Shown here in pieces: positions 1-36,838 of a stretch of DNA of 36,838 nt. The translations under genes were made by a program, and so were the position numbers. The notes below the pieces were generated by a model. That model worked only from the letters and a program-made list of their open reading frames with translations. It ran no database searches and was not told the DNA's origin. The stretch's first letter is position 1; every line of letters starts with the position of its first letter. The stretch is from a virus, in IMG/VR virus record IMGVR_UViG_3300001848_000095, positions 1-36,838 of that record; one strand, written 5' to 3'.

Positions 1-783
1 GGTTCTGGTAATCCTGTTTTTGGTGGCGAGTTGTTGCGCCGTTTTGTGGCGCAACCTGGTGACGAGTTCACTATTTCTGGTGTTCGTGCTTCTGATGTGT
101 CGTTATATCCGAATGGGCCGTTGACTGTTTTTGAGGCTCCGAATCATGATGATCGTTGGACGTATGTGGTTGGTGCTGATGTGGCGGAAGGGTTGGAGCA
201 TGGTGATGCGACAGTTGCTTGGGTGTTGTGTGTCAATACTGGACAGCCTGTGGCTGTCTGGTATGGGCGTGTTGATCCTGATGTGTTTGGTGAGTCCATT
301 CTTCCTGCTATCGGGTGGTTTTATCGGAATGCTTTGATTGTTCCCGAGGTGAACAATCATGGTTTGACTGTGCTAAAAGCGTTGCAACGGTCGAAGTATA
401 AATGGATTTTTAAACGGCGTACGTTTACAAAGCGTGTGGATAAACCGTTGGAGTCGTTGGGCTGGTTGACAACTCATACGTCGAAACCGTTGTTGGTTGA
501 CGAGTTGGGTGGCTGGTTGCGGGATGTTGAGAACATTCCGCATTCTAAGACGTTGCACGAGTTGCGTACGTTTACTCGGAGTGCGAATGGTCGCATGTCG
601 GGTAGTCCGCATGATGACTGTGTTATGTCGTTGGGTATTGCTGTGCAGGGTTTAAAGTTTGCTCGTACTGAGGGCCGTTCTGGGGATGCTGATGCTTCTC
701 GTGTGAAGGGTTCGTTTGCTTGGTATGAGAAAATTTTGGATCGGAAACAGAAGGATACGGGGCGTTTGTCTCCTGTTGTGTGA
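1..783 (+). CDS. Terminase large subunit, C-terminal nuclease part (truncated by window start)
   Basis: This is the RNase H-like nuclease half of the DNA-packaging motor that cuts and translocates phage DNA into the prohead. The frame is open from base 1, so the ATPase half lies outside the window. Acidic residues in the expected order are visible: Asp in VVGADVAEG (about base 178), Glu in IVPEVNNHG (about base 346) and the Asp pair in HDDCVMSLGIA (about base 613). This order is typical of the metal-binding site of terminase nucleases. The N-terminal start appears at the other end of the window (36786). The Zn-ribbon gene and portal follow immediately, which is the usual packaging/head order. 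Confidence 0.85.
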   Translation, partial: GSGNPVFGGELLRRFVAQPGDEFTISGVRASDVSLYPNGPLTVFEAPNHDDRWTYVVGADVAEGLEHGDATVAWVLCVNTGQPVAVWYGRVDPDVFGESILPAIGWFYRNALIVPEVNNHGLTVLKALQRSKYKWIFKRRTFTKRVDKPLESLGWLTTHTSKPLLVDELGGWLRDVENIPHSKTLHELRTFTRSANGRMSGSPHDDCVMSLGIAVQGLKFARTEGRSGDADASRVKGSFAWYEKILDRKQKDTGRLSPVV

Positions 784-801
784 CGTTTGGGGTGTATTGT
801 T

Positions 802-1128
802 ATGACTGATTGTTTGAACTGTGGTCGTGAATGGCCTGAGGATAGGTTCAATAGAACCTGTCAGCAGCCTGATTGGTGTTTCGCTTGTCGTTCTAAGACG
901 TTGCGGGTTGCTTTTCAGGGTGGTAAAGAGTATTTTCATGAGTCTACTGAGAAGGAACGGTCTGATAAAGCGGTTGCTGAGGCTCGTGCAGCAGGTTTTG
1001 ATCCTGTTCCTATGGAAACTGGTAAGGGTTGGAATGGTGCTGCGGGTTCTACATTGAAAAAGATTGGTGATGTATCAAAAAAGGCTGGTGCTTTTGGTGG
1101 TAAGCCTGCTGTTTCTGCTGGTTTCTGA
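802..1128 (+). CDS. Small zinc-ribbon protein
   Basis: This 108-residue protein has an N-terminal four-cysteine pattern, CLNC then CQQPDWCFAC, that looks like a treble-clef or zinc-ribbon knuckle. A Lys/Gly/Ala-rich tail follows. I chose ATG 802 because it sits 7 bases after GGGGTG; an in-frame TTG at 787 has no better ribosome-binding site. Small Zn-binding proteins between terminase and portal are common in phages, and some are HNH-like packaging accessory nucleases. No HNH histidines are visible here, so the role is unknown. Confidence 0.6.
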   Translation: MTDCLNCGREWPEDRFNRTCQQPDWCFACRSKTLRVAFQGGKEYFHESTEKERSDKAVAEARAAGFDPVPMETGKGWNGAAGSTLKKIGDVSKKAGAFGGKPAVSAGF

Positions 1129-1139
1129 GAGGTTTGTTC

Positions 1140-3026
1140 ATGTTGTACGATAATTCTGGTGCCCAAAAGTCGGATTCGACAGTTTTTGAACAAAAACTGT
1201 CGCTTGGTTCATGCACTACTCGTGTTCAGGACGCTATGCGGTGGCGTAAAAACGCTGGTTTTGATGAGAAGTGGGCTAAGATCATCAAGTTGTATGCTAA
1301 TCAGTACGAGTATGGTGAACTTTCTGGCTATGATGACATTATTGCACCTAATATGATGTTTTCTACTGCAAATGTGATTGTTCCTTCATTGATGGTAAAC
1401 TATCCGAAGGTCACTGTGACTGCTCGTCGGCCCGAAATGGCTGGTCAGGCTGCTGTTGTTGAGGCTATGGTGAACTATTTGTGGCAGCATTTTGATTTCC
1501 AAGAAGAATTGCGGCTTGCTACGAAGGATTTTGTGGCTTTGGGTCTTGGTATTGTTAAGGTTACTTGGTTGTTGCAGGAAGAAGTTGAGGATACACCACA
1601 TGATGTGTGGGTGGAGGATGTTCAGGAGGCTTTGACGCAGCGTGCTAGGGCTATGTTGCAGGCTCAGCAGGCTGGTTTGGATACTTCGATGCCTTCTGAG
1701 GAAGAAGTTATTGGTTTGGTGCCTACGACTCGGACGATTGCCGTGCAGGATCGTCCGCATGCTGAACGTGTATCGCCGTTTGATGTGTATGTTGATCCTG
1801 ATGCTACTCGTTTTAAGAATGCACGCTGGGTTGCTCAGCGCATGTATGTTCCTTTGCAGGAAGCAAAGGATTATGAAGGCTGGTCGGAGAAGGCTCGCAA
1901 GAAACTTAAGGGTTCTGCTATGTCGCAGGCAAAGAAGGATTATGATTTGATGTTCCGTGGTGAGGAACGTGGTCGTGAATCCGATTTTGTTGTGGTGTGG
2001 GAGTATTATGATCTGATTGCCCGCAAGGTTTGTACGTTTGCTGAGGGTTGTCCTGAGTGGCTGGTTGAACCTACTGATTTTCCGTATCCATTTGGGCATC
2101 CTTTTGTGTTCTTTTTGAATCATGTGGTACCTGAAAAGTTGTATCCGATGGGTGATCTAGAGTCGATTTTGCCGTTGCAGATCGAGTTGGCTTTGACTAG
2201 GACGCAGATGGTGAATGACCGTAAGCGTTATCGCCGTATGTATATGTATAAGCCTGACATGATTGGGCCTGATGGTTTGGCTGCGTTGACTTCTTCGGAT
2301 GATAATGCTTTGATTCCTGTGGATTCGGATGGCCCGTTTGCTGAGGTGATTGCTCCGATGGCGACTACTTCGTTGCCGCCAGAGTTTTATAATCAGACTG
2401 CTATGATTTTGGATGATATGGATCGTACTTCTGCTGTTACTGAGTATCAGCGTGGTTCGGTGTCGGAGGTTCGTCGTACTGCGACTGAGGCTTCGATGAT
2501 TCAGGATATGTCGAATGCTCGGTCGGCTGATAAGTTGGCTACGATTGAGCGTGCGATTGGTGAGGTTGCTCAACGATGTGTGCAGTTGGCTCAGGAGTTT
2601 ATGACGACTGAGCAGGTTGCTAAGGTTGTTGGCCCTGATGGTGCGACCCAGTGGATTCCGTATGATCGTGAGGCGGTTGCTGGCGAGTATGATTTTGTTG
2701 TTGAGGCTGGTTCTACGCAGCCGATGAATGAGTCGTTCCGTCGCCAGTCGGCTTTGCAGTTGTTGGATGCTATGGCACCGTTTATTTCGGCTGGTGTTGT
2801 TGATCCTGCTAAGTTGGCTGAGCATGTGATGCGTAATGGTTTTGGTATTAAAGACCCGTCTGCGTTTATTAATACGCAGCCTGCGGGGGCTGCGGGTACT
2901 GGTGTTGGTGGTGTGGCGCAGCCTGCACCACCTGCTGGTTTGTCTGCTGGTGGTCAGGGTCAGCCTGATTTGATGGCATTGATGGCGCAGCAAGGTATGC
3001 CTCAGCAGGGTATGCCGCAGGGTTGA
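1140..3026 (+). CDS. Portal protein
   Basis: This is the probable dodecameric portal, through which DNA is packaged and to which the tail attaches. It has 628 residues, within the range of podovirus portals. It starts at ATG 1140, six bases after GAGAGG. Visible features are the N-terminal helical region with WAKIIKLYANQYEYGE and IAPNMMFSTANVIVPSL, a middle region with PFDVYVDPDATR, and the C-terminal helical segment with RTATEASMIQDMSNAR. The C-terminus is a Gly/Gln/Pro-rich tail with repeated QQGMPQ. Position between terminase and scaffold/capsid supports the call. Codons 15-20 (VFEQKL) are formed by the strongest copy of the dispersed palindrome (1177-1202). Confidence 0.8.
   Translation: MLYDNSGAQKSDSTVFEQKLSLGSCTTRVQDAMRWRKNAGFDEKWAKIIKLYANQYEYGELSGYDDIIAPNMMFSTANVIVPSLMVNYPKVTVTARRPEMAGQAAVVEAMVNYLWQHFDFQEELRLATKDFVALGLGIVKVTWLLQEEVEDTPHDVWVEDVQEALTQRARAMLQAQQAGLDTSMPSEEEVIGLVPTTRTIAVQDRPHAERVSPFDVYVDPDATRFKNARWVAQRMYVPLQEAKDYEGWSEKARKKLKGSAMSQAKKDYDLMFRGEERGRESDFVVVWEYYDLIARKVCTFAEGCPEWLVEPTDFPYPFGHPFVFFLNHVVPEKLYPMGDLESILPLQIELALTRTQMVNDRKRYRRMYMYKPDMIGPDGLAALTSSDDNALIPVDSDGPFAEVIAPMATTSLPPEFYNQTAMILDDMDRTSAVTEYQRGSVSEVRRTATEASMIQDMSNARSADKLATIERAIGEVAQRCVQLAQEFMTTEQVAKVVGPDGATQWIPYDREAVAGEYDFVVEAGSTQPMNESFRRQSALQLLDAMAPFISAGVVDPAKLAEHVMRNGFGIKDPSAFINTQPAGAAGTGVGGVAQPAPPAGLSAGGQGQPDLMALMAQQGMPQQGMPQG
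1177..1202. repeat. Dispersed palindrome copy 1 (12-bp arms, in portal gene)
   Basis: Core GTTTTTG-AA-CAAAAAC (1182-1197) is extended by CGACA and TGTCG to a 26-base inverted repeat with exact 12-base arms. It encodes TVFEQKLS at the start of the portal. Confidence 0.9.
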
Positions 3027-3077
3027 TTGTTACGTTTCTGTCTTTATTTGTAGAGTTAGTTTCTTTAAGGAGTTATG

Positions 3078-3434
3078 ATGGCTTATAGTGATAACCAGGC
3101 TGGTCAAGTTAGCGAGCGTTTTTTGAACCGTCCTACTTATCGTAGTGCTACTGGTACGACTGATACTTTGGTGACTTCGGATGTTGATGCTATTATCAAC
3201 TATAGCAATGTTGCTGCTGTTACTGTTACGGTTCCGATTGCTACCACGTTTGTTGCGCCTGTTGGTACTGTGATTACTTTGATTTCGACTGGTGCTGGTG
3301 GTGTGACTGTGAACCGTTCGGGTTCGGACACGATTAATGGTGGTACTACGGGTGTTGCGGTTGCTACTACGACTGCGAAGCGTTTGATGAAGGTTTCGGA
3401 AACGTCGGGTGTTTCGGCCTGGTTGCTTTACTGA
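3078..3434 (+). CDS. Small beta-rich virion protein, possibly decoration or fibre-domain type
   Basis: This 118-residue protein is dominated by Val/Thr/Ala/Gly beta strands (AAVTVTVPIATTF, GTVITLISTGAGGVTVN). Such a beta pattern is often found as a module in phage fibre and head-decoration proteins. AAGGAG lies five bases before ATG 3078, and an ATG at 3075 would be too close, so 3078 is preferred. It lies between portal and scaffold, so a head role is likely, but no specific function can be assigned. Confidence 0.55.
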   Translation: MAYSDNQAGQVSERFLNRPTYRSATGTTDTLVTSDVDAIINYSNVAAVTVTVPIATTFVAPVGTVITLISTGAGGVTVNRSGSDTINGGTTGVAVATTTAKRLMKVSETSGVSAWLLY

Positions 3435-3435
3435 T

Positions 3436-3582
3436 ATGGGCAAGTTGTATGGTAGTAGCGCACCTAAGCGCAAGAATCATTATAAGGTGAATACTGGTTC
3501 TCCTACGGGTTCTGGTATTGCTGCTCATACTCCTTCCCATTTCAAGAAGTTTGGTTTGGGTAGTAAGATTAAGGGTGGCTGA
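3436..3582 (+). CDS. Tiny basic protein (48 aa)
   Basis: ATG 3436 follows the previous stop by one base. The 48-residue product is rich in Lys/Gly/Ser (MGKLYGSSAPKRKNHYK and FGLGSKIKGG) and has no predicted membrane segment. It is the first of four consecutive basic proteins placed between the head genes and the scaffold. Its stop overlaps the next start (TGATG), implying translational coupling. The function is unknown; virion-internal DNA-binding is only an inference from charge and position. Confidence 0.6.
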   Translation: MGKLYGSSAPKRKNHYKVNTGSPTGSGIAAHTPSHFKKFGLGSKIKGG

Positions 3583-3749
3583 TGCCTGTTAAGAAGAAGC
3601 ATCCTGGGTTTGCTGCTGTGCAGAAAAAGATTGCACGAAAGCAGGGTATCCCGATGGAACGTGCTGGTGCTATTTTGGCTGCTGGTGCGCGTAAGGCTAG
3701 TAAGTCCGCTAAGCGGGCTAATCCTCGTTTGAAGAAAGTGAAGGGCTGA
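3582..3749 (+). CDS. Tiny lysine-rich protein (55 aa)
   Basis: It begins MPVKKKHPGFAAVQKKIARK and ends RANPRLKKVKG, with an alanine-rich centre GAILAAGARKAS. Similar short proteins (KK..F..V...IA.K.G....A.AI.A...R.AS..AK..NP.LK.VK) occur in head regions of other phages as conserved unknowns, from my memory of such families. The start overlaps the previous stop by one base. The net charge is strongly positive. Confidence 0.65.
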   Translation: MPVKKKHPGFAAVQKKIARKQGIPMERAGAILAAGARKASKSAKRANPRLKKVKG

Positions 3750-3751
3750 TT

Positions 3752-3874
3752 ATGGCTGGTATGAAGAAGGTTGCAAAGAAGTCGATGAAGGGTGTAAAGT
3801 TGGGTAAGGCTATGCCGCCTGCAAAGCGGCCTGGTGCTAAGAATCCGACTGCACATAAGATGAAGGCTTGCTGA
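3752..3874 (+). CDS. Tiny lysine-rich protein (40 aa)
   Basis: This 40-residue product, beginning MAGMKKVAKKSMKGVKLGKA, has many Lys residues and no acidic residue. ATG 3752 lies two bases after the previous stop, and the next gene starts two bases after its own stop. Composition and spacing match its neighbours, so it looks like a genuine member of the basic cluster and not chance. The function is unknown. Confidence 0.55.
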   Translation: MAGMKKVAKKSMKGVKLGKAMPPAKRPGAKNPTAHKMKAC

Positions 3875-3875
3875 T

Positions 3876-4151
3876 TTGACAATCAAGCGTGGTAGTGAAA
3901 CTTTTGCTGGCTATAACAAGCCGAAACGCACTCCGAATAATCCTAAAAAGTCACATGCTGTGTTGGCTAAAGAGGGTTCGAAGATTAAGTTGATTCGGTT
4001 TGGTCAGCAAGGTGTGCAGGGTTCACCGAAAAAGGCTGGTGAATCTCCTGCATATCGGGCTAGGCGTGAAGCGTTTAAGGCTCGTCATGCTAAAAATATT
4101 GCTAAAGGCAAAATGTCTGCCGCATATTGGGCAAACAAAGTTAAATGGTAG
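3876..4151 (+). CDS. Conserved basic phage protein ending in SAAYWANKVKW
   Basis: This 91-residue protein has the motifs HAVLAKEGSKIKLIRFGQQG, GSPKKAGESPAYRARREAFK and ARHAKNIAKGKMSAAYWAN. I recognise these as a short conserved family found in many phage head modules, although I cannot give its biochemical role. The start is TTG 3876, two bases after the previous stop. No strong Shine-Dalgarno is visible, so coupling to the upstream gene is likely. It is very basic, like the three genes before it. Confidence 0.7.
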   Translation: MTIKRGSETFAGYNKPKRTPNNPKKSHAVLAKEGSKIKLIRFGQQGVQGSPKKAGESPAYRARREAFKARHAKNIAKGKMSAAYWANKVKW

Positions 4152-4182
4152 AATAACCCTGTTGGGATTCTGAAAGGAAAAA

Positions 4183-5103
4183 ATGAGTAACGATTTGATG
4201 ACCATGTTCGATGAGGCTTCGACTGAAACGGACAGTGTTGTTGAGGATTCGTTGTCGCAGAATGCGAATGTGCATTTGGGTGATGACGATATCGAAACAT
4301 CTGTTGATGTTTCGGATGATAGTGAAGTTGATGATACTGACGAGGACATTGATGAGCAGGACGATGCAGGTTCTGATTCGGATGATGCACCCGAGGATGT
4401 GTTTGATTTTGACTCTATCAAGGATAAAACTGTTTCTGTGACGGTGAATGGGGAAACCTTTGAGGTTCCGTTGGCCGAGTTGCGAAATGGTTACATGCGT
4501 CAGGCTGATTACACTCGTAAGACGCAGCAGGTTGCTGCGGATGCGGATGTGTTGAAGTGGGCACGTGAAATGCAGGAGGCGTTTAGGGTTGATCCTGCGG
4601 GCAGTATTCGTTATTTGCAAGAACAGTTTGGTTTGCAAACGCAGAATGCTGATCCGTTTGAGGATGTTGATCCTGAGGTTAAGCCGATTGTTGATGAACT
4701 GAGGCGTACACAGCAGGAGTTGGCAGAGTTGCGACGGCAGTCGCAGTCGTTGCAGGCTTCTCGTGTGGATGCTGAGGTTCAGGCCGAGTTGGATTCGATG
4801 CGGTCACGTTATCAGGATTTTGATCCGATGCAGGTATTGCCGATTGCTATTGAGAATGGTTTGTCAATGGATAAGGCGTACAAGTTGTGGAAGGCTGACA
4901 AGTTGGAAGTCGATCTGCGTATTGCTGAGGAGGCCCGTATCAAGGCTGAGAAGGCTGCTGCGAGTCGTGAGAAGGCTCGCAAGGCGAAGGCAACTGTTGT
5001 TGCTGGTTCTTCGAAGCAGGTTGCGGATGCTGATGATTCGTGGAAGCGTTTTGATTCTTTCGAGGATATCTTTGCTTACGAAGTTGAAAAGACACGTTCA
5101 TAA
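4183..5103 (+). CDS. Scaffolding protein
   Basis: This 306-residue protein should template capsid assembly and leave or be degraded before DNA packaging. The first 80 residues are extremely acidic (many D/E/S). A module follows with VTVNGETFEVPLAELRNGYM and RQADYTRKTQQVA, which I know as a frequent signature in phage scaffold proteins. Then comes a Gln/Glu/Arg-rich coiled coil (about residues 140-275). ATG 4183 is preceded by GAAAGG. It lies directly upstream of the major capsid gene, as expected. Confidence 0.85.
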   Translation: MSNDLMTMFDEASTETDSVVEDSLSQNANVHLGDDDIETSVDVSDDSEVDDTDEDIDEQDDAGSDSDDAPEDVFDFDSIKDKTVSVTVNGETFEVPLAELRNGYMRQADYTRKTQQVAADADVLKWAREMQEAFRVDPAGSIRYLQEQFGLQTQNADPFEDVDPEVKPIVDELRRTQQELAELRRQSQSLQASRVDAEVQAELDSMRSRYQDFDPMQVLPIAIENGLSMDKAYKLWKADKLEVDLRIAEEARIKAEKAAASREKARKAKATVVAGSSKQVADADDSWKRFDSFEDIFAYEVEKTRS

Positions 5104-5122
5104 ATAGAAAGGATGGGGTATC

Positions 5123-6058
5123 ATGTCGAACCCGAACTTTGACAATATTGTTGCTACTACTCTTAAGCGTTATTTTACTGAGGGTGGGAAGGCTGTTGAC
5201 AACATTTTTAAGCGTAGTGCTGCGCTTGACTGGTTGCAGAATACCGCTAAGATTGATGCTCAGGGCGGTTCTACTGCTGTGTTTCCGCTTCAGTATAAGG
5301 CGAACAGTTCGTTCCAATACTACTCGGGTTATGATGCTCTTACGCCTGTGCATGGTGAAGAACTTGTGACTGCTGCCGAGTATTCGTGGAAGCAGGCTGC
5401 GATCTTTATTCCCATGTCGGGTATGGAGGAAGCGAAGAACAGCGGTGATCGTGCTGTTGTCAAGTTGTTGCAGACGAAGGTGGAGAATGCTGAGATGACT
5501 GCTGCTGAGCAGTTTGAGACTGCGTTCTTGCAGAACACTGGTACTGAATCTAGCGGTAAGGCTTGGGGTGGTTTGCCGAACCTGGTTGGTACTGGTGTCA
5601 GTGGCGGTATTGATGGTGGAACTTATGCCTATTGGCAGTCGTATACTCCAACTACGGCTACTTATTCGCTGTCGTTGCATTCGAAGGCTTACAACACTGT
5701 GTCGTATGGTGGTGACGCTTGTGACTTCCAGATCACGACTCAGACCTTGTGGGAAACCTATGAAGGCAAGTTGCAGCCAAACCAGCGTTTCACTGATGCC
5801 AAGACTGCGGAGTCGGGTTTCACGAACCTGTTGCACCGTGGATCGAAGGTTGTGTGGAGCGATCTGATGCCCGCTACTTACTGGTACTTCTTGAACAGCC
5901 GTCATGTTAAGTTGGCTGTTTTGTCGGGTAACTGGATGAAGTTCCGTGGTTTTGTGGAGCCGTATGATCGTGACGCTAAGTATGGTCTTATCACCTGCTA
6001 TGGTGCGTTCGGTACGAACGGTCGCCGTTACCTCGGTCGTGCTATCTGGACTCCCTGA
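5123..6058 (+). CDS. Major capsid protein
   Basis: This 311-residue protein directly follows the scaffold gene and precedes a strong terminator, the usual place for the major capsid subunit. The pattern FPLQYKANSSFQYYSGYD, EELVTAAEYSWKQAAIFIP and AAEQFETAFLQNTGT resembles HK97-fold capsid proteins of small podoviruses, where paired strands and a long spine helix are expected. The start is ATG 5123, eight bases after GAAAGGA. Codon choice uses more C-ending codons than neighbouring late genes, consistent with very high expression. Confidence 0.85.
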   Translation: MSNPNFDNIVATTLKRYFTEGGKAVDNIFKRSAALDWLQNTAKIDAQGGSTAVFPLQYKANSSFQYYSGYDALTPVHGEELVTAAEYSWKQAAIFIPMSGMEEAKNSGDRAVVKLLQTKVENAEMTAAEQFETAFLQNTGTESSGKAWGGLPNLVGTGVSGGIDGGTYAYWQSYTPTTATYSLSLHSKAYNTVSYGGDACDFQITTQTLWETYEGKLQPNQRFTDAKTAESGFTNLLHRGSKVVWSDLMPATYWYFLNSRHVKLAVLSGNWMKFRGFVEPYDRDAKYGLITCYGAFGTNGRRYLGRAIWTP

Positions 6059-6082
6059 GTTCTGATACACTTTCTGCCGATT

Positions 6083-6112
6083 GATGGGAGGGGGGTTCGC
6101 CTCCCTCCCATC
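6083..6112 (+). terminator. Stem-loop terminator after the capsid gene
   Basis: A 13-bp stem (GATGGGAGGGGGG pairing with CCTCCCTCCCATC, including one G-T pair) closes on a TTCG tetraloop and is followed by a short T-rich stretch. It sits 24 bases after the capsid stop and probably attenuates transcription into the tail genes, boosting the capsid:tail ratio. Confidence 0.75.
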
Positions 6113-6132
6113 TTCGTTTCTAAGGAGTTATT

Positions 6133-6321
6133 GTGGTTATCAAGGATGCTGTTGCTAAGGTTCGTAAGGCTATTGCTGCCGCTATTGCTACTGCTGTGGT
6201 TGGTGCTGTTGGTCGTTGGATCAGTTTGGATGCTGGGACTGTTCAGGCTTTGGTTGAGGCTGCGATTGTGGCTGTTGTTGTGTGGGCTGTTCCGAATGCT
6301 AAGGATGTGTTTGATGCCTGA
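6133..6321 (+). CDS. Small membrane protein, holin candidate
   Basis: This 62-residue protein starts at GTG 6133, five bases after TAAGGAG. It has two hydrophobic stretches (AIAAAIATAVVGAVGRWI and ALVEAAIVAVVVWAVP) separated by a short polar turn, giving a two-membrane-span topology. The pattern ending in V(P)N after the second span resembles small phage holins. However, the endolysin is 10 kb away next to another membrane protein (16597), so the call is tentative. It follows the capsid terminator directly. Confidence 0.5.
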   Translation: MVIKDAVAKVRKAIAAAIATAVVGAVGRWISLDAGTVQALVEAAIVAVVVWAVPNAKDVFDA

Positions 6322-6586
6322 TTTGACAGTCACTTGGAAGGGTGCTGTACCGTTTGAGGCTGCTTATGGGCAGTCATCGCAGAATGGTAAGGGTGTTGTG
6401 TTTGATGCGTTGGCTATGGCTGGCGGTTTTGATATTCGTTCTGCTAATGATGGGATTCAGGAGCAGTCGTATCGTGGTGCGGTGCCATATTCTTCGGATG
6501 AGGATTTCGAGTGGGCAGCAGAGTTTGAGGCTGCTCAGGAAGAAATTGAGATTCCGAAGCGTGGTCGTGCTAAGAAAGATGGTTGA
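6314..6586 (+). CDS. Hypothetical late protein (90 aa)
   Basis: ATG 6314 overlaps the preceding stop by eight bases and is preceded by AAGGATG at a good distance, indicating translational coupling. The protein starts MPDLTVTWKGAVPFEAAYGQ, has an acidic C-terminal third (SSDEDFEWAAEFEAAQEEIE) and ends in a basic tail, PKRGRAKKDG. No family was recognised. It lies just before the head-tail adaptor. Confidence 0.6.
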   Translation: MPDLTVTWKGAVPFEAAYGQSSQNGKGVVFDALAMAGGFDIRSANDGIQEQSYRGAVPYSSDEDFEWAAEFEAAQEEIEIPKRGRAKKDG

Positions 6587-6588
6587 TT

Positions 6589-7278
6589 ATGGCTTTGACG
6601 TTGCAACAGATGCGTGATTTTGTTCGGACGCATGCGGACGCTGATGCGACCGATGCGCCTGATGCTACGTTGGATGTGTATGCTCGTATCGCTTATAACG
6701 ATATTCATACTCGTACTAATTTTCCGTTGTTGCAAACTTCAGATACGTTCACTACTGTTGCGGGTCAGTCGGAGTATACGTTTGCTAGTATTGGTGATTT
6801 GAATAAGATTACGGCTGTTATTGATTCACAGAATTTGGGTCGTAGTTTGATTTATATTTCTGAGTCGGATGGCGATTTGGCGTTTGGTGCCCCTGTTGGT
6901 ATGTCGTCTGATGTGGCTACGGCATATACGGTGTATAATGATGTGTTGAAGTTGTATCCGAAGCCGTCAGTTTCTGGCAAAATTTATACTGTGCGTGGGT
7001 TGCGTAATCCTGCTTCGTGGCCTAATGGTTCTGGTTCTTCTCCTGATTTGCCTGTTGCGTTGCATGATGCTATCTCATGGTACATGTTGTCGTCATATTA
7101 TTTGTCTCAGGAGGATGTGAATCTGGCTGGGGTGTATTTGCGTGAGTATGAGCAGATGGTTGACAAGTTTGTTCGTAATGAGTCGTTCAAAGATTTTGGT
7201 GCCCGTAATCATGTTATGGGTGGTCAAAACTATTATGCACCCAACTTTACTCGTTGGGTGCGTGGAATGTTGGAGTGA
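6589..7278 (+). CDS. Head-tail adaptor (connector) protein
   Basis: This 229-residue protein begins MALTLQQMRDFVRTHADADA, with a helical N-terminus and YARIAYNDIHTRTNFPLL. A beta region follows (TVAGQSEYTFAS), then a helical C-terminus (YYLSQEDVNLAGVYLREYEQ). This organisation matches the phage adaptor family that bridges portal and tail in short-tailed phages. ATG 6589 is used; the upstream stop overlaps the preceding codons. It lies directly upstream of the beta-propeller tail protein, an arrangement common in such phages. Confidence 0.7.
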   Translation: MALTLQQMRDFVRTHADADATDAPDATLDVYARIAYNDIHTRTNFPLLQTSDTFTTVAGQSEYTFASIGDLNKITAVIDSQNLGRSLIYISESDGDLAFGAPVGMSSDVATAYTVYNDVLKLYPKPSVSGKIYTVRGLRNPASWPNGSGSSPDLPVALHDAISWYMLSSYYLSQEDVNLAGVYLREYEQMVDKFVRNESFKDFGARNHVMGGQNYYAPNFTRWVRGMLE

Positions 7279-7282
7279 TTAG

Positions 7283-8845
7283 ATGACACAACAGTTTGGT
7301 GTAGTGTTTTATAGCGATTTCACTGGCGGTCTGAATAATAGGCAGTCTCGCCAGGATTTGGCATTGAATGAGTCACCTGATTGTTTGGATGTTGTGTTTA
7401 ACGCTAGGGGCGGGTTTGCTTCTCGTCGTGGCTATCGGGTCACTAGCACGCAGGCAGCGTTGTCGGGCGGCTATATTGGTGGTCAGTTTAGTGCTGGTAC
7501 TGAGGTATTGTGGGGTATTGATAATGTTGGAAAGTTGTGGACTTGGAGTGGTGCGACGTTTACGTCGGTTGTGACTGCTGTTCCTGCTGATGTGTCTCGC
7601 ACGGTGAATGGTGTTACTTGGGGTGACAAACTGTATTTTGCGAACTGGTTGAATGCTGGTTCATTGTCGATGCGTTATTGGAATGGTACTGCGTTTACGA
7701 CGTTGACGAATACGGTGAACAATAACTACACGGCTCCTACAGGTGGTAATGCACCGTTGGCTCGTATTGTGTGTGACCATCAGGGTCACATGTTTTGGGC
7801 GGATACTGTGGAGGCTTCTGTTAGGTATCGTTCTCGGGTGCGTTGGTCGCACCCGTTGCAACCTGAAGATTTTGCTGCCGCAGACTATTTCGATATTGAT
7901 CCTGACGATCAGACAGATCAGATCACTGCTTTGGTTCCTTTTAGGGATTCGTTGTTGGTGTTTAAGCGGCGTGCCGTGTATGCGATCTACGGGTATGACA
8001 AGGATTCGTTTACGGTTCAACGATTGGCTACGGGTGCTGGTGTGGCTTCGTTGCAGTGTGTGTCTGCGAATGCTGGGGTGTGTTATTGGTGGTCGGTTGA
8101 TGGGAATGTGTACGCATATAATGGGCGTGGTGTTGTCCCGTTGGGTGATCGTATTACGAATGTTGTGATCGACGGAACTGTTGTTACTGGTTCTGAGCAG
8201 AATCTTGTGGCTTGGGTTGATAACCAGTTGTTTGTTTCGCTGGTCACTAATGCTGGTGGTCGTGTGTTATTTATGTATGATCCGCAGGTTGGAAAGAATG
8301 GTGCTTGGACAAAGTGGGGTTTTGAACCTACTTCCATTTTTTGGTGGCGTTCTGGTACTACGGTGAATGGTATGTATATGACGTTGGCTTCTAAGGGTGC
8401 GTTGTTCGATATGGGCAATGTGGCTCAGGTGCAGGATGAGTGGCCTGCTGCGACGTTGACTCCTATTGCTGCATATTATCGGACTGCTTGGTTTACTGAT
8501 AAGGATGCTGGGTTGCGTAAGAAGTGGCGGCGACCGCATATCACGGTCGCTTGTGGTGATATTGCGACGTTAAATGTTGATGTGTTCCATGATTTTATTG
8601 AGTCGTCTGCGGTGAAACAGTTGACATTGCCGATCACTACTACTGGTTCGGGTAATATGGTGTGGGGTTCTTCGAACTGGGATTCTGCTACTTGGCAGGG
8701 TACTGATCCGTCGTACGAGTTTTCTCGTATTCCGTCGTTGGGTAAGTCGCATGCTGTGCAGATGAAGTTTAGGATGACGGATCATTCTACGAAGTGGTGG
8801 ATTGATTCTGTGTCGCTACCGTATTTCAATAAGACGTATCGTTAA
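7283..8845 (+). CDS. Tail nozzle-like beta-propeller protein
   Basis: This 520-residue virion protein starts SDFTGGLNNRQSRQDLALNE and then NARGGFASRRGYR. I associate this opening with podovirus tail proteins equivalent to P22 gp10 or T7-like tubular protein B, which form the lower tail tube. Repeated strands such as LWGIDNVGKLWTW, VYAYNGRGVVPLG and MYMTLASKGALFDMGN look like propeller blades. GGAG lies seven bases before ATG 7283. The exact structural equivalent is inferred, not shown. Confidence 0.65.
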   Translation: MTQQFGVVFYSDFTGGLNNRQSRQDLALNESPDCLDVVFNARGGFASRRGYRVTSTQAALSGGYIGGQFSAGTEVLWGIDNVGKLWTWSGATFTSVVTAVPADVSRTVNGVTWGDKLYFANWLNAGSLSMRYWNGTAFTTLTNTVNNNYTAPTGGNAPLARIVCDHQGHMFWADTVEASVRYRSRVRWSHPLQPEDFAAADYFDIDPDDQTDQITALVPFRDSLLVFKRRAVYAIYGYDKDSFTVQRLATGAGVASLQCVSANAGVCYWWSVDGNVYAYNGRGVVPLGDRITNVVIDGTVVTGSEQNLVAWVDNQLFVSLVTNAGGRVLFMYDPQVGKNGAWTKWGFEPTSIFWWRSGTTVNGMYMTLASKGALFDMGNVAQVQDEWPAATLTPIAAYYRTAWFTDKDAGLRKKWRRPHITVACGDIATLNVDVFHDFIESSAVKQLTLPITTTGSGNMVWGSSNWDSATWQGTDPSYEFSRIPSLGKSHAVQMKFRMTDHSTKWWIDSVSLPYFNKTYR

Positions 8846-8856
8846 AGGAGTTTGTT

Positions 8857-9588
8857 GTGGCTGCTAATGTTAGTGTTACCTATAATTTTGTGGCAGGTAC
8901 TCCTGCTGTTGCTGATAATGTGGATCAGAACTTTACTGATATTGTAAACTGGGTGAATACGAATGCGGTTCATTTGGATGGTTCTAAGGCGTTTACCGCA
9001 GTGCCTTCTGGCCCTGCGTCTGATCCTACGTCGGCTAACCAGTTGACTCGCAAGGCGTATGTGGATGCAAAGTTTTCGACTTGTTTGTCATCTGCCCGTC
9101 CTGGTTCTCCTGTTGCTGGTCAAATGATTTTTGAGACTGACAAGAATCGTGTCCGTGTTTATAGTGGTTCTGCTTGGCTGCTTGTGTCGGGTACGCAGGC
9201 TGTTTCTGCTTCAAATACTGGTCAGGTTGTTGCTACTGGTGCTACTGGTACGTTGACTTTTGCTACAAAAAATTATGATACTGATTCATTTTTTACTGCT
9301 GGTGGGTCTACGTTTACGATCCCTGAGGATGGGACATATGCGGTTACTGTCAAGTTGACTCAGACTGCTGGTAACAACTTTGTGCAAGGTTTCGGTTCTT
9401 ATGGTTTGCTGGTTGCCCCGTCGGGCAACTATCCGTTGCCTCCTTCGACCCATTATCCTACTGTGTTGATGGAATCATATGTGATTCCATTTAGTGCTAG
9501 TAACACGTTTACTGTTACTTTTACTAATGGTTCGAATGCTGGTATCACGTTTGATGCTTCGGTTGTTGTACGTCGTATTGGTGATTGA
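8857..9588 (+). CDS. Fibre protein with C1q/TNF-like C-terminal domain
   Basis: This 243-residue protein starts at GTG 8857, six bases after AAAGGAG. The N-terminus, with VADNVDQNFTDIVNWVNTN and a collar segment NQLTRKAYVDAKF, is typical of trimeric fibre shafts. SARPGSPVAGQMIFETDKNR resembles a small fibre repeat. The C-terminal 120 residues, with FTIPEDGTYAVTVKL, look like a C1q/TNF jelly roll, which often binds receptors. A fibre gene follows with a one-base stop/start overlap. Confidence 0.65.
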   Translation: MAANVSVTYNFVAGTPAVADNVDQNFTDIVNWVNTNAVHLDGSKAFTAVPSGPASDPTSANQLTRKAYVDAKFSTCLSSARPGSPVAGQMIFETDKNRVRVYSGSAWLLVSGTQAVSASNTGQVVATGATGTLTFATKNYDTDSFFTAGGSTFTIPEDGTYAVTVKLTQTAGNNFVQGFGSYGLLVAPSGNYPLPPSTHYPTVLMESYVIPFSASNTFTVTFTNGSNAGITFDASVVVRRIGD

Positions 9589-10634
9589 TGGTTGCTAAAA
9601 GAATTCCGAATTCAGAATTGTTGGATGCGTCCGTGTTGCGGACGTTTGTTTGGCTGCGTAAATATGTGGATACCGCTGTTGCTGCTGGTGGCGGTGGTGG
9701 TGTTACGGCTCACTCTGCGCTAACAGGTTTGACTATTGGTGACGATCATCCTCAGTATCATAATGATACTCGTGGTGATGCACGCTATCTGTTAAAGACG
9801 AATAATTTGTCTGATTTGAGTTCTGCTGCTACGGCACGCACCAACCTCGGGTTGGGTGGTGCCGCCGTGTTGAATGTGGGTACTGTTATTAGTACGGTGT
9901 GTGCTGGGGATGATTCTCGCCTGTCGAACGCTAGGACTCCTACGGCTCATGCTGCTACACATACTAGTGGTGGTTCTGATCCTATTACGGTGGCTACAGG
10001 CAATATTGCTGCTAACGCTGTGGATAACACAAAGTTGGCTACAGTGGCTACTGCGACCTTTAAGGGTCGCACTACTGCTGGTACTGGTAACGTGGAAGAT
10101 ATGACTGCGACGCAGGCTACTGCGTTGTTGAATACTGTTACTTCGGCTTTGAAAGGTTTGGCTCCTGCTTCTGGTGGTGGTACTACAAACTTTTTGCGTG
10201 CTGATGGTACTTGGGCTGCACCAACCGCAACAGTCGGGGCTGGTACGGTTACGAACGCTATGTTTTCTACTGCTACTGGTGATTGGGGTGGACAGTGGAA
10301 CGCATGGACTAGCACGACGTTTACGAATGTGACTAGTGGTGCTATTAGTGGTGCCTATATGCAGGTTGGCAAGACGTTGTTTTTGCGTGGCACATTTACT
10401 GCTGGTACCGTTACGGCCACTGGTACGTTTGCTATTTCTTTGCCTGTGCTTGGTACTGCTGCTGGTAGGTTCATTATTTCAGCCAGCAATGGTACTAGTT
10501 TGCTTGCGGCAAACATTGCTGCTGCTGGTACTACGATTACGATTGCTGGTAGTGCTACTTCTTTTACTACTACTCATGCTGCTGGCACAAATATAACGAA
10601 CTGGTTTTTTCATGGTTATATTAACCTGACCTAG
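9588..10634 (+). CDS. Tail fibre / minor tail protein with collar repeats
   Basis: This 348-residue protein contains classic fibre motifs: LTGLTIGDDHPQYHNDTRGD, NLSDLSSAATARTNLGLGG, CAGDDSRLSNARTPTAHAAT and HTSGGSDPIT. These repeats are widespread in tail fibres of actinobacterial phages. The C-terminus is a beta-rich Thr/Gly/Ala domain, possibly the receptor-binding tip. ATG 9588 overlaps the previous stop (TGATG). The low-complexity Thr/Ala composition is normal for fibres. Confidence 0.75.
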   Translation: MVAKRIPNSELLDASVLRTFVWLRKYVDTAVAAGGGGGVTAHSALTGLTIGDDHPQYHNDTRGDARYLLKTNNLSDLSSAATARTNLGLGGAAVLNVGTVISTVCAGDDSRLSNARTPTAHAATHTSGGSDPITVATGNIAANAVDNTKLATVATATFKGRTTAGTGNVEDMTATQATALLNTVTSALKGLAPASGGGTTNFLRADGTWAAPTATVGAGTVTNAMFSTATGDWGGQWNAWTSTTFTNVTSGAISGAYMQVGKTLFLRGTFTAGTVTATGTFAISLPVLGTAAGRFIISASNGTSLLAANIAAAGTTITIAGSATSFTTTHAAGTNITNWFFHGYINLT

Positions 10635-10655
10635 TTACGGAAAGGGTTTATTGTT

Positions 10656-11045
10656 ATGGCTATTAACGATCTTTTTACACAAAAACAGAATCTGCTTTCT
10701 GATTATGCTCAGCAGAATGCTGCCCAAGAATTTGGGCGCATGCTAGGTCAGCAACGTTTTGCTCGTCAACGAGAAGATTTGACTAGAGGGTTTCAAAAGC
10801 AGTTCCCTGCTTTTACTGCTAGTTGGGCACGCCGTTTGGGTTCGGGCGTGAAGTCGGGTGTGATGGGCCGTCAGATGGGTGAGTTGACTGGCGGGTTCAA
10901 TAGGTCTTTGGGTGATGTGGATTTGGCTGCTGCTCAGCAGCAGTCAAAGTTTGCTATGGATCAGGCTGGTCGGAAGATTGCGTTGGAGCGTGCGTTGCAA
11001 GCATTGCGTGAGCAGGCTGTTGCTGCTGGACTTAAAGGTTTTTGA
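10656..11045 (+). CDS. Probable internal virion protein, Gln/Arg-rich (129 aa)
   Basis: This 129-residue, almost wholly helical protein is rich in Gln, Arg and Ala (QKQNLLSDYAQQNAAQEFGR, AARQQ-type segments, ERALQALREQAVAAGLKGF). It starts at ATG 10656 after GGAAAGGG. The next two genes are similarly helical and precede the giant internal protein, an order resembling ejection-protein cassettes of podoviruses. Its stop codon lies inside a copy of the dispersed palindrome (11038-11052). The function is inferred from position. Confidence 0.5.
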   Translation: MAINDLFTQKQNLLSDYAQQNAAQEFGRMLGQQRFARQREDLTRGFQKQFPAFTASWARRLGSGVKSGVMGRQMGELTGGFNRSLGDVDLAAAQQQSKFAMDQAGRKIALERALQALREQAVAAGLKGF

Positions 11046-11052
11046 CAAAAAG
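11038..11052. repeat. Dispersed palindrome copy 2
   Basis: GTTTTTG-A-CAAAAAG, one mismatch, spans the stop of the 129-residue gene and precedes the next ribosome-binding site. Confidence 0.75.
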
Positions 11053-11062
11053 AGAGGTTATC

Positions 11063-11770
11063 ATGGGTTGGAATAGTTGGGGTGCCCCTGGAAATTATGG
11101 TACTGGTGTTGATCCTTTGACTGGCAAGTTTTATGTTGCTGGTCAACAGGTTAATATTGTGCATCCCAAGAAACCTACTGGCGGCGGGGGGCCTGGAGTC
11201 CACTATATTCCTAAGAATTCTTATGATCCTGCTGGTGCACTTCCTCGTGCTGGTGTGACCCCTTCTGGGAACTATCCTGAGATGGCTGATAAGGCTGGGT
11301 GGGGGAATATTGCTCAACAGCAGGCTGCAGATTTGTCCACTATTCTTGGTGTTGATGGTCAGTCATTGCCCGAGTTGTTGGCTGCATACGGTTTAGGCCC
11401 GAATGCTTCACCGACCACAACTACTCGTACTCGTGCTGCTGTGCCTACATGGTCACAGGCTGATGTGAACAAGTTGACTGAAGCAGGTCAGTCTGCACGC
11501 ACCAACATTGGTGGTGCGTGGGATGCTGCTTCTGCACAGTTGCAGAAACTTATGTCAGATTATGCTGCTGCTGATGCTGCACGCCGTCAGGGGGCTGCTC
11601 AGACGTTGGGGGCGTTTGGTGCGCCTACAGCGCAGGATGTGGGTGGTATGTCGGCTGCTGATTTGTTGGCTTCGATGTTGGGTCAGGTGCAGGTTTCTAA
11701 GGCGGCAGAGTTGTCGAATCAGGATGCTCTTATTCAGGCGTATGCTTCTCTGTTGGGAAAGGCTAAGTAA
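11063..11770 (+). CDS. Probable internal or tail virion protein (235 aa)
   Basis: It starts at ATG 11063, five bases after AGAGAGG; an in-frame TTG at 11042 would read through the palindrome and is less likely. The N-terminal third is Gly/Pro-rich and probably extended (MGWNSWGAPGNYGTGVDPLT). The remainder is helical and Ala/Gln/Ser-rich, with LQKLMSDYAAADAARRQGAA. Its TAA stop overlaps the next ATG. No family was recognised; placement suggests an ejected or internal protein. Confidence 0.5.
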   Translation: MGWNSWGAPGNYGTGVDPLTGKFYVAGQQVNIVHPKKPTGGGGPGVHYIPKNSYDPAGALPRAGVTPSGNYPEMADKAGWGNIAQQQAADLSTILGVDGQSLPELLAAYGLGPNASPTTTTRTRAAVPTWSQADVNKLTEAGQSARTNIGGAWDAASAQLQKLMSDYAAADAARRQGAAQTLGAFGAPTAQDVGGMSAADLLASMLGQVQVSKAAELSNQDALIQAYASLLGKAK

Positions 11771-12486
11771 TGGATCAGAACGAGTTGATGGCTTTCTACA
11801 CGTTGTTGCAGTTGGCCCCAGGTAAAAATCAGCAAGCGAAGTTGAACTTTCTACAGGATTTGGGTTTGAAGGTTGGTGGTGCGGCGGAGCCGAAACAGTT
11901 TGTTCCTGAACCTCAACCGACGTTGACTAATCCGATGGACATGTACGGGTCTGATCCTAAGGTTGCTGCTGCTTTCAATCTTATTCAGAATGGGACTGAT
12001 CCTATTACTGCTTTGAAGGAGTCAGGATTGCCTACTATGCCTAACCCTTTGGGTGGGCCTAACTATTTGGATATTGTCACAAAGTTCGCTCAGGTCGATA
12101 TGGAAAATAAGGCAAAGTTGCAGGATTGGCAGAATCAGCAGGCATATAAGCAGCAGCAGATGGGGCCAGCACCGTTGGGGATTAAGGATATTTCTCGTTC
12201 TGGTTTGGATGTGTTGAATGAGCAGGCTGGTCAACCTTTGACTGTTGAGAGCGTGTTGTCTGCCTATAAGAAGTCGAAGGCTGGTATGCAGCCCGATCAG
12301 GCTGGGCCTCCTGCCCCTAGGCAATCTAGTGTTCGTACTGGTTCGTCTGCATACAACAAATGGTTGGATGAGCAGGCTAAGAATCAGATTGGCATGTTGT
12401 TGGAATCGGCACGACAGAAGGTTGTTCCTACTGAGCGCGGTCAGGCGTTGTTGTCTGCTTTGCAGGCAGCGAAAGCAGCAGGTTGA
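11770..12486 (+). CDS. Probable internal virion protein (238 aa)
   Basis: ATG 11770 overlaps the previous stop (TAATG). It begins MDQNELMAFYTLLQLAPGKN and is helical, with long Gln/Lys segments in the middle (KLQDWQNQQAYKQQQMGPAP) and an Ala-rich C-terminus. It directly precedes the giant virion protein and probably works with it, but this is inference from synteny only. Confidence 0.5.
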   Translation: MDQNELMAFYTLLQLAPGKNQQAKLNFLQDLGLKVGGAAEPKQFVPEPQPTLTNPMDMYGSDPKVAAAFNLIQNGTDPITALKESGLPTMPNPLGGPNYLDIVTKFAQVDMENKAKLQDWQNQQAYKQQQMGPAPLGIKDISRSGLDVLNEQAGQPLTVESVLSAYKKSKAGMQPDQAGPPAPRQSSVRTGSSAYNKWLDEQAKNQIGMLLESARQKVVPTERGQALLSALQAAKAAG

Positions 12487-12488
12487 TT

Positions 12489-15400
12489 GTGGCCGATCAG
12501 TCGTTTGATGCGTTGAAGAAACTGTTTCCTACCGCACCTGCCCCTACGGTTGGTGCGGTTCAGCCTGCTGTTGGGCCTGTTGATTATTCTGGCGCGTTTG
12601 ACAGGTTGAAGGCTTCTGGTCAGTTGCAGGCCGATAGTGGTGGTTCTACTGTTGGTAACATTTTTTCTTCTATCGGTCGTGGTCTGCTACAGATTGTTGA
12701 CAAGGCTATGATCCCTCAGCGTGCGATTGCTTCGTTTGCTAAAGAGTTGAATGATGCGTGGGCTTCTAGTGGTGTTGCACGCTGGTTGGGTACTGGTGGA
12801 CATGTGCCTGACTGGTTGATTACTCAGCGTACCCCTGAGCAGTATACGCAACATTTGAAAGATATTGGGGCGCAGGGTGGTTTTTCGTGGAGTGATTTTA
12901 CGAAGCAGATCGCTGAACGTAAGGGGATGGGTGACTATTTCACTCAGATCAATCCGAACCGTTCGTTGGGTTATCGTCGTGTTATGGGTTTGGTTGGTGA
13001 TGTTGCTACTGATCCGTTGATGTGGACTCATCCTGGGGTTGCTAATCTTGCTGCTAAGGGTACTGAGCGTGTGGCGGAAACGGCTGCTCAGAAGGCTGCC
13101 TATGAGGGTTTGGATGCGGCTATCAAGTCGGGTTCATCTAAGAGTATTACGAATGCGCTTATCAAGTCTGCTACCGAAGCAGGGTTCGCCATGAAAGAGG
13201 GTGGTGGATTTGCTGATGAGGGTTTGAATGCGTTGCTGGTTGAAACACAGAAACGTGGTGTTGGTGCGTTAACTCCGAAGGCGTTGCGTCTTGCTGGTGT
13301 TGATGCTGAGATGGCTAACAAGTTGGGTATTGGTGAGTTGGGCCGCACCTATTTTCATGGTGCGGTAACTATTCCTGGTTCGTCTGCTGTCACTAATGTT
13401 ATTGAGGGTGCTAAAGGTAGTATCAAGGGTGCTATTCGTGAGACTGGTACTGCACAGTTTTTGCGTGGAAAGTTTGCTCCTGAGGCTGTTCGTGCGTTGC
13501 GTCAGATCGCTTTCGATTCATCTGCTTCTATCGGTCAACGTAGTGAGGCGTTGCTGGTTGAGTCTGCAATGGCAGCACCGAAGCGTGCTGCAACCATGTG
13601 GGGCAAGTTGACACAGTTGCGTGTTGAACAAAACTGGTCTGGTGCTGTTCGTGATGCTGAAGGCAAGATTGATAAGGCAGCCACGAAAGCGGCTAAGGCC
13701 GCTGGTGCCCAGTCGTGGCATAATGTTCCTGAGCATGTTGCTCAGGCGGCTACGCACAGTTTGGAAACTGGTGGTACTGGCGAGTTGGAAGTTGCTGCTA
13801 GGAAAGAGTTTAAGCAGATTCATGACGAGTTAGTTGCTGCGGGTGTTCCTGTCGGAAATATGGGTGAGAATTATTTTCCTCACCAAGTTTTGCCTGAGGC
13901 TCGTATTGCTGCTGGCAAGTTTCCTGAGGCTCGTAAGATTTTGGATTCGTTGACTACTCAAAACGGATTTCAGTTTGAACGTATTTTGAAACCTGGAATG
14001 CCGTTTTTGAATGAGACCGCTGCTGCTGGTGGAAAGAATCTTGTTGAGGGTTCTGCTAAAGAAATCAATGACAGGTTTATGGAAAAGTTTGGTGTTAAAC
14101 TTTTCGATGATAATCTTCAAACTGTTATGCCGAAGTATATTAAGCAGTCTGAGCATGCTATGCAGCGTGCTATGCAGAATGAGTCGTTGAAAACTTTTGG
14201 TTTGACTGGCCCATTGTTGGAACGTGTCGATCGACAGTTAAATCCTGACAAGTCGTGGATTAAAGATTTGGCTGACATTCAGGCCCGTAAGGATGCTTTG
14301 GTTGCTGAGCAGCAGGTGCAGTTGTTGAATGGTGCGACGATCCGTCGTGATGGTTTGCTACAGGCACGGCAGGAGTATGCGAAGCAGGCTGTCGTGTTGC
14401 GTTCTCAGGCACGTAAGATTGATTCTGAGATCGCAAAGTTGGAACGTGTGGTGGTTGGTTCGCAGAAGCGTTTGGAGGATGTTACAGCGAAGGCTACAGA
14501 GGCTGCTTCGACGGTGAAGCGGTTGCGTGGCGAACTAAAGTCGTTGCAGGGTGATGCACGGTTGCAGGCTGTGAAGGATTTGCAGGCGGCTGAGAAGGCT
14601 TTGGTTGTGGCGAAGCGTGATGTGAAGCAGTGGACTGGCACGGTGAAGCAGGTTGCTGGCGAATCGGGTTTGTCTGCACAACAGTTGACGGAACGGTTGT
14701 CTCCTGCACGGCAACGCTTGTTGGCGTTGCGTGGAGAGAAGGCTGCGTTGGAAGGTCAGATTAGTGGTTTGCGTGATGTTCTAAATCAGGTTTCTGATGA
14801 GCAACGCAAAACTTTGTTGGCTACAGAACGTGATGTGAACCGTAGTTGGTTGACTGCACAGGCTCGGGCAAAACAGTTGGCTACTGATGTAACTGCGGCT
14901 ACTGATGCGACTGATCGTGCGGTGAATGCACACATTATTGCTCAGGCTGATGGTGAAACTCAGAAACAATTTTTGTCAAAAACTTTGACCGAGTTGCAAA
15001 CACAGATTGATGCCCTTACAGGGTTGCCTTCGATTCCGAAGAAGTCGCAGATCAAGTTGGGTTTGCAGAACGATTTGCGTGAACGGTTCAACACTTTGCT
15101 AGAAGTGTTGAACGCTCCTGATACTTCGCCAGAGTTGAAAGCGATTGCAGGGTTGGAAACTGCTGCTGCTGAAGCAGATATGGCTGCGGCAGAACTAGGT
15201 GATCATATCGGTTTGATGAACGATATGATTAAGATCACTAAGGATAAGAAGATTATTGAAAAGATTTCTCGTGTACCGCAGGCAGGTGCGGTAAAGATTG
15301 GTGAGAATCTTCAGTTGCCTCAATGGATTTATGATGCGACAACAGTGCAGCACGCTATCGGTGATATTACGAAGGCGGGTGCGATGTTTGAGAAGTATAT

Positions 15401-16595
15401 GAATCTGTTTCGTGCCTATACGACTTTCATGCCAGGTTTTCATGTTCGCAACGCATATACAGCGTTGTTCAACATGTATTTGGAGGGCGGTGTTGAAGCG
15501 TTTGCTGGGATCAAGAAGTGGCATCAGTTTTATGATATGGTTCAAAAGAATCCTGAGAACTTTATGGTTGCTGCTGAACAAAAGTTTGGGGCAGAAACTG
15601 CTGCCAAACTGAACGATGCGCTAGAAGTTATGTATGGTTCTGGTGCAGGACATGTCGGGGCGGCGACTGCTGCTTCGTCGTTTGGTCGTGGTTCGTTCAA
15701 TCCGTTTGATCCGAATAACAGGATGATTGCTGGGTCTCGACGGGTTGGTTCTTGGGTTGAGGATCATGTTCGTGGGGCGCATGCGTTGGCTGTGTTGGAG
15801 CGTGGTGGGTCGAAAGATTTGGCTTCTGATATTGTTGCGAAGTGGCATTTCAACTATTCTGATTTGGGCAGTTGGGATCGTAAAGCAAAAATGATTATCC
15901 CATTCTGGACATTCTTCTCTCGTGATCTTGCTTTGCAGGCTCAAACCTATGTGCGTAACATTCCTCGCTACAATAGGGCTATCAGCAATCTGGAACGAAA
16001 CATGACGTTGGATTCGCAAGACCCGACTGTTGTGCCAGCCTACTTTCAGAAGGCTGGTGCTATCCGTATAAGTGGTGGACAGCAGCCAACATATTGGTTC
16101 CCTGATTTGCCAATGACATTGTTCCCTTCACGGGTTTCACAGATGACCAGTATTTCACAGTTGCCTGAGTTCTTCAGCAATGTCAGTCCGATTATCAAAG
16201 TGCCGTTGGAAGCATTTGCTGGCAAGTCGATGTATACGGGTATCCCCACGAAGGACAAGTATGTTCCTGCACCTTTGGGGCTAAAGCAGTTGTTGCAGGT
16301 GTCTGGTATTGAGGTTCCTGGTGATGTTATTCAGAATACCCCATCTGGCCCTGTGATGAAGGCTTCTTGGGCGCAGGCGTTTAATAGTTTGCTTCCAGGT
16401 TTTGGTCAGGTTGAACGTATGCTTCCTGTGTCGGAAGGTAATGGTCTATCTTGGAATGGTTTGTTTACTAAGTTGACTGGTATCGGTACACGCAAGTTGG
16501 ATGAGAAAGCCATCGCAGGAGAAATGATACGCCGCAAACAGGAGGCGGCGTTGAAAGCAAAATATGCCCGTTCACTGGCAGGATATGGAGGATGA
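12489..16595 (+). CDS. Giant internal virion / ejection protein (1368 aa)
   Basis: The start is GTG 12489, just after the previous stop. The protein is the largest in the genome, as expected for a podovirus internal protein that is injected with the DNA. Residues 1-560 are mixed, with QIAERKGMGDYFTQINPN and GLVGDVATDPLMWTHPGVAN. Residues about 585-840 form a very long Lys/Gln/Ala coiled coil. The C-terminal part has the pattern MNLFRAYTTFMPGFHVRNAY then YLEGGVEAF and KAKMIIPFWTFFSRDLALQA, which I associate with large polyvalent phage proteins. No peptidoglycan-hydrolase motif was found. It encodes one palindrome copy (FLSKT, 14969). Confidence 0.65.
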   Translation: MADQSFDALKKLFPTAPAPTVGAVQPAVGPVDYSGAFDRLKASGQLQADSGGSTVGNIFSSIGRGLLQIVDKAMIPQRAIASFAKELNDAWASSGVARWLGTGGHVPDWLITQRTPEQYTQHLKDIGAQGGFSWSDFTKQIAERKGMGDYFTQINPNRSLGYRRVMGLVGDVATDPLMWTHPGVANLAAKGTERVAETAAQKAAYEGLDAAIKSGSSKSITNALIKSATEAGFAMKEGGGFADEGLNALLVETQKRGVGALTPKALRLAGVDAEMANKLGIGELGRTYFHGAVTIPGSSAVTNVIEGAKGSIKGAIRETGTAQFLRGKFAPEAVRALRQIAFDSSASIGQRSEALLVESAMAAPKRAATMWGKLTQLRVEQNWSGAVRDAEGKIDKAATKAAKAAGAQSWHNVPEHVAQAATHSLETGGTGELEVAARKEFKQIHDELVAAGVPVGNMGENYFPHQVLPEARIAAGKFPEARKILDSLTTQNGFQFERILKPGMPFLNETAAAGGKNLVEGSAKEINDRFMEKFGVKLFDDNLQTVMPKYIKQSEHAMQRAMQNESLKTFGLTGPLLERVDRQLNPDKSWIKDLADIQARKDALVAEQQVQLLNGATIRRDGLLQARQEYAKQAVVLRSQARKIDSEIAKLERVVVGSQKRLEDVTAKATEAASTVKRLRGELKSLQGDARLQAVKDLQAAEKALVVAKRDVKQWTGTVKQVAGESGLSAQQLTERLSPARQRLLALRGEKAALEGQISGLRDVLNQVSDEQRKTLLATERDVNRSWLTAQARAKQLATDVTAATDATDRAVNAHIIAQADGETQKQFLSKTLTELQTQIDALTGLPSIPKKSQIKLGLQNDLRERFNTLLEVLNAPDTSPELKAIAGLETAAAEADMAAAELGDHIGLMNDMIKITKDKKIIEKISRVPQAGAVKIGENLQLPQWIYDATTVQHAIGDITKAGAMFEKYMNLFRAYTTFMPGFHVRNAYTALFNMYLEGGVEAFAGIKKWHQFYDMVQKNPENFMVAAEQKFGAETAAKLNDALEVMYGSGAGHVGAATAASSFGRGSFNPFDPNNRMIAGSRRVGSWVEDHVRGAHALAVLERGGSKDLASDIVAKWHFNYSDLGSWDRKAKMIIPFWTFFSRDLALQAQTYVRNIPRYNRAISNLERNMTLDSQDPTVVPAYFQKAGAIRISGGQQPTYWFPDLPMTLFPSRVSQMTSISQLPEFFSNVSPIIKVPLEAFAGKSMYTGIPTKDKYVPAPLGLKQLLQVSGIEVPGDVIQNTPSGPVMKASWAQAFNSLLPGFGQVERMLPVSEGNGLSWNGLFTKLTGIGTRKLDEKAIAGEMIRRKQEAALKAKYARSLAGYGG
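14969..14983. repeat. Dispersed palindrome copy 3
   Basis: ATTTTTG-T-CAAAAAC, one mismatch, inside the giant virion gene and read as FLSKT. Confidence 0.7.
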
Positions 16596-16596
16596 C

Positions 16597-16932
16597 ATGG
16601 AAACCGTTATCGCTGCTGTCATCTCAGGACTGTTAACCTTAGCAGGTGTTATTGTGACGGTACGGGCTAGTCGTCGTACCAGCACTTCACAGCATAATGA
16701 GCAAACCTCACATTTGTTGGCGATTCAGGATCGCCAAAACCTGATGTTGGACACTATCCAGTTGCATCGTGATATTGCTGAGCAGGGGTTTCGTGAGATC
16801 GGTGCCCATGTTGATTCGTTACGTCAGTCGCAGGAAACTTTGTTTAATATGGTTGTTGATGTGGATGCGAAGGTTACGAAACCCGCTAAAAAGAAAACCG
16901 TTGTTTCTCAGGAAGATGTTTCTTATGTCTAA
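16597..16932 (+). CDS. Membrane protein with N-terminal anchor, second holin candidate
   Basis: This 111-residue protein starts at ATG 16597, five bases after GGAGG. One N-terminal membrane span (TVIAAVISGLLTLAGVIVTV) is followed by a basic RASRR stretch and a soluble helical tail (HNEQTSHLLAIQDRQNLMLD). The C-terminus is Lys-rich. The adjacent gene is the endolysin and their ends overlap, so a holin or lysis-regulatory role is the best guess. The single span and long tail would be unusual for a classical holin. Confidence 0.55.
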   Translation: METVIAAVISGLLTLAGVIVTVRASRRTSTSQHNEQTSHLLAIQDRQNLMLDTIQLHRDIAEQGFREIGAHVDSLRQSQETLFNMVVDVDAKVTKPAKKKTVVSQEDVSYV

Positions 16933-17440
16933 TGTTTACATGTATGGCTATACGAATCCTCCGCAACTGTTGACTGTTGCAGAGATGGAGCAGCGGTGGC
17001 AGTGGCGTATGTTGCATCCAGAGTTCCGTAACCGTCTGATTGCCATGTTTGATTTTGCTCGTGCTAGCGGAGTGAACCTTGGTATTGGTGGTGGTGCCCG
17101 CAAAATTGCGGCACAGGAACAATTGTTTCTTGCCCGACACGATACTGTGTTGTTTGGTGGCTGCTGCAAATATAACGGTAAGCGTTACAAGTTGCGTAAG
17201 GGGATGGCGCATGCTGCACCCCCAGGTTTGTCGTATCATGAGGAAGGCTGTTTGGATGGGTTTGGTTTGGCTGCCGATCTGATTGGTGATCTGAAATGGA
17301 TGGGTGCGAACTGTGCAAAGTTTGGTTTGAAAGAGTTTTCGTTGATCGGTAACGAACCGTGGCATGTGCAGCCGACAGAGTTTCCGAACTCTAGAAGCCA
17401 ATATAAGGGTGAGCCGATCCATGTGTGGCCGAGGATGTAG
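16925..17440 (+). CDS. Endolysin, M15-family peptidase
   Basis: This 171-residue lysis enzyme should cleave peptide bonds in peptidoglycan as a D-Ala-D-Ala carboxypeptidase or L-Ala-D-Glu peptidase (M15/VanY-like). The zinc ligands are visible in family order: His105 in GLSYHEEG, Asp118 in GLAADLIGD and His147 in NEPWHVQP. The motif GIGGGARKIAAQEQLF matches the upstream conserved Arg/Gln region. There is no signal peptide, so export depends on a holin. ATG 16925 overlaps the upstream stop by eight bases, with AGGAAGA eight bases before it. No separate cell-wall-binding domain is present. Confidence 0.85.
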   Translation: MSNVYMYGYTNPPQLLTVAEMEQRWQWRMLHPEFRNRLIAMFDFARASGVNLGIGGGARKIAAQEQLFLARHDTVLFGGCCKYNGKRYKLRKGMAHAAPPGLSYHEEGCLDGFGLAADLIGDLKWMGANCAKFGLKEFSLIGNEPWHVQPTEFPNSRSQYKGEPIHVWPRM

Positions 17441-17616
17441 TGGACGATTTGGAATGTTTAAATTGTGGTGAGGTGTATCCGCCTGCTTCTTGCAGGTGGC
17501 GTTGCCCATCTTGCGGCTTCAAGGCTTCTTGTTGTGAGGGTGCGCCACAAAAGGTTTTTGGCAGAAAGTTTAAGAATGAGGTGAAGTATCGTGAGTATGA
17601 CTTATACGACTACTGA
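17440..17616 (+). CDS. Tiny zinc-ribbon protein (58 aa)
   Basis: GTG 17440 overlaps the endolysin stop by one base (TAGTG) and has GAGGA just before it; an alternative GTG at 17425 would overlap the endolysin further. Cysteines are arranged CLNC...CRWRCPSC...CC, a rubredoxin/zinc-ribbon style fold. The C-terminus is rich in Tyr/Asp/Lys. The segment KVFGRKFKN is read from a degenerate copy of the dispersed palindrome. The role is unknown. Confidence 0.55.
   Translation: MDDLECLNCGEVYPPASCRWRCPSCGFKASCCEGAPQKVFGRKFKNEVKYREYDLYDY
17554..17568. repeat. Dispersed palindrome copy 4 (degenerate)
   Basis: GTTTTTG-G-CAGAAAG in the tiny zinc-ribbon gene, read as VFGRK. Confidence 0.5.
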
Positions 17617-19981
17617 TTGGATTTGGGAACGGTTGTCTACCCGTTATGGGGTGACTGCTGCTCAGCAGACTGTTGAAGATGTGTTTGTTCGCTGGCTGGC
17701 GGAACAGAACATTGATTGGGGTGTTCGTCTTGTCAATTTTTATTTTGGTAAGATTCCTGCTGCCACATATTATGGTGATGCTGCCTATGCGTACTGGTCG
17801 GGTGGAGTGTTGCGTGAAGCGGTAGCATGGTTCGATGCTGCTAATGCCGCATCGAACGAGCAGTCGGCTCGGGCGTTCGGTGTTGGCGGTTCAGCATACA
17901 GTGCGCGTTATGGTTCGTCCACTAGTTCAGATTCGAATGATCCCGCATTGTTGGGTCATACAGGAACCAACTATTTGCATACCCCTGGTGTGGCAGGTAA
18001 TTATGCGTCAGCCCCTGATTCTATCCCGTTGTCAATCACTGGCGATCTAGAGTTGGTTGCCCGTATAAGCACGTTCACTTGGGCACCAACGACAGCGATG
18101 GCTGTTGTTGGTAAATGGGTGGCTGCTGGTGGTCAAAGTTATATGCTGGTTATTGAAACTACTGGCGCATTGTCTTTGTATGTTTCAACTGATGGAACTA
18201 CTCAAACTGTTAGCACTTCTACTGTTGCTACAGGTTTCGCTGCTGGCGATATTAAATGGTTGAAGGTAACATTGGCTGTAAATAATGGTGCTGCTGGTCG
18301 TGATGTAAAGTTTTATACCGCATCAGATTCGGCTACTGAACCTACAGTGTGGACACAGTTGGGAACGACTGTCACTACTGCTGGCACGATTGCATTGTTT
18401 GATAGCACTGCACCGTTGGAAATCGGATCACATACTAACGGTGCCACTTTGCCATTCACTGGCCGTCTGTATCGCACTATTGTTCGCAGCGGTATCGGTG
18501 GCACCACCGTGTTTGATGCTAACTTCACTACAGGTATCACCTCGGGAGCACAGACCACGTTCACCGAATCATCAGTGAACGCTGCGACCGTCACAATTAA
18601 CCGTGGAGTTTCTGGCAGAAAGTCTGTTGCTGTCACCCGTCCTGTCTGGCTGTTCGGCACCGATGACTATATGGAAAGCCCTGCCGACCCTGAGGGTGCC
18701 TATGTGCGCACCACAAGTTCCTTGGGTAGCAGCATTCAGGCTGCATACACTTCGTATGTTACTGGCACCGCTACCGCAGGTGCCGCATCAACAATGGATG
18801 ATACCACTAAAGCATGGACTGTTGGTCAGTATATTGCCCGTGCTGTCCGCATCACGGGCGGTACTGGTGTCGGTCAGGTTAGGCTTATCACAGCGAACAC
18901 GGCCACCCAGTTGACCATTAGCGGCACTTGGACTACTATTCCTGATATTACTTCGACGTATGTGATTGAGTCCCGTGGCAATGTGAATACGGATGCCGAG
19001 TTTGTGGTTCGTTGTTCGTTGGATAACTGGGCAAGTGGTTCGAACCAGCCGCTTCTAACTAAGCGTGCTGTTGGACAGTATTCATACCAGTTGTATATAT
19101 CAACAACTGGAACCATAGGTTTAGGATGGACTGCTGATGGTGCAACTTCTCTAGTATTTACCTCTAGTGTTGCACCATTTTTGAATGGTACAACCTATTG
19201 GATTCGTGTACGCCGCACTGCCAGCACAGGCGCATGGACTGTTGATTATGCAGCAGATCAAGCCACCGAACCCACATCGTGGACTGCTCTTTCTAGCGGT
19301 ACTGGTACTGCTGGAAACATGTGGTTGGGAACTTCAACGATTAATATTGGTTCCTCGCTTGGTGGTTCAACCACAGGCAATCTTAAAACCGTTATCCTTC
19401 GTGACGGTTTCGGTGGTAACGCTGTCGTTTACTGGCAGGCTTGCGGCCATCCGACCGCAGCCAACTATGTGAACGCTAACAGGGTGCTGTGGCAGTTGGC
19501 CGCTGGTGCTACTACTGTGAATCCGAACAGAATGAACTTTGGTAACACCGATTCGTTCACTGTTGTTACCGTGCAACGCACATGGGCTACCGTTGTAACA
19601 TCAGGTACTTTTATTTCTAAATGGGGTGGTGGTGCTGGTTGGAACCTTCGTAATGGTTCAAGTGTTCAACCATTGATGGTTCTTAGCGATAGTGTCAACT
19701 CGCAGGGCGCATCTTCCAATGCGATCACGTTGGGCAACCTTACAGTTCTCACCAGCGTGGTAACACCAACCCAGTTAACAGAGTATGTTGATACTGTTGC
19801 AGCCGCACCTGTAACAAGAACAGTGTTTGATGCGACTGCATCCGAATCTCCTGTTCGTATTGGAGTCACTCCTGCTACTACTGGCTATAACGATTTCGAA
19901 CTGGTCGCTGCTGCTGTGATTCCTCGGGCGTTGACTGCCACAGAAATCACCGCTATCTGCAAACTCTACGGGACGGCATAA
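17591..19981 (+). CDS. Large tail fibre with LamG-like lectin domains
   Basis: This 796-residue protein begins at GTG 17591, seven bases after GAGGTG; ATG 17597 is an alternative. The first 75 residues (SMTYTTTDWIWERLSTRYGV and WFDAANAAS) probably anchor it. At least two concanavalin/LamG-like modules are visible: YASAPDSIPLSITGDLELVA through GKWVAAGGQSYMLVIETTG, and DAEFVVRCSLDNW through LLTKRAVGQYSYQLYISTTG. A third, more divergent one spans MNFGNTDSFTVVTVQRTW to the end. LamG modules bind carbohydrates, so this is the likely host-recognition protein. One degenerate palindrome copy lies at 18608. Confidence 0.75.
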   Translation: MSMTYTTTDWIWERLSTRYGVTAAQQTVEDVFVRWLAEQNIDWGVRLVNFYFGKIPAATYYGDAAYAYWSGGVLREAVAWFDAANAASNEQSARAFGVGGSAYSARYGSSTSSDSNDPALLGHTGTNYLHTPGVAGNYASAPDSIPLSITGDLELVARISTFTWAPTTAMAVVGKWVAAGGQSYMLVIETTGALSLYVSTDGTTQTVSTSTVATGFAAGDIKWLKVTLAVNNGAAGRDVKFYTASDSATEPTVWTQLGTTVTTAGTIALFDSTAPLEIGSHTNGATLPFTGRLYRTIVRSGIGGTTVFDANFTTGITSGAQTTFTESSVNAATVTINRGVSGRKSVAVTRPVWLFGTDDYMESPADPEGAYVRTTSSLGSSIQAAYTSYVTGTATAGAASTMDDTTKAWTVGQYIARAVRITGGTGVGQVRLITANTATQLTISGTWTTIPDITSTYVIESRGNVNTDAEFVVRCSLDNWASGSNQPLLTKRAVGQYSYQLYISTTGTIGLGWTADGATSLVFTSSVAPFLNGTTYWIRVRRTASTGAWTVDYAADQATEPTSWTALSSGTGTAGNMWLGTSTINIGSSLGGSTTGNLKTVILRDGFGGNAVVYWQACGHPTAANYVNANRVLWQLAAGATTVNPNRMNFGNTDSFTVVTVQRTWATVVTSGTFISKWGGGAGWNLRNGSSVQPLMVLSDSVNSQGASSNAITLGNLTVLTSVVTPTQLTEYVDTVAAAPVTRTVFDATASESPVRIGVTPATTGYNDFELVAAAVIPRALTATEITAICKLYGTA
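18608..18622. repeat. Dispersed palindrome copy 5 (degenerate)
   Basis: GTTTCTG-G-CAGAAAG in the LamG gene. Seen on the other strand it is identical to the copy at 33275. Confidence 0.55.
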
Positions 19982-19982
19982 C

Positions 19983-20144
19983 ATGGGACTGCTAGCAAGC
20001 ATCAATAACTGGTCGGGATATGCGTATGGGGCCACCCTGCTGGGTGACCCCATCATCTTGGAAGATGGACGTTACGGATGGGATGACGAATCATTGCCGT
20101 CTGCTGATGTTGAAGCAGACAGCGTTGTGCTGTCACCGTTCTAG
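19983..20144 (+). CDS. Last late gene, small acidic protein (53 aa)
   Basis: ATG 19983 lies one base after the LamG gene stop. It begins MGLLASINNWSGYAYGATLL and ends in an acidic segment, WDDESLPSADVEADSVVLSPF. The stop codon TAG overlaps the stop region of the converging minus-strand gene by four bases, so the two transcription units meet with no intergenic space. No family was recognised. Proximity to the fibre suggests a structural or chaperone role, but this is only inference. Confidence 0.55.
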   Translation: MGLLASINNWSGYAYGATLLGDPIILEDGRYGWDDESLPSADVEADSVVLSPF

Positions 20145-20464
20145 ATTTCGGTTTCTGGCAAAAACCATCCTGCCAAATCTGCGATAGCATCCACCCATTC
20201 GATATCGGATTCTAAATATTCGATACTGATGGCTTCTCCTAGTTGATAGAAGAACTGGTGTTCTTCTATTCCCGTAGTTTTGTCTGCTACCTGTACGAGT
20301 ATATCTAGAATTGTTTGTAGATGTTCACCTGGAATTTCGATTTCGGCCACGATGACTGCTTCTTCTAGCGGGATTGGTTCTGTCATGCGGCTGGTCATTT
20401 GTTCTAGGTGTTGAGTTTCTTCTGGTGTCCAGTTGTTTTCCCACGGTTCATAGGTGTCAGTCAT
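20141..20464 (-). CDS. Acidic hypothetical protein, last gene of the leftward operon
   Basis: This 107-residue, very acidic protein (MTDTYEPWENNWTPEETQHL, many Glu/Asp) has helical stretches and no recognisable motif. Its ATG overlaps the stop of a 20-codon leader ORF (ATGA), so it is probably translationally coupled. Its C-terminus GWFLPETEI is written over a palindrome copy at 20151. Strong acidity is common for phage inhibitors of host DNA-binding proteins, but nothing specific supports that here. Confidence 0.6.
   Translation of the reverse strand: MTDTYEPWENNWTPEETQHLEQMTSRMTEPIPLEEAVIVAEIEIPGEHLQTILDILVQVADKTTGIEEHQFFYQLGEAISIEYLESDIEWVDAIADLAGWFLPETEI
20151..20165. repeat. Dispersed palindrome copy 6, at the convergence point
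   Basis: GTTTCTG-G-CAAAAAC, seven bases after the last late stop and inside the last early gene (read as FLPET). Confidence 0.75.
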
Positions 20465-20523
20465 GGCAGATTCTTTTGGGACGATTGTGTAGGTTGGGTT
20501 GGGACGTTCATGTCGTCAGCCAC
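20461..20523 (-). CDS. 20-residue leader peptide
   Basis: GTG 20523 sits six bases after GAGG inside the junction cassette at the methyltransferase stop. The peptide is VADDMNVPTQPTQSSQKNLP and its stop overlaps the ATG of the next gene as ATGA. It begins with the same VAD/VAE residues as the other cassette-started genes. It may be a coupling peptide with no function of its own, or a degenerate gene remnant. Confidence 0.4.
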   Translation of the reverse strand: MADDMNVPTQPTQSSQKNLP

Positions 20524-20533
20524 GGCGGGCCTC
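20516..20533 (-). repeat. Junction cassette copy 1 (stop, SD and start in one 18-mer)
   Basis: Minus strand GAGGCCCGCCGTGGCTGA encodes the last residues EARRG and stop of the methyltransferase, and provides GAGG plus a GTG start for the 20-residue leader peptide. Confidence 0.75.
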
Positions 20534-20986
20534 TTTGTGGAAAGTAACAACACATGATGGGAATGGTGCGCTGTTTGTCGCATCACCAAACTTCAATCGG
20601 CCACGCACAAACTCAACTTCGCCGCGCATAGCACAATCATGGAACCATGCCGTATCAGTTCGTGCTGGCAGTAGACACACCACAGTGATCCCGTTTTGCG
20701 ATTCCTCAAACGCTTTACAAACCCAACGACCAATGGTGCGTCCGTAAGGAGGATTCATCCACACAGTTCCTCCATTTGCATCTTTAGCCCATGTTTGTAC
20801 CAGCCCGTCACGCCGCTCAACATCAACATGATCTGGCCCGTACCAAGTGGCACACTTGGCGTTGTGCGACATGGCGCAAACGTCAAGCGTGAACTGATGC
20901 TTGGCATCCAACTGGTCGAAGAACGTCTGCGGTGTTGACCAAAGGTCTGTGGCCGATGTGAACATTGCTCCTGTCATGTCAGCCAC
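20516..20986 (-). CDS. DNA N6-adenine methyltransferase (phage Dam-like)
   Basis: The 156-residue product matches the phage N-6-adenine methyltransferase family. It has the opening TDLWSTPQTFFDQLDAKHQF, the stretch TLDVCAMSHNAKC, and the catalytic NPPY motif in WMNPPYGRTIGRW (about residues 77-88). ADP-type LLPARTDTAWFHD and RGRLKFG follow, as is usual for the family. It should transfer methyl groups from SAM to adenine in phage DNA, giving restriction protection. I place the start at GTG 20986 in the repeated junction cassette (GAGG, six bases, GTG); ATG 20977 is the alternative. The C-terminus EARRG is shared with the upstream small gene. Confidence 0.85.
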   Translation of the reverse strand: MADMTGAMFTSATDLWSTPQTFFDQLDAKHQFTLDVCAMSHNAKCATWYGPDHVDVERRDGLVQTWAKDANGGTVWMNPPYGRTIGRWVCKAFEESQNGITVVCLLPARTDTAWFHDCAMRGEVEFVRGRLKFGDATNSAPFPSCVVTFHKEARRG

Positions 20987-20996
20987 GGCGCGCCTC
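20979..20996 (-). repeat. Junction cassette copy 2
   Basis: Minus strand GAGGCGCGCCGTGGCTGA, one difference from copy 1. It ends the 44-residue gene and starts the methyltransferase. Confidence 0.75.
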
Positions 20997-21113
20997 CTGC
21001 CGTTTTTCTGCCGCGTGGCACCAGTCCTCACAATGGAGCCGCACGTTGCCCATGCGCCACTCAATGGCCCCAAAGAACCATTTGAGCGCGCGTGCCAGTT
21101 TCAACTCAGCCAC
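20979..21113 (-). CDS. Small hypothetical protein (44 aa) ending EARRG
   Basis: It starts at GTG 21113 six bases after GAGG and is 44 residues long. It begins VAELKLARALKWFFGAIEWR and has HCEDWCHAAEKRQ near the end, with one His and two Cys close together that could bind metal. Both its start and end lie in copies of the same junction cassette, and its stop overlaps the methyltransferase start. It is probably real because of this coupled arrangement. The function is unknown. Confidence 0.5.
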   Translation of the reverse strand: MAELKLARALKWFFGAIEWRMGNVRLHCEDWCHAAEKRQEARRG

Positions 21114-21123
21114 GGCGGGCCTC
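21106..21123 (-). repeat. Junction cassette copy 3
   Basis: Identical to copy 1. Here the upstream gene stops at the TGA just before it, and the cassette supplies the GAGG and GTG for the 44-residue gene. Confidence 0.75.
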
Positions 21124-21274
21124 ATTCTTCTCCACGATAATCAATCTCCCAAGAAACAGCCAACAAAGCCTCATGCGCCCTACGACACATCGACTGTGGA
21201 GCCTTATGCGACCGCAAATCTGTCTCCAACTCTTTCAACCGATCATACAACTTTAGCAACTGCGTACGTGTCAT
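21122..21274 (-). CDS. Small helical protein (50 aa)
   Basis: This ATG start at 21274 overlaps the upstream stop as ATGA. The 50-residue product begins MTRTQLLKLYDRLKELETDL and looks like a short coiled coil followed by CRRAHEALLAVSWEIDYRGEE-type residues. Its stop TGA is the first part of the junction cassette that starts the next gene. No family was recognised. Confidence 0.55.
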   Translation of the reverse strand: MTRTQLLKLYDRLKELETDLRSHKAPQSMCRRAHEALLAVSWEIDYRGEE

Positions 21275-21510
21275 ACCACATCAAAGTTTTTGTCAGAAAC
21301 TTGTGGACGATAGGCTCGCATACGATGCCGCCAAAATGCACGCAACTCTTGCACAAACCAGTCGGTTGCTTCCTGCAACCCGTCCTCACTAGTGATAAGC
21401 CAATCAGCCCAAAGGCTGGCACCTTTGGTCTGCAACCATTCCCGCACCTCATCATGCAACGACTGATCCACTAGACTTTGCGGCTTCGGATTCGACAGCA
21501 TCATAAACAT
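21271..21510 (-). CDS. Hypothetical protein (up to 79 aa; start uncertain)
   Basis: The frame encodes up to 79 residues with VREWLQTKGASLWADWLITS and ATDWFVQELRAFWRHRMRAY. With ATG 21510 it would overlap the upstream gene by 59 bases; GTG 21471 would cut the overlap to 20 bases and give 66 residues. Neither has a clear ribosome-binding site. Its last residues SDKNFDVV come from a palindrome copy at 21286. The Trp-rich helical character is notable, but no family was recognised. Confidence 0.5.
   Translation of the reverse strand: MFMMLSNPKPQSLVDQSLHDEVREWLQTKGASLWADWLITSEDGLQEATDWFVQELRAFWRHRMRAYRPQVSDKNFDVV
21286..21300. repeat. Dispersed palindrome copy 7
   Basis: GTTTTTG-T-CAGAAAC, one mismatch, near the 3' end of a hypothetical gene (read as SDKNF). 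Confidence 0.75.
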
Positions 21511-21736
21511 ACACCCACTTTGACGAACGCTTAAGATTCAACGGAGGATGAATCTTATACACATAACCTTCATTCCACCGTAGCACCTCGTACGGGGGAT
21601 ATACACGGAACACCATATCATGGAAAGGGCCACCGACAAACTTGAAACGGGTAGACCCGTCCTGCAAAGTTTTCTCACCCTTAACTTCTGACACGGGCAA
21701 CTCTACAATATCACCTTCCTTGTTTTCGTAAATCAT
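21452..21736 (-). CDS. Hypothetical protein (94 aa)
   Basis: The start ATG 21736 overlaps the upstream stop (ATGA). The protein begins MIYENKEGDIVELPVSEVKG and has a compact beta-rich region (FKFVGGPFHDMVFRVYPPYE, WVYVYDAVE), like small single-domain phage proteins. Many phage genomes carry such short beta proteins with the phrase FxGGPxH. I recognise the style but can assign no function. Confidence 0.55.
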   Translation of the reverse strand: MIYENKEGDIVELPVSEVKGEKTLQDGSTRFKFVGGPFHDMVFRVYPPYEVLRWNEGYVYKIHPPLNLKRSSKWVYVYDAVESEAAKSSGSVVA

Positions 21737-22188
21737 GACTGCTTCATATCTGCTGCCAACGGCAGCATGAACGTGTTGTTTGCTAGCATCAGCCAGATCA
21801 CACAGTAGCCGATGATATCTTTCAACGTGTCAATCAATGATTCGTTCTCGGGGTCTACCCCTCGGCGCATCAGATTATCGTAGCGTGCAATCTTATCCCA
21901 CAATCGTACCAGCACCCCTTGCTGTCCGAACTCTAGAATGTTGCCATGACCATAGTCATGCTGTTTACCTGCCAGCAATGTAATCATGTCTGCTCCTTCC
22001 CATTCGATTCCTGCTTCACGAATATCATCCCATGCTGAACGAGCAAGAACAGTATACATGCCTTTGCGAAACAGGTCTTTATATGCGGCATGTTGTCCCA
22101 TTGGAAACTCTAGTTCATGATGCACAATGATACGAGACACTGCCCATTCCCAACTGTTTTCCACATAGTCATGGTATACGGTTCCCAT
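21733..22188 (-). CDS. Nmad1/DUF1599-type protein (nucleotide-modification associated)
   Basis: This 151-residue helical protein has the family signature KQHDYGHGNILEFGQQG, VRLWDKIARYDNLMRRG and ENESLIDTLKDIIGYCVIWL. It matches DUF1599 (nucleotide modification associated domain 1). Members are found in phages with modified DNA and are thought to act on nucleotides or to be all-alpha NTP pyrophosphatase-like. ATG 22188 overlaps the upstream stop (TAATG). With the nearby adenine methyltransferase it hints at DNA or nucleotide modification in this phage. Confidence 0.75.
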   Translation of the reverse strand: MGTVYHDYVENSWEWAVSRIIVHHELEFPMGQHAAYKDLFRKGMYTVLARSAWDDIREAGIEWEGADMITLLAGKQHDYGHGNILEFGQQGVLVRLWDKIARYDNLMRRGVDPENESLIDTLKDIIGYCVIWLMLANNTFMLPLAADMKQS

Positions 22189-22592
22189 TATTCTGTCCTT
22201 TCAAACACTGATCGAAGTTTACTGTAGGCACGGTCACGGATACGCATCACCGACATTTTAGAAGGAGGTTTCTTACCTTCGACCTCACCGATTATCCGTG
22301 CCGTTTGCGCCAATGACATTCCACCCAATACAACACAAGAGATAACAATTTCTTCACGCTCCGTCAAATTTGCTTCATCAAGTTTTTGTTGAAAACCTGC
22401 CCAATCCTGTTCACGTTCCTGTTCAGTCATCGGCACATCCTGCAAAGGTGCCGCCTCCATCAACGCCTGATACTCGTCCCTGGGGGGACGATGCGGACTG
22501 TAGAGTTGACTACGACCGCCGTGAACTACAGGATGGAACTCGCCTACAGGGGTTTCAAACCTGTCCTGTTTCGATGCGTACCCAAACTTCAT
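22188..22592 (-). CDS. Sigma-region-4-like helix-turn-helix protein
   Basis: This 134-residue protein ends in LTEREEIVISCVVLGGMSLA then QTARIIGEVEG and MSVMRIRDRAYSKLRSVFER. That layout matches sigma factor region 4: conserved Leu-x-x-Arg-Glu, a Gly-Met-Ser turn, and a recognition helix ending in KLR. There is no region 2, so it is not a complete sigma factor. It could be a transcription regulator or anti-host factor. It is a candidate partner for the dispersed palindrome, though only by elimination. A degenerate palindrome copy lies within it (22382). Confidence 0.6.
   Translation of the reverse strand: MKFGYASKQDRFETPVGEFHPVVHGGRSQLYSPHRPPRDEYQALMEAAPLQDVPMTEQEREQDWAGFQQKLDEANLTEREEIVISCVVLGGMSLAQTARIIGEVEGKKPPSKMSVMRIRDRAYSKLRSVFERTE
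22382..22396. repeat. Dispersed palindrome copy 8 (degenerate)
   Basis: GTTTTTGTTGAAAAC in the sigma-like gene (read as FQQKL). Confidence 0.45.
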
Positions 22593-23044
22593 TACAACAA
22601 AGCAGTGAAACCGATAGTCGCATACGGCTTGTTCCCATCGAACGTCCCATCAACACGATAGTATTCTTCAATGTCGCCACACAAACGCACAACCTCGTCA
22701 AGCGAGGCTTGTGCATCCAACCCTGTGGTCGAATGATAAAACCAGAACGTCACAGGAATAATCTCATCCCACCATCTCAAAGCATCCAACTTGTCATGCT
22801 TAAACTTTAGCATCCCATCCTGTCCACAGCCCTGCACCTCCACCAAACCGTAGTCGGTCACATAGTCAGGGGTGTAACGAATCTCTGCTGGGATGGTACG
22901 CATATCGACCTTCGGTCGCAGCAAACCGTAACGGGTGTATGCCAGCCCGTTATGGTCAGACCATGTTTCAAACGCACGCTCAGCAGGGTCACCAAGTGTC
23001 GTTTCACGTTCCGCCCAGTTACTGTCCTTGTATTTGAATGTCAT
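22592..23044 (-). CDS. Putative PD-(D/E)XK nuclease
   Basis: This 150-residue protein has the arrangement AERAFETWSDHNGLAYTRYG, then YTPDYVTDYGLVEVQGCGQD and KFKHDKLDALRWW. The Pro-Asp, Glu-x-Gln and Lys residues in that order match the core of PD-(D/E)XK nucleases such as resolvases and VRR-type enzymes. The start overlaps the upstream gene's neighbourhood and its stop overlaps the next start (TAATG). It lies among recombination genes, which supports the assignment. Confidence 0.55.
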   Translation of the reverse strand: MTFKYKDSNWAERETTLGDPAERAFETWSDHNGLAYTRYGLLRPKVDMRTIPAEIRYTPDYVTDYGLVEVQGCGQDGMLKFKHDKLDALRWWDEIIPVTFWFYHSTTGLDAQASLDEVVRLCGDIEEYYRVDGTFDGNKPYATIGFTALL

Positions 23045-23213
23045 CTGTTTTCTCCAATTCCATCATAGCCATTTTGAATGCTGCTTTATCCGTGTTCCCA
23101 TGCTGGCACCACGGATTATATTTGTCACTTATCTGCCCGACACGTTTAGCACATTTCGGGCAGCGATACCAAAATTTCTGCACAAAAACTTTTCCGTTTC
23201 TCAGAGTCAACAT
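23019..23213 (-). CDS. Small zinc-ribbon protein (start uncertain)
   Basis: The frame (64 residues from ATG 23213) contains WYRCPKCAKRVGQISDKYNP and WCQHG, a CPxC plus C-x-H metal-binding pattern. From ATG 23213 it would overlap the preceding gene by 68 bases. The internal GTG inside the palindrome region would start it at VQKFWYRC with less overlap. The palindrome copy at 23174 is read as VFVQKF. The C-terminus overlaps the next gene slightly. Confidence 0.5.
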   Translation of the reverse strand: MLTLRNGKVFVQKFWYRCPKCAKRVGQISDKYNPWCQHGNTDKAAFKMAMMELEKTDDIQIQGQ

Positions 23214-23355
23214 ACACGACTGTGCCGTATCCTTCCATCAATGTTGGCCCCCACGCTTTACGCATATGATACCACCATCTGGTACGTGCCGTGTCATCCA
23301 TCTTTCCCCATGTTCCGAACTGGACACCGATCTCAGGGTCTGAACCGATAGCCAT
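23146..23355 (-). CDS. Hypothetical protein (69 aa)
   Basis: ATG 23355 lies just after the RusA stop (TAGATG), with GGGGGT upstream. The protein starts MAIGSDPEIGVQFGTWGKMD and includes TARTRWWYHMRKAWGPT. The last third overlaps the zinc-ribbon gene in another frame, so its true end or the neighbour's start may be misplaced. No family was recognised. Confidence 0.45.
   Translation of the reverse strand: MAIGSDPEIGVQFGTWGKMDDTARTRWWYHMRKAWGPTLMEGYGTVVYVDSEKRKSFCAEILVSLPEMC
23174..23189. repeat. Dispersed palindrome copy 9
   Basis: ATTTCTG-CA-CAAAAAC, two-base centre, at the start region of the small zinc-ribbon gene (VFVQKF). Confidence 0.65.
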
Positions 23356-23763
23356 CTAACCCCCATATGTGGTGCCCTTACGGGGCACCCCAACGAACGC
23401 TACTGTCATCTGTTCCACCTGACGGTCATCATGCCAAGCGATATTGTTGCATCCATCAAAGATGGATTTCACAATGTTATCTATGTCTCCACGTACACCA
23501 ACAGGGCGAACACTAGCCTCGGCAGGGACAATTTGTAGAACGAAACCATCCTTGTAGATTTCGATATTGACACAAACGGGTTTTTCAAATAGATCGTAAT
23601 CTTCAGGTATCGCTTCCCGTACACACTCTCCAACCAACTGCTCGAAATTCCGAGTGGGCTGCGGTGTATATGCCACGTTCTTCCGTCCCCGTCTGCGTCG
23701 GGTGAGTCGGGCACGCTGCTTCGCAACGACCTTGTGCGGAACCCAAACATCAATCACCGTCAT
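23356..23763 (-). CDS. RusA-like Holliday junction resolvase
   Basis: This 135-residue resolvase should cut four-way junctions as a homodimer, using Mg2+ and a cluster of aspartates. The family signature is clear: an N-terminal AKQRARLTRRR and YTPQPTRNFE segment, then GDIDNIVKSIFDGCNNIAWH and DDRQVEQM. Asp93, Asp95 and Asp112/113 correspond by position to the RusA catalytic Asps. The start at 23763 overlaps the upstream coding end by 14 bases; GTG 23757 is possible. It would resolve recombination or replication intermediates before packaging. Confidence 0.85.
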   Translation of the reverse strand: MTVIDVWVPHKVVAKQRARLTRRRRGRKNVAYTPQPTRNFEQLVGECVREAIPEDYDLFEKPVCVNIEIYKDGFVLQIVPAEASVRPVGVRGDIDNIVKSIFDGCNNIAWHDDRQVEQMTVAFVGVPRKGTTYGG

Positions 23764-24085
23764 CTTCTGTCAAGTCCTCAAACATTCGCATCGCGTTCTG
23801 CGCTAACGGACGCAACCCGATACCATGCTTGCTCAACTGATCTTCGGCCATCAACAGTCCGTTATACATGTCGTTAGCCATCTCAACCCAAGTATCACAG
23901 ATGGATTCCATCATGTCTAACTGTTCATTCAAAGCAACAATCTGTTCATCATGCTGCCAAGCATCCAACTTTTGTTCAGCCTCAGCAGCAATAGCCAACG
24001 CTTTCTCTCTGGATGCTTCTAGTTCTTCAACGTACTCGGAGAGTTCGTTGAATGTGTAGTCCACAAAATCTTTCTTCCTGTTCAT
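23750..24085 (-). CDS. Coiled-coil hypothetical protein (111 aa)
   Basis: The protein is helical throughout and rich in Glu, with YTFNELSEYVEELEASREKA and AEAEQKLDAWQHDEQIVALN giving clear heptads. ATG 24085 overlaps the primase stop (ATGA). It sits between primase and RusA, so a replisome-accessory role is plausible but not shown. Confidence 0.55.
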   Translation of the reverse strand: MNRKKDFVDYTFNELSEYVEELEASREKALAIAAEAEQKLDAWQHDEQIVALNEQLDMMESICDTWVEMANDMYNGLLMAEDQLSKHGIGLRPLAQNAMRMFEDLTEDDGD

Positions 24086-24984
24086 GAGAACGCCCTTTCA
24101 ACAATGTCTTTCACATACACTTCACCATCGTACCGTTCACGATACTTGTTCCACGGACAATACCATAGCACGTTGAACACATCTTGCGGTCGCCAACCAC
24201 GCTTAGCCAGATCGTACGCTAACGCTACAAAGGTGGCAGACCTGTCACGCACCTTGCCTTCCAACCAGACGTTGCGCCATGTGAGCGGCAACCTGTCAGC
24301 CAGCGTGATAACGTCCGCTGTGATATCTAGTTCGACGTTCTGTGTACGTCGGGGCGGCTCATACCATTTCGCCGCCCAATACTTCAGTCGATCAACATTA
24401 CTGTACGGGTCGAAAGTTTCTGCCAAAAACACATCAACCGACAACGGCTGCCCATCCTGTTCGGATGACCAGCGGTGCATAATGCACTGACGGCCAGATT
24501 GGATGACAGCGGCCCCCTTGTAGGGGAGTCGCACATAGTTACCTAACTGTGTGGCACGCAACTGTTCCGACTTCGGATTCGCCTCTTTAGCAGGGAGATC
24601 AATGGCAGCGTACGCAACCTTCAGTGCACGCCGCATGGTGGCGGCTGGAACCCATTGGTCAACGAAAATCCAGATATGCCAACCCTTAGAACGTGACCGT
24701 TCCACAAACGGTTTCAACCCCATACCTTGCAATGCGGTTGCGAGCATGAAGGCTTCTGACCAGTCGCCTGTGTCGATATCGCAGCATCCCCAGCACACCA
24801 TTGATTCGCCGTTGATGTTGCGTACAGGGTAGATACCGATGGGTTCAACACCGTTCAAGTGGCGGTCGTAGGTTTCGTTGGTGACGGTTGCCCATTTCGC
24901 ACCGCCTGTGTCGGTGCCGTATGCATCTGCACGGCCTGTGAATAGGGTGGCGAATCGTTCCACCTGCTGGCTATCTAATGTCAT
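24082..24984 (-). CDS. AEP-type DNA primase
   Basis: This 300-residue protein resembles archaeo-eukaryotic primase-polymerase domains of phages and plasmids. It has the metal motif CCDIDTGDW (Asp69/Asp71), the nucleotide-binding motif SRSKGWHIW (His103), and NYVRLPYKG (about residues 149-157). It would make primers for replication forks. It begins at ATG 24984 with TGATG coupling to the helicase gene upstream. There is no fused helicase; the adjacent gene provides one. Its FLAET segment is written over palindrome copy 24416. Confidence 0.8.
   Translation of the reverse strand: MTLDSQQVERFATLFTGRADAYGTDTGGAKWATVTNETYDRHLNGVEPIGIYPVRNINGESMVCWGCCDIDTGDWSEAFMLATALQGMGLKPFVERSRSKGWHIWIFVDQWVPAATMRRALKVAYAAIDLPAKEANPKSEQLRATQLGNYVRLPYKGAAVIQSGRQCIMHRWSSEQDGQPLSVDVFLAETFDPYSNVDRLKYWAAKWYEPPRRTQNVELDITADVITLADRLPLTWRNVWLEGKVRDRSATFVALAYDLAKRGWRPQDVFNVLWYCPWNKYRERYDGEVYVKDIVERAFS
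24416..24430. repeat. Dispersed palindrome copy 10
   Basis: GTTTCTG-C-CAAAAAC in the primase gene (FLAET). Confidence 0.75.
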
Positions 24985-26072
24985 CAGAAGTCCTCCAACT
25001 CTGTGAACGCCTGCTCCACCTGCTGCGTCTGGCGACGCTGCCGCAAATAATCCAACGCAGCAGCCTTCGACACACGCACCGTCTGACCATACTCGTCAGT
25101 CACATGCTCAATACGACGCACACGACCAGTGCCCAAATCAATCTTGTAATCAATATCGTCCACCAGATCACACGGTGGACGCTTGTTCTTCACCAGCGAA
25201 ACCGTAACCGTATCCAAATCACGGGGCAGATCAACAGTCTCAATCTGACGGATACGGGACTTGTATTCCTCCACCGCTTTCGGGTTACTAGAGTTCGCAA
25301 TCTTTTCTTCCAGCAAAGCCATCATAGCCATGTGCATATACTTCTTGCGGCGCACACCGATCACATGGGTAGCCTGCTGCTCGCCACCGTAGGCACCGCT
25401 GTCGATACCAACCTTACGACCACCCGACCCTGACGTACGGGAGGTTTGGTGCAGTACGAACATGGCGATCTTGTGTCGCTTCCCCCACGCCTTTAGTGCG
25501 GTCATCTTCGACTTCACATCATCTGGCCCTTCCAACAGTTCAGCATAGTCGAAGATAACACCCATAGGTTTTTGACAAAAAGCATCGCACGCCTCATCCA
25601 ACATCTTATCCATGTCAACAACCGACACACTATCATCGAAGATACCCAACTTGCCGTACCGTTCAGCAGTATCAATCAGCAGATCGCGGGCAGTCTTATC
25701 GTCCGACTGGATACGCTGCTCCAACTCTCGGGCACCGATACCATGCAACGCGCTAGTCAACTTTGTCAGCACCAACGGGCGAGTCTCATCAGGGGTGAAC
25801 AACACTAGCGGAGTGTCAGGGTTATTCAAGATCAGTTCGGTAACCAGCAAAGTTTTACCGCTGTGAGTAAACCCTTGGATAATAGTTAGTTCCCCTGGTG
25901 CGGTGCCACGCATCGCCTCGTCCAGTTCCCGAATACCTGTGTATACACGTTCGCTCGGGGAAGCGGCCCATGAAATGAACTCGTCCGCTGCATCACGTAG
26001 CGGACGGAAATGTTCATACACACGGCCAGTTTCCATGTCATGGATTCTGTCCAGAATGTCTTGCTCACTCAC
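24984..26072 (-). CDS. DnaB-like replicative helicase (RecA fold)
   Basis: The 362-residue protein contains Walker A GFTHSGKT (residues 67-74) and Walker B GVIFDYAELL (171-180). A following QTSRT segment resembles the motif-3 Gln of DnaB/RecA-type ATPases. It lacks the usual DnaB N-terminal collar but keeps a short helical start, as in many phage helicases. GTG 26072 overlaps the upstream stop (GTGA). It is coupled with the AEP primase downstream, a common primosome pair. Confidence 0.8.
   Translation of the reverse strand: MSEQDILDRIHDMETGRVYEHFRPLRDAADEFISWAASPSERVYTGIRELDEAMRGTAPGELTIIQGFTHSGKTLLVTELILNNPDTPLVLFTPDETRPLVLTKLTSALHGIGARELEQRIQSDDKTARDLLIDTAERYGKLGIFDDSVSVVDMDKMLDEACDAFCQKPMGVIFDYAELLEGPDDVKSKMTALKAWGKRHKIAMFVLHQTSRTSGSGGRKVGIDSGAYGGEQQATHVIGVRRKKYMHMAMMALLEEKIANSSNPKAVEEYKSRIRQIETVDLPRDLDTVTVSLVKNKRPPCDLVDDIDYKIDLGTGRVRRIEHVTDEYGQTVRVSKAAALDYLRQRRQTQQVEQAFTELEDF
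25568..25582. repeat. Dispersed palindrome copy 11
   Basis: GTTTTTG-A-CAAAAAG in the helicase gene (FCQKP), the same variant as copy 2. Confidence 0.75.
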
Positions 26073-26419
26073 TTGTTGATGGTCTCCACAGTTGTAGTGT
26101 CGGGGATAATCAGCCCAGTATCCTCGGGGCTGCCATACAACTGTGTCATCAACTCGGATGCACGCTCACTGCCCGACACAGGGAAAGCCATAGTCATTGA
26201 CAGAAACATTGACACAGCAACATTGTACGGGACGGTCGGCTCAAACCGTGCCACCACCGAACCAGTCTCAACGGTGCTGCTATAAACGTAGATAGCATAC
26301 CGTTCCCCATCTGCCTCGCTATACGACACAAGATGGTACTCTAGGGTTTCACCATTGGCTCCGCTTGTTGCCAACACTTCCGAATTCAACTCTACTGCGG
26401 TTTGATTATTGTCTGTCAC
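26069..26419 (-). CDS. Hypothetical protein (116 aa)
   Basis: The frame is open much further upstream, through the tRNA gene, but the best start is GTG 26419, five bases after AAAGGAG. The product begins VTDNNQTAVELNSEVLATSG and has beta strands (HLVSYSEADGERYAIYVYSS) followed by a helix (YNVAVSMFLSMTMAF). It is translationally coupled with the helicase. No family was recognised. Confidence 0.6.
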   Translation of the reverse strand: MTDNNQTAVELNSEVLATSGANGETLEYHLVSYSEADGERYAIYVYSSTVETGSVVARFEPTVPYNVAVSMFLSMTMAFPVSGSERASELMTQLYGSPEDTGLIIPDTTTVETINK

Positions 26420-26452
26420 AACCACTCCTTTGTTGTTGTTTGTTTGTTGTGG

Positions 26453-26526
26453 TGTCATCGGTGGGAGTCGAACCCACACTGTACCGAGTTTGAGTCGGTT
26501 GCCTCTGCCAGTTGGACTACGATGAC
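26453..26526 (-). tRNA. tRNA-Leu (anticodon CAA)
   Basis: Read on the minus strand, the sequence folds as a cloverleaf. The acceptor GTCATCG/CGATGAC is 7 bp. D-loop bases AACTGGCAGA are followed by the anticodon arm ACCGA-CTCAAAC-TCGGT, with CAA at the anticodon. The T arm is GTGGG-TTCGACT-CCCAC and the discriminator is A. CCA (26450-26452) is encoded immediately after. The D stem is weak and the variable loop is short for a leucine tRNA, so charging identity is uncertain. The anticodon reads UUG, a very frequent codon in the late genes. Confidence 0.85.
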
Positions 26527-26533
26527 GGATGAT

Positions 26534-26566
26534 GGGGGCGAAGCACAACCGTTATGCTCCACCCCC
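26534..26566 (-). terminator. GC-rich hairpin upstream of the tRNA
   Basis: A GGGGG/CCCCC stem with an inner AGCA/TGCT pairing and an interior mismatch lies between the single-strand-binding-like gene and the tRNA. It may terminate or process the transcript to free the tRNA 5' end. Confidence 0.4.
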
Positions 26567-26579
26567 ACCAGCACTGGCC

Positions 26580-27125
26580 TTAACGTGGGGGCCAGTAACC
26601 CTTCGGCATGCCGTCCTTGCCACGACCCGTGCCACCACGGGGCACAGCCTCCTTGAAATGGGGCTGCTTCGTACCTGCTGCTGCACGACGGTTATCCCAC
26701 ACAGCAGTCACCCCGTCACGGGATGCTGCCGTAATAATCCACGACGGCAACGGGCCGTCCTGATCGTTCGGGTTCATCACACGCAACGTGCCACCATCCG
26801 AAACTTCGGTGGTATTACCGAAAGCCTTTTCGACTGCGGCCTGCGCCGACTGCACAGTCGGCTTGGCCTGCTCACGCAGCACACCCGATTCCTCATCATA
26901 CTCGTAGGCGATACCCAACTGGTCAAGCACAGCAGCAGTGGCCGACATGAACAGGTCGGCAGCAGCCTGCGATACTTCACCGACCGATGCGGTCGGAGAC
27001 ACATCGCCCTGCACCCAAGCAGATGCTTCGATGGTGCCATAGTTTCCGTCGCTGATCTTGCGTGAGAACGACACGCTGATCTTGCGGTTTTTGTCAAAAA
27101 CTTCGATGACTTCTTCGTTGTCCAT
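26580..27125 (-). CDS. Possible ssDNA-binding or recombination protein (181 aa)
   Basis: ATG 27125 follows GGGAAAG and gives 181 residues; the long upstream extension is unlikely. The beta-rich segment KISVSFSRKISDGNYGTIEA then SAWVQGDVSP is reminiscent of phage ssDNA-binding-like proteins. The C-terminal tail is basic/Gly-rich and ends GKDGMPKGYWPPR, not an acidic tip. It sits between exonuclease and helicase genes. The functional guess is weak. VFDKN near the start is palindrome copy 27087. Confidence 0.45.
   Translation of the reverse strand: MDNEEVIEVFDKNRKISVSFSRKISDGNYGTIEASAWVQGDVSPTASVGEVSQAAADLFMSATAAVLDQLGIAYEYDEESGVLREQAKPTVQSAQAAVEKAFGNTTEVSDGGTLRVMNPNDQDGPLPSWIITAASRDGVTAVWDNRRAAAGTKQPHFKEAVPRGGTGRGKDGMPKGYWPPR
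27087..27101. repeat. Dispersed palindrome copy 12 (perfect)
   Basis: GTTTTTG-T-CAAAAAC near the start of the ssDNA-binding-like gene (VFDKN). Confidence 0.85.
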
Positions 27126-27127
27126 TG

Positions 27128-27388
27128 TTACTTTCCCTTCTTGTTGTTGGTCTGATACCAGCGTGCCTTCGATGCGGCACGCTTGCACATCTTGTGAAAC
27201 TCGTTTTCCCACAGCAGATTGAACTGTGCATCATAGGATGGGCCATCATTCTCCACATCCCATGTGGACAACACCTTGTCGTATGCTGCCCAACGCACCT
27301 TGTCCAGACGAGCCAGCCTGTCCAACGTGGCGTTGTCATACATGTCGGCAAGGTTGATCTTCATCTTACGCTTCTGCTTCACCTTCAC
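27128..27388 (-). CDS. Small basic hypothetical protein (86 aa)
   Basis: I chose GTG 27388 because GGGGAAG lies just before it; ATG 27364 is another possibility. The product begins VKVKQKRKMKINLADMYDNA and has a helical centre (DNATLDRLARLDKVRWAAYD) with a Lys/Arg-rich end. It is located between the exonuclease and the ssDNA-binding-like gene. No family was recognised. Confidence 0.5.
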   Translation of the reverse strand: MKVKQKRKMKINLADMYDNATLDRLARLDKVRWAAYDKVLSTWDVENDGPSYDAQFNLLWENEFHKMCKRAASKARWYQTNNKKGK

Positions 27389-27443
27389 TGCTTCCCCTTT
27401 CGGACGATGCCAACATGATACCATGCTGGCCTGTTGATGTGTG

Positions 27444-28325
27444 TCACACCCATGTTTCACCATTCACATGGGCACCCTTGCACATGTCGAAGAACGTACA
27501 CCACTTAGGTGAACACAACACATGCTGATCATCGGTCGGCCACTCGCGCTCCAACCCCATGTTGTATGCCATGTTCACCAGCCGACCAACAGAGTTTTGC
27601 AACCATGCAAAGTTTTTGTCAGAACGATTCACAGTCACAGACTGGGCGCCGAACTCGGGGTTTTGTCCACGCACAAACACTTTGAACTCGAACGTAAACA
27701 ACCCTTCACTGTTCGGAACAATCAACCCAGCCTGAGATGCGGCCCACAGATATACATCGGGCTGCCGACCCCAACGCTGGTATTCCCAACGTCGATATTC
27801 GGAACCAGAGGTTTTCCAATCCCACACCACATTCTCCGCCGACCAAACAATGTCGGCCATGCCAGCAAGAAACACAGGAATAATCTCTGCTTTCTTCCCG
27901 TTCTTCTTCACCTCCACCTCACAGAACGGAAGATCAAACTCCCATTCAACCAGCGGCTTCTCAGCCGCTGTCAGTAGACGTTCACGTTCCGAACTTTTAT
28001 ACCATGCGGTAGCAAGTTCGGCAGCATAATCGACAGCACGACGATGGTCACCGAACGAGGACAGTGCGAACGGTTTACCTGCCGCAGCGTATTCTTCCAG
28101 CAGGTTCACATACATGTGGGCAGCATGGGCACGAATGTCATGCAGATTATCGTGCGCCTCAACCAACAGTTCATGCTCAATCATCCGATGGATAGCAGTG
28201 CCTAACGTGGCAGCATCGTTCTCCATCCGTGGCCCTGTTGCCACCGTTTCCAACCTGAGTTTCTCCAAACAATGATTCTTCAGATCGGACTGGTGAAGAT
28301 GGATACCTGTTTCATCGAACAGCAT
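27444..28325 (-). CDS. Cas4/RecB-like PD-(D/E)XK exonuclease
   Basis: This 293-residue nuclease starts at ATG 28325, six bases after AAGGAGG. Expected motifs are present: an N-terminal LHQSDLKNHCLEKLRLE with Cys19, GTAIHRMIEHE with His46, AGMADIVWS, VWDWKTSGSEY (Asp/Lys pair) and QPDVYLWA. A C-terminal cysteine group, CSPKWCTFFDMC, with Cys19 gives four cysteines, as in Fe-S-cluster Cas4/AddB-type nucleases. It should process DNA ends for recombination. It overlaps the upstream gene by 14 bases. Confidence 0.8.
   Translation of the reverse strand: MLFDETGIHLHQSDLKNHCLEKLRLETVATGPRMENDAATLGTAIHRMIEHELLVEAHDNLHDIRAHAAHMYVNLLEEYAAAGKPFALSSFGDHRRAVDYAAELATAWYKSSERERLLTAAEKPLVEWEFDLPFCEVEVKKNGKKAEIIPVFLAGMADIVWSAENVVWDWKTSGSEYRRWEYQRWGRQPDVYLWAASQAGLIVPNSEGLFTFEFKVFVRGQNPEFGAQSVTVNRSDKNFAWLQNSVGRLVNMAYNMGLEREWPTDDQHVLCSPKWCTFFDMCKGAHVNGETWV
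27612..27626. repeat. Dispersed palindrome copy 13 (degenerate)
   Basis: GTTTTTG-T-CAGAACG in the exonuclease gene (SDKNF). Confidence 0.55.
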
Positions 28326-28722
28326 TCGCTGCCTCCTTTGTACGTTGCGCCTTGGCCTGCCGCCACTTCTTCGACCTGCAAGCAGTCGAACAGGTATTGC
28401 GTTGCACATGCGCGGGTTCCATCATTGCACCACACACTTCGCACGGTGTGTCCTGTAGTTGCAAACCCTGCTGTTGGGCACGATCAAACTCCCAGCAACC
28501 CATCACCGTAGTAATGAACTCGTAAAAGTTTTTGTGAGAAACTTTATCGTCGTCCATATAGTCCAGCACCATGCTGTGAAACAGATGCTTGCCTGTGAAA
28601 TATGGGAGCGGCTTGTTGTTCGGAATATGTACGTCACACAAACAGTTGGGGTCGCCGTGCTTGGCGCACGGCTCCCCCTCCTGCGGTGTGTAAACGGGCA
28701 GACGCTGCTCACAGTTCTGCAT
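28312..28722 (-). CDS. Zinc-finger protein (136 aa)
   Basis: The C-terminal motif TPCEVCGAMMEPAHVQRNTC then STACRSKKWRQAKAQ is a C-x2-C...C-x3-C zinc knuckle followed by a basic tail. An N-terminal Cys-rich part (GEPCAKHGDPNCLCDVHI) gives a second possible site. ATG 28722 follows GGAGAG. Such proteins are frequent next to recombination nucleases in phages, but the specific role is unknown. Confidence 0.55.
   Translation of the reverse strand: MQNCEQRLPVYTPQEGEPCAKHGDPNCLCDVHIPNNKPLPYFTGKHLFHSMVLDYMDDDKVSHKNFYEFITTVMGCWEFDRAQQQGLQLQDTPCEVCGAMMEPAHVQRNTCSTACRSKKWRQAKAQRTKEAANAVR
28528..28542. repeat. Dispersed palindrome copy 14
   Basis: GTTTTTG-T-GAGAAAC in the zinc-finger gene (SHKNF). Confidence 0.6.
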
Positions 28723-29128
28723 GGCTCTCTCCTTTGCGGTTCGTGGTCAAACTGACCAGTTCGTACAAACCCGACTGCAACAGGTCTATCACAGTCGGCA
28801 CCAGTGTACCAGCATCACCAGCCAATTCCACACTACTGTACGGCTGCACCCGTGAAGCAAGAATGAACTTCGATTCACCCTCACAGAAATGGACGGCCGC
28901 AGTGTGGATGGCCTGCATATTGTCAGTGTATGGCAGGGTATCCACAAACTTGTATTCGGGAAACATGCCACCCAGCACACGACAGGCTGCGGTCACATCC
29001 ATATGCGATACTTCCGCATCGGCATGCCGCAACCCCTCCCTTCGCCAGCCAGGAAATGTTGCACCGATACGGTTCACCACATCATGCCCATGCAAACAAC
29101 CTGCGACTGCTACCAGTAGACGTTCCAT
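28709..29128 (-). CDS. Hypothetical protein (139 aa)
   Basis: ATG 29128 overlaps the upstream stop (TGATG). The product begins MERLLVAVAGCLHGHDVVNR and contains alternating strands and helices (KFILASRVQPYSSVELAG). The early hydrophobic run is too short and interrupted to be a firm membrane anchor. Nothing identifies a function. Confidence 0.5.
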   Translation of the reverse strand: MERLLVAVAGCLHGHDVVNRIGATFPGWRREGLRHADAEVSHMDVTAACRVLGGMFPEYKFVDTLPYTDNMQAIHTAAVHFCEGESKFILASRVQPYSSVELAGDAGTLVPTVIDLLQSGLYELVSLTTNRKGESHAEL

Positions 29129-29775
29129 CAGTTGTTCCCACTGTTCTTCACAGAGTTCACCTTGTCGTAGAACGCAGCGTACCGATTGTCCACAACCTTA
29201 GTCAAAGTGTTGCGAACAATGTTGCCGCCCTCCCACTGATCGGGCGAATCCCAAGTAGCAGGGTCGGCCAGCAGGTCATTCATGACAAGCAGACAAGCCT
29301 TCGATTCGAGAAACAGGATCTGCGAATCCGACGGGATAACCCCGTCGGTTTCTGACAAAAACTTTTCAGAATCGAAACCGTACTTGTTGAAGAACCGACA
29401 AAGATATTCGGACTGTGCTTCTGCGATAGCGAACGGCATGATGGATAGCAAAGTGTAAACACCCATCTGCCAGTTGCGCTCATCGCTCGGCGGCTCCGCC
29501 ACTTGGAACACGGTTTCTTCCACCTGCTCACGGAACAGGTCGGTGCATTCAACACGCAGACGCACACAGTCAGACATGTTCTCCAACTCGTACGAACTGA
29601 ACGGACGGATATCCCACGCATACGGGATACCATCGAACGGTGCCACCGTGATGACAATCTCGCACGGGCCGTCGGCCTGCACGCTGTCAATCCACTTCAT
29701 GAACCCATCCAACTTCAGTTGGAACAGTTCATCCGTAGCAACCGACAGGCTGGGCTGAATCTTCTTATAGGGCAC
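29128..29775 (-). CDS. Hypothetical protein, first gene after an operator-rich promoter region (215 aa)
   Basis: GTG 29775 is preceded by AGGAGG at seven bases, the best ribosome-binding site in this stretch. The protein begins VPYKKIQPSLSVATDELFQL and has a mixed alpha/beta core (VITVAPFDGIPYAWDIRPFS) and a helical C-terminus. Upstream lie two inverted repeats, so expression is likely regulated. Its FLSET segment is palindrome copy 29348. No family was recognised. Confidence 0.55.
   Translation of the reverse strand: MPYKKIQPSLSVATDELFQLKLDGFMKWIDSVQADGPCEIVITVAPFDGIPYAWDIRPFSSYELENMSDCVRLRVECTDLFREQVEETVFQVAEPPSDERNWQMGVYTLLSIMPFAIAEAQSEYLCRFFNKYGFDSEKFLSETDGVIPSDSQILFLESKACLLVMNDLLADPATWDSPDQWEGGNIVRNTLTKVVDNRYAAFYDKVNSVKNSGNN
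29348..29362. repeat. Dispersed palindrome copy 15
   Basis: GTTTCTG-A-CAAAAAC in the 215-residue gene (FLSET). Confidence 0.75.
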
Positions 29776-29809
29776 AGGTTTTCCTCCTGCTATTCAGTCT
29801 ATCCGACTG

Positions 29810-29832
29810 GGTATAAACGGATTGTTTATACC
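29810..29832 (-). promoter_or_regulatory. Perfect inverted repeat GGTATAAAC-N5-GTTTATACC
   Basis: The arms are exact complements with a five-base centre (GGATT). It lies 35-57 bases upstream of GTG 29775, between a second repeat and the ribosome-binding site. It may be an operator or the 5'UTR hairpin of this operon. Confidence 0.55.
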
Positions 29833-29835
29833 GAA

Positions 29836-29852
29836 TAGACACTAGGTGTCTA
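29836..29852 (-). promoter_or_regulatory. Perfect inverted repeat TAGACAC-TAG-GTGTCTA
   Basis: Seven-base arms around a three-base centre, nested inside outer GAATAGA/TCTATTC halves (29833-29839 and 29856-29862). The half GTGTCTA also occurs next to two hairpins in the TerS leader (36155 and 36256). Confidence 0.5.
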
Positions 29853-29884
29853 GTATCTATTCGCTAGAAACAATCCTACTAGTT

Positions 29885-29911
29885 GCCCCCACCACCACTT
29901 GTGGTGGGGGC
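29885..29911 (-). terminator. Eleven-base-pair GC-rich hairpin
   Basis: GCCCCCACCAC pairs with GTGGTGGGGGC over a five-base loop, after the end of the 53-residue acidic gene and before the next leftward transcription unit. No T-run follows, as is common in actinobacterial terminators. Confidence 0.6.
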
Positions 29912-29979
29912 TTATCTCTACATGTTCTAGTATACCACTAGCCTAACAGTACCCGTGTCACTAGCACATGTGACCTTTG

Positions 29980-30141
29980 TCACACAGTCCAGTCGGGCAC
30001 ATCTTGTGCTGCCAGCCATGCTTCCGCATCATCCATCGGCTCCTGTCTAGCCAACCATTCTTCGGCCAGACCCTCCTGTTCCTCGTGGAAACCTTGCATG
30101 ATCTCCTCATCCTCGTACTCATGTTGCCACATGATGCTCAC
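29980..30141 (-). CDS. Small acidic protein (53 aa)
   Basis: GTG 30141 sits five bases after GGAGG, and the palindrome copy 30154 lies two bases before that GGAGG. The protein begins VSIMWQHEYEDEEIMQGFHE and is strongly acidic and helical (EEWLARQEPMDDAEAWLAAQ). It is followed by a terminator. Acidity and small size recall phage inhibitors, but there is no direct evidence. Confidence 0.5.
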   Translation of the reverse strand: MSIMWQHEYEDEEIMQGFHEEQEGLAEEWLARQEPMDDAEAWLAAQDVPDWTV

Positions 30142-30153
30142 CAGAACCTCCAA

Positions 30154-30168
30154 GTTTTTGCCAAAAAC
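30154..30168. repeat. Dispersed palindrome copy 16 (perfect, intergenic)
   Basis: GTTTTTG-C-CAAAAAC, two bases upstream of the GGAGG of the 53-residue acidic gene. Confidence 0.85.
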
Positions 30169-30190
30169 CAAACGGTAACCAACAGATAAC

Positions 30191-31060
30191 TCACTCGCCC
30201 TCCCGACTATAGATGCCCTGTGCTTCCAACTGGTCGAGAATCCAATCCATCGGCTTATAGGTCAGCACATTGTTACCGTCCAGTGTTACGACCACACTTG
30301 CACCAACCTTGTCCGCATAGTGCGAACCCTGCCGACAGTAACCGTAGCACGAGCCACGACGGAAACCGAAAGTCTCACGACGCACATCATCCAACTCGCC
30401 CGTAGCCCACAGGATACGACGGTTAAAGTCGGGGTGCCCGATAACGAACATCGTAGTGTCAATATCCATCGGCTCACCAGCCTCGCACACCTTAGCGAGA
30501 ACAGTGCCCCATTCTTCCTTAGTCGGAGACTTGACAGTATGCTCCACCCAGATCTCCATCTGAAACCCAAGAATGATGCAGGCTTCGACCAGCGCACACA
30601 GAGCAGCACCACGCTTCGCAATATCCGCAGGACGATTATTCCATGTCATCGAACAATCGACCAGCATGCGAAACACCTTGCCGTCCTTCGGGGCTTCGAC
30701 CATCATGTCATCCCACATGCACTCCAACTCGCCAGCCAGATAGCGGTCGATATCAGGTTCGAAACCACACATGTCATGCACACGCACAGTTTCGACACTC
30801 AGGATACGGCCCAGTTCCTCACGCAAAGGTTCCAGCGTACCGTCCACCATGTCACGGATATCGTGCCAGCCGTCACGGAACATGTCGATAGCCTCGCCCA
30901 AGTCCTTAGTGAGATTCATGTTACCATCCCAGTCGTTCGACACTTCAGGTGCCTCGTTCGTGGCAGCAAGAGCGACCACATCACGAACATGGTCGAACTC
31001 CCACAGATGGTACATGCTCCGACTGTCCTTACCCAACCCCTTACCCTTACTGTATTTCAC
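30191..31060 (-). CDS. VWA-like (CobT-type) partner of the AAA+ ATPase
   Basis: I place the start at GTG 31060, six bases after AAGGAGG, giving 289 residues. The central segment KVFRMLVDCSMTWNN carries a DxSxT metal-site motif (about residues 135-139) at the end of a beta strand. The helix AALCALVEACIILGFQMEIW follows, as in von Willebrand A folds. The gene lies directly downstream of a CobS/MoxR-like AAA+ gene, matching known ATPase/VWA pairs (CobS-CobT, MoxR-VWA, RavA-ViaA). The target is unknown. The MIDAS motif is slightly non-standard, so metal binding is not certain. Confidence 0.6.
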   Translation of the reverse strand: MKYSKGKGLGKDSRSMYHLWEFDHVRDVVALAATNEAPEVSNDWDGNMNLTKDLGEAIDMFRDGWHDIRDMVDGTLEPLREELGRILSVETVRVHDMCGFEPDIDRYLAGELECMWDDMMVEAPKDGKVFRMLVDCSMTWNNRPADIAKRGAALCALVEACIILGFQMEIWVEHTVKSPTKEEWGTVLAKVCEAGEPMDIDTTMFVIGHPDFNRRILWATGELDDVRRETFGFRRGSCYGYCRQGSHYADKVGASVVVTLDGNNVLTYKPMDWILDQLEAQGIYSREGE

Positions 31061-31085
31061 CGCAAACCTCCTTATGTCTAGTGCG

Positions 31086-31100
31086 GTTTTTGACAAAAAC
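31086..31100. repeat. Dispersed palindrome copy 17 (perfect, intergenic)
   Basis: GTTTTTG-A-CAAAAAC between the AAA+ terminator hairpin and the VWA gene start. Confidence 0.85.
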
Positions 31101-31103
31101 TTT

Positions 31104-31134
31104 GTGGGGCACCCACCCTGTGCAGGTGCCCCAC
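31104..31134 (-). terminator. Ten-base-pair hairpin between AAA+ and VWA genes
   Basis: GTGGGGCACC pairs perfectly with GGTGCCCCAC over an 11-base loop immediately after the AAA+ stop. A palindrome copy (31086) follows four bases further along the transcript, before the VWA gene, suggesting regulated read-through or re-initiation. Confidence 0.65.
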
Positions 31135-31138
31135 TGTA

Positions 31139-32500
31139 TCACAGCGGATTGACCTTAGCCCACTGGTCGGCAGGGAACTTGTTGCCTGCCACCAACATGA
31201 GAGCCTTGTCAATCGGCCGCCCAGCAGCGATGATCTTCGCCCCATTGATAGCACCACGCATCGTGATGAAGAACTTCAGACCGTGATTCTGCACGTTCTG
31301 ACGCAGAGTCCGCCACACATCCAGCCACTGTGATGCCACCATCGGCTCCAACCGCTGACGCACCAACACTTCCTCCATACCGAGATCAATATCCCACGGA
31401 AGATAGGCGAAACGGTCAAGCGTGGCAGGGTCAAGTTTGTTTCTGCCAGAAAATTCGGCAGTCGGCCCCGTGCCGAACGTGTTCGCAGCAGCACAGAAAG
31501 CCATGTTGCTACCCAGCGTGAGCAAGTCACCGTTAGGTGCGAACACCCAACCGTTAGCCATCGCCGAGTTCATCGTTGCAAGAATGCCAGCATGAGCGTT
31601 ATCCATCTCGTCCAGACAATAGACAGCCCCACTATCGGGATTTTCCATCGCATGACGGATGCAAGCCAGCAGTGGGGTTTCGATGAACCGACCGTTGGCA
31701 TCCATGCCACCCCACAGACGGGACTCAGGGGTGGTCGGGCCGAGTGACAGGGCACCGAACTTCCAGCCCAACATCTTCGCAGCCTGCTCTGCCGAGTGGG
31801 ACTTGCCAGTCCCAGGAGGGCCAGGAAGAAACGAGTGGATGCCTGCCACCATGTTTGCCAGCAGGTCATCGAACGACTTATGGAACAAGCCGTCCTTCGG
31901 CAGATCGGGCATGTCGGGGCGCACCAGTTCGATGCGAGTGGTGATGGTGGTGAGCGTGGTCGGCCCAGTATTCTTAGGCTCGAACTCATCCAGTCGCTTC
32001 TCCCACCGATCTTCGATATCGTGCAAGATATCCCCGATATCGGCTTTCACGTTGTCATCCAACTGGGTGGCGATACGGCGCACGATATCTTCCATCGTGC
32101 TGTCCTGCGGCTGGGGCTGAGGCTGGGGCTTGTCGTCCTGCTCGTCGTCCGACTCACCGTCGACGTCGCCGTCACGCTCGTCGTCGTCGTCCGAGTCACC
32201 GTCACCGTCACCGTCAGAGTTTTTGTCAAAAACCGTGTCGGTCGTAGGCCGATCAGTCGGGGGCTGAGGAATGGGGTCACGCTTCGGTTCCGCCGACAAC
32301 TCGTACGAGAACACTTCGGATGTACCGTGGACAAGGTGCCGCAACTCTACACCCTGATTCCCCAGCCGTCGTGCCACTTCACGGATAGCGGCATCGCTAG
32401 CCAGCCGCAACGGAATCCACGTACCACCAGCGGTACGCACTTCGATAGGGCCACCCACCGAAACACGGTGGATAGCGGTAGGGATAATGGGTCGTGCCAT
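31139..32500 (-). CDS. MoxR/CobS-type AAA+ ATPase
   Basis: This 453-residue protein starts at ATG 32500, seven bases after AGGAGG. The N-terminal domain (about 1-75) is followed by an Asp-rich linker (residues 95-125). The AAA+ core has Walker A GPPGTGKS (227-234), Walker B CLDEMDNA (295-302), sensor 1 FCAAANTFG and an Arg-finger-like ATLDRFAYL. The closest style is CobS/MoxR chaperone ATPases, which pair with VWA proteins to remodel or insert metal into targets. Two palindrome copies are inside the gene (VFDKN at 32219; FSGRN at 31439). Confidence 0.8.
   Translation of the reverse strand: MARPIIPTAIHRVSVGGPIEVRTAGGTWIPLRLASDAAIREVARRLGNQGVELRHLVHGTSEVFSYELSAEPKRDPIPQPPTDRPTTDTVFDKNSDGDGDGDSDDDDERDGDVDGESDDEQDDKPQPQPQPQDSTMEDIVRRIATQLDDNVKADIGDILHDIEDRWEKRLDEFEPKNTGPTTLTTITTRIELVRPDMPDLPKDGLFHKSFDDLLANMVAGIHSFLPGPPGTGKSHSAEQAAKMLGWKFGALSLGPTTPESRLWGGMDANGRFIETPLLACIRHAMENPDSGAVYCLDEMDNAHAGILATMNSAMANGWVFAPNGDLLTLGSNMAFCAAANTFGTGPTAEFSGRNKLDPATLDRFAYLPWDIDLGMEEVLVRQRLEPMVASQWLDVWRTLRQNVQNHGLKFFITMRGAINGAKIIAAGRPIDKALMLVAGNKFPADQWAKVNPL
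31439..31453. repeat. Dispersed palindrome copy 18
   Basis: GTTTCTG-C-CAGAAAA in the AAA+ gene (FSGRN), with compensating T to C and A to G changes. Confidence 0.65.
32219..32233. repeat. Dispersed palindrome copy 19 (perfect)
   Basis: GTTTTTG-T-CAAAAAC in the AAA+ gene at the edge of the Asp-rich linker (VFDKN). Confidence 0.85.
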
Positions 32501-32541
32501 GAGAGTTCCTCCTGTTAGTTAGGCACTTGATTACGGAAACC

Positions 32542-32570
32542 ATGATACCAAAGTTTTTGACAAAAACCAA
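32542..32570 (-). promoter_or_regulatory. Putative promoter of the AAA+ gene with operator in its spacer
   Basis: On the minus strand, TTGGTT is separated by exactly 17 bases from TATCAT, upstream of ATG 32500. The spacer contains the perfect palindrome 32553-32567. A protein bound there would block RNA polymerase. The -35 and -10 matches are moderate. Confidence 0.45.
32553..32567. repeat. Dispersed palindrome copy 20 (perfect, promoter spacer)
   Basis: GTTTTTG-A-CAAAAAC inside the putative AAA+ promoter spacer. Confidence 0.85.
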
Positions 32571-32573
32571 CCT

Positions 32574-32602
32574 CGTAACATGATTGTAACAGAACTGTAA
32601 CA
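32574..32602 (-). repeat. Three direct TGTTAC repeats with 11-base period
   Basis: On the minus strand TGTTACA, TGTTACA and TGTTACG start every 11 bases (plus-strand positions 32574, 32585, 32596), i.e. about one per helical turn, just upstream of the putative -35. They look like activator or repressor sites. Confidence 0.55.
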
Positions 32603-32636
32603 ATACAATCCTGCCTTGCTCATGAGAGCAGTCCGA

Positions 32637-32669
32637 CACACATCACACCCCAGTGTGATATGATGTGTG
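32637..32669 (-). terminator. Hairpin CACACATCA/TGATGTGTG
   Basis: Nearly perfect arms with a GTGTGA/TCACAC inner stem, placed after the zinc-ribbon gene stop and before the AAA+ promoter. It is a probable terminator of the upstream leftward unit. It is not followed by a T-run. Confidence 0.5.
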
Positions 32670-32686
32670 CCGTCAGCCACCACAAA

Positions 32687-33067
32687 CTAGATGGGCCGAA
32701 CGATACCATAAGGATGACAGTCGTCCCGAGCCTCCGAACACGGCCAGCACAAACCACGCTCACCATCGTGATCGTCCGACCCCAACAGATACTTCTCGCC
32801 ACAGTCGTCGCAATGCCCGACCAGAAAGTCGGAATCCAACGCCCGACGATGCATGATCTCCGCAGGGGACGACACATCAACATCGTCCACAATCTCGATC
32901 TCATCATACGAGATCGAACGAACGGTCATCATCCGCAGATTCCGACCACGACCATCGTGACCGTCACGAGTTTTTGACAAAAACTCGTGGGCATCATCGA
33001 CAGTCGGGAAGAACATCAGCATAGGTTCCCCGTCGAACTGCCCGTAGATGTAGAACACTTCACTCAT
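32687..33067 (-). CDS. Zinc-ribbon hypothetical protein (126 aa)
   Basis: ATG 33067 is seven bases after AGGAGG and overlaps the upstream stop (TGATG). It begins MSEVFYIYGQFDGEPMLMFF. The C-terminal half has HCDDCGEKYLLGSDD and GLCWPCSEARDDC, a zinc-ribbon with CxxC pairs. HEFLSKTRDG comes from the extended palindrome copy at 32965-32989. The function is unknown. Confidence 0.55.
   Translation of the reverse strand: MSEVFYIYGQFDGEPMLMFFPTVDDAHEFLSKTRDGHDGRGRNLRMMTVRSISYDEIEIVDDVDVSSPAEIMHRRALDSDFLVGHCDDCGEKYLLGSDDHDGERGLCWPCSEARDDCHPYGIVRPI
32965..32989. repeat. Dispersed palindrome copy 21 (extended, 12-bp arms)
   Basis: Core GTTTTTG-A-CAAAAAC (32970-32984) extended by CACGA and TCGTG to exact 12-base arms, inside a zinc-ribbon gene (FLSKT). 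Confidence 0.9.
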
Positions 33068-33267
33068 CACTTCACCTCCTGCATCTGCTTCGCATCGTAC
33101 GAACTGAGAGCCACCCAGCGATGGGGAATCCAGCCACCTTCGTTATCGGAAACGTAGAGCAGACCCATCGGAACATCATAGTTCGGGTCACAGTACCCGA
33201 CCTGAATCCGACGATTCGGATAGGCACGATGCGTATACCACGCACCCACCACCAACTTCTTCACCAC
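33067..33267 (-). CDS. Hypothetical protein (66 aa)
   Basis: The start is GTG 33267 or GTG 33264 (adjacent). It begins VVKKLVVGAWYTHRAYPNRR and is probably a small beta-barrel-like protein (RIQVGYCDPNYDVPMGLLYV). A palindrome copy of the C/G-substituted type (33275) lies just before the start codon. No family was recognised. Confidence 0.5.
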   Translation of the reverse strand: MVKKLVVGAWYTHRAYPNRRIQVGYCDPNYDVPMGLLYVSDNEGGWIPHRWVALSSYDAKQMQEVK

Positions 33268-33274
33268 TCACCAA

Positions 33275-33289
33275 CTTTCTGCCAGAAAC
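33275..33289. repeat. Dispersed palindrome copy 22
   Basis: CTTTCTG-C-CAGAAAC just before the start of the 66-residue gene. Both halves carry the same substitution. Confidence 0.7.
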
Positions 33290-33372
33290 TTTCTGGCTGC
33301 CATTCGATACCGTAATATACCGATCAGTACCACCCAACCATAGGCCGAGTGGCACTAGTCACCACATCACCA

Positions 33373-33388
33373 GTTTTTGTGCAAAAAT
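33373..33388. repeat. Dispersed palindrome copy 23
   Basis: GTTTTTG-TG-CAAAAAT, two-base centre, intergenic. Confidence 0.75.
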
Positions 33389-33394
33389 CGCAGG

Positions 33395-33826
33395 TTACTT
33401 CTTCCAGCGCGGCTTGCGATCATGCACCTTGTGCTTCTCCGACCACGGAGTCTCCCCGTATCCAGCCTGCACCGCCGACCAGCGAACATGCGAAGCCTCG
33501 CGGTATCCGTTACGCAACGGGTTGCTCTTTGCCCACGTGTCGGCCCCACTCAGCGTAGCCAGCCAGCGGCCCACGCCGACAGTGAACTCGCTGCCACCGA
33601 CCAGAAAGTTTTTGTCAAAAACCTCGGTGTCATCGACAGCCACCACGACCGAATCCCGTTCGAACAGGTCATCGGCCCACTGGGAGTCCATGTCATACCG
33701 CTGCCACACGGCAGCCCCCTGCATCGTGACACCTGCCACCTGATCGGGAAAGTAATCCCAATCCAGCCCACACTGGCAGCAGCACACACACTCGCCACAC
33801 CCCATGCACTCCTGATTGCACTGCAT
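33395..33826 (-). CDS. Cysteine-rich N-terminal protein (143 aa)
   Basis: ATG 33826 is six bases after AAGGGG. The first 20 residues, MQCNQECMGCGECVCCCQCG, hold eight cysteines, far denser than any other gene here, and may bind several metal ions or an Fe-S centre. The rest is a mixed fold with DSVVVAVDDTEVFDKNFLVG (the VFDKN part is palindrome copy 33608) and a basic C-terminus ending KPRWKK. The function is unknown. Confidence 0.55.
   Translation of the reverse strand: MQCNQECMGCGECVCCCQCGLDWDYFPDQVAGVTMQGAAVWQRYDMDSQWADDLFERDSVVVAVDDTEVFDKNFLVGGSEFTVGVGRWLATLSGADTWAKSNPLRNGYREASHVRWSAVQAGYGETPWSEKHKVHDRKPRWKK
33608..33622. repeat. Dispersed palindrome copy 24 (perfect)
   Basis: GTTTTTG-T-CAAAAAC in the cysteine-rich gene (VFDKN). 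Confidence 0.85.
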
Positions 33827-33868
33827 CCTGTACCCCTTCCATTATTGCTAGCCCTGATGCTAACATCG

Positions 33869-33896
33869 TCCCCCACGAGCCGAAGCCCGTGGGGGA
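33869..33896 (-). terminator. Strong hairpin with tetraloop
   Basis: TCCCCCACG pairs with CGTGGGGGA, with one A-C mismatch and two further pairs around a CGAA loop (TTCG on the other strand). It lies between two leftward genes. A palindrome copy with two-base centre follows at 33912. Confidence 0.65.
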
Positions 33897-33911
33897 GCAT
33901 GCCACCACCGA

Positions 33912-33927
33912 GTTTTTGTGCAAAAAC
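33912..33927. repeat. Dispersed palindrome copy 25 (perfect, two-base centre)
   Basis: GTTTTTG-TG-CAAAAAC between a gene stop and a strong terminator hairpin. Confidence 0.85.
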
Positions 33928-33929
33928 CG

Positions 33930-34253
33930 TTACCGCTGCACCCACTCTGCACCACCACGGCGCGAGTAGTACCAGCCGCCCATGCCCTGCACAATCTTAT
34001 TCATCCCCTGCTGGTCGGAGACCGACCCCCAACCCACACTGGCAGGCTCGAACGTCCACAGTGGAGTAGTCCGATGAGACCCCACGAACCTACCCATCAC
34101 AGTACCGTAGTGTTCGATCACCCGAACGGGCAGACCGACCCCACTGATGTAGTCGATCATCGCCCACGTACCGACCGTGGTACGACGACCCGCGCACCCA
34201 CCATCGGCATGGAACGCCCGACCCTTGACAGGATTCATCTGTGACTGCTTCAC
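33930..34253 (-). CDS. Hypothetical protein, weak RNase H-like motif (107 aa)
   Basis: GTG 34253 is seven bases after AGAGG; the upstream extension is unlikely. It begins VKQSQMNPVKGRAFHADGGC and continues GRRTTVGTWAMIDYIS. The string HADGGC followed by VGTWA resembles the first strand pair of RNase H folds (D-G-x), but the remaining catalytic acidic residues are not obvious in order. The C-terminus is basic and aromatic (GGWYYSRRGGAEWVQR). I would not assign an enzyme. Confidence 0.45.
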   Translation of the reverse strand: MKQSQMNPVKGRAFHADGGCAGRRTTVGTWAMIDYISGVGLPVRVIEHYGTVMGRFVGSHRTTPLWTFEPASVGWGSVSDQQGMNKIVQGMGGWYYSRRGGAEWVQR

Positions 34254-34275
34254 CTTACAACCTCTTTCTGTTCCA

Positions 34276-34319
34276 GAACACCTTAGTGTGTTCACAGCCA
34301 CCCCCGACCATCGTCGGGG
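34276..34319 (-). other. Two small hairpins in the leader of the 107-aa gene
   Basis: CCCCGAC-CATC-GTCGGGG (34302-34319) and GAACAC-N6-GTGTTC (34276-34293) lie upstream of GTG 34253. They could be a terminator remnant and an operator or 5'UTR structure; neither is decisive. Confidence 0.4.
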
Positions 34320-34347
34320 ACAGCGGTCACCACACACAGGACAGAAC

Positions 34348-34385
34348 GTGGGGGGCCAGTTTTTCTACAAAAACCGACCCCCCAC
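34348..34385 (-). terminator. Terminator hairpin whose stem contains a dispersed palindrome
   Basis: GTGGGGGG pairs with CCCCCCAC, and pairing continues inward through three pairs (two G-U) into the palindrome GTTTTTC-TA-CAAAAAC, giving about 17 bp and a four-base loop. It lies five bases after the stop of the first early gene. Confidence 0.6.
34359..34374. repeat. Dispersed palindrome copy 26, in terminator stem
   Basis: GTTTTTC-TA-CAAAAAC forms the inner part of the 34348-34385 hairpin. Confidence 0.75.
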
Positions 34386-34389
34386 TATC

Positions 34390-34926
34390 TCACAGACCCT
34401 CGCCGCAAGCGATCACCGCGGCGATCACCTCGGCCACGCTCTTGCCATTCTTCAGAGCGCGCTTATAGAGACGGGCCACATCTTCATCCAACACGTACAC
34501 CTTTTCCTCGTCCTCGTCTTCGGGCTTGTTCATCGTCTGGTAGATAGTGTGGATGCCGCTAGCGTTGGTGGCAGCGAGGGGCTCGACGAAAGCCACCACG
34601 GTAGCCACGATCTCCGCACCGTCTGCCACGTACTTGCCGCGGCTCTTAGCGCACAGAGCAGCCAGCATGGGGGTCTGCTTAACGATGGTGATCGCCTTCG
34701 AGATCGACGGGGCACCCCAGCCCGTAGTCTTAGCGAACGCCTTCTGAGTGTCGAACGCCTTGCCGTCGGCAGTGACAGCCTCGCCGCGCAAGTAGGCGAT
34801 AGTGTGTGCCAACAGGTAGGCAGTGGACTGACCGTTGCCACGACCCATAGCCAGCACACCAGCCCCATGCTGGCCGATCATCGCATCGACAGTAGTGACG
34901 TAATCGAAAGTATTGATGGTGTCCAT
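34390..34926 (-). CDS. First leftward early gene, possible DNA-binding protein (178 aa)
   Basis: ATG 34926 is preceded by AGGAGGG at eight bases and by palindrome copy 34946. It begins MDTINTFDYVTTVDAMIGQH. A helix-turn-helix-like segment AFAKTTGWGAPSISKAITIV (about residues 83-102) has the small-Gly-Trp turn and a polar second helix. The C-terminus is helical and charged. As the first gene of the early operon, flanked by palindrome copies on both sides (34946 upstream, 34359 downstream), it is my best candidate for the regulator of these sites, but the HTH is weak. Confidence 0.55.
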   Translation of the reverse strand: MDTINTFDYVTTVDAMIGQHGAGVLAMGRGNGQSTAYLLAHTIAYLRGEAVTADGKAFDTQKAFAKTTGWGAPSISKAITIVKQTPMLAALCAKSRGKYVADGAEIVATVVAFVEPLAATNASGIHTIYQTMNKPEDEDEEKVYVLDEDVARLYKRALKNGKSVAEVIAAVIACGEGL

Positions 34927-34945
34927 TGTGAACCCCCTCCTAGGG

Positions 34946-34961
34946 GTTTTTGTGCAAAAAC
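34946..34961. repeat. Dispersed palindrome copy 27 (perfect, two-base centre)
   Basis: GTTTTTG-TG-CAAAAAC, three bases upstream of TAGGAGGG, the ribosome-binding region of the first early gene. Confidence 0.85.
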
Positions 34962-34974
34962 CGTTTCTGCACAG

Positions 34975-35055
34975 TACGGGGCGAGTGAATCGAACACTCG
35001 CTAGGTAACGCATGTTCCACGTGGAACATCCTAGGTGACTGCCTGCCACCCCCGT
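34975..35055 (-). other. tRNA-like sequence (T-arm and acceptor) containing a parS-like palindrome
   Basis: Minus strand: GAGTG-TTCGATT-CACTC is a canonical T arm, followed by GCCCCGT and A, as in a tRNA 3' end. ACGGGG 81 bases upstream could pair with CCCCGT. However, the position-7 pair is G-G, the D stem is not convincing, and the anticodon arm position is an even palindrome with no seven-base loop. It is not a standard tRNA. It may be a degenerate tRNA or the 3' half of a tRNA copied into an attachment site. Confidence 0.4.
35013..35028. promoter_or_regulatory. parS-like site TGTTCCACGTGGAACA
   Basis: This perfect 16-bp palindrome (18 bp with flanking A/T) has the invariant CACGTG core and flanks of bacterial parS. 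It differs from the commonest form GTTTCACGTGAAAC only by a symmetrical T to C change, a variant known in some bacteria. Host ParB could bind here. Confidence 0.6.
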
Positions 35056-35134
35056 TTAGGGACTGCACCCCGTTGCTGTGGGGCTGTTCATCCGATGACC
35101 ACACCGTACACCCCTACGTCGGGGATTGCAAGGG

Positions 35135-35149
35135 GTTTTTTCCAAAAAC
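35135..35149. repeat. Dispersed palindrome copy 28
   Basis: GTTTTTT-C-CAAAAAC in the control region, with flanking GCAAG and CTTGC extending the symmetry. Confidence 0.65.
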
Positions 35150-35151
35150 TT

Positions 35152-35180
35152 GCATAACCGCAGGTCAGAGGGCAAAACAA
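35152..35180 (-). promoter_or_regulatory. Putative leftward early promoter
   Basis: On the minus strand TTGTTT and TTATGC are separated by 17 bases, 226 bases upstream of the first early gene. Palindrome copy 35135 begins three bases after the -10, where it would cover the transcription start. The hexamers are weak matches. Confidence 0.3.
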
Positions 35181-35216
35181 TTTTTTCGTTCAGGTTTTCA
35201 GACCCCCGATTCTCGA

Positions 35217-35261
35217 CGGAGAGTGGCGAAATCGGGCAGATCACCACGGAGAGTGGTGAAA
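35217..35261. repeat. Pair of 15-base direct repeats, 30-base period
   Basis: CGGAGAGTGGCGAAA (35217-35231) and CGGAGAGTGGTGAAA (35247-35261) differ in one base. They are exactly 30 bases apart and lie between the leftward promoter candidate and the first LexA-type box. They are likely protein-binding sites. Confidence 0.6.
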
Positions 35262-35285
35262 GCCTACAGGGCTCGGCCGAACGAC

Positions 35286-35305
35286 GATCGAACATACGTT
35301 CGATC
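35286..35305. promoter_or_regulatory. LexA-type box 1 (perfect, 20 bp symmetrical)
   Basis: GATCGAAC-ATAC-GTTCGATC is a perfect inverted repeat containing the Gram-positive SOS consensus CGAAC-N4-GTTCG. It is the best of the cluster. Confidence 0.75.
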
Positions 35306-35344
35306 CTCACGTGAATAGAGAATGGATCGCGCGCGAGGCAAAAC

Positions 35345-35358
35345 CGAACACCTGTTCG
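35345..35358. promoter_or_regulatory. LexA-type box 2
   Basis: CGAAC-ACCT-GTTCG matches the consensus exactly, about 45 bases from box 1 (gap between the matches). Confidence 0.7.
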
Positions 35359-35466
35359 AGCACAAGCGCACAAAGTCCCCGAAATTTCGCTTCTGCCGAT
35401 TCTCCGCACCTAGGCTACCCTCTCGGCCCGATCGTCGATCCTAGGCGATTGGGGATAAATCCGTAG

Positions 35467-35623
35467 TCATCCACAGGGTTATCCACAGAAAAGTTCGACG
35501 CAGAGTGACGATCCACAAGGTTACCCACAAGAAATCCACAATTCACAACAAACCCACAGCCCTGTGGACAAACCCCAAAAGATATCCACAGACACACCCA
35601 CCTTATCCACAGACTTATCCACA
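35467..35623. other. DnaA-box cluster, probable replication origin core
   Basis: Exact TTATCCACA boxes occur at 35479, 35603 and 35615, and an exact TTGTCCACA (actinobacterial form) on the minus strand at 35563-35571. One-mismatch boxes are at 35467, 35521 and 35582, and two-mismatch ones at 35509 and 35532. This is nine boxes in 157 bases. It is next to iterons and an AT-rich stretch and lies at the divergence of the early and late modules. It is consistent with an oriC-like phage origin using host DnaA. Confidence 0.8.
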
Positions 35624-35628
35624 CCCAC

Positions 35629-35644
35629 GTTTCTGCACAAAAAC
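35629..35644. repeat. Dispersed palindrome copy 29
   Basis: GTTTCTG-CA-CAAAAAC between the last DnaA box and LexA-type box 3. Confidence 0.75.
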
Positions 35645-35673
35645 CGAACACACGTACGACGAACACACGTTCG
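35645..35673. promoter_or_regulatory. LexA-type box 3, tandem with a one-mismatch copy
   Basis: CGAAC-ACAC-GTTCG (35660-35673) is exact. CGAAC-ACAC-GTACG (35645-35658), one mismatch, sits one base before it. It lies directly beside the DnaA-box cluster and palindrome copy 35629. Confidence 0.7.
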
Positions 35674-35697
35674 CCCCACACGCCACGAACGCCCCAT

Positions 35698-35711
35698 CGA
35701 ACATATGTTCG
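35698..35711. promoter_or_regulatory. LexA-type box 4
   Basis: CGAAC-ATAT-GTTCG is exact and symmetrical, located between the DnaA boxes and the GCATGAT iterons. Confidence 0.7.
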
Positions 35712-35730
35712 GTCGCCCCGCTGGGCTCGT

Positions 35731-35790
35731 GATGCATGATTATGCATGATGCTGCATGAATATGCATGCATGATGCTGCATGATCATTCA
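35731..35790. repeat. GCATGAT iterons
   Basis: Five overlapping or adjacent copies of GCATGAT/GCATGAA (e.g. ATGCATGAT, GCTGCATGAA, GCATGCATGAT) lie just downstream of the DnaA boxes. Such iterons often bind an initiator. An ATTCATTG near the end may be a degenerate copy. Confidence 0.65.
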
Positions 35791-35879
35791 TTGCGCCCGC
35801 AACTATTGACCATGCAACAAACCATACCCCCCGTATACGGCCCCCCACCCCCCTGAAAAGTTGAATGATTCCTGATGGT

Positions 35880-35960
35880 TCGGTACATTTATGTATATTT
35901 TATGTTTATTTTTTGTAAAAGTTTTAGTTAAGGTTTTTCCAAGTTTTGTAAAAGTGCCTG
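35880..35960. other. AT-rich stretch, candidate DNA-unwinding element
   Basis: Roughly 80 bases are strongly A/T, with TATATTTTATGTTTATTTTT and TTTTGTAAAAG twice. It lies next to the iterons and DnaA boxes, where duplex opening would be expected. Two weak half-copies resembling the dispersed palindrome (TTTTGTAAAAG) are inside it. Confidence 0.5.
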
Positions 35961-36274
35961 CTAGATGAGTGTTTTTGTGGGGTTGTGTGGGTGTTACGGT
36001 TGTTGGTTATGTTTGGGTTTATATGTTTTGTGCCTGTCGGAACGTGAGGTGGAGACAGGTGCTGGTGTTGGTTGAATGTGCTAATTGTGCTGTTTGTTGG
36101 TATGTTTAGCATGTTTGTTTGTTACGTTGTTCGCCCTTCGCTTGCGCTTCGGGCGTGTCTATGTTTGTTCCGCTGATTGTCTTTAGACGTTAGGTTGTTA
36201 CGTTTGTAGCATGTTTTTAGATGGTTGGTTTGTACGCCGTCACTGACGTTTCGGCGTGTCTAAAGGATGGTTTT
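35961..36274. other. Non-coding leader before TerS
   Basis: No convincing gene is present. The stretch is T/G-rich with repeated GTTACGTT-like strings. Two hairpins occur: CGCCC...GGGCG at 36132-36155 and ACGCCG...CGGCGT at 36234-36257. Each is followed directly or nearly so by GTGTCTA. I expect the rightward late promoter somewhere here, but cannot identify its -35/-10. Confidence 0.5.
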
Positions 36275-36793
36275 GTGGATTCGAAGAATAAGGGTGGCCG
36301 ACCTACTCGGGAGGCTGCTGCTTCTAAGGTTCGTGAGTTGAATGCCCGCCAGCGGGCGTATGTGGTGTGGATGGCTACGCCGCCTTCTGAGAGGGAGATT
36401 GGGACTCAGAAGGAGTTGTGTGAGGTGTTGGGGGTTTCTTTTCAGACGATGTGGCGTTGGTCGAAAGACCCTCGGGTTGTTGAGGCTATCAGGTTTTGTG
36501 TGTTGCAGAATGCTGGTACTCCTGATCGTGTTCGGAATATTTTGGATATGGTGTATCAGGTTGCGATGGAGAAGAAGGATGTGAAGTATGCTGAGATTTG
36601 GATGCGTGCTTCTGGTGTGATGGGTCAGTTTGGTCGGTCTGCGGATATTTTGGATGTGGCTGAGGATTTGCAGGATGACGATATTTCGTCGCTTAGTTTG
36701 GACGAGTTGCAGCGTGTGCGAGATTTGGCCCTTCAGGATCGTGCTGAGGCTGTTGCTGTAGAGTTGGCTTCTAGGGGTGTTCAGGGTGCCTGA
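36275..36793 (+). CDS. Terminase small subunit
   Basis: The likely start is GTG 36275, seven bases after AAAGGA, giving 172 residues; ATG 36221 would add 18 residues. The protein has the HTH-like segment TQKELCEVLGVSFQTMWRWS, a helical multimerisation region (NILDMVYQVAMEKKDVKYAE) and an acidic C-terminus (LDVAEDLQDDDISSLSLDEL). It should recognise phage DNA and recruit the TerL nuclease/ATPase, whose start overlaps its stop. It begins the late module to the right of the origin. Confidence 0.75.
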   Translation: MDSKNKGGRPTREAAASKVRELNARQRAYVVWMATPPSEREIGTQKELCEVLGVSFQTMWRWSKDPRVVEAIRFCVLQNAGTPDRVRNILDMVYQVAMEKKDVKYAEIWMRASGVMGQFGRSADILDVAEDLQDDDISSLSLDELQRVRDLALQDRAEAVAVELASRGVQGA

Positions 36794-36838
36794 GGGGGTT
36801 CCGTTTGGGTCGAATGATGTGGGGTCTGCTGTGGTGCG
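36786..36838 (+). CDS. Terminase large subunit, N-terminus (truncated by window end)
   Basis: GTG 36786 overlaps the TerS stop by eight bases. The frame stays open to the window end for 17 codons plus two bases, beginning VPEGVPFGSNDVGSAVV. Overlap and position make it the start of the packaging ATPase whose C-terminus is at bases 1-783. Fifty-three bases to the end and an in-frame base 1 mean that a direct join would be out of frame, so sequence is missing between them. Confidence 0.5.
   Translation, partial: MPEGVPFGSNDVGSAVV

Follow-up and report, generated by a model that had tools for sequence, protein, structure and literature searches.

LexA-type boxes around a putative DnaA-type origin in an uncultured freshwater-type phage

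The divergent intergenic region

The virus contig IMGVR_UViG_3300001848_000095, analysed here over its full 36,838 bases and referred to as the window, derives from an uncultured freshwater-type phage. Its large terminase gene is split over the two contig ends (36794–36838 and 1–783) and, by comparison with relatives, lacks about 0.9 kb of the first part of terL, which indicates that the contig represents an almost full genome, interrupted within this gene. A leftward replication operon, with genes for an AEP primase, a DnaB-like helicase, RusA, a PD-(D/E)XK nuclease and a MoxR-type ATPase, is separated by a divergent intergenic gap of 1.17 kb from the rightward terminase and structural genes, which encode terminase, portal, scaffold and head proteins of the tailed-phage type. 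Relatives, retrieved through helicase and capsid queries (the terminase small subunit retrieved none), are podoviruses, and among annotated records the uncultured podovirus MW202803 is the nearest (54% in the portal, 60% in the helicase).

The exact palindrome CGAACNNNNGTTCG (CGAAC-N4-GTTCG) occurs four times in the window, always within this gap between 35289 and 35711 (Table 1). A pattern scan placed the copies at 35289, 35345, 35660 and 35698, as the first-pass annotation had reported, and also recovered its one-mismatch neighbour at 35645, CGAACACACGTACG, which forms a tandem at 15 bp with the box at 35660. The pattern read backwards has no copy in the window. Under third-order Markov models the expectation is 0.12 exact matches for the whole window and 0.014 for the intergenic region, and of 20,000 regions simulated none reached four exact boxes; a chance origin, with about 0.01 boxes expected in the region and four observed, was rejected.

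Table 1. Features in and around the divergent gap of the window
Feature	Position	Strand	Basis or remark
First leftward gene (181 aa), with a possible HTH seen only by eye	34390..34935	-	sequence not conserved among relatives
LexA-type box 1, CGAACATACGTTCG	35289..35302	+	exact pattern match
LexA-type box 2, CGAACACCTGTTCG	35345..35358	+	exact pattern match
DnaA-box cluster, putative DnaA-type origin	35465..35626		sequence, repeats, box scan
Variant box CGAACACACGTACG, CGAAC-N4-GTACG, one mismatch	35645..35658	+	pattern scan
LexA-type box 3, CGAACACACGTTCG	35660..35673	+	exact pattern match
LexA-type box 4, CGAACATATGTTCG, perfect palindrome	35698..35711	+	exact pattern match
ATGCATGAT/ATGCTGCAT repeats adjoining the array	35730..35790		repeat search
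Block GTATACGGCCCCCCACCCCC..ATGATTCCTGATGGTTCGGTACATTT	35833..35894	+	alignment; shared with relatives that lack LexA boxes
Terminase small subunit, first rightward gene	36221..36793	+	PHROG 2538; relatives

The boxes fall into two groups (35289 and 35345; 35645, 35660 and 35698) with a cluster of DnaA boxes between them. Three TTATCCACA boxes (35479, 35603 and 35615) and near matches are found there within about 160 bp of intergenic DNA, together with an inverted box at 35563 (TTGTCCACA, also written TGTGGACAA) and several ATCCACA repeats. Judged from the sequence, the earlier designation of this segment as a putative origin is reasonable, given the DnaA boxes and ATCCACA repeats lying between the two box groups; similar segments were aligned in the relatives L253, L042 and MW202803.

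Between the nearest boxes and the genes on either side lie about 350 bp (to the start codon of the first leftward gene) and about 510 bp (to the terminase start), and a sigma-70 promoter scan located no promoter. The product of the first leftward gene has no significant Pfam match; this gene could be the first under LexA control. The ATGCATGAT/ATGCTGCAT repeats are absent from the relatives examined, and the conserved block beyond them is possibly a packaging site or a late promoter. Elsewhere in the window, a 134-aa protein (22188–22592, minus strand) that is kept in relatives gives a weak match to sigma-70 region 4 (E 0.008) and may be a late-transcription factor.

Comparison with lexA promoters and with related phages

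In Bacillus and its phage GIL01, host LexA binds CGAAC(n)4GTTCG (PMC4551915), the palindrome present in the window as four exact copies and one variant. The regions upstream of lexA were sampled in the GTDB class containing an Acidimicrobiales MAG (32 loci), where exact boxes are found at 29 loci, in a total of 53 boxes as against 0.01 in shuffled sequence. The inner bases of these boxes follow the form R..Y in 49 of the 53, GTACG is among the commonest one-mismatch half-sites, and three of the loci carry 15-bp tandems. Exact boxes are also present in 19 of the 30 lexA upstream regions from the class of Cryobacterium, with close pairs at 16 bp, and the 15-bp spacing also occurs in the lexA promoters of a Propionibacterium and of an Actinomycetales genome.

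The boxes of the phage share these details. In the family of the window the inner bases are R..Y in 19 of 20 boxes, all five GTACG variants are of identical form, the half-site recurring in the relatives G001 and G002 as it does upstream of bacterial lexA genes, and the tandem spacing is 15 bp; inner bases, variant half-site and tandem thus all match what lies upstream of lexA. The lexA promoters of Actinomycetota resemble the window in their exact boxes and GTACG variant, and some of them in the 15-bp tandem, but differ from it in being promoters of a bacterial gene without a DnaA cluster. The window boxes are very probably LexA operators, and we infer with some force from their sequence that the LexA of the host would bind them. 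The original identification as LexA boxes is well supported: the boxes match those of bacterial lexA promoters and are conserved in phages both related and unrelated to this one.

The search among related phages that had been proposed gave a divided answer. Boxes are present in the same gap in G001 (seven perfect and three variant), G002 (three and one), L253 (five perfect) and L042 (one perfect), whereas G003, L029 and MW202803 have none there. The 58-bp block at 35285–35342, which contains the box at 35289, is 95% identical to G001 in a local alignment, the flank GCACAAGCGCACAA of the box at 35345 is kept, in inverted form, in G001 and G002, and the group at 35645–35715 aligns in G001 and has partial counterparts in G002 and L253. 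The position of the boxes is thus kept across relatives while their number and sequence vary, so that they behave like a layer of control under selection that can nevertheless be dispensed with; LexA control appears dispensable in the family because three members lack boxes in the gap.

A different palindrome, TTAGG-N4-CCTAA, occurs in the pre-terminase gap of G001, G002, G003 (L032), L029, L037 and MW202803, where it occupies the location of the LexA boxes and, in G001 and G002, directly adjoins one. We take it to resemble the DtxR/IdeR sites of Actinobacteria.

Box arrays in other phages and the probable host

Box pairs no more than 30 bases apart were found in more than 119 stretches of IMG/VR, a lower bound, compared with 10 for GTTCG-N4-CGAAC, a control palindrome of the same composition. 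Tandems at 15 bp gave 68 viral matches and 58 in GTDB, the latter from 257 billion bases. The two sets differ in kind: the inner bases are R..Y in 130 of 136 viral tandem boxes as against 39 of 116 in GTDB, and 15 of the 68 viral tandems lie within long ORFs as against 48 of the 58 bacterial ones. The 15-bp tandem was accordingly rejected as a trait of bacteria in general: the GTDB matches mostly lie in long ORFs and lack R..Y inner bases, the exception being a few lexA promoters of Actinomycetota.

In the viral loci that were fetched, TTATCCACA occurs at 0.353 per kb within 400 bp of arrays and at 0.028 per kb elsewhere, scrambled controls being near zero; when only non-coding DNA is counted, the densities are 0.61 and 0.056 per kb (about 11-fold). 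A TTATCCACA box lies within 400 bp in only 15 of 149 viral arrays, and 80 of the 149 overlap ORFs of 90 aa or more, although some of these ORFs are probably spurious. By protein comparison, the loci that combine an array with DnaA boxes belong to about eight lineages (the family of the window, L062/L278, L067/L110/L137, L124/L146/L288, L147/L275, L074, L125 and L274), some of which are joined by a few single-gene links. In L062, which is unrelated to the window, a repeat of 43–44 bp brings three LexA boxes into alternation with five DnaA boxes. At L067:12860–14480, LexA boxes, DnaA boxes and TGTGAC-N4-GTCACA palindromes, presumably CRP/GlxR-like, are interleaved in repeated modules before small genes.

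Among cultured phages, the Gordonia phages Skysand (box steps of 16 and 20 bp) and GTE5 (16 and 21 bp, partly with one-mismatch boxes) resemble the window in that a gap between divergent genes carries LexA-type boxes; they infect an actinobacterium, but are unrelated phages with no TTRTCCACA boxes nearby. No description of the function of their arrays was found in open-access papers. At the right genome end of the Mycobacterium phage Redno2 (L298:3005–3087), non-coding DNA contains three CGCACACAYGTTCG boxes at an exact spacing of 20 bp, together with a fourth site that nearly matches. No exact box was present within the 20 kb examined of the freshwater Actinomycetia phage DSL-LC01.

For the window, an actinobacterial host is suggested by the boxes, by a weak match of the lysin to an Actinomycetia phage and by the cultured phages with similar arrays. 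Alignment of the major capsid protein revealed no provirus among 84,980 GTDB genomes, and no convincing WhiB marker was found in relatives. The tRNA-Leu was rejected as a guide to the host, its matches being too broad. This tRNA-Leu(CAA) gene (26450–26526, minus strand) has only 77 bases and no long variable arm; G001, G002, L057 and L058 carry it too.

Possible roles of the array

The clustering of LexA sites around an apparent replication start suggests that the phage probably waits for host DNA damage before it multiplies. The reading that we favour, and regard as fairly probable, is that an array of host-LexA operators flanks a DnaA-type phage origin and that the early/origin region is repressed until the SOS response. 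In an undamaged host, LexA dimers on the boxes would restrain early transcription, initiation or both; upon damage, RecA would trigger LexA cleavage, lifting the block and allowing replication and the lytic cycle to proceed. Scans of 42 ORFs against Pfam and PHROG, the latter listing the 25 most frequent PHROGs, and further scans of the larger ORFs found no LexA, S24 peptidase, integrase or ParA/B, and the earlier remark that no phage repressor is visible holds. For a phage with neither integrase nor recognisable repressor, host LexA could serve as a damage-sensing brake, either during infection or in an episomal pause.

The proposal of repression by LexA and release by SOS draws on two analogous cases, GIL01 and the CtrA-controlled 'lytic deferment' phages. 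In GIL01, a Bacillus tectivirus that does not integrate into the chromosome, the use of host LexA has been shown and SOS induction proved, the boxes being dinBox1/dinBox1b of the P1 promoter (PMC4551915). Like the window, it has the 14-bp consensus CGAAC-N4-GTTCG in multiple close boxes, one of them imperfect; its boxes, however, lie at one promoter, just downstream of the transcription start, whereas those of the window flank a DnaA cluster. The two phages are unrelated, and the window was rejected as a tectivirus, since it has the terminase and portal of a tailed phage, whereas tectiviruses have genomes of about 15 kb and contain a membrane. In the CtrA phages of Alphaproteobacteria, arrays of sites for a host regulator, gathered in a single large intergenic region, do function as binding sites and have arisen in several phage lineages (PMC9437464). 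They share with the window the density of such sites in one large intergenic region and the absence of any need for a dedicated phage repressor, but their regulator, CtrA, responds to the cell cycle and LexA to DNA damage, and binding and regulation have been demonstrated there.

Three other explanations deserve consideration. LexA bound beside or between DnaA boxes might block DnaA assembly or unwinding, in which case SOS would license initiation directly, without a promoter. The flanking position of the window boxes, the alternating LexA and DnaA boxes of L062 and the enrichment of DnaA boxes near viral arrays are all consistent with such a direct gate, yet the box groups of the window stand outside the DnaA cluster and not within it and most viral arrays have no such cluster, and we consider this rather unlikely as the principal mode of action. 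An extension of the same idea, that several unrelated and probably actinobacterial phages have convergently acquired SOS-licensed origins at which LexA, on tandem operators within or around a DnaA-box cluster, directly gates initiation while the unintegrated genome awaits host damage, is put forward only tentatively.

Alternatively, the array might titrate host LexA and thereby derepress the SOS regulon (repair, recombination and nucleotide supply) as phage copies rise. One relative carries up to ten boxes, above the need of a typical promoter, which would suit a decoy; this role is nevertheless very improbable, because some relatives carry a single box or lack them and because the boxes are confined to the control region beside the origin instead of being spread over the genome. 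Since plasmid iterons typically form tandem arrays next to DnaA boxes, and since an HTH protein may be the product of the first leftward gene, the boxes could be iterons or operators of a phage-encoded protein with a coincidental likeness to LexA sites. We judge this very improbable as well, because the motif, its inner bases, the GTACG variant and the 15-bp spacing are those found upstream of bacterial lexA genes, quirks that would not be expected of an unrelated iteron; the same motif is, moreover, present in unrelated phages of different gene content.

Phages without integrase or repressor are usually regarded as strictly lytic. If repression by host LexA until SOS is correct, such phages could defer replication and sense host DNA damage, which would bear on the way in which UV and other stresses govern phage activity in freshwater bacteria. 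GIL01 is a known case of a phage using LexA; no paper on LexA boxes at phage origins was found in the open-access literature, and their recurrence as arrays around the DnaA-type origins of several unrelated phages seems undescribed in the open-access papers searched. The array can be detected by sequence alone and recurs across lineages, and the cultured Gordonia phages with similar arrays make laboratory testing feasible.

A second, dispersed palindrome of 15–16 bp, GTTTTTG-N-CAAAAAC, has about 25 copies in the window, 20 of them after position 20000 (for example at 27087, 31086, 32553, 32970, 33608 and 34946), and the exact core TTTTTG-N-CAAAAA occurs 10 times as against 0.002 expected. The copies are mostly in the early half, some directly upstream of a ribosome-binding site and some within genes. 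Relatives have palindromes of the same layout, TTTATG-N-CATAAA in G003 (10 copies) and TTTCTG-N-CAGAAA in L057/L058 (four), as if all belonged to one operator family whose specificity changed between phages; the stoperators of cluster A mycobacteriophages offer a comparison.
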